Below, one piece after another: positions 1 to 38,344 of a stretch of 38,344 nt of DNA. A model generated the notes under the pieces. That model did not search any database, was not told the DNA's origin, and was given only the letters and a program-made list of their open reading frames with translations. Source of the DNA: a virus. The stretch's first letter is position 1. Every line of letters begins with the position of its first letter. The translations under genes were made by a program, and so were the position numbers. The stretch is taken from the IMG/VR virus record IMGVR_UViG_3300010354_000224, positions 1 through 38,344 of that record; one strand, 5' to 3'.

Positions 1-102
1 AGTGATGGCGGGCAGGGCCGTGGCAACGAACAGCGAGAACAGGCGCTGGCCCAGGTCAAGCGTCTTCGCAATGGTCTTGTTGGCAACTTCCATGAATGTC
101 AT
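1..102 (-). CDS. Partial copy of holin gene (first 34 codons)
   Basis: This is the 5' part of the holin gene found complete at 38075-38323, duplicated here only because the contig ends overlap. Its ATG is at 102 and is preceded by a GAGAAGGA ribosome binding site. It is cut by the contig end after about 34 codons and should not be counted as a second gene. Confidence 0.9.
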   Translation of the reverse strand, partial: MTFMEVANKTIAKTLDLGQRLFSLFVATALPAIT

Positions 103-123
103 GAGTCCTTCTCCCCTGTCGTA
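1..123. repeat. Left copy of 123-bp direct terminal repeat
   Basis: The first 123 bases are identical to the last 123 bases (38222-38344). The holin reading frame (38075-38323) and the 53-aa ORF (99-260) become continuous across the junction only if the ends are joined. This is what a circular or circularly permuted phage genome looks like when assembled as a linear contig. The repeat could be a plain assembly overlap or a physical terminal redundancy; sequence alone cannot separate these. Confidence 0.95.
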
Positions 124-260
124 ACGGTCAATACTGAGTGTAACACCAGCGCAACACCAGTCAGCCATAGGGCTTGGCGCAAAGTTGGGCCACTAAGTGT
201 AATAAGGACGAGTCCTACCCCTGCCAGCGTCCATGTCTGTTCTTTGATGTAGTTCCACAT
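99..260 (-). CDS. 53-aa two-helix membrane protein, possible holin or antiholin
   Basis: Translating the minus strand from ATG at 260 gives 53 codons ending in TGA at 99-101. The start is MWNYIKEQTW. Two hydrophobic stretches lie at about residues 11-24 and 30-47, separated by a short loop containing one Arg, so a two-helix membrane hairpin is likely. The stop overlaps the holin start in an ATGA arrangement, and the upstream 315-aa gene ends 12 nt before, so it is probably cotranslated within the lysis block. Small two-helix proteins beside a holin often tune lysis timing as a second holin or antiholin; that role is inference. The ribosome binding site is weak. The gene crosses the edge of the terminal repeat, so only 25 nt of it recur at the right end (38320-38344). 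Confidence 0.65.
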   Translation of the reverse strand: MWNYIKEQTWTLAGVGLVLITLSGPTLRQALWLTGVALVLHSVLTVTTGEKDS

Positions 261-272
261 GGCAGCTATAGG

Positions 273-1220
273 TTACTTCATGCGCCTTGAAACAGGCACA
301 GGCGCAGGGAGCATGAATACAACAGCCGTAGCAGCCACAATCGTGCGACGTTCAGCCACGCTGATCGTGGACCCGGCAGGCACATAGTCGTCATAGGCCC
401 CGGAGTAAATGTCCACGGCAGCCTCGAACTCTTCTTTCTGTTCCTGTGTTGCATCTGCCGGTGGCGGCGGTACGATTTCCAGCACCGTAGACGCGACGGT
501 GGTTTCAGCCGCTGTCTCAGGGGAAACAACATCCATTAACCGTGGGGGAGCCTCAGGGACAGCGGCTGTAACATTCACGGGTGCACTGGTTTCTACGGTT
601 GTGGCTGGCAACGGGGCTTGCGTTGTTGTCGTTGTTCGCGGCACTGGGCGCAGCGTTGTGGTGGTTGTTTCGGGCGGGAGAGTCGTCTCCGGAACCGTTG
701 TCGTGGTCTCAGGAACGGTCGTCGTTGTCGTCGGTGGCTCAGTCGTTGTTGGCGGCGGAGGCGGAGGCGGCGGGGGAGGCGGTGGAGCCTGAGTCGTCGT
801 CGTTGAAGAAGAGGTAGTCGTGGTTTCGGGAAGGGTCGTAGTAGCCCTTTCTTCCACCGTTGTAGTCGTGGTCGACTGCTGAGTTGTCGTTGTCTCGGGC
901 ACCGTCGAGGTGGTGCTGGATGGCTCGGTAGTCGTACTCGTAGAACTCGTGCTTGATGAACTCGTCGAGGTCGTTGTAGTTGTTTCTACGGACGGACCGT
1001 AAGACCACACGTACTCGGGTCCAGGGTTGCCGTTGCGCCACGCTTCGCAATCTGCCCATGTCGGATACTTGCCAGCCTGATAGTCAGCGACAGGCTGGTA
1101 CATCTGCCAGGACGTGCCTGATTGACATGTCCAGGTAACTGTGTTCTGTGCTTGCGCTGGTGCAAACCAGGCGAGCGACGCGGCGGGTAGCCAAATTATC
1201 CAGCGGAGACGGCGACCCAA
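273..1220 (-). CDS. Secreted Thr/Pro-rich protein with signal peptide and C-terminal hydrophobic segment
   Basis: The protein has 315 residues and starts at TTG (1220). An in-frame stop lies just upstream (1235), and GAGGA sits 9 nt before the TTG, so this start is the likely one. Residues 1-25 form a typical Sec signal peptide: Arg-rich start, hydrophobic core, AQAQ end. A short folded-looking segment with two cysteines (C32, C58) and several Trp follows. Then come about 150 residues of Thr/Ser/Pro low complexity, including a run of twelve prolines near 147-158. The C-terminus has a hydrophobic stretch (about 291-309) ending in RRMK, consistent with membrane anchoring by a positive-inside tail. 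It overlaps the preceding gene by 25 nt and precedes the lysis genes. The function is unknown; a host-surface or lysis-linked stalk protein is plausible. No sortase LPxTG motif is seen. Confidence 0.7.
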   Translation of the reverse strand: MGRRLRWIIWLPAASLAWFAPAQAQNTVTWTCQSGTSWQMYQPVADYQAGKYPTWADCEAWRNGNPGPEYVWSYGPSVETTTTTSTSSSSTSSTSTTTEPSSTTSTVPETTTTQQSTTTTTVEERATTTLPETTTTSSSTTTTQAPPPPPPPPPPPPTTTEPPTTTTTVPETTTTVPETTLPPETTTTTLRPVPRTTTTTQAPLPATTVETSAPVNVTAAVPEAPPRLMDVVSPETAAETTVASTVLEIVPPPPADATQEQKEEFEAAVDIYSGAYDDYVPAGSTISVAERRTIVAATAVVFMLPAPVPVSRRMK

Positions 1221-1558
1221 GACAGAGAGTCCTCATCCCAGATGAACGGACCCCCTTCGGTTGGCATCGCAACAGGCGCCTGCCAATCATGATTCTCGTC
1301 AAGCGTCCACGACGGGAACGGCTGCGGTGCAACAAACACGTCAGCAGCAGCGTCATAGGTGTAGCCGATTCCGGCGTACTGCTTGCGGAAGTTGCCGTTA
1401 TAGGAGCACTGTTTCCAGTTCGTGCCGAGACCAAGCGATTCAAGGAACGCCGCGCCCTGCGCCTCGTTGCTTGGGGCCGGGTCCGGGCAGTCGTTGTTGG
1501 ACACCGAAAGAACTCGGGTAACCACATTGTTTTCGTCAAGTTGAGCCATGTATGCCAT
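1196..1558 (-). CDS. Phage structural or tail-associated protein, 120 aa
   Basis: The start is ATG at 1558 with AAGGAG 9-11 nt upstream. The protein opens with MAYMAQLDENNVVTRV and has a central segment with WKQCSYNGNFRKQYAG and a later PQPFPSWTLDENHDW stretch. This pattern recurs in small proteins next to tail-fibre genes of many marine and freshwater phages, where the molecular role is not established. No signal peptide or membrane segment is seen. It sits directly after the glycine-rich tail protein, so a tail-tip or fibre-accessory role is inferred from position and family resemblance only. Confidence 0.75.
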   Translation of the reverse strand: MAYMAQLDENNVVTRVLSVSNNDCPDPAPSNEAQGAAFLESLGLGTNWKQCSYNGNFRKQYAGIGYTYDAAADVFVAPQPFPSWTLDENHDWQAPVAMPTEGGPFIWDEDSLSWVAVSAG

Positions 1559-1570
1559 AGAGATCGCTCC

Positions 1571-3334
1571 TTACGCTACCACTAGCGAGCCAGTGTCGTT
1601 GAATGTATGGATGGTGTAACTGCCACTGGTCGTTTTGGTGCCGCCAGTGATGTTGAAAAACTGTGCTGTATCGGTCAAGTATCTGACGATAACTACGCCC
1701 TTGCCACCAGCGCCACCAGTACCGTTGGCACCACCGCCGCCGCCACCAGTGTTCGCTGTTCCTGCGCCGCCGACACCGCTGGTTCCAGCAGTGCCGTTAC
1801 CGCCACCACCAGTGCCACCGTTCGCGGCAGTGCCAGCGGATGTGCCGCCACCGCCACCGCCTGCGCGGGTGGTCGCTGAACCCGTGATCGACGACGAGAC
1901 ACCGTTACCGCCAACGCCAGCAGTATTCGTGCCCGAGTTGCTGTTAGCGCCAGCGGCACCAGCACCACCACCGCCACCACCACACGATTGCGCAGCGCCA
2001 GCGTCGTGTCCTACACCACCGTCATAACCCTGACCAGTTGTGCCGTTGCCCTTCGTACCAGAAGCACCAGCACCGCCACCAGAACCGCCGTTACCGCCGC
2101 TGCCACCGTAGGTGCCGCCAGCGCCGCCGCCTGTCGAGGTGATCGTTGTGATACCCGTGCCAGCGATGGACGAATCAGTGCCGATTGAGCCTGCTCCCAC
2201 AGTTCCACCGTTGCCACCGCCACCGACCGTGACTGTGTATGTTCCAACTGGGAACTTGACTGCCGTTTCTGCGGATGCGCCGCGACCTGACGATTCTCCT
2301 GCGACGGACGAGCGGTATCCACCAGCACCACCACCTGCGCCGTAAACTTTACCTCCGCCACCGCCACCAGCGATGACTAGGTATTCCATTTCAACGTTTG
2401 CGTATTCGGTGTTCAGTACCGGGTATCGGACAATAACCACACCCTTACCACCAGCAGCACCAGCCTCATTCCCCGAACCCTGACCAGTACCACCACCACC
2501 ACCGCCACCAGTGTTCACGGTGCCTGCAACAGCCGCCACCGAAGAACTAGCACCAGCACCACCACCACCAGTGCCACCAGAACCCTGCGTTGTATTAGTT
2601 CCATCACCACCACCGCCACCACCCGCACGCGACGTAGAGGTTCCAGTAATAAGCGACGCTAAACCAGCACCACCATTCTGTGTCCCACCGTTAGTGCCAG
2701 CAACACCGACAGCGCCAGCACCACCGCCACCACCATGCCCCTCCCAAGTCCCACCATCAGTGGAACCTTGACCACCTGCGTAACCCTGCGTTGGCGAAGA
2801 AGCGGAACCGCCAGCATTGGTGCCGCCGAAACCGCAACCGCCACCACCAGAACCACCATTGGAGCCAGTGCGGAAACCTGAACCACCAGAACCGCCACCA
2901 CCGCCACCAGTAGAAGTAATTGTCGAAAATACAGAATCAGTGCCACTTGTCCCTCTTGCACCTTCAGATGTGGAACCCGCACCACCACCACCAACAGTCA
3001 CCGTATATGCGGTGCCGGCAACAAGCGACAACTTAGATTCCGCAGACCCGCCGCCACCAGTTGTTTCCCCGGTAACGGCGTTACGGTAACCCCCTGCTCC
3101 GCCACCGCCACCGCGACGACCACCACCGCCGCCACCTGCAACAACGAGATACTCGACATCCATCGCCTCCAAAGGAGTGAAAGTGCCGCTGTCATTGAAC
3201 GTGTGAACAGCCTGTAACTTGCCCTGCGCATACACGAACGTGACATCACCACCAGACGCCTTCAACACGACGCCTTTGCCGCCGCCCATACGGTTCACAT
3301 ACTGGGAAACACGGGTACGTTGAGCGCGAGTCAT
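1571..3334 (-). CDS. Glycine-rich tail protein with two tandem modules, 587 aa
   Basis: After a short N-terminal stretch containing RTRVSQYV (matching RERVSEYV of the next gene upstream), the protein contains two glycine-rich modules. Module one runs from about residue 60 to 305 and module two from about 318 to 550. Each opens with VEYLVVAGG or MEYLVIAGG, contains YTVTVGGGG and ends with GGKGVVIVRY. The C-terminus ends in IHTFNDTGSLVVA, the same ending as its neighbour. Glycine-rich modules like these occur in phage tail fibres and adhesins; some are known to form polyglycine-II type receptor-binding tips. Receptor recognition is therefore a reasonable inference. The start overlaps the stop of the 283-aa gene by 4 nt (ATGA). 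Confidence 0.8.
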   Translation of the reverse strand: MTRAQRTRVSQYVNRMGGGKGVVLKASGGDVTFVYAQGKLQAVHTFNDSGTFTPLEAMDVEYLVVAGGGGGGRRGGGGGAGGYRNAVTGETTGGGGSAESKLSLVAGTAYTVTVGGGGAGSTSEGARGTSGTDSVFSTITSTGGGGGGSGGSGFRTGSNGGSGGGGCGFGGTNAGGSASSPTQGYAGGQGSTDGGTWEGHGGGGGAGAVGVAGTNGGTQNGGAGLASLITGTSTSRAGGGGGGDGTNTTQGSGGTGGGGAGASSSVAAVAGTVNTGGGGGGGTGQGSGNEAGAAGGKGVVIVRYPVLNTEYANVEMEYLVIAGGGGGGKVYGAGGGAGGYRSSVAGESSGRGASAETAVKFPVGTYTVTVGGGGNGGTVGAGSIGTDSSIAGTGITTITSTGGGAGGTYGGSGGNGGSGGGAGASGTKGNGTTGQGYDGGVGHDAGAAQSCGGGGGGAGAAGANSNSGTNTAGVGGNGVSSSITGSATTRAGGGGGGTSAGTAANGGTGGGGNGTAGTSGVGGAGTANTGGGGGGANGTGGAGGKGVVIVRYLTDTAQFFNITGGTKTTSGSYTIHTFNDTGSLVVA

Positions 3335-4182
3335 GCCACCACCAAACTACCTGTGTCATTGAACGTATGAATCGTCCAGTCACCTGACGTGGTGATCGTG
3401 CCACCAGTAATCGTGCGGCCTGCCGGAACGAAACGGGTCTGGTAACGGACGATGACTACACCTTTGCCGCCGTTGCCTGGACCAGAAGTGTAAATGCCTC
3501 CGCCGCCGCCACCAGTATTCGCTGTCCCATTTCCAGCATTTGCCCCAGCGCCGTTCCCACCACCACCAGAACCGCCAGTCCCAGATGTTCCACTACTGCC
3601 ACCGCCACCACCACCAGCGCGAGTTACAGATGAACCAGTAATTGAGGAAGATACACCAGCCCCACCGTTTCCACCAGTCGTCCCAGAACCATTTGTCCCC
3701 ACTGCACTTGCACCACCACCGCCACCAGTGACATAAGTGTTGATGACACCGTTACCGCCATTGTAACCCTCCCCTGTCGTGCCCGTTCCTGGTCCAACAG
3801 CGGTTGATGTGCCAGCATAACTCTGACCTCCACCAGAACCACCATTTATGTTTGATGGCGTAGTCAAACTTGCTCCAGCACCGCCACCAGTTGCAGTAAC
3901 ACCAGCAAAAGTTGAGTCGGTTCCTTTGCTGGCAAAACCGCTACCACCGCCACCAACAGTCACAGTATGTGTGCCAAGTGAAATAGCAGCCAAATTTTCT
4001 GCCGACGCCCCACCGCCCGAGTTTTCACCAACAACAGAACAACGGTATCCACCAGCACCACCGCCACCGCCGCCGCCAGCACCACCTCCTGCGATAATCA
4101 GATACTCGACAGGGATATTTGCAGACATCCAGTTAGCAACGTATTCGCTAACCCGTTCCCGCTGACCCCAACGCAAAGTCAT
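3331..4182 (-). CDS. Glycine-rich tail protein with one module, 283 aa
   Basis: This is a single-module paralog of the 587-aa protein. Its N-terminus contains QRERVSEYV, the module opens at about residue 25 with VEYLIIAGGG, it contains HTVTVGGGG and GGKGVVIVRY, and it ends in IHTFNDTGSLVVA. The shared ends and internal landmarks show that the two genes arose by duplication. It is expected to be a tail-tip or fibre component. The glycine codons give long GGN runs, which read as proline-, valine- or alanine-rich ORFs in other frames; those are artefacts. Confidence 0.78.
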   Translation of the reverse strand: MTLRWGQRERVSEYVANWMSANIPVEYLIIAGGGAGGGGGGGAGGYRCSVVGENSGGGASAENLAAISLGTHTVTVGGGGSGFASKGTDSTFAGVTATGGGAGASLTTPSNINGGSGGGQSYAGTSTAVGPGTGTTGEGYNGGNGVINTYVTGGGGGASAVGTNGSGTTGGNGGAGVSSSITGSSVTRAGGGGGGSSGTSGTGGSGGGGNGAGANAGNGTANTGGGGGGIYTSGPGNGGKGVVIVRYQTRFVPAGRTITGGTITTSGDWTIHTFNDTGSLVVA

Positions 4183-4190
4183 GCGTTACC

Positions 4191-4553
4191 TCAGGTAATA
4201 CGGTTGACGTAACCGCCAATAGAGATGACGTTCGCCGTAGCAGCAAACGCAGTTACAGTACGCGCAGCAGAACCAGTCCCCACCAACACAAGCCCAGGAA
4301 CAACAAGAACCAGGCCAGACTCGGCGGCGATCGTCAACTCGATCAAATCGTCCGGTGCGCTAGTGCCACCAAACTCAATCGTCAACTTGCGGGCAGTCGT
4401 ATCCGAGTTGACTGCGTACAGCCAAATCTCGTCCTCAATCGTTGACGATGTGCCCGTTGCGTGAATCGTCGTACCCGTCGTCGCGGTGGCAGCAACCTTG
4501 ATGAGACGCCCACCCGTTGAGCCGCTGAGAAGAACTTTGCTAAATGTTGCCAT
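4191..4553 (-). CDS. Small beta-rich virion protein, 120 aa
   Basis: The protein starts MATFSKVLLSGSTGGR and continues with IKVAATATTGTTIHATG. It is rich in Thr, Ala, Val and Ile with hardly any Lys, typical of a beta-sandwich structural protein. Similar short proteins with the opening SKVLLSGST are common in phage structural regions next to tail fibres. It lies 8 nt before the glycine-rich gene and 11 nt after the 185-aa gene. No catalytic motif is visible. The precise place in the virion is unknown. Confidence 0.7.
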   Translation of the reverse strand: MATFSKVLLSGSTGGRLIKVAATATTGTTIHATGTSSTIEDEIWLYAVNSDTTARKLTIEFGGTSAPDDLIELTIAAESGLVLVVPGLVLVGTGSAARTVTAFAATANVISIGGYVNRIT

Positions 4554-4564
4554 GTGTCCTTATC

Positions 4565-5122
4565 CTAACTGAAGACCTGTACAGCAATAACAATCTGGTC
4601 TGTTTCACCAGATGAGATCGCCTGCGCCCACTTTACACCCGTCGCTTCAGCCGAGTCAGCCGTCAACACATAGTCGTTCGTACCCGCGGCAAGCCACGAC
4701 GGGTCGGTGCCGTTGGTGACAAGGACGTTGCCCTTGCTGCCGATAGCAAGACGGGCGAAGTCGGGGCCGCTGCCCATCGTGAGCAGGTCGCCGCGGGTGG
4801 TGAGGGTGGAAGCAAGCTTGTTCGCCTCATCCGCATCATCGGCTGAGAACACCGGGTAGATCGTTGCGCCCGAGGCATGGGACTGTGCGGTTGTATCGTC
4901 CTGTGCGCGCGTCAGTGTAAGCACGGAACCCGAGATTGTGGCAAGACACTTTTCCTCAGATGCAGTACCAGGGCTGATTACAACATAAAACGGAACGGCA
5001 GCTGTTGAAGGCCATCCGGTTGTAGCAGCAAGCGTTGCTGAAGTATCACTAGACGAAAGTGCGTTCGTGATCGTCGTCTGGGCTGCTGCACCCTTGTACT
5101 GTCGGCGTGTTACTGCTGGCAT
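4565..5122 (-). CDS. Tail or baseplate-associated structural protein, 185 aa
   Basis: The start is ATG at 5122. The N-terminal half contains ATLAATTGWP and VISPGTASEEKCLA, a small beta domain often seen before fibre proteins. The C-terminal half has TTRGDLLTMGSG, FARLAIGSKGNVL and ATGVKWA, a repetitive motif set typical of tail-fibre shafts of many phages. It ends with a hydrophobic IVIAVQVFS. Together with its neighbours this supports a tail appendage protein. No enzymatic domain is recognised. Confidence 0.7.
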   Translation of the reverse strand: MPAVTRRQYKGAAAQTTITNALSSSDTSATLAATTGWPSTAAVPFYVVISPGTASEEKCLATISGSVLTLTRAQDDTTAQSHASGATIYPVFSADDADEANKLASTLTTRGDLLTMGSGPDFARLAIGSKGNVLVTNGTDPSWLAAGTNDYVLTADSAEATGVKWAQAISSGETDQIVIAVQVFS

Positions 5123-5130
5123 ATCTATCC

Positions 5131-6984
5131 TTATCGTACACTGCGCATGACCACGATTGCTGTGCCCTCGAAGTCATTTTTGTTGTGAGCTTGGGTTACC
5201 TGACGGTATTGCATTTGGATGTTTTCAACCACAACAGCAAAGGTTGAGGTATTTTCCTGGTAGGAAACCACCCTAGGGGTGTCTACAAGGTCCCTAAGTA
5301 GGCCCATTTCCTGGTCTACGTCTTGCCAGTATTCACGCCCGTTGATATTCAGTTTGTGATGCATTAGCAAAGGGACAGTGAAAATTTGCGATCGAAGCGG
5401 AGCGGCGTAAGCCCTGGCCATCCATCTAGTCAGCGTTGGGCCCTCAATCAACGAGGCAGCCCTATTCAGGGTTACCTTGATCTCGGCTTCAAATATCTTT
5501 GCCTCAAGCCCGTCAATTGTTTTTTCTCGGGCCCCAGACGTGTCAAATGTAGAGAAATCTGTGAAATCCCCCCCATCAGAGGCAATTGAGGTAATCACTG
5601 AACCTTCCAATGGGAGGCATCTGAGGTCCAGCTTGGGGATGAATTTGGCATCTGGGACACCCCAACGGTAGATCCCGGAACGGAGATAGCCGGAAGAGAC
5701 AAGGTTCGTCGCGTGTGGGGTAAACACACCGACACCCGACACGGTGAACAGCGGCTTGCCCTGGAACTCGTGGATTGCTTGCACGGTTCCCTGAGCTGTT
5801 GCCATCAGATCGGAAGCATACGCAGGCTGGTTCGGTGATATGAATACCGAAACATCCATACGTCCGATGCCCGTGGAAGTTGAGTCAAAGTTAGACCAAG
5901 CGAAGTAGACATACTGACCGATTCCGGCCATTGATTGGACCGAGGCGCCTGTCTGCACAAGGGGTCCAACGGTTAGATTCCCGTCACTATCAGTAGTACA
6001 AAAACGGAATCCGGTGGCTGTGCCAAGGATGATGTAGCTCAGATATCCGTAAATTGACTTGACGATTTCACCAAGCGGAAGCTCGGCTGCTGCGGTCGGA
6101 ATATCCAGTGCAGTGCCATCCGCCTTGATCGAAGTCTTGTAGATGATGCTGGTGTTGCCTGCATATCCTGCCGCGTAGATGTGGGTTTGTCCCGCAGCGA
6201 AACCAACCCATGTCCAGTTAGTGTTCGGATGCGTGTACAGGGCGGATGGGTTGTTGGCAGACGACCCTGCTGCGGTGGTGATGTTCCAAATCTTGCGCTT
6301 GTCAACACCCTGCCCTGCAACCATGAGACGGCCTCGGACGTAAGCAAGAACACCAGCCTCAATGCCAGTGATGTAGGCAGATGAGGTGGAAATGCTGGCG
6401 TTTGTCTGGTCGATGTCGCCGTTGGCGTACGAGTAGAACACGTTGTAGCCGTCGGACGTGATCGAATACAGGGCGGATGCGGCGGTCCCTGTGACGGTGG
6501 TGACTGTGTTGAAATCGGTGGTGTACTTGACGTTTTGCCCGTCAGTTCCATATAGGCGACCGTCAGCAGTGCACGCATACAGGTTGGTTCCAGATGTCGG
6601 GTACACGTTCGTCGTGTCTTTCAACAACGAAAGACGACCCTTGGTCCATGGGTCCACACCTTTGCTCGCATAGAAACGGTAAGGTTCCGCATCTGCAGTA
6701 TCCGAGTACTGTTGCCCTGCACCGTAATGCCATGATGACTGGGAGCGACGCCAAAGCCCTTGTGGATTTAACGCACTTTCTCCAGGCTCTGTTGATTGGT
6801 CAACTGAATCTCGGACTCTGGCATCGTACTGGCGTTGAAATTCGTTCGAGCGAAGATCAAGCATGTACGGGCGGCCATTGATCGCCACAGGAAAAACGTC
6901 AGGAACAAGCTGCGTCGCTCCGGTACCGGTGTAATAGCCAGGTGCCGGGAAGTACGCGCTATTAAAACGCGTGAGCGCAGCCAC
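5131..6984 (-). CDS. Probable tail nozzle or hub protein (beta-propeller-like), 617 aa
   Basis: The large, Cys-poor, beta-rich protein starts MAALTRFNSAYFPAPGYYT. The middle (about 130-430) has repeated blade-like segments such as NLYACTADGRLYGTDG, YNVFYSYANGDI, HIYAAGYAGN and YVYFAWSNFD, which suggest a beta-propeller. It directly follows the 294-aa candidate adaptor, the order seen for adaptor and nozzle genes (gp11 and gp12 of T7-like podoviruses). I infer a nozzle or tail-hub role from size, position and blade pattern. I cannot show sequence homology by eye. A siphovirus distal-tail protein is the main alternative. Confidence 0.6.
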   Translation of the reverse strand: MAALTRFNSAYFPAPGYYTGTGATQLVPDVFPVAINGRPYMLDLRSNEFQRQYDARVRDSVDQSTEPGESALNPQGLWRRSQSSWHYGAGQQYSDTADAEPYRFYASKGVDPWTKGRLSLLKDTTNVYPTSGTNLYACTADGRLYGTDGQNVKYTTDFNTVTTVTGTAASALYSITSDGYNVFYSYANGDIDQTNASISTSSAYITGIEAGVLAYVRGRLMVAGQGVDKRKIWNITTAAGSSANNPSALYTHPNTNWTWVGFAAGQTHIYAAGYAGNTSIIYKTSIKADGTALDIPTAAAELPLGEIVKSIYGYLSYIILGTATGFRFCTTDSDGNLTVGPLVQTGASVQSMAGIGQYVYFAWSNFDSTSTGIGRMDVSVFISPNQPAYASDLMATAQGTVQAIHEFQGKPLFTVSGVGVFTPHATNLVSSGYLRSGIYRWGVPDAKFIPKLDLRCLPLEGSVITSIASDGGDFTDFSTFDTSGAREKTIDGLEAKIFEAEIKVTLNRAASLIEGPTLTRWMARAYAAPLRSQIFTVPLLMHHKLNINGREYWQDVDQEMGLLRDLVDTPRVVSYQENTSTFAVVVENIQMQYRQVTQAHNKNDFEGTAIVVMRSVR

Positions 6985-6986
6985 GG

Positions 6987-7871
6987 CTACTTCCTAAACA
7001 GGATTGGGTACTGTGCCTTAAGCCTTCCGGATTCGGCAATAATCCGCTCTCTACGCATTCTCATGATATTCGCGACGGATCCAGCAATTGCACCTGCAGG
7101 TACTTCTTCCGCGCGGCGCGTGTCGCCTTGAGCTTCGGTGAAGTTGCGCTTGATTTCACGTGCACCCATCATGCGCAGGATGACACCCATCTCAACGATG
7201 TCATCGCACGTTGCTGGCAAAAAGCAGTTGGTCGTCAGATCCGATGCTTCGTTGGTTGCACGAACAAACGGTGCCCGGTAGCGGACGCGCACATCTGAGG
7301 CCATGACAGACTCATCGAAAACAAGCGTGTTGCCTGACGCAAAGTCGGTTGTGGGCAGACCTGTCTGCAAGCGAACATGGCGCAGTACCGGATGTTCGTC
7401 TGAGACGTACCTAAAGCGCACATCGATTAGACCAAGAATGGTTGTCGATCCGGTAATGTTGATCTGCCTGTCAGCTCCGTTGTAATCAAGATCAACACTG
7501 ACAACACGAAACAAACCGTTAGCCGTAGACGAAAGATCGTCAAGCTCCGAGTTAAGCGCATCAAACATCTGAGCCCTGGGAAACCTAGGGCTTAGCGTTA
7601 GGACCGCACCAGACGAATGCGACGCCGCAGTAGACCCTGCGTAGCCGCGTTCTACTGTGAGCGTCTTCGACGAAACGTTAGCTTCCCAAACGTAGAAGAG
7701 CTCTGAGTCAATCTCAAATACAGAACCAGCACGAAACCCGCCGAGATCGTAAGTGCACACAACAGCTGTGTCATCGCTGTCGATGCTCGACGCCAATTTG
7801 TTCCGCTCTTCAACGGTCCCCGCCAACATTTGACGCGACGCTCGATTGAGAATCGTCGCTACGGTTGTCAT
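6987..7871 (-). CDS. Probable head-tail adaptor or tail connector protein, 294 aa
   Basis: The start is ATG at 7871, immediately after the stop of the last tiny basic gene (TAAATG). It begins MTTVATILNRASRQMLAG. The first 100 residues hold a small beta domain (ELFYVWEANVSSKTLTVERG) like that of the 185-aa protein. The rest is mixed helix and strand and ends with a basic helix (MRMRRERIIAES). Placement after the head genes and just before the 617-aa protein fits a tail adaptor. Function is inferred from position and size only. Confidence 0.6.
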   Translation of the reverse strand: MTTVATILNRASRQMLAGTVEERNKLASSIDSDDTAVVCTYDLGGFRAGSVFEIDSELFYVWEANVSSKTLTVERGYAGSTAASHSSGAVLTLSPRFPRAQMFDALNSELDDLSSTANGLFRVVSVDLDYNGADRQINITGSTTILGLIDVRFRYVSDEHPVLRHVRLQTGLPTTDFASGNTLVFDESVMASDVRVRYRAPFVRATNEASDLTTNCFLPATCDDIVEMGVILRMMGAREIKRNFTEAQGDTRRAEEVPAGAIAGSVANIMRMRRERIIAESGRLKAQYPILFRK

Positions 7872-8012
7872 TTAGTAGGTGTAACCACCGTACCCAGGAA
7901 AGCTTCCTGCCTGAGCACGAGCAGCCTTATTCGCCTTTCGTGACTTCTTCGTGGTCTTAGGGGCTCCAGCCATACTCTTAGTTGGCTTCTTGCCCTTTGA
8001 CTTGCCCTTCAC
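7872..8012 (-). CDS. Tiny lysine-rich protein with Tyr/Gly tail, 46 aa
   Basis: The likely start is GTG at 8012, which overlaps the stop of the upstream mini-gene (GTGA). This gives 46 residues, about one quarter Lys or Arg, ending SFPGYGGYTY. An internal ATG at 7973 would give 33 residues (MAGAPKTTKKSRK). Neither start has a clear ribosome binding site, so translational coupling is likely. It is the last of seven consecutive small basic genes before the adaptor gene. No known fold can be named. The charge suggests contact with DNA or acidic capsid surfaces. Confidence 0.5.
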   Translation of the reverse strand: MKGKSKGKKPTKSMAGAPKTTKKSRKANKAARAQAGSFPGYGGYTY

Positions 8013-8134
8013 TTCTTGGAGGCCTTCTTCTTCTTCATGCCGCCCTTCTTTGAGCCGTACTCCATCATGCGCTCCTTGGGACCTTCGCCCATCTCGTGCA
8101 TACGGTTCTTCTTGCTCATCTTGCCCTTAGCCAT
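8009..8134 (-). CDS. Tiny lysine- and methionine-rich protein, 41 aa
   Basis: Translation from ATG at 8134 gives 41 residues: start MAKGKMSKKNRMHEMG, middle ERMMEYGSKKGG, and a Lys-rich end with KKKKASKK. The start overlaps the stop of the upstream gene (TAATG). It contains six methionines and about fourteen lysines. This is one of the seven-gene basic cluster. It is too short for confident family assignment. Coupled overlaps on both sides support it being translated. Confidence 0.55.
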   Translation of the reverse strand: MAKGKMSKKNRMHEMGEGPKERMMEYGSKKGGMKKKKASKK

Positions 8135-8256
8135 TACTTCTTACCCTTCTTGCCCTTGCCCATCTTCATGGGCTTGCCGGTCTTCTTGGCCTCAGCCTTA
8201 GCCATGGCCATACCCTTCTTGCCGTACGAGAACTCTTTGTTTCCAACCTTAGGCAT
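8134..8256 (-). CDS. Tiny lysine-rich protein, 40 aa
   Basis: ATG at 8256, preceded by GAAAGGACAAGTC (AAAGGA about 6 nt upstream), gives 40 residues starting MPKVGNKEFSYGKKGMAMAK and ending GKGKKGKK. The opening MPKVG.KEF.Y..KGM recurs in small basic proteins of aquatic phages, in my recollection. About a third of residues are Lys. It belongs to the basic mini-gene cluster and is translationally coupled to the next gene. Confidence 0.6.
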   Translation of the reverse strand: MPKVGNKEFSYGKKGMAMAKAEAKKTGKPMKMGKGKKGKK

Positions 8257-8274
8257 GACTTGTCCTTTCGTGTC

Positions 8275-8547
8275 CTACCACTTTACCTTATCAGCCCAGT
8301 AAGCAGCAGACATTTTGCCCTTGGCGATGTTCTTTGCATGACGTGCCTTGAAGGACTCGCGGCGCTTGCGGTAGGCGGCAGACTCGCCAGCTTTCTTCGG
8401 TGAACCGCTGACACCCTGCTGACCGAAACGGATCAGCTTCACCTTGCTGCCTTGTTTGGCTAACACGGCATGAGACTTCTTGGCGTTGGGCGTCCGCTTC
8501 GGCTTGTTGTACCCAGCGAAACGCTCACCCCTGTATTCGATAGCCAT
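8275..8547 (-). CDS. Small basic protein (DUF6321-like), 90 aa
   Basis: The start is ATG at 8547, overlapping the stop of the 78-aa gene by one base. Key segments are GYNKPKRTPNAKKSHAVL, KVKLIRFGQQG, and RRESFKARH. The KxVKLIRFG and R-K-S-F-x-ARH pattern resembles a family of small basic proteins in marine and freshwater phages that I recall as DUF6321. The usual cysteine after ARH is absent. The function of that family is unknown. It is part of the seven-gene basic cluster downstream of the capsid genes. Confidence 0.7.
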   Translation of the reverse strand: MAIEYRGERFAGYNKPKRTPNAKKSHAVLAKQGSKVKLIRFGQQGVSGSPKKAGESAAYRKRRESFKARHAKNIAKGKMSAAYWADKVKW

Positions 8548-8783
8548 TAGCGATACCTCTTGGTTTTCTCCGCAACCTTCTTGGGCTGCTTGACAAACTG
8601 CTTGCCAGCTTTATTCCCCTTGGCTTTGGCCTTGTTTGTTGCGGCTTTCTCTGCCGGGGAAAGGGCATTCCACGCGGCATCGGGCAGATAACGCTTCTTG
8701 CCCTTGGACGGCTTCCCATCCGAGGTGCGCCACTTCTGCGCTGTCCAGTTCTTCAGCGACTTCTGGGACTTGGCAAGGGCCAT
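8547..8783 (-). CDS. Small basic protein (DUF5872-like), 78 aa
   Basis: The protein contains SLKNWTAQKWRTSDGKPSKG, RYLPDAAWNALS, AATNKAKAKGNK and QFVKQPKKVAEKT. The K-W-x2-Q-K-W-R-T-x2-G-K start and YLP motif match small basic proteins of aquatic phages that I recall as DUF5872. The family role is not known. The start ATG at 8783 overlaps the previous stop by one base, and the stop overlaps the next start, so the cluster is translationally coupled. Confidence 0.7.
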   Translation of the reverse strand: MALAKSQKSLKNWTAQKWRTSDGKPSKGKKRYLPDAAWNALSPAEKAATNKAKAKGNKAGKQFVKQPKKVAEKTKRYR

Positions 8784-8971
8784 TACTTGTAGCCTCCGCC
8801 AGCCTTCTTGTATTCGCTGGCCAGCAGCTGAGCCTTACGGGCAGACCATTCACCGGGATCTCCGCCCTTGCTACCAGCCTTAATCTTGTTGAACAGGCGT
8901 TTGCGCATCTCGGGCTTCGTGTAGTTGCCAGCCTCGTTAACCCGAGACTTTGCCTTCTTCTTGGCTGCCAT
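8783..8971 (-). CDS. Small basic protein, 62 aa
   Basis: The protein starts MAAKKKAKSRVNEAGNYTKP and ends with ARKAQLLASEYKKAGGGYK. The central AGNYTKP.MRKRLFNKIKAG, then WSARKAQ, is a recurrent motif of small basic phage proteins often found beside the DUF5872-like one. It is helix-prone and strongly basic. It has one-base overlaps with both neighbours. The function is unknown. Confidence 0.68.
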   Translation of the reverse strand: MAAKKKAKSRVNEAGNYTKPEMRKRLFNKIKAGSKGGDPGEWSARKAQLLASEYKKAGGGYK

Positions 8972-9204
8972 TAATCCGCAGTCTTTTCTAGACGGGCCGA
9001 TCCGTCTATCTGTGTCGGCTGCCCACCCGTCTTGCGGATGCGCTTATATGCGTCCAGATCTCTGTCCAGACGGCGTTCCTTCAAGTTCATAACACCGACA
9101 TTGTGCCTTGTCGGCATGGCATTACCGGATACTGCCACATGGGAAATGCGGCAGGCAAAGCAGCCCTCAACATCAAGGTTCGGGTGTGTTTCTCGGTGCT
9201 TCAT
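8971..9204 (-). CDS. Small phage protein with CxxC motif, 77 aa
   Basis: The protein starts MKHRETHPNLDVEGCFACRI, giving a single C-x2-C, and then holds an amphipathic basic helix (NLKERRLDRDLDAYKRIRK). His residues near the N-terminus (H3, H7, H22) could complete a metal site, though that is speculative. It opens the series of small basic genes and follows the repeat protein by 7 nt. Similar proteins are frequent near head genes of actinophages, in my recollection, with unknown role. Confidence 0.68.
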   Translation of the reverse strand: MKHRETHPNLDVEGCFACRISHVAVSGNAMPTRHNVGVMNLKERRLDRDLDAYKRIRKTGGQPTQIDGSARLEKTAD

Positions 9205-9211
9205 GTATCCC

Positions 9212-9970
9212 CTAACTTACGTAGTCGCCGTAACCAGCGTCAACAAGATCCTGTCGTTCGTCTTCGGTAATCGGGTTATCGTGCCCGCCGTAGTAGGTGA
9301 TGGCAACAATAGACATGTCACGCTGCTCATTCTCCGTGAAGCTGCCGTCAGTCAGCTTGTAGACATTTCTGCCGCGGGCACCAGGCTCGAAGTAGCTGAA
9401 GAGTCGATGAGCAATACCCTGGCCCCTGATGTCGGCCCAGCGAACCAGGTTGTCTGTCGGGGGACGGAAGAACATGATCCGGTTGAATGTCCCGCCGGAC
9501 GCGCTGCCAGCTCCAGAACCCGTTGCAGTTCTGCTGTATACCTTGCGCCCGATACCCGTTTCTGTTCCAGAGCCAGAACCAGTTGACGAACGAAAAAGCT
9601 CTCGCCTAAACAGTGCCGTCGAGTCCCCAAGGCCATCGCCGGTTGCGGTTTTAACGGCTCCGAAGAATGAACTTATATTGGATGAGCCAATACCAGAACC
9701 GGTTGCCGCCCTAATGGCGATGAGCAAACCGGTAGCAGTGCTACCAGCTGTTGCGCTTCCACTACCAGTAGCTGTTCTTGGCAGAACTTCAAGGTAGTTT
9801 GCCGACTCGGTTCCAGTTCCAGAACCAGTTGCAGTTCTAAGTACGAGTCGTACCCCAATTGCTGTTTCGGAGCCAGTGCCCGAACCAGTTGCAGTGGCAA
9901 CTACGCCGCTCTTGTAGAACGGCGGGGTGTCAACAAACGCGAAAGTAAAGTCTAATAGTCCAGTAGCCAT
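9212..9970 (-). CDS. Repeat-containing virion protein, 252 aa
   Basis: Residues 20-175 contain seven repeats of about 20-24 residues. Each has a core like TATGSGTGSE followed by a short hydrophobic or basic strand ending in Arg or Lys (LVLR, LPR, AIR, AVK, LFR, YSR, FFR). This pattern predicts a regular beta structure or fibre. The last 80 residues form a separate domain with WADIRGQGIAHR, NVYKLTDGSF and YYGGHDNPIT, ending AGYGDYVS. I recall such C-terminal domains from actinophage head-region proteins. Position just after the 120-aa capsid-linked gene suggests a capsid-surface or head-completion protein. Confidence 0.72.
   Translation of the reverse strand: MATGLLDFTFAFVDTPPFYKSGVVATATGSGTGSETAIGVRLVLRTATGSGTGTESANYLEVLPRTATGSGSATAGSTATGLLIAIRAATGSGIGSSNISSFFGAVKTATGDGLGDSTALFRRELFRSSTGSGSGTETGIGRKVYSRTATGSGAGSASGGTFNRIMFFRPPTDNLVRWADIRGQGIAHRLFSYFEPGARGRNVYKLTDGSFTENEQRDMSIVAITYYGGHDNPITEDERQDLVDAGYGDYVS
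9480..9915 (-). repeat. Seven degenerate tandem repeats inside the 252-aa gene
   Basis: On the plus strand, units such as CCAGAACCGGTTGCAGTTCT-like blocks recur about every 60-70 nt, encoding the ATGSG[TS]G motif. Units vary in both DNA and protein, so this is an old expansion and not an assembly artefact. Boundaries are approximate. Confidence 0.7.
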
Positions 9971-9984
9971 GTGGCTACCTCACC

Positions 9985-10347
9985 TCAATCGAGGCTGAGG
10001 GTCAGCGAGGTGATCTGGAAAGTGTCTCCAGCCGTAACCGCAGCAGAAGAAGAAAGGGCGCCAGTCCACAAGCAATTACCCGAAGTGGATGCATCCCACA
10101 ATGACCAATGCGAATAGGTCTCCGTGGTGGAAACATTGGTCCACTCGGCGGTGCTGGAGGTAGCCATGCTGCCGCTCGATGCCGCACTCCAAGTAACAAC
10201 CTTGCGCGTAGCCTCAGTGGCCGCATTGCTGGTACCAGCTTCACCGGGATCGCCGGTGTGCAACTTGATGTAAGTGTTTGCAACAGAGAACGCCGTGTTC
10301 GACAAAGTTTCGAGCAGCTTGTTCTCGGCGTAGTTCGAAATCGACAT
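9985..10347 (-). CDS. Capsid-proximal structural protein, 120 aa
   Basis: The start is ATG at 10347 with GAGG about 7 nt upstream. It begins with a short helix (MSISNYAENKLLETL), then beta-rich sequence including YIKLHTGDPGEAGTSN, TAEWTNV, TETYSHWSLWDA and LWTGAL. The KLHTGDPGEAGT and ETYSHWSLWDA landmarks are common in a family of small phage structural proteins usually annotated loosely as tail-fibre or head proteins. It lies directly after the capsid gene and terminator. A capsid decoration role is possible. Confidence 0.75.
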   Translation of the reverse strand: MSISNYAENKLLETLSNTAFSVANTYIKLHTGDPGEAGTSNAATEATRKVVTWSAASSGSMATSSTAEWTNVSTTETYSHWSLWDASTSGNCLWTGALSSSAAVTAGDTFQITSLTLSLD

Positions 10348-10363
10348 GTTTACCTCGCGTCTG

Positions 10364-10369
10364 AATATA
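10364..10369 (-). promoter_or_regulatory. Possible extended -10 element after the capsid terminator
   Basis: On the minus strand CTGCTATATTC contains TGCTATATT, an extended -10 form, placed just after the capsid-gene terminator and 16 nt before the ATG of the 120-aa gene. No -35 box is visible. It would restart transcription of the head-completion and tail genes. Weak evidence. Confidence 0.3.
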
Positions 10370-10373
10370 GCAG

Positions 10374-10410
10374 AAAGGGGGCGGGCCGAGGGGAGAACGA
10401 CCCGCCCCCC
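10374..10410 (-). terminator. Rho-independent terminator after the major capsid gene
   Basis: The minus strand has a 9-bp perfect GC stem, GGGGGCGGG (pairing 10401-10409 with 10377-10385), a 15-nt loop, and then TTTCTGCT. It starts about 20 nt after the capsid stop codon. The T-tract is short, so termination may be partial, which would lower expression of downstream genes relative to capsid. Confidence 0.75.
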
Positions 10411-10430
10411 ACTTTCTTGCTACTCGTTAA

Positions 10431-11396
10431 TTACGAGTTTGCACCGATGCTCGACGAGCTCTCGATGCGACGCAGCGACGCCTCACGGAATCGTGCGTAA
10501 CCGCCGAGCCAGTACCAACCAACGGGCTGGAAGCGCTGCAGCGAGTCAACCACCGGTCCGCGGATAACGCGCGGGAACGGTCCGTTGCCATCGACAATCG
10601 AGTGCGCCTTGGCAAGCGCCTGACGGCCCATGATGTGCGTGCAGTACACGTCGATCGTGCCGGTCGAGCCAGCACCGTTCGACGCGTTCTCGAAGAGCTT
10701 TGCGCGCGGCGTCTCAATGAAACGCACGCCTTCGAATGCTCCGACTTCGCCGTTGTAGATGTTCGCCGGGTCGCTGTATACGTGCGGGTCACGCCACGAG
10801 GCCACGCCGGTCTCACGACGGAGATCGTACGAAACGTCGGGGTGGATGAAGCCCATGTACATGCCGTTGAACGACACTGCGTTGGCCTTGCGGAGGGCAG
10901 CGACGACCTTGCGAACGTCGTTGGCCTCGATGATGTCTTCGGCTTCGATGGCCGTGCGCGAGGTCTCGTCCGAGGAGCCGCCACCGCCGTAAACGACGTT
11001 GGTGCCACCGGCGAGCACGTCACGGATGATCGAGTCGATCGAGATACCTGCGTTGTAACCAACGACGTTGGCGGCAGCCGCATCCACGTCGAGGAACGAC
11101 GTGCCGCGGAGCTTGGCCGTGGTGTTGATTGCATTGCCGTATTCAGCCAAGGTCACTTCAACCTGGCTGTCCGACATCGCAACTGCGGTGACATCCGAGG
11201 TCTCCGTCAGGGTCGAGGTCGCCTCAGCAAGATCGTTGAAGATCGTGAACTTGACGCTTGAACCAGGCATTGCCTGGGCGACCGGCATAACGTCTGCCAC
11301 CGAGTCGAACAAGAGTTCGCTACGGAGCGCAAAGTACGCAATCCGATCAAATGCAACCTGGTCTGTGAGCAGGCTGCTCTGTTGTGTATATGACAT
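10431..11396 (-). CDS. Major capsid protein (HK97-fold type, probable), 321 aa
   Basis: The protein starts MSYTQQSSLLTDQVAFDRIA. It contains SVKFTIFNDLAEATSTLTE, an extended-loop region, and VTLAEYGNAINTTAKLRG, a pattern typical of HK97-fold capsid proteins of the P22/N4 gp56-like group. The length of 321 residues is right for that family. It follows a short coiled-coil scaffold gene and is bracketed by a stem-loop before it and a terminator after it, the usual setting for a highly expressed capsid gene. The residue FDSVADVMPVAQAMPG near the N-terminus resembles the N-arm to core transition. Fold assignment is from pattern and context. Confidence 0.82.
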   Translation of the reverse strand: MSYTQQSSLLTDQVAFDRIAYFALRSELLFDSVADVMPVAQAMPGSSVKFTIFNDLAEATSTLTETSDVTAVAMSDSQVEVTLAEYGNAINTTAKLRGTSFLDVDAAAANVVGYNAGISIDSIIRDVLAGGTNVVYGGGGSSDETSRTAIEAEDIIEANDVRKVVAALRKANAVSFNGMYMGFIHPDVSYDLRRETGVASWRDPHVYSDPANIYNGEVGAFEGVRFIETPRAKLFENASNGAGSTGTIDVYCTHIMGRQALAKAHSIVDGNGPFPRVIRGPVVDSLQRFQPVGWYWLGGYARFREASLRRIESSSSIGANS

Positions 11397-11414
11397 GACC
11401 TGTTATTTCTTTCC

Positions 11415-11439
11415 CCCGACAGGTGCGGGGACCTGCGGG
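11415..11439 (-). promoter_or_regulatory. Stem-loop between scaffold and capsid genes
   Basis: Directly after the scaffold stop codon, the minus strand folds as CCCG-CAGGT, loop CCCCGC, ACCTG-T-CGGG, a 9-bp stem with one bulge. There is no U-run after it, so it is more likely an mRNA-stabilising or processing hairpin that separates scaffold and capsid expression than a terminator. Confidence 0.5.
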
Positions 11440-11892
11440 CTAGATGGTTCTCTGTTGGTTGTACTGAGCCAGCAGGTGCAACACTTCGTCCTGGTTACGA
11501 GCCTGATTGATCTTGCTCACGAGATCCATGTCCTGGTTTGCGGATTCACCGGCATTGCCTGCGCGCTGCAGTCTGTCCCAGGCTCGCTTCTCGGAATCGT
11601 CCGCAACCTCTTTCTGGGTGGGCTTGAGAATCTGAGCCTCTTCAGCTGCTTGGCGAATGGCATCCGGTGAGATCTCACCGTCGTAGCCCTTGATGAAATA
11701 TTTGGCAGCCGGAGCATTGACATCAATGCCTGCCTCGGCAAAAGCCATCTTCTTCTTCAAGGTCTCAAACTCCGCTGCCTGCTGGCGAAGGAGCTTGTTT
11801 TCCTGCTCCATCTTCTTCAGGTGTGCGCGGACGGGATCCCTGTGTTGCTGATCGCTCGTCTCGTCGTCGAACTCTTCGATGACATCTGACAT
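11440..11892 (-). CDS. Scaffolding protein, 150 aa
   Basis: The protein is acidic, highly charged and helix-rich. It starts MSDVIEEFDDETSDQQ, followed by a coiled-coil segment (about 25-50: KKMEQENKLLRQQAAEFE). It ends with a helix (DLVSKINQARNQDEVLHLL) and a short polar tail. This composition, small size and position immediately before the capsid gene are characteristic of phage scaffolds. GGAG lies 7 nt before the ATG. It is the first gene behind the promoter at 11955-11981. Confidence 0.8.
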   Translation of the reverse strand: MSDVIEEFDDETSDQQHRDPVRAHLKKMEQENKLLRQQAAEFETLKKKMAFAEAGIDVNAPAAKYFIKGYDGEISPDAIRQAAEEAQILKPTQKEVADDSEKRAWDRLQRAGNAGESANQDMDLVSKINQARNQDEVLHLLAQYNQQRTI

Positions 11893-11954
11893 GGCTCACT
11901 CCGTTTCTTTCTGCCCACTTCTCAGAGGAGGCCCGAGAAGGCTGCGTTATGAAA

Positions 11955-11981
11955 ACTATAACACAAGGTTGCTTGTGTCAA
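11955..11981 (-). promoter_or_regulatory. Scaffold-capsid promoter with inverted repeat in the spacer
   Basis: The minus strand has a perfect -35 TTGACA (11981-11976), 15 nt, and -10 TATAGT (11960-11955), the latter as an extended form TGTTATAGT. The spacer contains a perfect 7-bp inverted repeat, ACACAAG and CTTGTGT (11978-11972 and 11967-11961) around 4 nt, which overlaps the -35 box. This looks like an operator. It would give a leader of about 55 nt before the scaffold ATG at 11892. The 15-nt spacing is short, so activator or operator control is likely. Confidence 0.7.
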
Positions 11982-11984
11982 GTG

Positions 11985-13076
11985 TTATTGGGCCATTCCT
12001 ATTCCGGTCTCTGCTGAGCCGGAGGTAGCCCCAGTTGTTGCCGCGAATCGACCACCACCCTTGAACTGGGCAAGACGTGTCTGCCTGGTGCGTTCAAGTT
12101 TCTGTTTGGCTTGCTCATCGAATCCGAATGCTGCGCCGACCTGCTCCTGCTGGGTGAAGGCGTCTTCGCCCATACCGGGGATACCTGCGTACAGTTCGCG
12201 TTGCTGGGCAATGATGCCGAACTGCTTCTGCGCTTCAGCAAGCGTGACGCCACGGGCAGCCAGGTCTTCCGCGGTCTGGGCGGTCAGCTTGAGGCCAGCC
12301 TGCTCCGATGCTCTGGCGGCCAGCTTGGCTGCCTCGGCGCGGCGCTTCAGCATCGTGACGCTTTCGCTGGGGTTCAGGAAATAGGCCACAAGGTCTTTGT
12401 CGTCGACCTGGTAGAGCTCCCGCATCTGGGTCTTGGTGGCAGCGTCTGCATTGACGACCTCGTTGTAGGCGTCGTTCACCCGGTCATACAGCTCCTGGGG
12501 GGACACCTCACCGGCAATCAGACCCTCGAAGATGTCCTGGCGGTTGAAGTAGTCGATCATCCCAGTGGTCCGCAGGATCTCGCGGTACGAACGCTCCAGG
12601 CCGATGTACTCCCTCGGGCTAAGACCAGGCAAACCGGCAGCCATGCGCTTGGCATTTGCAGCGAATCGCTTCTGGTATGCCTCGGTGTTGCGGATCTCCA
12701 ACATTACCGCAGATTCGTCGCCAGCAGCTCCAGTATATCCACGAGCCAAAAGATCGTTCAGCTTGTCTTCCATGTTCTCAAGCCCGAACTCAGACAAAAA
12801 AGCCTTGAGCCTGGAGTACGCGTTCTCGTTGTTGACGCCGACCGCGGTTGCGTTTTCTCCGTCGCCCTCTTCCCAGTTGTAGCCGTAAAGGGGGTCTCCG
12901 AAAGGTCGACCATACGGATCTGGTCCGCGATAGTCAGCGTCACCAAACTTAGGCTTTCTGGTCTGATCTTCGCTTTCCCGGGGAGGGTCAAATCCGGTAT
13001 CGGGCGTATCTAGCTGCGCCGTGCTTACATCAAGCATCCCCTGCTGTTCTGCGCGGGAGTAACTTACGTCAGACAT
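11985..13076 (-). CDS. Virion-associated protein of the ejection block, 363 aa
   Basis: I choose ATG at 13076 (MSDVSYSRAEQQG), which overlaps the previous stop by 8 nt; a TTG at 13097 would add seven residues. The N-terminal 80 residues are polar and Gly/Asp/Tyr-rich (DYRGPDPYGRPFGDPLYG). The rest is helical, Ala/Glu/Gln-rich, and the C-terminus ends in a Gly/Ala/Thr-rich tail (KGGGRFAATTGATSG). There is no known enzymatic motif. It is one of three similar-sized helical proteins following the 1707-aa giant, before the scaffold. A role as an internal or ejected virion protein is inferred from this position. Confidence 0.62.
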   Translation of the reverse strand: MSDVSYSRAEQQGMLDVSTAQLDTPDTGFDPPRESEDQTRKPKFGDADYRGPDPYGRPFGDPLYGYNWEEGDGENATAVGVNNENAYSRLKAFLSEFGLENMEDKLNDLLARGYTGAAGDESAVMLEIRNTEAYQKRFAANAKRMAAGLPGLSPREYIGLERSYREILRTTGMIDYFNRQDIFEGLIAGEVSPQELYDRVNDAYNEVVNADAATKTQMRELYQVDDKDLVAYFLNPSESVTMLKRRAEAAKLAARASEQAGLKLTAQTAEDLAARGVTLAEAQKQFGIIAQQRELYAGIPGMGEDAFTQQEQVGAAFGFDEQAKQKLERTRQTRLAQFKGGGRFAATTGATSGSAETGIGMAQ

Positions 13077-14019
13077 AGATACCAAAGTTCTTCTCAAGCA
13101 TAGAGATCATGCTGGCAGCCGCGTTCTTTGCCTCTGTGGTGTTTTGCCAGCCGTAAACGGGATCCTTGCGCAGCATGTAGCGCCACTCGTCTGGGCTCAT
13201 GCTCATGCCGGTGGCATTGCGCTGCAGCGCCTTTGAGTACTTGGGATCGTTGATGTTGACCTGCTTAACATCCAACCCGAGCGTATTTGCGGCAATCTGC
13301 TGGTAAGGCGCAAAAATATCGTCCATGCTGTAACCCTGATCGAGTTGCTGCGAGAGGTGTGGGTACAGAACTTTGGAGTAGTCGCGGGCCTGCTTCATCA
13401 AACCCTCTTCGGTGTACTTGACACCTGCATACTCTTTGCCAGTCAACGCTGATTCAATGCGCTTGTCCAGATTCGGCGGTGAGTAACCGTATGCCTGAAG
13501 GGCTTCTTTCAGGGCCGCAGCCATGTCTGTCTGCGCCAAAGCAGGGGCTCCCCCAGCGGTGGCTTGTCGCTCTCCGACAATCGAGTACGCGTAATACCTG
13601 GTCTGAAGCTCGCTGGCCTTGTTGCTCAGCGAATAGGTTGCGACCTTCAGCAGTTCGGTGTCGTCGAACTGCATCTCGCCAAAGACCTTACGCAGTTCAT
13701 CAATTTTGTCCGCAAGCTGAGCATCCTTAGACGCCTGCGGAAGAATCGCCCATTCTCTACGGGCTGGGTCAACCTTCGTGTAAAGGTTTGTGGCGCGAAC
13801 CTTACGCACCCACGCGGCCTGACCAGCTTGGCTGTCCAGATCGTATTGATCAGGGTTGTTCGCGTAGTCCAAAAGAAGGTCAACGAAGTCGTCACCCAAC
13901 TCTGCGCGCGCCTGTGCTTCGCCTTCCGCGCCGTCAACAACCTTGGCATACTCAGGGAACTGCTCAACGAAACGTGCGCGCCAGTCCTGCGGCTTCTTCT
14001 TCTTGTTGTTCTTAGCCAT
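13069..14019 (-). CDS. Virion-associated helical protein, 316 aa
   Basis: The start is ATG at 14019, overlapping the previous stop by one base (TAATG). It begins MAKNNKKKKPQDWRARFVEQ and is mainly helical: DDFVDLLLDYANNPDQYDL, ADKIDELRKVFGEM, LSQQLDQGYSMDDIFAPYQQ. The C-terminal segment SMSPDEWRYMLRKDPVYGW is typical of proteins found beside giant ejection proteins of aquatic phages, in my recollection. No catalytic residues stand out. Function inferred from neighbourhood. Confidence 0.62.
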   Translation of the reverse strand: MAKNNKKKKPQDWRARFVEQFPEYAKVVDGAEGEAQARAELGDDFVDLLLDYANNPDQYDLDSQAGQAAWVRKVRATNLYTKVDPARREWAILPQASKDAQLADKIDELRKVFGEMQFDDTELLKVATYSLSNKASELQTRYYAYSIVGERQATAGGAPALAQTDMAAALKEALQAYGYSPPNLDKRIESALTGKEYAGVKYTEEGLMKQARDYSKVLYPHLSQQLDQGYSMDDIFAPYQQIAANTLGLDVKQVNINDPKYSKALQRNATGMSMSPDEWRYMLRKDPVYGWQNTTEAKNAAASMISMLEKNFGIYV

Positions 14020-14843
14020 TATTCACCCAGTGCCTGAAACGCGAGTTCCATTGCCTTACCCAAACCGTACGACACACGACCAGCTGGATCTGCCTTCTGA
14101 GCAAAGTCTTTTGCGACTTCACCAGTTTGCGGGAGCTGCTGGTTGCTGGCGTATGCGCCACGTTCCCGATTGCGGATAAACGATGCAGCCTCAGCAATCT
14201 CTTTCTTGGTGGGCATTCTGCCAAGCTGCTGCAAGAAAAGCTCTCGGGTGTAGGCAATAACGTCCTCATCGGAGCTGACGCGGACACCGGCGCCGCCACC
14301 TGTCGATCCCAGTCGACCAAGAAGGGGGATGGCTGCCTGCCATGTGACGCGGTTCTTGTTGGCAAAGTCCAACAATCTGGCCCACGCCGTTTCGTCAGCG
14401 TCGCTCCAACCGAGTCCCTCCTGAAGAGCGTCGCTAATCTCTCCGTTGCCGTAAAAACCTACGCGCTTCAGCTCTTGTGAGATTGCAATCTTCTGATCTA
14501 ACCCGAGCTTTCCACTCTGAAGGATGTTGGAAACAGCGAACGGATCATCCAGGTTGTATTCGCGGGAGGCAACAAAACCGTCCTCGTCGAGCAGGTATCT
14601 GCCCGTAATGAACTGTTGTGCGCGCTTAGGGCCAATGGCTTTGCCGTAGATGATGGCATCTCCACCAACCTCAGCACCAAAATTGGTCAGACCAGCCCTA
14701 AGGTCTGCCAATTCGGCTTCGCTCAAATAGGCGGCAAAGCCCTTCCACGGAAGTGGCGGTAAATCAACCGAGCCCAGCCCAATGCCCGGAATGGGTGCCG
14801 GACTGGATGGTTGTCCCTGATTCTGGTTTTCGCCTTCTGCCAC
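14019..14843 (-). CDS. Virion-associated protein, 274 aa
   Basis: I prefer GTG at 14843, which overlaps the stop of the giant gene (TAGTG) and has AGGAAG 9-12 nt upstream. A TTG at 14879 would add 12 residues. The N-terminus is Gln/Pro-rich (ENQNQGQPSSPAPIPG). The body contains LSEAELADLRAGLTNF, the middle SDADETAWARLLDFANKN, and a C-terminal segment TRELFLQQLGRMPTKKEIAE that looks like a helical protein-protein module. It ends GLGKAMELAFQALGE. It is coupled to the 1707-aa gene, suggesting the two act together. Confidence 0.62.
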   Translation of the reverse strand: MAEGENQNQGQPSSPAPIPGIGLGSVDLPPLPWKGFAAYLSEAELADLRAGLTNFGAEVGGDAIIYGKAIGPKRAQQFITGRYLLDEDGFVASREYNLDDPFAVSNILQSGKLGLDQKIAISQELKRVGFYGNGEISDALQEGLGWSDADETAWARLLDFANKNRVTWQAAIPLLGRLGSTGGGAGVRVSSDEDVIAYTRELFLQQLGRMPTKKEIAEAASFIRNRERGAYASNQQLPQTGEVAKDFAQKADPAGRVSYGLGKAMELAFQALGE

Positions 14844-17800
14844 TAGATGTCCACTTCCTGCACCAAGAAACGCTGCCAAACTCTATCAAACTCCGGATTG
14901 CGTGCCGCGAGAGCTTCACCGTACCTGTACAGCTGAGTACGAGCACGCGTTGCCTTCTTCGACTGGAAGCTAACCAAGTCATCGGATCGCATAAGCGAAC
15001 GACGAGATGCCAGGTAATCCCGGACCATCGCCGCAACCTTGTTGTCTTTGAGGCGCGGGTCCTCAACAAGTCGGTACATCTGGTCGATGTCATTCGTCAG
15101 TTTGTTGGCCTCAAACTGGGCGCGCTTGGGGAAACCGGGGAGCTTGTTGTTCAGAAACTCTCGGTAAGCACGCAGTGACTCGATCTGGCGCTGATTTGGG
15201 TTCGGTCCAAACATGCGGCGGGCAGCGCGATACTTCACTGATCCAACTCGTTGCTGTGCCAGCTCGATCATTTCCCGGTCTGTCAGTGTCTTTCTAGCGC
15301 CCTCTTGGAGCTGACGCTGCCAAACGGTGAAGTCAAAATCTCCGCCGCCACGCGGGGCCATAAAGTATGCGGTGTCCGGGTACTGGTTGATCAGGTCTTG
15401 GTTCTCGCGTTCCCAAACGCCAAAGTCGTAGGTTGCCTCAAGACCCTGGGCGACGGCACGGCTCTTGGAGCTGACATACAACATGAGGTCATCTCCGTAC
15501 AGCTTGAGGAACCTGTCAACTGCACTGTCATAGTCCTCTGACTCAAACTGGCGCAGCTCTTTCTGGAGCTCGTTAATGAACTTGTCGCCCTGTTTGGTTG
15601 GCACCTTGAACTGGGTGGTTGGGCTGGCTGGACCAGTGAACTGGCCCAAGGCACGCATAGCGGTAAGTGTCCCAGCGAGTCGCTTTGCGTCAGCCATGAT
15701 TTGGGTGACGCCCTCTTCTGTCGACAGATCGTATTTAACCGTATTTACGGAAAGAGCGCGGAGCGTTTCCATGTACGTGTTTCCGTACGTGGTGTTCATC
15801 CTCACCCTGTTAAAAAGAGCCCCTTCTACGACTGGAATCATTTTCTGCATCCAGGAAGGAACTGGCGTGGCGGCTTCGGCAAGGCTTACTTCGCCGTATG
15901 GAAGCAGAAGTGTTTTGATCTGGTCGTAACGCGGAACGTCCGGCAGAATCTTCGACAAGCTGAAACTTGCCCACGGGCCCAAAGCTGGGAAGAAACTAAT
16001 GCCCTGCGAGAGCCTTGTCAGCGGAGCAGCCAGTGGCGCGTTGATGCCGGTGAACAACTTCGCTATTGTCCCGGACATCGGGAACGTGAACATCTGTTCA
16101 CCAGTTGTTGGATCCTGGTAGATGAATCCGCGACCATCCTGATCTGGGTCTGCTTCGGCAACGCCGCGGTAGACCTTGTGGAATTGCCGGTACGCGTGAA
16201 TGTTGTCTTCTATCAAAAGCGACTTGTACCGACCGATGACATCTCGCCATGCCCCTTCGAACGGAGCGACGATCCTCATAGCGTCCCAGAAGTTGTTGCG
16301 GTACGTAGCGTTATAGAGAAGACCCTTGGTCTCCTCGATGCCAACGAAGCGCGCGTAGTCGTCAAGCTCCTCAACCGTAAGTGTGCCCTTGATGCCTTTA
16401 CGTGCAGGCAAGTTCTCAACGGCTTTTGTGACCTTGTTGCGCAACTTGCTTTCACCGAAGTACTTGGCGATGTTCCCACCGGACTTCTCGTAGATGTCGG
16501 CGTACAGCTTCATGCCCTCCTCATAGGAGAGCTTGTTGATGTGCTTCACCACTTCGTCGTAGTAGAACTGGCGGAACACGACTGACTTTTCGAGCTTGCG
16601 TGAAGCCGTATCGTAAAAGTTGAACCACCATCCTGTCAGGAAATCCATGCCAGCAACAGCTGCCTGGTCCAAAGAATCGAGTTTCGTGTTGGCGCGGACG
16701 CTCATTCTTTGCTCACGTGCATACGTGCGCGCAAGGCCCCTACCGGCATCTTCGTTCCAAAGATCCTGAGCCTCGATCAAACGGCGAGCAAGCTTTTGTC
16801 CGTTGCCGCCGAAGCCACCGGTAGCTGCGTTCTCTTGAAGCACTGGAACAAACGTGACAGCTTCACCGTCAACACGCTGAACGATGCCCTTGATCTCCTT
16901 GCCATCAATCTCGACCGTGTGGGTCTGGCCGATAGCAAGTTTCTGTCGTGGCTTCAGTTTGATTTCACTGGCAGAAATAATCTGCGCGTTCTTCAGGTCA
17001 CCGACAGCGTTGTGTGCGAACAAGAACAACACCTCGTCCAGATTGCCGGTGTCATACTTGATCCCGTCAATGACAACGTGGCGAACATACGTTTGCAAAA
17101 TCTGCGTGTAGGCTTCCGGGCTAGCGCTCTTCAAATCGAGGAGCGAGAACGGCGGAAACGTATGGATGACTCCGGTGGCATTATCTACATATTCGAGGCC
17201 ACCAGCGAAGAGTCCCTGGAGTCGTCTGAACGTATCAGTCCTGGGATTATCCAAGAACTTGATGACCTCATCGACGATTTGTTCTTCTGGAACCCCGGCG
17301 CTCAAAGCCATGGCTACCCGATTGTCGATGGTTTCTGTGAGGCGCTTTTGGGCGGCCTGGATCACACCATCGGTGTGGTAACGCGTTGGTTGATTTTTCG
17401 GCCCAGAGGCACGATCCACCTGAACAAATGAGTTGGTTTTGCGAGTGTGCACAGTCGCATCGCCAGCAGTAAAACCAGGGCGCAAACGACCCTGACCAAA
17501 CGCTTCCCGCAAAGCCTCGTGCACCTTGTCCGGGCTTACTTCTTCCCATGCCCTTGGGCGAACACCAGCTGCTGCAAGTTCGCGGCCCTCTTCTCGTGCG
17601 AGTCGTCCAGCTCTTTCACCAAGATCTGTGAAATCAACACCACGAATACTCTTCCCCAATCGCACTCCCATGATTGTGTTGATGTAGTCGATTGGATGGT
17701 AAAACTGGTTAACCCCACCAGACGCCATGCGAACCTGAGCATCCATCATGTTGCGCAACGCATAACCACCCGTAGCAAGAGTGGCCATTTTCCAAATACG

Positions 17801-19966
17801 TTGCTGGAGTAGCTCAACGGCAGCAAATGTGTAGCGCTGTTGTCCTGTCAGAACCGGACGCAACACACTCTTTTGGAGAGTCCTCATCTCGTCCTTGATG
17901 TCATCGATGCGATCATTCGCATTAAGGCGAGCCTGACCCTTGAGCCGTTCAAGAGTGCTTAGTTCAGACTGAAGCTCTTGAAACTTGCCCAGATTTTCAC
18001 GAGACACCACATCAACCCTGCGGATGGGGCTTCTGCTAGTAATGCCAAGCTTTGGGATTATCTGCTTGCCTGTAGTTGGCGACTCAAGGAGCTTGCGGAA
18101 CAAAGAGTTGCGCGTGAGCCTGCGGATCTCGCGCACATCTGGCAGGATCTGTCCACGCGACAACAGGTCGGACAGCTGTGCTGGGCTGGTGAACTTTACG
18201 TCAGTGAAAGTAACCCCAGCGCCTTCAAACATTTCGTTGAACAGATCCTGGGGCAGGTTTTCCTTGAAGTTTTCAAACATGACCTGAAGAAGGCCGTTAT
18301 CTGTTTCCACTCCGGTCCTGTTGCGGAACCAGGTTTGAACCTGGTCAATCCAAAGTTCTCCACCCTTTAGGACCTGATCAATCTCGTTGTCGCGCACACC
18401 AGCAGATCGCATGAATGTGCGGAGATACGACTTGTATGCATTGATTGCTCGGCGTTTTGCCGTCGGCGTTGCGAGTGGGGCGTTGGAGAATGCGGCAAGC
18501 AGTCCGACCTGGCCTTCGGTGCCGTTGAGGACAGCGTGGATTTCTTCTTTTGTTGCTCCGCCAGCACGCAAAGACAAAACCATGTTCTTGACTGCTTGGG
18601 CGTTCTCCTCATCTCCGCCGCGGATGATCACTTCGCTGCCGGGGACTTCTTTGAACAAACGCATTTTGCGGATGCTGTTTCCAACAAAGTTGCGCTCAAA
18701 CTTGTATTCACCGATAGCGGCCTTGAGCGTACGTTCACCAAAAGTCCACGGTGCGGCAAACGCCTGGATCATTTCGTCTTCGGTCTTGGCCTTTGCGATG
18801 CGCATGGCCTGGTCGGTTGTGATCTTAAAATTGAAAACGTCTTCGAAGATCTCAGCCGGGTTCTCGTTGTCGATGAGTGCCCGCACCATCTTCTTGGCGT
18901 ACGGGTTTGTGCGCCAGAACTTGTCAAACTTCTGCGCGTTGTAAGTTGCACCATTCAAATTCATTTCGACGCCAGACTCGCGCAAATACTTTTGGCGTCC
19001 CTTGCCCAATGCCTTAACAAGACTCTTGGCATCTGCGTCACTGAGAAGTGGCACAAGGCCCTTCATGCCAGCAATTACACCGCCAGCGTTTCTTAGCTCT
19101 TCGATGTTCTCGCCGGTGCGCACGGCAGCTATTCCATATGCGCCAAGCTTTGCGCCCTTGACGATGTATTTGCTTGGTTCGGGAAGGAACAGATTAAACA
19201 GCGTGTCGATCAAACCGGAGCCGTAGCGGTAAGCAACATCTTCTTTGCGGAAAATCCCACCGACCGACATAACCCCGCGACCAAGCGTGAAAGCGGATCC
19301 GTAAACCGTTCCGCGAACAGCACGTGAACGAGCTGCCTGCTCTTCGACAATTCCGCGACCTGGCAAGAACCCTTCGCCAACAAGATCTCGTTCTTCCAAC
19401 ATTGTTGCAAGGGTTGTTGCCTGCAACGCGTTCGGGATGTTTAAACCCTTACCGGTGAATGTTTGACCCAGAACAGTGTTTGCCATTTCTGGGACACCCA
19501 TCAACGTGCCAAGCGACCAACGTGAAGCCGCTTTAATCCAGGGCATTGAGACTTGCCCAATCGCCCGACCAGCGCCTTGCACGACATCGATTGGTACTTC
19601 TACTGCCCTAAGTCCAACGTTTTGCAGTGTTTTTGAAACACCCTTTTTGATCCAACCGGCAGCGTCATAGATGTGTTGGGCCATACCAATTTCGCCAACG
19701 GCAGCTTTTTTCTGGTCAAACGAATCCAGCTCTCTTTGCGCCGCCATCTCGCCAACTCGGTCAATGGCAGCAGTGCTTGCACCAGACTTTGCAAGTGCAA
19801 GCTGCACTTCTGGGGAAAGCCAGGGAGCCCTATATTCAATCTGCTGAAGTTTGATTGCAGTTGATCGCGCGTATGCAGGAGAGAGCTGGTACTGGAACGT
19901 GTTTACATCTTGGCCAAGTTGGCTGATGTATTCGCGGTCTTCTGGGTAAAGTTCTTTTAGATCCAC
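14843..19966 (-). CDS. Giant internal virion or ejection protein, 1707 aa
   Basis: This single gene takes about 13% of the genome. It starts at GTG (19966) overlapping the upstream stop (TAGTG), with GGAG 7-10 nt before. It begins VDLKELYPEDREYISQLGQ. Long stretches are helical. The region around residues 740-800 has RIWKMATLATGGYALRNMMD, and the region around 1280-1390 includes PFEGAWRDVIGRYKSL, FPMSGTIAKLFTGINAP and LGPWASFSLSKILPD. These resemble large polyvalent or internal virion proteins that podoviruses eject into the cell. I found no convincing lysozyme or transglycosylase motif. Position between portal and scaffold argues against a tape measure. Function is inference. Confidence 0.68.
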   Translation of the reverse strand: MDLKELYPEDREYISQLGQDVNTFQYQLSPAYARSTAIKLQQIEYRAPWLSPEVQLALAKSGASTAAIDRVGEMAAQRELDSFDQKKAAVGEIGMAQHIYDAAGWIKKGVSKTLQNVGLRAVEVPIDVVQGAGRAIGQVSMPWIKAASRWSLGTLMGVPEMANTVLGQTFTGKGLNIPNALQATTLATMLEERDLVGEGFLPGRGIVEEQAARSRAVRGTVYGSAFTLGRGVMSVGGIFRKEDVAYRYGSGLIDTLFNLFLPEPSKYIVKGAKLGAYGIAAVRTGENIEELRNAGGVIAGMKGLVPLLSDADAKSLVKALGKGRQKYLRESGVEMNLNGATYNAQKFDKFWRTNPYAKKMVRALIDNENPAEIFEDVFNFKITTDQAMRIAKAKTEDEMIQAFAAPWTFGERTLKAAIGEYKFERNFVGNSIRKMRLFKEVPGSEVIIRGGDEENAQAVKNMVLSLRAGGATKEEIHAVLNGTEGQVGLLAAFSNAPLATPTAKRRAINAYKSYLRTFMRSAGVRDNEIDQVLKGGELWIDQVQTWFRNRTGVETDNGLLQVMFENFKENLPQDLFNEMFEGAGVTFTDVKFTSPAQLSDLLSRGQILPDVREIRRLTRNSLFRKLLESPTTGKQIIPKLGITSRSPIRRVDVVSRENLGKFQELQSELSTLERLKGQARLNANDRIDDIKDEMRTLQKSVLRPVLTGQQRYTFAAVELLQQRIWKMATLATGGYALRNMMDAQVRMASGGVNQFYHPIDYINTIMGVRLGKSIRGVDFTDLGERAGRLAREEGRELAAAGVRPRAWEEVSPDKVHEALREAFGQGRLRPGFTAGDATVHTRKTNSFVQVDRASGPKNQPTRYHTDGVIQAAQKRLTETIDNRVAMALSAGVPEEQIVDEVIKFLDNPRTDTFRRLQGLFAGGLEYVDNATGVIHTFPPFSLLDLKSASPEAYTQILQTYVRHVVIDGIKYDTGNLDEVLFLFAHNAVGDLKNAQIISASEIKLKPRQKLAIGQTHTVEIDGKEIKGIVQRVDGEAVTFVPVLQENAATGGFGGNGQKLARRLIEAQDLWNEDAGRGLARTYAREQRMSVRANTKLDSLDQAAVAGMDFLTGWWFNFYDTASRKLEKSVVFRQFYYDEVVKHINKLSYEEGMKLYADIYEKSGGNIAKYFGESKLRNKVTKAVENLPARKGIKGTLTVEELDDYARFVGIEETKGLLYNATYRNNFWDAMRIVAPFEGAWRDVIGRYKSLLIEDNIHAYRQFHKVYRGVAEADPDQDGRGFIYQDPTTGEQMFTFPMSGTIAKLFTGINAPLAAPLTRLSQGISFFPALGPWASFSLSKILPDVPRYDQIKTLLLPYGEVSLAEAATPVPSWMQKMIPVVEGALFNRVRMNTTYGNTYMETLRALSVNTVKYDLSTEEGVTQIMADAKRLAGTLTAMRALGQFTGPASPTTQFKVPTKQGDKFINELQKELRQFESEDYDSAVDRFLKLYGDDLMLYVSSKSRAVAQGLEATYDFGVWERENQDLINQYPDTAYFMAPRGGGDFDFTVWQRQLQEGARKTLTDREMIELAQQRVGSVKYRAARRMFGPNPNQRQIESLRAYREFLNNKLPGFPKRAQFEANKLTNDIDQMYRLVEDPRLKDNKVAAMVRDYLASRRSLMRSDDLVSFQSKKATRARTQLYRYGEALAARNPEFDRVWQRFLVQEVDI

Positions 19967-20343
19967 TACATAGCTCCGTAGCGAGCCAGGAGATCATCAA
20001 GGTCTTCGCTAGGGAACATTGCAGCGATCTGACGAATCTCCTGAAGTGCCATTTGATTCTGTGAAACCATCGGCATACCAGCCTGATATGCATTGGGGCC
20101 TGGGCCAAACGGTGCCCCGGCAGTAATCGGTTCTTCCGCGCGCATGGTTGGCGCAGTGATTGGGGTCAACTGCCTACGCTGCTGCTTTGCTGCTCGTGCC
20201 GCGGCGACATCCGCCGGGGACGAACCCATCGGGACAGCGGACTGCGCAGCCATCTGCTTTCCTGCTTCTCCGTAGGTTTGTCCGCGCGCTGCTGATTTAG
20301 CAATCTTCTGTGCGGGATTCTGTAGATCAAATCGGTTCGCCAT
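19966..20343 (-). CDS. Small protein between portal and giant protein, 125 aa
   Basis: The start is ATG at 20343 with GGGGC about 8 nt upstream. The N-terminus is basic and Gln/Ala-rich (MANRFDLQNPAQKIAKSAAR). A central helix has AAARAAKQQRRQLTP, then a Pro/Gly/Met linker, then a C-terminal helix, LQEIRQIAAMFPSEDLDDLL. No family is recognised. Such small Ala/Gln-rich proteins in this position are often minor virion or assembly factors. The stop codon overlaps the GTG of the giant gene, implying coupled translation. Confidence 0.6.
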   Translation of the reverse strand: MANRFDLQNPAQKIAKSAARGQTYGEAGKQMAAQSAVPMGSSPADVAAARAAKQQRRQLTPITAPTMRAEEPITAGAPFGPGPNAYQAGMPMVSQNQMALQEIRQIAAMFPSEDLDDLLARYGAM

Positions 20344-20344
20344 C

Positions 20345-22102
20345 TCATGCCCCTAACTGACTCAGTAGCTGTTCCAAACTTGGTTCACCCTGCGGACCGG
20401 CAACAGGCGCTTCAGCACCCATACCCGGCATCGCAAGACCAGGCATCGTTTCAGGTGCACCCATCGGCATTGCTGCTGCTTGACGTTCCTGTGCGCGGCG
20501 GTTTGTTCGCTCCACAGCTTCGTAAAGCGTGACATCTTGCTCCATGACGAGCTTGGTCAGATATGCAAGATCTTCCGGCTGGTATGGGCCGTTGGGATCG
20601 ACTGCCTGCTGCTGGATGCTGGACAATAGCGCAGCTTCGACGCCCTCGGAAATAATGCGGTCGTGCTCAAACTCTGGGTCAGTGATGAGCGGATCGGCTT
20701 CGCGTGCCGTTTCCTTACTCATCAATCCGGTTCCGAGACGCTGACCGAGACCGATAATCAGCGAGTTAACGTCAGATCCGGCTGCCGGGTACGTGACGTA
20801 ATGAAAGTCGGTTTCCCAAATCTTGTTCGGGACATACGTTTCTAGGCCAGCAGAAGCCCGAGATGCCATGAAGAACAGCTTCGGGGTCTCGCCCCAGTAA
20901 GCCTTTTCGATTGCAATGGCGATCTTGTCTTCTTCAAGCAGCGAGTTCTCAAACACCGCCTGTGCTTCCTGCACGCGGAAGTCAACGGTTGCTGACAGTA
21001 CGTTTTCGCCACGGCGACCTGTACGGATGTTTGTGGCTGATTCGCCACCGAACTCTGCCGGGATTGCGCCTTCAAGACGCTCTTGGCGTTCGAGACGATC
21101 AAGTGCTTCGTAGGTCTTATATCCGGGGTTGAGATCCTGGCTGCGGATGTCTCCGCCGCGGACAACGCCGAGGATTCCGTTCTTGCTGTCAGCAAGCTGA
21201 ATGATCTCCGGGTTCTCGCCGGTGCGTGCGATCAGGTATTCCTCGGGAAAGATGCCGCGCTCAATAGCGATCTCGGTCAATGCCTGCAGGCGTGCGCGCG
21301 TGTAGTACATGCCGAGCACGCCATCGAACTGTCCGCGGCCTTTGTCGAGGGTGATTCGGTTGGCGACAACAGCGAGTGGCATTCCGGTGCGATTCGGGAT
21401 TGCCTCAAGCATGATCTCGGTAAGACCGGCGCGCTGTGCTGGTGTCAGCTCGGGATCGTCTTCTGATCCCATGACGACGAGCTGGAGGGTGTCCCGCGAA
21501 ACGTATTCAAGCAGTGTGTACTTGGCGTCAGCATCCACGTCACCGAGACGGAGCTGGTCTGATACGAGTTCGCCGTAGTTCTTTAAAAGCCAGGAAGCCG
21601 GAACTTTATGAGTGAAGATCACATCCTCAGGAAGAATGTCGTCCTGGTCTTCCACAGGCGCGGGGTAAGTGTCGAGCGGATTACGAACAACCCACTTCGG
21701 CATCAGGGTGCGGAAATCCGGCTTGATGAACACGGCTGACTGCGAGTACGCAAGCAGGTGACGTGCGCGGCGGCGCATCTTCATCTGCATCTTGTTGTGA
21801 TCCCAAAAAGCCAAAGTTGCTTTGCGGCGCATACGCGAGTAGCTCTTCGAGCGTTCCGATCCGTCCTTTAGCGGCGGAAAGTAGACGCTCGGCATGGTTG
21901 ACGAGATGCGCATTGACATCTGATCCAAGCCGGTAACCAGCAGGTTCGCCACATTTGCTTTTGCTGTGCGGTCAAGTTCATTCAGCGGGACGATTACTTC
22001 GCCGTTGGCCAGGTCGCGCACGCGACGCATCTGCTCGAATACAGGGCCGAGCTTCATTTGGCGCTGCTTGTACAGCTCTACGATTTCGTATGCGCTAAGC
22101 AT
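20345..22102 (-). CDS. Portal protein, 585 aa
   Basis: The protein begins MLSAYEIVELYKQRQMKLGP, then RMRRKATLAFWDHNKMQMKM and HLLAYSQSAVFIKPDF, followed by a strand-rich wing. A typical portal stem region lies near 300-380 (KTYEALDRLERQERLEGAIP, EFGGESATNIRTGRRG). The C-terminus is low-complexity with Met/Pro/Gly (MPMGAPETMPGLAMPGMG), as often seen in portals of aquatic phages. The ring it forms is the DNA gateway and docking site for terminase. It lies two genes after TerL and starts in a TAATG overlap with the preceding gene. Confidence 0.82.
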   Translation of the reverse strand: MLSAYEIVELYKQRQMKLGPVFEQMRRVRDLANGEVIVPLNELDRTAKANVANLLVTGLDQMSMRISSTMPSVYFPPLKDGSERSKSYSRMRRKATLAFWDHNKMQMKMRRRARHLLAYSQSAVFIKPDFRTLMPKWVVRNPLDTYPAPVEDQDDILPEDVIFTHKVPASWLLKNYGELVSDQLRLGDVDADAKYTLLEYVSRDTLQLVVMGSEDDPELTPAQRAGLTEIMLEAIPNRTGMPLAVVANRITLDKGRGQFDGVLGMYYTRARLQALTEIAIERGIFPEEYLIARTGENPEIIQLADSKNGILGVVRGGDIRSQDLNPGYKTYEALDRLERQERLEGAIPAEFGGESATNIRTGRRGENVLSATVDFRVQEAQAVFENSLLEEDKIAIAIEKAYWGETPKLFFMASRASAGLETYVPNKIWETDFHYVTYPAAGSDVNSLIIGLGQRLGTGLMSKETAREADPLITDPEFEHDRIISEGVEAALLSSIQQQAVDPNGPYQPEDLAYLTKLVMEQDVTLYEAVERTNRRAQERQAAAMPMGAPETMPGLAMPGMGAEAPVAGPQGEPSLEQLLSQLGA

Positions 22103-23463
22103 TATTTACCTGTCAGCTTTCGCCAACGAACAAGATTCTCTGACGTGCGAACAAGACGATTGGCTTCTTGCCAGCCCTGCCCCTTCTTTTTGACCAGCTG
22201 AAGTGCTTCGTTAAAGGTGCGCAGAAACTCTGCGTCATCTGAAGGAGAGGTGGTCTTCGGGGTGGAAGTCATGCGAGAAGCTGCAGGCATCTGCACTTCC
22301 ACGTTCGGGTTTTCCTCCATGAACTTGGCAAGACGCCCAAGACCCTGAGATGTTGGGCTCATCGGGTCAGTTAACTGTTCCCTGACAATGCGCACTTCCG
22401 GGCTCACGTCATTTTTTTTTTGACTGCCAGCCTTGCTTCCACGGGTGCGCGTTCCACCCTTGGGCTTGGTATCGACCTTTACCTCCGGGGCCTTTGCAGG
22501 TTCAACCTTTACTTCTGGGGCTTTCGTCGGCTCGGGAGCTTTTGCAGTCTGCTCAACAACCTTCGTTGTGCTCTTGCCCGAAGCCTTGCTACCGCGAGTA
22601 GTGGTCCCACCCTTCGGCTTGGTCGTCGTGGCTGGCTTGGTTTCAGCCGCTTTTACCGGTTCCACTTTGGTTTCTTTTGTCTTGGTGGAAGCCTTGCTGC
22701 CGCGGGTGGTAGTTCCGCCTTTGCCTTTCGGAGTCACCGGAGTGGTGGTCTGTTCTGTCTTGGGAAGAAGGCGTCCAACCTGTCGCAAACCAAAACCAAG
22801 AACAGTCTTTAGTCCCTTGATTCCGCCAGCTGCAACCCTGCTTCCACCAACAAGCGTGAGAGCTTCAGCTGCTTCAATGCCAACTGCCTTGGCGATGCCT
22901 TTGCCAGACATTTCGACACCACCCTTGCCACCAAACGGGTTGGTAATCGACTCAATGACATTGCGGCCTGGGTAGTTGATGCCCTGACCAATAATGTTGT
23001 TGCGGCGGTTACTGATCGCACCCGTGATCCCACTCGTAGCTTGACCAATCGTGTACTTGCCACGATCACCCTGGCCGCCGCTAGTTGTCTGCGTCTTCGG
23101 TGCAGCTGGGCCCATGGTGCCACGGCTGCGCTGCAGTCGCTTGTCCTCTTGTGCAAGTGAAGTGACACGCGGATAGCTTGGTCCGGTCGGCGTGGTCGTT
23201 GTAGTCGTAGTTGTAGTTACGTTGCGCGACGGAAGCTCTGTGGCCAACATACGCTTGAAGGACTTTCTTTCCTCCGCGGTGCCTTCCGGCAGTACCCGCT
23301 GTGCGATCTTTGTACGACCGGCCTTCTCTTGGGCGAGGTTCTGAAAACGCTGACGGTAGCGAGCGCGAAGCTCAGGAGTGGCCGGTTGACCACTCTGCGC
23401 GATTCTCGATTGAACGAACTGACGCTGGGCCTGCTCGTACGGAGTGAGTTTCTTCTTGGCCAT
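22102..23463 (-). CDS. Basic repeat protein with histone-H1-like region, 453 aa
   Basis: The protein starts MAKKKLTPYEQAQRQFVQSR. A Thr run (nine T near residue 82-90) follows a helical N-terminus. The middle (about 140-240) is Gly/Ala-rich and amphipathic. From about 245 to 350 there is a Lys/Pro/Ala/Thr-rich region with three copies of KGGTTTRGSKAS (the third KGGTRTRGSKAG), spaced 36-50 residues, with PEVKVEPAKAPEVKV between. The C-terminus is helical. The composition resembles histone H1-like tails. It sits between TerL and portal, so packaged-DNA binding or ejection is plausible but unproven. A run of ten A in the coding strand (22421-22412) lies right after the third repeat. Confidence 0.65.
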   Translation of the reverse strand: MAKKKLTPYEQAQRQFVQSRIAQSGQPATPELRARYRQRFQNLAQEKAGRTKIAQRVLPEGTAEERKSFKRMLATELPSRNVTTTTTTTTTPTGPSYPRVTSLAQEDKRLQRSRGTMGPAAPKTQTTSGGQGDRGKYTIGQATSGITGAISNRRNNIIGQGINYPGRNVIESITNPFGGKGGVEMSGKGIAKAVGIEAAEALTLVGGSRVAAGGIKGLKTVLGFGLRQVGRLLPKTEQTTTPVTPKGKGGTTTRGSKASTKTKETKVEPVKAAETKPATTTKPKGGTTTRGSKASGKSTTKVVEQTAKAPEPTKAPEVKVEPAKAPEVKVDTKPKGGTRTRGSKAGSQKKNDVSPEVRIVREQLTDPMSPTSQGLGRLAKFMEENPNVEVQMPAASRMTSTPKTTSPSDDAEFLRTFNEALQLVKKKGQGWQEANRLVRTSENLVRWRKLTGK

Positions 23464-23484
23464 GGCTACTTAAAAGATAACACA

Positions 23485-25437
23485 CTATATCCAAGACGGG
23501 CGCCAAAGTCTCGGAGGTGCCTTGACCGGACCGAGGCTCGGCATGTGCAGCTCGGCAAACCAGTGTGCCATCACCAAGTCGGTGCCGTTCTTCTTATCCC
23601 GAGTCCATGAAGTCATTTCGTCAACGAAAGCCAACGAACGCCAGTTGTCGGTCAGCATCGGGATGCGAACTTGACCGGCTCGCCATAATGGTGGAAGCAA
23701 AGCTTCCACGCCAAGGTTCTCGTCTAGCTTGTTCCTGGAGGTCGTATGGGGAATGATCATCACACCGTGCAGGGCTTGCCACTTGCGAACGAAGTCGTGG
23801 GCGAGGAGGAAGCGCTGGGCGGCGTTGATCTCGACCACCCAGTGGGAGATTGGATATCCGTACTCGAACGACCGCTCCTGCCAAATATCCATTATTCCGC
23901 CAAAACTGCGTGTCTCCGTGTAGTAACCAAGTAGGTCTTCCGCGGTCAGCTTGACGCGTTCGAGATCGATTAGGTATCTCAGGTTTGTTTCGGGCTGGTA
24001 CAGCCACCATTGGATTGCCCAGAACTGGGTTGGTGACGGGTCAACTGTGGCAATGGAGATGATCGGCGGTTCTAGGCCGTGGGGGATGTAGCCGGGGCGC
24101 CGGTCGCGGTCAATGCAACCTGGGTACATGACGCCATCCGGTCCGATGCCCCCTGTTGCCCACACCCGTTCGATCAGGTAGTTGCCTTCAGCCATGTCTT
24201 CCTGCTGGTAGACGGTGGCGAACTTTTGGGGGCTGGAGTGTTTGATGTACGACAGGTCGCGCCACGACAAACGGTATGGCTCAAGAAGTGGTCCGTCCGG
24301 CCATGGTGGTGCGTCTGTGCGCCGCGACTTGGGGCCTGTGTCCAGATCTTCGTAGTACGCCTTGTAGACGAGGTGTTCGTACTTGTGGGTTTTGACAGGT
24401 TCCTTGATATCTGAAATATCTGTAACGTCGTCGCCCTCGTACTCTTCTTCCTCTTCGTAAGTTACTTTCGCAAGGCAGTGTGCATAGAGGTCCAGGGGTC
24501 CAAGCCGCTGTCCAATGACGGCAAGTAGCCCACCTGGGTCCACACGCGCTTCTGCCATGGAGTCCCATCTCTCAATGAGTTTGTCTCGCGCCACCGATTC
24601 TTTTGCGTTCTCTGGTGATGCAACGTCGTCAAAGAGACAGAGATCTGCTCGGTGTCCGATGAACTCTGACTCGATTCCGTACGCCGAGACTGTTGGTTCT
24701 TTGTTGTCAAGTCCGCCTCCCGCATATTGTTCAACGATGAACTCTTCAGCTCTCCAAAGAGCGCCAGAGTTTGTGGGTTTGAACCTACCGTAATCAAGCG
24801 ACAAACACGACTCGGCGTTGAGTGCCAGCCCTCGTTTGACGAGCTCGGGATCCGGGTGCAAAGGAGCTGTGCGTTCCAGTGTGTCGCGGATACGACGCGA
24901 GTACATCTTGGCCAGGGTTTGTGAGATTGATCCGATCATGACGCGCACTGCCCGGTTGCGCACAATCGCCCAAACAGCTACGTCATGGAACAGGGTGGAC
25001 TTGCCTGCACCTGGCGGGCAGTTGAGCACAAGGAACTTTTTGTCTTTGTTCTCCAGGCGTTCGACGATCTTGTACGCGGCATCGACCTGCCAGTTGCTTG
25101 GCACACGGCCCAGGTATACGCGCCGGAAGTAGTCGAAGTCCTCTAAGCCGCGCTTAGCCCTGTCCTTTAGTCTTCCGCTCGGGATAACCGGGGGAACGTC
25201 CTTCATGGCGGCCAGGTCGCGTTCGATGACGTTGCCACCCTTGGCGTTCCGGCCTTCCTTGATGGAAGCCTGATCTAATTCGAGCTTGGTTTTCTCGGCC
25301 CGATCAACCCAGTTACGGGCAGTCGTATAGGAGATACCGGCTAGACGGGCAGCCTCTTTGATGTTTGTTCCGGACTGTAAAGCCTGGAAAAAGATGGCGC
25401 GGTCTTCCGCACTGACTGTCCGTTTCCCCTTGGGCAT
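23485..25437 (-). CDS. terL: Terminase large subunit with N-terminal HTH extension, 650 aa
   Basis: The ATPase of the DNA packaging motor. The Walker A motif PPGAGKST is at about residues 141-148 and Walker B LCLFDD at 266-271. The RNase H-like nuclease acids are D466 (ATVDPSPTQF), E536 (VVEINAAQ) and D620 (NGTDLVMAHW). Residues 7-60 form a helix-turn-helix (FFQALQSGTNIKEAARLAG, then ISYTTARNWVDRAEK) that looks like a small-terminase DNA-binding domain fused to the large subunit. No separate small subunit is seen nearby. It starts 6 nt after the upstream gene and ends 21 nt before the H1-like gene. Confidence 0.9.
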   Translation of the reverse strand: MPKGKRTVSAEDRAIFFQALQSGTNIKEAARLAGISYTTARNWVDRAEKTKLELDQASIKEGRNAKGGNVIERDLAAMKDVPPVIPSGRLKDRAKRGLEDFDYFRRVYLGRVPSNWQVDAAYKIVERLENKDKKFLVLNCPPGAGKSTLFHDVAVWAIVRNRAVRVMIGSISQTLAKMYSRRIRDTLERTAPLHPDPELVKRGLALNAESCLSLDYGRFKPTNSGALWRAEEFIVEQYAGGGLDNKEPTVSAYGIESEFIGHRADLCLFDDVASPENAKESVARDKLIERWDSMAEARVDPGGLLAVIGQRLGPLDLYAHCLAKVTYEEEEEYEGDDVTDISDIKEPVKTHKYEHLVYKAYYEDLDTGPKSRRTDAPPWPDGPLLEPYRLSWRDLSYIKHSSPQKFATVYQQEDMAEGNYLIERVWATGGIGPDGVMYPGCIDRDRRPGYIPHGLEPPIISIATVDPSPTQFWAIQWWLYQPETNLRYLIDLERVKLTAEDLLGYYTETRSFGGIMDIWQERSFEYGYPISHWVVEINAAQRFLLAHDFVRKWQALHGVMIIPHTTSRNKLDENLGVEALLPPLWRAGQVRIPMLTDNWRSLAFVDEMTSWTRDKKNGTDLVMAHWFAELHMPSLGPVKAPPRLWRPSWI

Positions 25438-25443
25438 TTAGTC

Positions 25444-26415
25444 CTACTTGCCGAACTCTCGGCGCATCCGGCTCCGCATCAGCTGATTCTTTAAAATTTC
25501 GGCTCGTTCTTCCTGGAACCCAGGCTCTTTCCAAATCGAACCCTGCATCTCTTCCACGGAGTCGCGGATCAAGCTGCCTTTTGCCCGCAGATACCGTTTG
25601 GCCAAACTGCTTTCGGTGCTTCCACCAAAACGTTCAACCTGGTCCGCAATGTCTGCAAGCTTGGCGTTCTGCAGCAAATCCTTGTTGATTTGCGCACGAG
25701 TCATTGGGGCCCTGGAGGCAGCATCAACAACCTGTTCGTACATCGGGTTGTAGTCCTGATACGTCTCAATGAAGTCGGCGCGGAAACGACGCAGACTTTG
25801 ATTCCTCTTCTGGGCCTCCCGCAACATTTGCTGGGATGCCTCTCTTGTTCTCCCTCCGGCAGATGCTGCCTTAAACAACCTTCTACTCTCAGCCTGAGAT
25901 TCCTCCAAAGCACCCAAAGCCTTCCGAAGCTGACTCGAAGAAGTCTGGGCAGAGCTGGTCATCATCTTCAACTGGCGGCCCATGGCATCCATCTCGGCTG
26001 CAACCGTCTTACGAAGAACCGGGGTATAACCCTTCACAACCGCACGAACTGCCGGGTTGTTGACAACCTTGCCGACCCCCTTGGCAACAACACGGCCAGC
26101 CGTCGGAGCAACAATATCCACCGCAGCCCAAGCAGTATTACTAATTGCCTCACCCTTGCCAGAAACCGGAAGATTCGGATTTTTCCCAATTGCACGACCA
26201 GCCGCGTTGATATACGGGTTAGTAAAAGTACGAGCCTGAGAATTAGACCACCCAACAACACCCTCCACCACACCCCTGGCAGCACCACCCAACCAGCCAC
26301 CAGCAGTCTCACCAAGCTCAAGAATCGGATTCTTCTGAACATTGGTCCCAGACTTACGACCAGCACGACCAGACCGTGCCCGGTTCAACGCTTCCTGTCC
26401 GGATTTCTTTGCCAT
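25444..26415 (-). CDS. Basic helical protein, first gene of the packaging block, 323 aa
   Basis: Two ATG codons are close: 26427 (MFFFMAKKSG) and 26415 (MAKKSGQEALNRARSGRAG). I prefer 26415, because a -10-like TATGTT at 26428-26423 would put the transcript start at about this ATG. The N-terminal third is Gly/Ala/Val-rich (GGWLGGAARGVVEGVVGW) and resembles the middle of the 453-aa protein. The C-terminal two thirds are long basic helices (SQLRKALGALEESQAESRR, AQKRNQSLRRFRADF). No family is recognised. By position and composition it may be a packaged or ejected virion protein. Confidence 0.6.
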   Translation of the reverse strand: MAKKSGQEALNRARSGRAGRKSGTNVQKNPILELGETAGGWLGGAARGVVEGVVGWSNSQARTFTNPYINAAGRAIGKNPNLPVSGKGEAISNTAWAAVDIVAPTAGRVVAKGVGKVVNNPAVRAVVKGYTPVLRKTVAAEMDAMGRQLKMMTSSAQTSSSQLRKALGALEESQAESRRLFKAASAGGRTREASQQMLREAQKRNQSLRRFRADFIETYQDYNPMYEQVVDAASRAPMTRAQINKDLLQNAKLADIADQVERFGGSTESSLAKRYLRAKGSLIRDSVEEMQGSIWKEPGFQEERAEILKNQLMRSRMRREFGK

Positions 26416-26422
26416 GAAAAAA

Positions 26423-26460
26423 AACATAGCACAGGTTGTCGCAACTTGACCGACATGCTA
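26423..26460 (-). promoter_or_regulatory. Candidate promoter of the packaging and ejection operon
   Basis: On the minus strand CAACCTGTGCTATGTT precedes the 323-aa gene. TGCTATGTT is an extended -10, and GTTG-CGA-CAAC forms a small inverted repeat just upstream. The sequence CAACC(T)TGTG(C/T)TAT is shared with the scaffold promoter at 11955-11981. If this is the -10, the mRNA would begin almost at the ATG at 26415, that is, be leaderless. There is no good -35. Confidence 0.4.
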
Positions 26461-26785
26461 CCGTGTCCGCCACAACACCAATCGAATCCGGACCCTAACC
26501 GATTAGATTCCTCCTCGCGACAACAACCGCCAGGGCAGCATCGCTAGATCGCACGGGATAAGTGGCCTGAAAAGGGGACCGTAGGTGTTCGTCTTCTTTC
26601 GGTATACAGACAGACGGGTTCAGACGCAAAACAGAACTTGGGGGGGCTAAAAAGCCATACAGCTAACCAGCAACCCCAGCATCAAAACTACGGCTACAAA
26701 CCAGCCGATAAGGCTCTATATCGAGGAAGGGTATATTGCGCCCCACCCCGCCACGGTAGCGGCAGACCCCCAGTTGCGATGGGAC
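26429..26785. other. Gene-free stretch upstream of the packaging block
   Basis: About 357 nt between a strong terminator and the 323-aa gene. Six-frame reading shows only very short peptides on the minus strand and one unsupported plus-strand ORF. It contains the octamer-like CGGTAGC twice (26754 region and, inverted, about 26470), a CTAATCGGTTAG mini-hairpin, and an AGGAGG without a start codon behind it. I could not fold a tRNA here. It may hold the late-operon control region or a packaging or origin site. Confidence 0.5.
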
Positions 26786-26821
26786 AAAAAAAAAAGAGGG
26801 CCGAGGGGCTTTCGCCCCTCG
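26786..26821 (-). terminator. Strong rho-independent terminator
   Basis: On the minus strand an 8-bp perfect stem CGAGGGGC, GAAA tetraloop, GCCCCTCG, is followed after GCCCTC by ten T residues. It begins 18 nt after the stop of the 93-aa gene at 26839. It closes the early or middle transcription unit and separates it from the packaging block. Confidence 0.88.
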
Positions 26822-26838
26822 ACCCCCTCGAATCGAGA

Positions 26839-27120
26839 TCAGATCTCGGTGAGCACCTTACCGGTGAAGAGTGTCCGCTTGAGACCCTCTTTGTCCGTGT
26901 GCGTCCCCTCTTCCTTGAGGATCTCGACCAACTGGAATGCGCCTCGACTCTTCGAGACCCAGACCAGATCGCCCACGGTCACCTTGCCGACCGCTTGACC
27001 GTCCGCAACCGTGACGTGCCACGGTACGTCCTTGTCCTTCGGGTTGGCAGAGTGCCACTTGCCTTTCGGGAAGAGTGAGAGCGCCTCTTTGAGCGCCTCA
27101 CGTGCCTTGTTTGTGTCCAT
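26839..27120 (-). CDS. 93-aa protein, downstream paralog of a tandem pair
   Basis: The start ATG at 27120 is set by GAAGGAGG 9 nt upstream; longer readings upstream are unsupported. It begins MDTNKAREALKEALSLFPKG and contains NPKDKDVPWHVTVADGQAVG, VWVSKSRGAFQ and GTHTDKEGLKRTLFTG. It is about 70% identical by hand count (65 of 93 positions) to the product at 27288-27569. The VTVGDLVWVSKSR segment looks like a small beta-barrel. I do not recognise the family. It has its own upstream element and ends just before a strong terminator. Confidence 0.8.
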   Translation of the reverse strand: MDTNKAREALKEALSLFPKGKWHSANPKDKDVPWHVTVADGQAVGKVTVGDLVWVSKSRGAFQLVEILKEEGTHTDKEGLKRTLFTGKVLTEI

Positions 27121-27172
27121 GTGTGCGGGCCTCCTTCGCCCGTGTCCGTTGGTGTTTCCTCGGGACGCCCCC

Positions 27173-27192
27173 AGTATGCCACCGCCGTCAAA
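27173..27192 (-). promoter_or_regulatory. Upstream element copy A (TTTGACG-7-CATACT)
   Basis: The minus strand reads GATTTGACG, 7 nt, CATACT, ending 52 nt before the ATG at 27120. The same element with the same 7-nt gap precedes the ATGs at 27569 and 31707. A spacing of 7 is too short for a normal -35/-10 pair, so this is a phage-specific promoter or an operator. Confidence 0.55.
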
Positions 27193-27218
27193 TCTCGTCG
27201 CCCACAGTGCGCGTATGT

Positions 27219-27245
27219 ACGTATTCCGCCCCCACATCGGTAGCG
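27219..27245. repeat. 27-nt direct repeat, copy A
   Basis: Matches 27670-27696 at 25 of 27 positions. It begins ACGTATTCCG and ends CCACATCGGTAGCG. It lies 27 nt upstream (in transcription sense) of element A and forms part of the duplicated control region of the two 93-aa genes. Confidence 0.75.
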
Positions 27246-27251
27246 GAATAA

Positions 27252-27277
27252 GGGAGGGAGGCTTGCGCCCCCCTCCC
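27252..27277 (-). terminator. GC-rich hairpin after the upstream 93-aa gene
   Basis: The minus strand folds into an 11-bp stem, GGGAGGGGGGC, loop GCAA, GCCTCCCTCCC, with one G-U pair. It is followed by TTATTCC, a weak U-tract. It starts 11 nt after the stop at 27288. It is probably a partial terminator between the paralogs. Confidence 0.6.
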
Positions 27278-27287
27278 CATGTCCCTA

Positions 27288-27569
27288 TCAGACTTCCGAC
27301 AAGATACGCACCGTAAACAGCGTGCGCTTCAGTCCTTCCTTATCGGTATGGGTTCCTTCCTGCTTCAGCACCTCACACACTTGGAAGGCTGAACGGGACT
27401 TACTCACCCAAACGAAGGTGCCCACAGTCACCTCGCCTGCTGCTTGCCCATCGGCAACAGACACATACCACGGTGTGTCCTTATCCTTCGGGTTAGTGCT
27501 GTACCACTTGCCCCTAGGGAGCAGTCCGACTGCCTCCCTAAGTGCTGCCAATGCCTTACTGTTATCCAT
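27288..27569 (-). CDS. 93-aa protein, upstream paralog of a tandem pair
   Basis: The start ATG at 27569 has GAAGGAGG 9 nt upstream, exactly as in the paralog. It begins MDNSKALAALREAVGLLPRG and contains NPKDKDTPWYVSVADGQAAG and VWVSKSRSAFQ. The block GTHTDKEGLKRTLFT is identical in both copies, marking the most constrained part. The length is the same 93 residues. The function is unknown. The pair arose by a tandem duplication of about 451 bp that included the control region. Confidence 0.8.
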   Translation of the reverse strand: MDNSKALAALREAVGLLPRGKWYSTNPKDKDTPWYVSVADGQAAGEVTVGTFVWVSKSRSAFQVCEVLKQEGTHTDKEGLKRTLFTVRILSEV

Positions 27570-27622
27570 GATCAGGTGCCTCCTTCGCACCATGCCGCCA
27601 CGACGATCGCGGCGACACCCAC

Positions 27623-27642
27623 AGCGTACCCCCGTCGTCAAG
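27623..27642 (-). promoter_or_regulatory. Upstream element copy B (TTGACG-7-TACGCT)
   Basis: The minus strand reads CTTGACG, 7 nt, TACGCT, ending 53 nt before the ATG at 27569. It is the most diverged of the three copies, but the spacing and distance to the start codon are kept. Confidence 0.45.
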
Positions 27643-27669
27643 CCGCCGACCCCAACAGCACGCGCATGG

Positions 27670-27696
27670 ACGTATTCCGACGCCACATCGGTAGCG
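27670..27696. repeat. 27-nt direct repeat, copy B
   Basis: Partner of 27219-27245 with two mismatches, upstream of element B. The spacing between the copies (451 nt) equals the offset between the two 93-aa genes minus small indels, supporting one duplication event. Confidence 0.75.
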
Positions 27697-27704
27697 CAAC
27701 TAGC

Positions 27705-27777
27705 AAAGGGAGAGGGCTACGAGCAGGTTGTAAGGAGGTTCAGCATGGTTCTGCCGCCTACCCGTAGCCCTCCCTTT
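27705..27777 (-). promoter_or_regulatory. Long branched hairpin at the end of the MoxR operon
   Basis: On the minus strand AAAGGGAG-GGCTACG pairs with CGTAGCCCTCTCCCTTT across a loop of about 41 nt. The left arm overlaps the stop codon of the 50-aa gene. The loop itself can partly fold and contains ACCTCCTTA, identical to the 16S rRNA anti-Shine-Dalgarno tail. There is no U-run. It could be a terminator of the bulky type, an mRNA stabiliser or a regulator of the AAGGAGG sites downstream. Confidence 0.55.
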
Positions 27778-27929
27778 CACTTGCTTACCTTCCCGACATA
27801 CCAGATGCCTAGGATCAGAGCACAGCCAAGCACTATTCGTGCGTACAGTCCTGCGCCTTCGTAGCGTGTGACTGGTGCTGTGAGCACAATAAGAGTGCCA
27901 ATAAGCAAGCCGCTTGGTTCAGTCGTCAT
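27777..27929 (-). CDS. 50-aa two-helix membrane protein, last gene of the MoxR operon
   Basis: Minus-strand translation from ATG at 27929 gives 50 residues ending in TGA at 27777-27779. It begins MTTEPSGLLIGTLIVLTAPV. Two hydrophobic segments (about 7-20 and 31-46) flank a short polar turn (TRYEGAGLYAR). GGAGG lies 9 nt before the ATG, inside the end of the 221-aa gene, which it overlaps by 11 nt. The good ribosome binding site and clear membrane pattern support a real gene. The function is unknown; membrane tethering of the operon's products is a possibility. Confidence 0.6.
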   Translation of the reverse strand: MTTEPSGLLIGTLIVLTAPVTRYEGAGLYARIVLGCALILGIWYVGKVSK

Positions 27930-28584
27930 CTCCCATGTCCTCCATGCGTTCCCGTACCTTGTCGGCTAGGGCTTTGTAGGCGGTTGGGTAGTTGAGCCTG
28001 AGGATTTGTGGTGTTGCTGTGAAGTTCCATTGGGCTTGTGCTAGTTCCTTGGAGTGGTCGGGTACTGCGTCTTGGGGGACTGGTGCCGTGTGGTATTCGG
28101 TCACTTTGTCTCCTGTGGGTAGTACCTTGGTGACTGTTAGGGAGCCGCCTCCTACGAGCATGTAGATGGTTGTGGCTTGGTGCTTGTGTGCCGTGAGGGT
28201 TGCCCACGATCTGCCTTCTGCCCCTAGGTCTGCGATCATTGCCCCTACTTTGTTGTCCAAGTCGGCTATGGCTTGTGACCTTGAGTCAAAGGTGTATGGC
28301 GTGCTGACGCTTCCGCCTGTCCAGCCTTCTGCCTCTGCTTTGTCTAGTGCCTTGCCTTTGACTTGTTCGCTGTTGAGGGCATGGTCGATGTCCACTTCCC
28401 CGATGGGGATCTCTTTGATCATGAAGAAGAGCACATTGTCGCCTGAGACAGAGAACTCTTGGTGGATCTCTGTCACCATCTGCTCTGTGAGAAGGACGCT
28501 TTCACGTTTCTTCTCCTCTTTCAGCTGACTTGCTGCTTCCTCCATGATGCTTTGGACTTGGGACATGATGTCGTTGTCGCTCAT
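27919..28584 (-). CDS. Unknown protein of the MoxR-VWA operon, 221 aa
   Basis: The start overlaps the VWA stop (ATGA). The N-terminus is a helical, probably coiled-coil stretch (QVQSIMEEAASQLKEEKKR). A mixed alpha/beta core has NVLFFMIKEIP, IADLDNKVGAMIADLG and TTIYMLVGGGSLTVTKVLP. The tail is acidic (MEDMGDDD). Its overall plan (helical start, then LFFMI or LFLIS strand, then a beta core) resembles the 242-aa protein at the other end of the operon, so the two may be distant paralogs. No family is recognised. Its tight coupling to the VWA gene suggests a shared complex. Confidence 0.72.
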   Translation of the reverse strand: MSDNDIMSQVQSIMEEAASQLKEEKKRESVLLTEQMVTEIHQEFSVSGDNVLFFMIKEIPIGEVDIDHALNSEQVKGKALDKAEAEGWTGGSVSTPYTFDSRSQAIADLDNKVGAMIADLGAEGRSWATLTAHKHQATTIYMLVGGGSLTVTKVLPTGDKVTEYHTAPVPQDAVPDHSKELAQAQWNFTATPQILRLNYPTAYKALADKVRERMEDMGDDD

Positions 28585-30032
28585 ACCTGTACTCCTTTGC
28601 TTGTCTCAAACTTCTTGCGCTTGGGTCGTGAGCCGTTCTGGAAGGATCGCAACAGGGTTGCGGCTTCCTCAGGGCGTCTGACGATGTGAATGTTGTGCCT
28701 TCCCGCATACATCAAGCACCAGTCACGCAAGGTGGTGGAGCATATGTCGCCTGCGCCAGTCACATGGGTGTCGGTGATCCATACGACAGGCTCGTTGTGC
28801 CTGCGCATGGACATGCCGACCTCTAGTGCTGGTCCATCTACGCTGTTGTTGCCGGGGAAGTGCGGCAAGGTGCTTGTGCGCCTGCCTCTGGAAGCCACGA
28901 GCCAGATGTTGGGTTCTCCAACACCGCCGCCACCTGAGTAGCAGATGACTGTGGCACCACAAGCAGCGTCCATGATCATGCGCAGGTCGTTGTCGTCAAG
29001 GCTCATGGAGCCTGAACAGTCCACAACGACCACGCCGCCTATGGCTCGTGTCTTGCGAGCAAACACTCTCTGCTCTGGATCGGTGTCCTCACGGGCAATG
29101 AACTTGATGCTCTTGCCGTACGACATTGGCACAAGTTTGCGTCCCTTGCGACCCGTGTGAGGGATCGTTAGGGGCAACTTCTCCAAGATCGGAGTAGCCC
29201 ACCCGTCAATGGCAGGGACGATCTGACGCATTACCCGTTTGGGATCTGCGCCATGAGGGAACCTTCTGCCATTGATATCTTGCTCGCTGCGACGGTCAAG
29301 GTTGCCCTTGCCCATTGCTTCACGTGCTTGCTTGCGCTTGGACGCTTCTTCCTCAGCCATGCGGTTGAGGTGATCTGCGACCCTGTGCTGACCCCACTCC
29401 ACCTCGCGCTTGATACACATCACAAGGCGCTCATACGCATTGTTCGCACTGCGAGTTGCGTTCTTGCCCTCCTTGTTGATGTAATACTGAACCTTGTACG
29501 GTTCACGCTCTGCGTAGAAGCCCAAGTCCCTGTAGTTGGACTCAAGGATCTCTCGCACATGAGGCGTCTTGATCATCTCAAGCAGTTGATACTGCGCTTG
29601 TGTACCCACATAGGACAATGCCGCAGCCATTGCGCTTGGGCTTGGATCAGGTCGATCAAGCAGTTCTGCCAATGGCGTAAGGTTGACTGTGCCGATAGTG
29701 GGATCATCGCCAAACACCTTTGTGTAAAGGGTGCTTGCGACAATGCGCTCTGCCGTACTGACTGCCTCAATAGAGGTGTTGGTGCGATGAGCGAACTTGC
29801 GCTTGTTCACTAGCCCGTAGCGAGAGAGCATGAGACCGTAGCGACGTAGCCGCCGCATGGCATCACCTTCCTCCATTGGGGCAGAGTACTCATGCGCCTG
29901 TGTCGTAGGCGTCAAGGTCACAACTACACCGTCAAGGCTGGTGGGTAGAGCACCGCTTGACTCAAATGTGTTGTGCTTGGCGCCCTTGCGCACAGAGAGA
30001 GCCTCTGGTGCGAAGCGTTGCGGTGAAGTCAC
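28581..30032 (-). CDS. VWA-domain protein (CoxE/CobT-like partner of MoxR), 483 aa
   Basis: The C-terminal third is a von Willebrand A domain. The MIDAS motif is VVVVDCSGSMS (about residues 337-347), and a second metal-binding loop is WITDTHVTG (about 421-429), so metal-dependent binding should be intact. The N-terminal 300 residues are helical and basic (MRRLRRYGLMLSRYGLV, REVEWGQHRVADHLNRMAEE). This layout fits proteins encoded with MoxR-type ATPases, such as the ViaA/CoxE/CobT-like groups. The start overlaps the ATPase stop (ATGA), so both are made together. In T4-like cyanophages a similar pair is annotated cobS and cobT, with no proven cobalamin role. Confidence 0.85.
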   Translation of the reverse strand: MTSPQRFAPEALSVRKGAKHNTFESSGALPTSLDGVVVTLTPTTQAHEYSAPMEEGDAMRRLRRYGLMLSRYGLVNKRKFAHRTNTSIEAVSTAERIVASTLYTKVFGDDPTIGTVNLTPLAELLDRPDPSPSAMAAALSYVGTQAQYQLLEMIKTPHVREILESNYRDLGFYAEREPYKVQYYINKEGKNATRSANNAYERLVMCIKREVEWGQHRVADHLNRMAEEEASKRKQAREAMGKGNLDRRSEQDINGRRFPHGADPKRVMRQIVPAIDGWATPILEKLPLTIPHTGRKGRKLVPMSYGKSIKFIAREDTDPEQRVFARKTRAIGGVVVVDCSGSMSLDDNDLRMIMDAACGATVICYSGGGGVGEPNIWLVASRGRRTSTLPHFPGNNSVDGPALEVGMSMRRHNEPVVWITDTHVTGAGDICSTTLRDWCLMYAGRHNIHIVRRPEEAATLLRSFQNGSRPKRKKFETSKGVQV

Positions 30033-30757
30033 AGGAGACCTGCCTCACTTGCGATGATCGCAAGGCTGTCGGTCATGGACTCATGAACCTCAGGGAATAC
30101 CACTTGGGCGCAAGCACGAAGGTCTTTGGACTTCTCGTACATGGCGTGGAACTCCACAAAGGAGCGCAACGAGTAACGGAACTGTGCGTCCTCGCTCGTG
30201 AACGTCTCTGCCAACTGGCGGAGATAGATGGGCAAGGAGTCAATAGCCTTGGGGTTTGGCGTATTGACCGCACAGCGCACCGTCAAACGGTCAAGGACTG
30301 CTGGCGCAAGATCCTCTGGCATACCGTTCATAGTGGCGACAACGGAGAAGCCAGAGTGCGGCTTGACCACTTCGCCAGTATCGGGGTTCTCCCACGAGGC
30401 GCTTGCTTCGGTGTCCAAGAGCATCATCAACTTGCTCTCAACGTCACCGTTGATGCGGTTGATCTCATCGACCACGAGCCGTGCGCCTTCGCGCCAAGCC
30501 CTGATGCCAACTCCCTCGTGGAACTTGAGAGCACCAGATGCCTCACGGCGCCAGAAGCCCTCAAGGTCTGAGGAACTCATGTCCTCCGTACAAGCAAGAC
30601 GGTACGCCTTGTTGTTGTTTGTCGCATGGGTCAAGCCGAAGTACGTCTTGCCTGTGCCGGGGAGACCATAGAGAAGCACTCTGTTTGAGTGCTCAATGGC
30701 GAACTCCGCCTTCTGCCAAGCAGTCATGCTGCCTGTGGTTGGTGTGATGTTACTCAT
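30029..30757 (-). CDS. MoxR/CobS-type AAA+ ATPase, 242 aa
   Basis: A compact AAA+ ATPase. Walker A GLPGTGKT is at residues 31-38, Walker B LVVDEIN at 94-100, sensor-1 VVATMN at 139-144 with N144, and an arginine-finger candidate is in LDRLTVR shortly after. The Walker-B-following loop and ATMN sensor match the MoxR/CobS group, which remodels partner complexes with VWA proteins. The start has AAGGAGG 9 nt upstream. It lies directly before the VWA gene, as in RavA-ViaA and CbbQ-CbbO systems. The substrate in this phage is unknown: virion assembly, metal insertion or host-protein remodelling are all possible. Confidence 0.88.
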   Translation of the reverse strand: MSNITPTTGSMTAWQKAEFAIEHSNRVLLYGLPGTGKTYFGLTHATNNNKAYRLACTEDMSSSDLEGFWRREASGALKFHEGVGIRAWREGARLVVDEINRINGDVESKLMMLLDTEASASWENPDTGEVVKPHSGFSVVATMNGMPEDLAPAVLDRLTVRCAVNTPNPKAIDSLPIYLRQLAETFTSEDAQFRYSLRSFVEFHAMYEKSKDLRACAQVVFPEVHESMTDSLAIIASEAGLL

Positions 30758-31478
30758 TGCTGTTGTCCTCCTTTGGACTGTTGTTGCTTGCTACAGGGAA
30801 CACTTCGTCCCCTGCTCTCTGGCGTTGCGCCATGAGATCTTGGTAGAGAGCCTGAAAGATCTCAGGCTCTGCGTCTTTCATGATCTTGGGTGCCACGTAG
30901 AAGGTCACCATTGCGTCGATCATCTTCATGTCGCCTTCGTAGTCTGCGGCATGGATCAGTTGCGTAACGACCTCCTTGCTCTCATCTTCCACGAACCTTG
31001 TGGCGACATACACGACATCGCCCATGAGCATTGCGGTGATGAGAACATCATGCTTGGACTTGTCCTGCGTATCAGTAGCCGTAGCACCAACGCGCATGAG
31101 TATGCCATTGGCGTCAAGTGTTGCCACATGAGCCGAAAGGTACTGGTCGCCAAGTATCTCGTAGATGTCTCCGCCTTGTACGAAAGGCGTGATGGAGAGA
31201 AGCGTTGATGGCTCTTCACCTGTTGCGACATTGGGCTTACCTTGTATAAGGCGCACATTGTCTTTGCTCAAGGCTTCATCTTTGAGGGCGCTTGGCACCA
31301 CGCTGATCAAGAACAAGTGGTGGTTCTCGTCAAGGTTCCCCAAGCCTTCCCACATAGAAGCCTCAAGGCGCAAGAACTCATCGCGCAGGTAATCTGTGCG
31401 CTCAGAAGTCATTGCCGCTTCTGCTTCGTTCAGGATCTTGGCAGTCTCAGCCAAGATGTCGTCATCATGCGAGGACAT
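30750..31478 (-). CDS. Unknown protein preceding the MoxR gene, 242 aa
   Basis: The start ATG at 31478 is fixed by GGAGG 6 nt upstream; the longer upstream reading is unsupported. The N-terminus is helical and acidic (MSSHDDDILAETAKILNEAE). The core has HHLFLISVVPSALKDEALS, DIYEILGDQYLSAHVATLD and VLITAMLMGDVVYVATRF. The tail is disordered and Ser/Asn/Glu-rich. It resembles the 221-aa protein at the operon's end in plan, though identity is low. It overlaps the MoxR gene by 8 nt. Not recognised; likely a partner or substrate of the ATPase. Confidence 0.75.
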   Translation of the reverse strand: MSSHDDDILAETAKILNEAEAAMTSERTDYLRDEFLRLEASMWEGLGNLDENHHLFLISVVPSALKDEALSKDNVRLIQGKPNVATGEEPSTLLSITPFVQGGDIYEILGDQYLSAHVATLDANGILMRVGATATDTQDKSKHDVLITAMLMGDVVYVATRFVEDESKEVVTQLIHAADYEGDMKMIDAMVTFYVAPKIMKDAEPEIFQALYQDLMAQRQRAGDEVFPVASNNSPKEDNSNE

Positions 31479-31707
31479 AGTTTGCCTCCATGCGCTGTGC
31501 GCTCTTGGCGCAGTATGCGAACATACCTGCGTCAAAGGACTGTGCCTGCTTGCCGACCCAGACCAGATGCGCATGGTTGCCATCTTTGGCGACCTGCTGT
31601 GATCCCCTCTGAAGCCGCTTGGGGCTAAGGATCACAAACTGGTATGTGCCTGCGTGGTTGTCGCGGTGATCCCACCGATGGACTACCCGAATGTTGCTGT
31701 TGGTCAT
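31465..31707 (-). CDS. Small protein, first gene of the MoxR operon, 80 aa
   Basis: The start ATG at 31707 has AAGGAGG 8 nt upstream and sits 43 nt behind element C. The protein is basic and beta-like: MTNSNIRVVHRWDHRDNHAG, then YQFVILSPKRLQRG and NHAHLVWVGKQAQSF. It ends YVLA and overlaps the next start by 14 nt. There are no cysteine motifs except a single C. I do not recognise it. Confidence 0.72.
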   Translation of the reverse strand: MTNSNIRVVHRWDHRDNHAGTYQFVILSPKRLQRGSQQVAKDGNHAHLVWVGKQAQSFDAGMFAYCAKSAQRMEANYVLA

Positions 31708-31749
31708 TGCTGTTGCCTCCTTGTGATCGGCGGTTTGCCGACGCGATCG

Positions 31750-31770
31750 AGTATGCCCGACCCGTCAAAT
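31750..31770 (-). promoter_or_regulatory. Upstream element copy C (TTTGACG-7-CATACT)
   Basis: The minus strand reads GATTTGACG, 7 nt, CATACT, ending 42 nt before the ATG at 31707. Identical in both boxes to copy A. It heads the MoxR-VWA operon. Confidence 0.55.
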
Positions 31771-31798
31771 CGCCGTCCCAACGCGGGACCTGCCAACA

Positions 31799-31823
31799 GC
31801 GGTAGCGGTAGCGGTAGCGCTAC
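31799..31823. repeat. Tandem GGTAGC repeats next to a palindrome
   Basis: Three tandem GGTAGC units on the plus strand run into the 10-bp perfect palindrome GTAGCGCTAC. They lie in the control region of the MoxR operon. CGGTAGCG also occurs once upstream of each 93-aa gene and in the gene-free stretch near 26754, so it may be a protein-binding site. Confidence 0.55.
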
Positions 31824-32035
31824 GTCAGCTGCTTAACGCGCAGCAATGCGTATTCCCGGCTGCGTTCAACAGCTTCGGGTGGTAACCCATGGGCCACACC
31901 ATCGCACAGCCGCGTGATGTAATCACGCAAAGCTGGGCGAATGGTGAGAGCCATGACTAGCAGCTCGGTGAGCACCTCTTCGGCAATCTGCCGGTCGTTC
32001 TCACTGAAGTCAGGGATGTCAACGAGCTTATTCAT
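31820..32035 (-). CDS. Small helical protein, 71 aa
   Basis: I take ATG at 32035 (MNKLVDIPDFSENDRQ), two bases after the upstream stop; the longer Arg-rich reading is unlikely. It is helical throughout (QIAEEVLTELLVMALTIR, AVERSREYALLRVKQL) with a conserved-looking LRDYITRLCDGVAHG. No domain is recognised. It ends at the GGTAGC repeat cluster and is the last gene of the WhiB-containing group. Confidence 0.62.
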   Translation of the reverse strand: MNKLVDIPDFSENDRQIAEEVLTELLVMALTIRPALRDYITRLCDGVAHGLPPEAVERSREYALLRVKQLT

Positions 32036-32037
32036 AA

Positions 32038-32253
32038 CTAGAACGACTCTTCTTCTGCGGGCTGCTCCGTGGTGATAGCCCACAGCTGAGCGTCCGGGAA
32101 CTCTGCGACGCGGCGGGTAAGCCACACCTGAGTTTCCTCACCCTTCTTGTTCATGATGTGCACGGTGTCTCCGACCTCGCCCTTGTGCTTGATCTTCGCA
32201 CCCCACGTACCATCACGCAGCTTGTACCAAGTGTTGTCTGACATGTTACTCAT
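32038..32253 (-). CDS. Small beta-rich protein, 71 aa
   Basis: The start ATG at 32253 overlaps the end of the coiled-coil gene; GGGGAG lies upstream. The sequence WYKLRDGTWGAKIKHKGEVG, then GDTVHIMNKKGEETQVWLTR suggests a small five-strand barrel of the kind found in nucleic-acid or protein-binding modules of actinobacterial proteins and phages. It ends acidic (EQPAEEESF). Function unknown. Confidence 0.68.
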   Translation of the reverse strand: MSNMSDNTWYKLRDGTWGAKIKHKGEVGDTVHIMNKKGEETQVWLTRRVAEFPDAQLWAITTEQPAEEESF

Positions 32254-32428
32254 TACTCCCCTGGCTAATCGCTAGCCGTAGTCGTTCCACCATGGACTTG
32301 TACATGGCTATTTGTTTCTCAAGCTCAGCAACCCGAGCTTGTAGATCCTTCTTGTCCTCACGCAGCGTATCAACGGAGATCTGCATCTCGTTAACCCAAG
32401 CTGCAAGAACGTGGTCGTCATTTGTCAC
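32246..32428 (-). CDS. Short coiled-coil protein, 60 aa
   Basis: Nearly the whole protein is one predicted coiled coil: VDTLREDKKDLQARVAELEK, then QIAMYKSMVERLRLAI. Heptad spacing of Leu, Val and Ile is clear. It overlaps the whiB end by 11 nt and the next start by 8 nt. A dimeric accessory factor is likely. No family is recognised. Confidence 0.65.
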   Translation of the reverse strand: MTNDDHVLAAWVNEMQISVDTLREDKKDLQARVAELEKQIAMYKSMVERLRLAISQGSNE

Positions 32429-32762
32429 CGTCTTCTCCGATCTCCAACATGAGCTTTACACGATTGCGCTTGCGCTCGTTGGGTGTAGTCCCTCCCCACA
32501 CTCCGTAAGGAATGCTGTTCTTGATTGCGTAGCGCAGACAGTCAGTTCGCACTTTGCACTCTGAACAAATCTTCTGGGCTTTGAAGTGTGCTCCGTTTGC
32601 ACCACGGTCCGGGAAGAAGATCTTCGGGTCATGCTTTTTGCATGATGCATCCTTCATCCACTTGTCGTTGGTGTACGGCAGCTTCCATTCTGATAGCAGC
32701 ATCTCGTAGCTATACTTTCCACGGCGCGAAGCCGTTCCCGTTGGTTTCTTTGGAGTAGTCAT
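32418..32762 (-). CDS. whiB: WhiB-like iron-sulfur transcription regulator, 114 aa
   Basis: I take ATG at 32762 (MTTPKKPTGTASRRGKYSYE). Four cysteines follow WhiB order: DASCKK, then after 24 residues KICSECKVRTDC, giving C-x2-C-x5-C. The GVWGG turn (YGVWGGTTPNERKR) and basic tail follow, as in WhiB proteins that bind sigma factor and DNA. The first Cys spacing (24) is shorter than the common 29 or so. WhiB proteins carry a [4Fe-4S] cluster and occur only in Actinobacteria and their phages; in mycobacteriophage TM4 one dominates host WhiB2. It overlaps the transglycosylase gene by 53 nt. It is a good candidate for controlling phage or host promoters. Confidence 0.9.
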   Translation of the reverse strand: MTTPKKPTGTASRRGKYSYEMLLSEWKLPYTNDKWMKDASCKKHDPKIFFPDRGANGAHFKAQKICSECKVRTDCLRYAIKNSIPYGVWGGTTPNERKRNRVKLMLEIGEDGDK

Positions 32763-33225
32763 GTATTGCTTTCGCAGCCTTGAGGTTTGTTGCCGGATCG
32801 AATAGTCCGTCACATCCAACGCTACTGAGCACACCCAAGTGCTGCAAGTACCCGCTCGGATACCACCTAGTTGGTAGGCACCACGAGCGGTCGTTGATCT
32901 GAGTAAGCCCAATATCGGTAGAGCCATCTGCATTCAAGGTGGTGTTGTGCGCACGTGTTTCGCAGCGAGACTCACGCCAGATCACGTAGTCCAGCGTCTC
33001 CATCTCGGAGTCCTGCCAGCCCACACTCTTGGCCAGATCCCACCACTGTGGGCACCGTGCACCCACCGGCAGGGTTGTGGTTGTTGTCGTTGCCGCTCGG
33101 GCTTCGACTACCACTACAGGTAGCGGTTCGGGGGCCTGGACGGCCTTGTTGTCCCCGCTGAAGACTCCCCCTATTGCCAGTAGGGCTGCCGCAAATGCGG
33201 CAAAGGTGCGTGTCATTGGTTCCAT
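32710..33225 (-). CDS. Secreted lytic transglycosylase or lysozyme-like protein, 171 aa
   Basis: The start ATG at 33225 has AGAGGGG about 8 nt upstream. Residues 1-22 form a signal peptide or anchor (MTRTFAAFAAALLAIGGVF). A short Thr run (TTTTTTLP, 46-53) links to an SLT/lysozyme-like domain: catalytic Glu in IWRESRC (E85) and the GLTQIN motif (106-111). Four cysteines (58, 88, 116, 138) could form two disulfides, consistent with export. It should cleave peptidoglycan glycan strands outside the membrane. It lies far from the lysis block, next to whiB. It may serve entry, lysis or wall remodelling; the latter two are inference. Confidence 0.82.
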   Translation of the reverse strand: MEPMTRTFAAFAAALLAIGGVFSGDNKAVQAPEPLPVVVVEARAATTTTTTLPVGARCPQWWDLAKSVGWQDSEMETLDYVIWRESRCETRAHNTTLNADGSTDIGLTQINDRSWCLPTRWYPSGYLQHLGVLSSVGCDGLFDPATNLKAAKAIHDYSKETNGNGFAPWKV

Positions 33226-33247
33226 TTCTTTCCCCTCTAAGGGTTTT

Positions 33248-33280
33248 CCCTGGCTGGGGCACCAACACCACCAGCCAGGG
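33248..33280. promoter_or_regulatory. Perfect 10-bp inverted repeat upstream of the transglycosylase
   Basis: CCCTGGCTGG (33248-33257) and CCAGCCAGGG (33271-33280) form a perfect 10-bp stem with a 13-nt loop, in the 96-nt gap between the PD-(D/E)xK-like gene and the transglycosylase. There is no T-run on either strand. It may insulate or stabilise mRNA, or serve as an operator. Confidence 0.6.
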
Positions 33281-33321
33281 CGACAAGCCCCCAAGGAGGA
33301 AGGGGACCCTTTATCTTGTCG

Positions 33322-33783
33322 TTAACTCTCTAGCAAAGATACTAGCTGGCTGAACTCCTCCAAGTCCATCAGCACCACACCACGGGTTGTCCCGTCCGGC
33401 ATGGCCACCATTACGAACGGGCGAATGTCACCAAGCGCTTTCGCAGCATCGCTTTGTGTTTTGGCTGCGAGAAAACGAGTCCAAATCGGACCGACCTGAG
33501 CGCCTGCCTTGATCTCGGTACGAAAAGCGCCACCCCAGTTTTCTTCGTGACGGGTAAGGTGACCACCCAGCCCCAGTTTCTTACGCGCACGACGCGCTTT
33601 GCTGTCGCCCTTTGTGCGGTTCCTTTTGCCGCGTGCCGAAGGATCCCCGCATCCTCGAATTCTGCGGCGTCCCTGTTTATCAGGACGACCCAGGGTTCCG
33701 AAGAGAGGACAAAGTTGGTGGGAGCACTTGTCGTGGTTACCTTGACATTCGCCTTTGCGTTCATTATCGCCTGCCACGTGCAT
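33322..33783 (-). CDS. PD-(D/E)xK-like nuclease or resolvase candidate, 153 aa
   Basis: The protein starts MHVAGDNERKGECQGNHDKC. The N-terminus has several cysteines (13, 20, 25, 51) that could bind zinc. A basic stretch (RGKRNRTKGDSKARRARKKL) follows. The C-terminal half has HEENWGGAFRTEIKAGAQVG, in which E-x-K is the nuclease signature, then PIWTRFLAAKTQSDAAKA and IRPFVMVAMPDGT. I recall this layout from many actinophage proteins of unknown or resolvase-like role. It overlaps the annealing-protein gene by 20 nt. A competing ORF in another frame (33411-33764) is less protein-like. Confidence 0.65.
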   Translation of the reverse strand: MHVAGDNERKGECQGNHDKCSHQLCPLFGTLGRPDKQGRRRIRGCGDPSARGKRNRTKGDSKARRARKKLGLGGHLTRHEENWGGAFRTEIKAGAQVGPIWTRFLAAKTQSDAAKALGDIRPFVMVAMPDGTTRGVVLMDLEEFSQLVSLLES

Positions 33784-34378
33784 CCAAAGCCTTAATCACA
33801 GTGTCAGCTTCACCCTTGCTGAGAGCATCGAGGTTGGGCACGGAACGGTTGATGATCTCTGCAATGTAGTCGTGCTGGTCTGCGCGTGTGCTCAGGCCAG
33901 TCCCGTTCATCATGGCGCGGATCTTGCCAAGCTGCGCGGGACTGGCCTTCGCTGACGGATCTTTGATCTGTGGCGTTGCTTCGGTTGCAGACGGGAACAC
34001 CTGCTTGACCTGCTCGACGAGAGCATCGGTCTTCTGCTGCGCGTTGGCACGCTCAACCTTCTGCATCTCCTCACGCGACGGACGCGGCGCGTTCTTCGAC
34101 TGGAATTTCCAGTTTGCGAGGGCTCTACCGATTGCCGAGGTCTCTCCGTTCTCGACATGGCTGGTCTTATTGACCGGATTGGAATCGCGGGTCTCCTCAG
34201 CAAAGCCGGTAGCAACCGGTCGCGGATCTGCAATGTCTTTATACACCTCGGCCTTGAACACAACCTTGTTGTCGTCGTAATGGTAGATCGACGTGAAGAT
34301 CTGCCCGTTTGGGAATTCCTCCCAGAACTTGGCAAGTCTGCTCTCCACTGTCTCGTAGTTATCCAGGTTGAATCTCAT
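33764..34378 (-). CDS. ERF-like single-strand annealing protein, 204 aa
   Basis: The start ATG at 34378 overlaps the stop of the exonuclease gene (TAATG) and has AAGGGAG upstream. It begins MRFNLDNYETVESRLAKFWE. The middle has FKAEVYKDIADPRPVATGFA, then ENGETSAIGRALANW, the S-x2-G-R-A-L signature common to ERF/Rad52-like phage recombinases. The C-terminal half is a flexible Lys/Gln-rich linker and a helical tail (AQLGKIRAMMNGTGL). Paired with the YqaJ exonuclease it should make a Red-like system for strand annealing. Confidence 0.75.
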   Translation of the reverse strand: MRFNLDNYETVESRLAKFWEEFPNGQIFTSIYHYDDNKVVFKAEVYKDIADPRPVATGFAEETRDSNPVNKTSHVENGETSAIGRALANWKFQSKNAPRPSREEMQKVERANAQQKTDALVEQVKQVFPSATEATPQIKDPSAKASPAQLGKIRAMMNGTGLSTRADQHDYIAEIINRSVPNLDALSKGEADTVIKALDARGRR

Positions 34379-35319
34379 TACTTGTCTCCCTTGTTGATAC
34401 GGAACTGACGGTACTTGCTGGTCTTCTTGTACTTCTCGAACAGGGCCGGATGGTCCTTCTCGAACTTCTTCTGGTCGAATGAGGTACGCGATACTTCTCG
34501 CCACGTGGCCACGACATCACCGTTGACTATGGCCTGCGACGCATCACCCATCTCTTGACACACGGCAGCCTGAAGTGAAGAAGCGTGATCTTCCAATTGG
34601 CTAATCATCTCCTTGGTCTTGGTCAACTGCTTGAGTAGCCCAACAGCATCGGCGGACAACTCGACGCTGGTATCACTTGCATCTGGATGCAGGGCAGAAA
34701 TGTTTTCGTAGCTGGGGATAACTTCAGACGGGAACTCGCCACGATCAACCGCAGCAAGCACTCGACGACATGCCTCGATGTGATTCTGCTTTTCATCCGA
34801 TGTCACCTTTTGCACGTGGAACTTCAGCTCCATGTCGGAGTCAAACACGCACCACGTGATGCGGTCCACGTTCGCACAGATTGCTTGGTGTACGCCCTGC
34901 CAATACCACATCGCCGGTAGTTCATGGTCGAAGCGTCGCTTGCTGGTCTTGATCTCGTAGACCTCGCCATTCTCGTCCATGCCGTCGAGGGTGGCGATCA
35001 ACCGAACGCCGTCCTCTTCATACACGTACATGACATCGGGTTCGTGAATCGGATCGCCCAGAGTGGCGCCCGCCCACTCGCGGATCGGACCTTCGAGTGT
35101 CGTTCCGCGGATCATCGCCGTGTTTTGGTCAACGGGCTGCGGCGGTTCGTCGGCCAGCAATTCGGTAACCAAATCAGCCAACGTCTTATATCGGTGTTCT
35201 TCGTGAACCGCCGCGGCGACGCTCGCTGAAATTCGTGCGAGTCCGTTTTCGTTTTTCCACCGCAATGCCAGCCATTCAGCTGAGCCGTGCGTCGGCTTAC
35301 TTACTTTGGTGTGTTTCAT
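34378..35319 (-). CDS. YqaJ-type phage exonuclease (PD-(D/E)xK), 313 aa
   Basis: The start ATG at 35319 has AAGGAGG 5 nt upstream. The domain motifs are in order: G-S-A-E-W (12-16), RGTTLEGPIREWAG with E76, LIATLDGM with D112, VYEIKTSK with E122 and K124, and the late WYWQGVHQ. This is the lambda exonuclease/YqaJ fold, which resects double-stranded DNA 5' to 3'. The C-terminal 100 residues contain a coiled segment (LLKQLTKTKEMISQLEDHAS). The annealing protein follows directly. It likely feeds recombination and concatemer formation. Confidence 0.85.
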   Translation of the reverse strand: MKHTKVSKPTHGSAEWLALRWKNENGLARISASVAAAVHEEHRYKTLADLVTELLADEPPQPVDQNTAMIRGTTLEGPIREWAGATLGDPIHEPDVMYVYEEDGVRLIATLDGMDENGEVYEIKTSKRRFDHELPAMWYWQGVHQAICANVDRITWCVFDSDMELKFHVQKVTSDEKQNHIEACRRVLAAVDRGEFPSEVIPSYENISALHPDASDTSVELSADAVGLLKQLTKTKEMISQLEDHASSLQAAVCQEMGDASQAIVNGDVVATWREVSRTSFDQKKFEKDHPALFEKYKKTSKYRQFRINKGDK

Positions 35320-35350
35320 GTTGGCCTCCTTAGCCGTGTTGTTTTGGATC

Positions 35351-35644
35351 TTAAGTGTTGAAGTCTGGCTGAGCCAGCACCACAACCTTGTTGACCATAC
35401 CCGTCGGTATGTGTGTCACCATACCAACGGTTTTCATTTCTGGCAACTCGTCCGGCATGAATGATCCGGTGACACTCACGTAGCCCTCCAATGCGTCAGG
35501 CCACAGGTATCCAACAGACACAACGTGTGCCGGTGTTGCTGTGTATTCCTCGACATCTACCCAGCCGTTCTCTGAGTCGAATGCGTCAGTCCAATGAACT
35601 GCTACAAGGGACCATGGGCAGTGCTTAGTCGAGCCAACAGACAT
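35351..35644 (-). CDS. Small conserved phage protein, 97 aa
   Basis: The protein starts MSVGSTKHCPWSLVAVHWTD and contains AFDSENGWVDVEEY, VVSVGYLWPDALEGYVSVTG and VTHIPTGMVNKVV. The VxW.DA.DSENGW and VGYLWPD motifs recur in small hypothetical proteins of many phages. It overlaps the phosphoesterase stop by 20 nt. The role is not known. It is predicted cytoplasmic with a beta-rich fold. Confidence 0.75.
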   Translation of the reverse strand: MSVGSTKHCPWSLVAVHWTDAFDSENGWVDVEEYTATPAHVVSVGYLWPDALEGYVSVTGSFMPDELPEMKTVGMVTHIPTGMVNKVVVLAQPDFNT

Positions 35645-36626
35645 ATTCGCAGGTTACCCTGCCCTTGATCGGGTCCACAAACATGAGTCTTTGTGAGGGT
35701 TTGCCTACTGCCGCAACGAATGTCTTGGCATATTGATTGTCAGACTCAGGTGATCCGCTGACCCAGATGCGCCCACCGTTGGCCATGGTCAGGCTCATCG
35801 GTGTGTGAAAGTGTCCCATCATGCAGTCATCAAACGGCATAAACGTAGCCCAAGCATTGACTTTGCGAAGGATCGAATAGCTTGGTGTTTGCCCACCAAA
35901 CGAAGGGATCTCATCTCCGTGAACGATAAGCATTCGATACTTGCCAATAGTGGCAATCTGATACCAGTCCTCGGACATCTGCCAGGTGACGTTCTTAAGA
36001 TGACCGCAACGGTCAGCTGCAATCTTGTAGGCCATTCGATCCACATTGTCAGCAGATGGCATGTCCCCCTTCCGTCCAATACGTCCGTGGTTTCCGTACT
36101 CACAAACGACATGGACCTTGGAGAAGTGGCCAGCAAGTGTGTTGATGCTGTGCTCAATGATGTTCGATACCGAGAAGAGCTGATCAAAGAGGTGCGGTCC
36201 CACCTCGTACACTTGGCCCGGAAATACGGTCAATCCCTCGACCATATCTCCACCTAACACCACCACGCATTCGTTGACCGGATGGTGTGCGCGCTGAATG
36301 TCAGTGAGGTAGATGACCTTCTCAATCATCTGTGCAATGCGGTTGCGCAGCACATCGACGTTGTAGGACACCGATACTTTGCCAGCCTGCCAGTCGGTAA
36401 GGTGCACGAGTGCAACCTCGGGTTTCTTCTGTGACTTGACCGGCTTCGGTGGTTTAATCTTCACCTTCGGCTGCACCAAAGAGGCATCTTTTGCTGCCTG
36501 ATAGACAGCTTCAACAAGCTCTTCGTTGCGCTTCTTGGCTTTAGCGGTAGCACGCTGCGCGTTCTCCAACGCCTTGCGGAGATCAAGGATCTCTGCTTCA
36601 AGGATGGCTTCGTCACTTATTGTCAT
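35625..36626 (-). CDS. Calcineurin-like metallophosphoesterase, 333 aa
   Basis: The start ATG at 36626 has GAGGAGG 6 nt upstream. Residues 8-60 are a coiled, Lys-rich N-terminus. The metal-binding motifs are LTDWQAGK (D78), GGDMVEG (D127), EYGNHG (N179, H180), IVHGDE (H236) and GHFHTP (H272, H274). The first motif has D-W-Q in place of D-x-H, so one usual metal ligand is missing or supplied differently. Family members include Mre11/SbcD nucleases and phage phosphodiesterases. Neighbouring YqaJ and ERF genes suggest DNA end processing or nucleotide signal breakdown. It overlaps the HTH gene by 14 nt. Confidence 0.85.
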   Translation of the reverse strand: MTISDEAILEAEILDLRKALENAQRATAKAKKRNEELVEAVYQAAKDASLVQPKVKIKPPKPVKSQKKPEVALVHLTDWQAGKVSVSYNVDVLRNRIAQMIEKVIYLTDIQRAHHPVNECVVVLGGDMVEGLTVFPGQVYEVGPHLFDQLFSVSNIIEHSINTLAGHFSKVHVVCEYGNHGRIGRKGDMPSADNVDRMAYKIAADRCGHLKNVTWQMSEDWYQIATIGKYRMLIVHGDEIPSFGGQTPSYSILRKVNAWATFMPFDDCMMGHFHTPMSLTMANGGRIWVSGSPESDNQYAKTFVAAVGKPSQRLMFVDPIKGRVTCEYVCWLD

Positions 36627-36861
36627 TGTCGTCCTCCTCAAGCTGTGCACGCAGATACGCAACCGTGTTCGGTGCGCATTTCACGCCACGCTTTTTCAAC
36701 GCGCGTGAGATGCCAGCAGATGTGATGTTCTTGTCCAAACAAGCAACGACAAACTCTTTGTATTCCTTCGCGCCAAGCTTGCTTTGAATCTCTGCGAGTT
36801 TGGACGGTTTGCGCCCAAGCTTTGCGTCAGCCTCAGCTTTCGCCTCGTTCAGAAATGCCAT
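36613..36861 (-). CDS. Small HTH-like protein, 82 aa
   Basis: The start ATG at 36861 has AAGGAGG 6 nt upstream. The protein is helical and basic: LGRKPSKLAEIQSKLGAKEY, then ITSAGISRALKKRGVKCAPN and TVAYLRAQLEE. The segment ITSAGISRALKKRGV with CAPNTVAYLR looks like a helix-turn-helix with recognition helix near residue 60-70. It could be a regulator or a replication-initiation helper. The family is not recognised. Confidence 0.68.
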   Translation of the reverse strand: MAFLNEAKAEADAKLGRKPSKLAEIQSKLGAKEYKEFVVACLDKNITSAGISRALKKRGVKCAPNTVAYLRAQLEEDDNDNK

Positions 36862-37153
36862 CTAATGCCTCCTTGATCATGTTGAGTATTGTGATATATC
36901 CCAGCGTATCAACCATGCTGTCGTGATGCAAGGACCCGTTCTCCATATTTGTGCGGATACGAGCCAGCTTCACGCTGACCATAAACAGGACCCCCTCAAA
37001 AACGGTGAGGTCGATGCCGGTTAGGGCACGGTAGATATCGACTACCTTGCTGTAGTCATCCAGCGGGTGCCCGTACGTTGACTGCCTGTCCACGTTCACC
37101 AGATTGAACGCTTCGAGGAGGATCTCAGACCCCGGTGTGCTTTGGTGTTCCAT
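36833..37153 (-). CDS. DUF6378-like phage protein, 106 aa
   Basis: The start ATG at 37153 has AAGGGGAGAG 0-9 nt upstream. It carries DRQSTYGHPLDDYSKVVDIY and LFMVSVKLARIRTN, then HHDSMVDTLGYITILNMIKE. This R-x2-YG-H-P and helical pattern matches a widespread small phage family that I recall as DUF6378, reminiscent of MazG-like all-alpha pyrophosphatases. No activity has been shown to my knowledge. It overlaps the HTH gene by 29 nt. Confidence 0.78.
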   Translation of the reverse strand: MEHQSTPGSEILLEAFNLVNVDRQSTYGHPLDDYSKVVDIYRALTGIDLTVFEGVLFMVSVKLARIRTNMENGSLHHDSMVDTLGYITILNMIKEALDGISERGES

Positions 37154-37259
37154 CTCTCCCCTTGATCATGTTGTCTAGCTTTTCAATAAGCCTGAGCAGT
37201 TCATCTTGCTCTCCAGGCCCAGCGAAGATTCTACTTAGAAATCCTCGTATTCTTTGCAT
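37125..37259 (-). CDS. Short ORF, 44 aa
   Basis: Translation from ATG at 37259 gives MQRIRGFLSRIFAGPGEQDE, a helix ELLRLIEKLDNMIKG, then a polar end. It fills the 77-nt gap between the DUF6378-like and membrane genes and overlaps both by 29 nt. GCGGGAA is the only ribosome-binding-like sequence. Codon pattern looks protein-like but evidence is thin. Confidence 0.35.
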   Translation of the reverse strand: MQRIRGFLSRIFAGPGEQDELLRLIEKLDNMIKGRDGTPKHTGV

Positions 37260-37518
37260 TTCCCGCTTGGTTAAAGCGCTTCCCACGCTTGGCCCCTTCC
37301 TTTTCTGCGTGGAACTTTAGGTGGTCAGTAAGGCGTTCGCCAACGTGATCAACTTTTTCTTCTGTCCGGGCCTGCGACTTGTGCATGATCTTCAGCATCC
37401 CGAGCACGACCTCGTGATCGCGGCTGTTCTCTTTACGGAACCTGTCGAGAAGGGCCACAAGGATCGCTCCCACCGCTGCCACAACGGCAGCGACGACCAT
37501 CGCCCACCCCGCGTCCAC
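37231..37518 (-). CDS. Membrane-anchored coiled-coil protein, holin-like, 95 aa
   Basis: The GTG start at 37518 overlaps the endolysin stop (TAGTG); the alternative is ATG at 37500. Residues 5-25 form one transmembrane segment (AMVVAAVVAAVGAILVALL) followed by a basic turn (DRFRKENSRD). A coiled coil (VVLGMLKIMHKSQARTEEKV, then VGERLTDHLKFH) and a Lys-rich tail follow. Small actinophage proteins of this layout beside endolysins are usually called holins. It may be a second holin or regulator next to the 82-aa protein. Confidence 0.72.
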   Translation of the reverse strand: MDAGWAMVVAAVVAAVGAILVALLDRFRKENSRDHEVVLGMLKIMHKSQARTEEKVDHVGERLTDHLKFHAEKEGAKRGKRFNQAGNAKNTRISK

Positions 37519-38072
37519 TACTCAGCGGCCTTGGACTTTTCTTCCAGCCAATCACGCACTGCCTTGGGGGTCTCATTGCCCGCCACATAGCGCAGATGCC
37601 ACGGCTCGGACTGGACTTCCCACGAGAACCCAAAACGCTCAGCGTTCTTAAGCAACCACTCTAAGCGTTTTCCGCTGGCGTTGGCAATGTCAATGGCAAT
37701 CCCAAGGTTGTGGTTCGAGGTACCCGGCACCGCCATCGGGGCCAGTCCTTTCTTCAGATACCAAGCTTTACCCTTGTAGATCCGGGGCGTCTGCTTCATG
37801 ATTTTCTTGTTCGGCTTGTCCGTGTACCGCGCGTAGAACCCGTACTCTTGCGTTTCAAGGGAGCGGTAGGTGTCTGCTTGAGAAGTAGGCGATAGGTCAA
37901 TGCCTTCAGCGTTTGCTGCAGCGTCCATAGCCTCGTAGGCGTCAGCCGCACAATGGTGTAGGCGGCCCTTGCCTTCAATACCGCGAAGCAGATCCGCAGG
38001 TAGCTCACCCGGCTTGCAATCCTTGAGATGATCACAGAGCTTGACTTTAACAACAGGGTACTTGTCCGCCAT
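37518..38072 (-). CDS. Endolysin, M15 D-Ala-D-Ala carboxypeptidase type (VanY), 184 aa
   Basis: A zinc peptidase that cuts peptidoglycan cross-bridges. The motif SNHNLGIAIDI gives zinc ligands H121 and D128, and EPWHLRY gives E156 (base) and H159 (ligand), matching the VanY/M15 family. The catalytic fold covers residues 55-180. There is no signal peptide, so release needs the holin. There is no separate cell-wall binding domain; the N-terminal 40 residues include two cysteines (C13, C19) of unknown role. The gene starts 2 nt after the holin stop. Confidence 0.9.
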   Translation of the reverse strand: MADKYPVVKVKLCDHLKDCKPGELPADLLRGIEGKGRLHHCAADAYEAMDAAANAEGIDLSPTSQADTYRSLETQEYGFYARYTDKPNKKIMKQTPRIYKGKAWYLKKGLAPMAVPGTSNHNLGIAIDIANASGKRLEWLLKNAERFGFSWEVQSEPWHLRYVAGNETPKAVRDWLEEKSKAAE

Positions 38073-38074
38073 GA

Positions 38075-38323
38075 TTAACGCTTAAACGCCTCTGCGATCT
38101 CTTCCTTGGTCAGCTCGCCATCTGTGGAGGCAGCAGCAAGCTTCTGGAGCACACCAGCAACAGCCATGAACCCTGCGATCAGAGCCGACTTGACCACAGA
38201 AACGCCGATTACAGCACCACCAGTGATGGCGGGCAGGGCCGTGGCAACGAACAGCGAGAACAGGCGCTGGCCCAGGTCAAGCGTCTTCGCAATGGTCTTG
38301 TTGGCAACTTCCATGAATGTCAT
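38075..38323 (-). CDS. Holin, 82 aa
   Basis: The start ATG at 38323 has AGAAGGA 6 nt upstream. After a 20-residue polar start (MTFMEVANKTIAKTLDLGQR) come two hydrophobic segments (about 21-42 and 46-60), then an acidic or EF-hand-like tail, DGELTKEEIAEAF. This layout is like r1t-type holins of phages of Gram-positive hosts. It is directly upstream of the endolysin gene and overlaps the 53-aa membrane gene by 4 nt. The N-terminal 34 codons lie in the terminal repeat. Confidence 0.8.
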   Translation of the reverse strand: MTFMEVANKTIAKTLDLGQRLFSLFVATALPAITGGAVIGVSVVKSALIAGFMAVAGVLQKLAAASTDGELTKEEIAEAFKR

Positions 38324-38344
38324 GAGTCCTTCTCCCCTGTCGTA
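38222..38344. repeat. Right copy of 123-bp direct terminal repeat
   Basis: Identical to bases 1-123. It contains the first codons of the holin gene, its ribosome binding site, and the last 25 nt of the 53-aa membrane protein gene (38320-38344). Confidence 0.95.

Follow-up and report, generated by a model that had tools for sequence, protein, structure and literature searches.

Pairs of a MoxR-type ATPase and a VWA protein are widespread in viruses, and their clients are little known apart from the case of ATV p618/p892. The roles guessed at in the literature extend from synthesis of vitamin B12 to assembly of the virion. Published examples include the ATV pair (reviewed in PMC4124505), Hardycor1 and other haloviruses (PMC7911831), jumbo phages (PMC7824862) and Bacillus phage 0305phi8-36 (PMC2147016); cobST pairs, with a proposed role in cobalamin synthesis, are found in many tailed viruses (PMC8651126). 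What might such a pair do in a small phage, where it is encoded between two further proteins that resemble each other? The case examined here is an IMG/VR phage record of 38,344 bases and about 55% GC, the whole of which is referred to as the window. A first-pass annotation had grouped six of its overlapping genes into one system, with the two look-alike proteins as a possible substrate/adaptor pair, and had offered host takeover, assembly of the particle or anti-defence as its purpose.

The phage and its gene block

The window encodes a large terminase, a portal protein and a major head protein. It also carries a WhiB gene, which suggests an actinobacterial host, and the phage group apparently infects Actinobacteria. 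This is a freshwater group in which all close relatives are uncultured IMG/VR contigs; the phage record collection held no isolate with a relative of the VWA protein. The phage had been described as lacking replication genes of its own. This holds in that no polymerase or helicase was found among the window proteins scanned (a subset of the ORFs), but genes of recombination type, for a RecE-like exonuclease and an SbcD-like phosphoesterase, are present. An endolysin- or tape-measure-like peptidase is encoded at 37518-38072, at the recombination-gene end of the window and distant from the tail genes. An Rfam search gave no match in the module region, and in a promoter scan sites were rarer than expected by chance.

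All six ORFs were confirmed on the minus strand at the positions in Table 1, with overlaps of 4-14 bases. The GTG start of the VWA gene overlaps the stop of the ATPase gene, the p242 frame opens further upstream, at 31583, and a G-rich ribosome-binding-like sequence lies just 5' of five of the six ORFs.

Table 1. Positions of the module genes and of adjoining features in the window
Feature	Position	Strand	Evidence or distribution
71-aa small protein gene	31820..32035	-	12/13 relatives with p221, 0/4 with the pair but without p221, 0/12 without the pair
p80, 80-aa ORF overlapping p242	31465..31707	-	detected in 1/13 relatives, 51% identity there
p242, acidic protein, pI 4.4, p221 paralogue	30750..31478	-	profile-profile match, HMM, AlphaFold2
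MoxR-type AAA+ ATPase, 242 aa, AAA module only	30029..30757	-	AAA_5, catalytic motifs
VWA protein, 483 aa, pI 9.6, GTG start	28581..30032	-	phrog_33218, MIDAS DCSGS at residues 338-342
p221, acidic protein, pI 4.7, p242 paralogue	27919..28584	-	AlphaFold2, family profile, co-occurrence
TM50, 50-aa hydrophobic, probably membrane protein	27777..27929	-	38-56% identity in close relatives
93-aa gene, first of tandem paralogous pair, in the module's transcription unit	27288..27569	-	5/13 relatives
93-aa gene, second of tandem paralogous pair	26839..27120	-	5/13 relatives
Strong intrinsic terminator, 16-bp stem, 8 T	26794..26829	-	ends the module unit before the packaging genes

Every window gene was looked for in 29 long records from relatives, of which 13 have p221, four have the pair but lack p221, and 12 lack the pair. 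These are metagenomic contigs of 34-41 kb, in which an absence may be truncation. Only the genes for the 71-aa protein, p242, the ATPase, the VWA protein and p221 occur in at least nine of the 13 p221-containing relatives and in none of the 12 that lack the pair. The 71-aa gene, missed at first pass, is probably a member of the module. The 80-aa gene was dropped from the system because it is found in a single relative of the 13, so that its earlier inclusion did not stand. TM50 is recognised in close relatives only; small hydrophobic ORFs hold its place in many others, in keeping with the membrane protein originally described there. The tandem 93-aa paralogues directly 3' of TM50 are likewise confined to close relatives as far as they can be recognised. 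A 327-aa gene at 25444-26427, placed between module and terminase, is nearly module-restricted, occurring in nine of the 13 relatives with p221, one of the four with the pair but without p221 and one of the 12 without the pair. Its product is among the fastest diverging, at 28% identity where the terminase is 96% identical, and gave no family match above cut-off.

The ATPase and its VWA partner

The ATPase matches AAA_5 in Pfam (E 8e-19). Across 26 relatives there is little or no variation in its Walker A (GLPGTGKT), its Walker B (DE), the sensor-1 Asn and the Arg finger, which bears out the catalytic motifs read from the window. The VWA protein has no Pfam match of its own but is matched by PHROG 33218 at E 2e-95; the MIDAS residues D338, S340 and S342 and the distal D421 are invariant in an alignment of 30 sequences, so the DxSxS motif is indeed intact. 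BLAST against 50,697 phage records yielded weak matches for the ATPase and none for the VWA protein.

The two genes are rarely separated. A VWA gene lies next to the ATPase gene in 121 of 125 distinct loci, mostly within 10 bp, and the other four loci are short of downstream room or, in L081, have an overlapping long frame. Many of these loci were collected with a VWA query; those found with the ATPase query give identical adjacency. A 777-aa ORF in L081 was considered as an ATPase-VWA fusion and rejected, as the two genes sit in different frames in GC-rich DNA, and a long ATPase ORF in L126 was rejected as a spurious extension.

Among solved structures the ATPase profile matches midasin, which comes out on top through its repeated domains, followed by NorQ (3e-13), CbbQ (2e-10) and CobS (9e-5). 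In both NorQD and midasin the VWA partner is seated in the AAA+ ring; in NorQD a finger of that partner enters the pore, and ATP hydrolysis twists it (PMC13036017). The phage pair resembles NorQ-NorD and CbbQ-CbbO in that an AAA-only MoxR ATPase of similar size stands beside a partner with a VWA-MIDAS, NorQ and CbbQ being its nearest bacterial structures by sequence. It differs in that the VWA protein is not recognisable as NorD or CbbO, in its two additional acidic paralogues, and in the lack of a NOR or Rubisco target gene nearby. RavA-ViaA is also a MoxR-VWA gene pair, but RavA has C-terminal LARA and triple-helix domains, whereas the phage ATPase ends after the AAA module.

The CobS/CobT-like pairs of cyanophages and haloviruses (PMC8651126) are phage AAA+/VWA pairs as well, and the ATPase matches the phage CobS family PHROG 249 at E 2e-20. 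The module could on that account encode cobaltochelatase subunits that hijack host CobN for cobalamin, the role proposed for cobST of tailed viruses (PMC8651126). However, the ATPase is nearer to NorQ and CbbQ than to CobS, and the CobT Pfam model matched none of the 30 VWA family members at E 0.1, the best weak match being CoxE; the module was therefore not filed as CobST. The genome here is only about 38 kb, p242 and p221 are not reported for the CobS/CobT-like pairs (PMC8651126), and a cobalamin function gives these two proteins nothing to do. Such a function is very improbable.

The two acidic partner proteins

On profile comparison, p242 and p221 are full-length paralogues. Alignments of 18 p242 and 23 p221 orthologues matched each other in hhalign with a probability of 99.2% (E 1.3e-19, 210 columns), while comparison with the ATPase or VWA profile, as a negative control, gave 0.1-0.4%, and the p221 HMM matches the window p242 over its full length at E 5e-16. 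AlphaFold2 models of p221 (pLDDT 89, pTM 0.83) and p242 (pLDDT 79, pTM 0.73), the comparison called for at first pass, have the same predicted order of elements: a long N-terminal helix, a strand, a small alpha/beta part, two short helices, four strands and two C-terminal helices. The likeness noticed at the outset is thus one of both homology and predicted fold order.

Few proteins outside the group resemble this family. A fold search of the PDB with p221 gave no match, and candidates such as lectins, p32 and capping protein were rejected at a TM of about 0.2. Searches of BFVD led from both proteins to A0A1B0XUJ8, of viral origin, and to a small number of further phage proteins. BLAST of p242 against the 50,697 phage records found nothing, and the profiles of the two families contain no conserved stretches fit for pattern searching. 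No description of the family was found in the open-licence literature. Phage MoxR-VWA pairs have been published before; what appears to be new is the paired acidic partner family. In remote phages an acidic protein of about 300 aa occupies the place of p221, and both families match it in its C-terminal part (79% and 90%, against 0.1-0.4% for controls). Since this protein at p221's place matches both, a p221-like partner is likely to be the older component of the system, with p242 arising later as its paralogue.

The charges of the components are opposed. The p242 and p221 families are acidic, with a median pI of 4.6, while all 30 members of the VWA family are basic (pI 8.8-10.1, median 9.65). 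In addition, distances for p242 and the VWA protein correlate more closely than the terminase background explains (r 0.47 over 12 sequences; permutation p 0.0005, one of six tests). On these two grounds direct binding of the partners to the VWA protein is likely. The proposed substrate/adaptor pair is accordingly a plausible reading, which charge and correlation fit.

MoxR-vWA cores with further partner genes are also known from ternary conflict systems (PMC7159879), in which a third protein such as VMAP joins the pair. By a similar logic the module could serve in conflict with other phages, excluding superinfection, with TM50 or one of the partners as effector; the MoxR-vWA pair plus a third protein follows the published plan, and TM50 is small and probably a membrane protein. 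No VMAP, iSTAND, FtsH or beta-propeller third component was detected in the flanking proteins with Pfam and PADLOC, and neither an effector domain nor an effector enzyme is present. The PADLOC match was limited to a generic AAA, and in Pfam the bpMoxR model scored only 12.6 bits, below its cut-off. We regard superinfection exclusion as improbable.

Distribution and inheritance

Among 44 related IMG/VR phages, the ATPase, the VWA protein and p221 define one clade. Of 27 records with the pair, 22 have p221, and of 18 without it none does; the ATPase is missing in every record that lacks the VWA gene. A tree built on the terminases of 43 records requires two changes of state for the pair and one for p221, so the module is a stably inherited trait of the clade and is not frequently exchanged. 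Homology, predicted fold order, gene order and co-occurrence thus agree in supporting one system with look-alike flanking proteins; different folds, together with a pair not kept with its partners in relatives, would have spoken against it, and neither was found. The motor itself also exists in cells, as related ATPase-VWA pairs without p242 or p221 are found in contigs of actinobacterial MAGs, three of them plainly chromosomal (L136, L137 and L139, at about 6500-8800). The pairs in these three are flanked by MarR/MFS genes and by LysM, NrdR and ImuB genes.

Genes of recombination type are also found near the pair. Downstream of it, 23-24 distant phages (L262-L295) have a conserved 93-aa gene and then an SbcD-like phosphoesterase (phrog_284), often together with a phrog_11717 protein, and in the window the unit comes after the RecE-like and SbcD-like genes. 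These arrangements would suit a remodeller of replication or recombination complexes, of the phage or of its host. The recombination genes are, however, core in relatives both with and without the pair, and for that reason a specific link to them was rejected; a function of this kind is rather unlikely.

In sister phages without the pair, the interval between WhiB and the terminase often contains a C5 DNA methyltransferase. DNA methyltransferases in this interval of pair-less relatives were recorded at 4353-6053 in L041, 3135-5096 in L059, 1800-2981 and 3889-4944 in L057, and 4241-5974 in L032. They are suggestive of a host-conflict island. Mutual exclusion of pair and methyltransferase gave a Fisher p of 0.001, yet only two independent changes underlie it, and the association was not counted as support because it is confounded with phylogeny. 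A gene for a C5 methyltransferase stands shortly upstream of the ATPase gene in two distant relatives (L027 3786-4871, L064 3316-4650).

Position, divergence and the question of a virion client

The terminator between the unit and the terminase operon is the sole strong intrinsic terminator in the whole window on either strand. Its position is kept in most related loci of this half of the clade, L014 being the exception; in the other half, identical criteria detected none. Three loci (L016, L017 and L079) have a further terminator between p242 and the 71-aa gene upstream of it, so that the cassette is bracketed. The terminator groups the unit with early or middle genes, and from its position the module is probably transcribed early.

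The components diverge at very different rates. Identity to the nearest record is 94-96% for the terminase, portal and capsid proteins, 86% for the ATPase, 69% for the VWA protein, 57% for p242 and 49% for p221. The dN/dS values against that record, 0.2-0.5, indicate purifying and not positive selection. A fixed motor with fast-changing partners fits a changing target better than a conserved head.

These observations bear on whether the motor is a virion-assembly chaperone that folds or loads tail or head parts, as has been proposed for other viral MoxR-VWA pairs. ATV p618 is a virion protein that interacts with virion proteins and, strongly, with p892, its VWA partner (PMC4124505), and virion assembly has been proposed for the jumbo-phage pair (PMC7824862); the module here also adjoins the packaging genes. 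The systems differ in composition, since p618, a virion protein, is 618 aa long and has been modelled on RavA, the VWA protein of jumbo phages is fused to a peptidase, and p242 and p221 are present in neither. More to the point, phages with the pair have no virion gene peculiar to them: the other widely kept window genes, including those for capsid and tail, are shared with relatives that lack it, which leaves the machine without a virion client of its own to account for it. The packaging genes lie beyond the terminator that ends the unit, and variation is seen in the partners but not in capsid or terminase. For these reasons assembly is disfavoured, and we consider it unlikely, although the least so of the alternatives; p242 and p221 could themselves be minor parts of the virion. 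Host takeover or anti-defence is left as the likelier purpose.

A proposed host-directed remodelling machine

The reading preferred here, with a probability of roughly one half, is that the module encodes a clade-specific, probably early, host-directed remodelling machine composed of a MoxR ring, a VWA co-chaperone, p242/p221 and a small membrane protein. The ATPase, which we infer to be a hexamer, would turn the VWA protein as in NorQD, and p242 and p221 would bind the latter. The proposed target is a host component; p242 and p221, handled by the VWA protein, would act either as adaptors for target selection or as mobile parts to be loaded onto the target. Hydrolysis of ATP would then remodel the host component, perhaps at the membrane, with takeover or counter-defence as the outcome.

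A more specific version can be offered only tentatively. p242 and p221 may be the two halves of a new adaptor family, of undescribed fold, that makes a MoxR-VWA motor host-directed, for takeover or counter-defence, and that diversifies against the host while the motor stays fixed.

The module is a compact case of a viral MoxR-VWA pair: a stable set of five to six genes, two dedicated partners, and close relatives that lack the pair and share every widely kept virion gene. The contrast with these relatives makes its function directly testable, and it counts against a particle-building role here. The p242/p221 family, for which the p221 search found no structural relative among solved proteins, may serve as a marker for systems of this kind in other phages.
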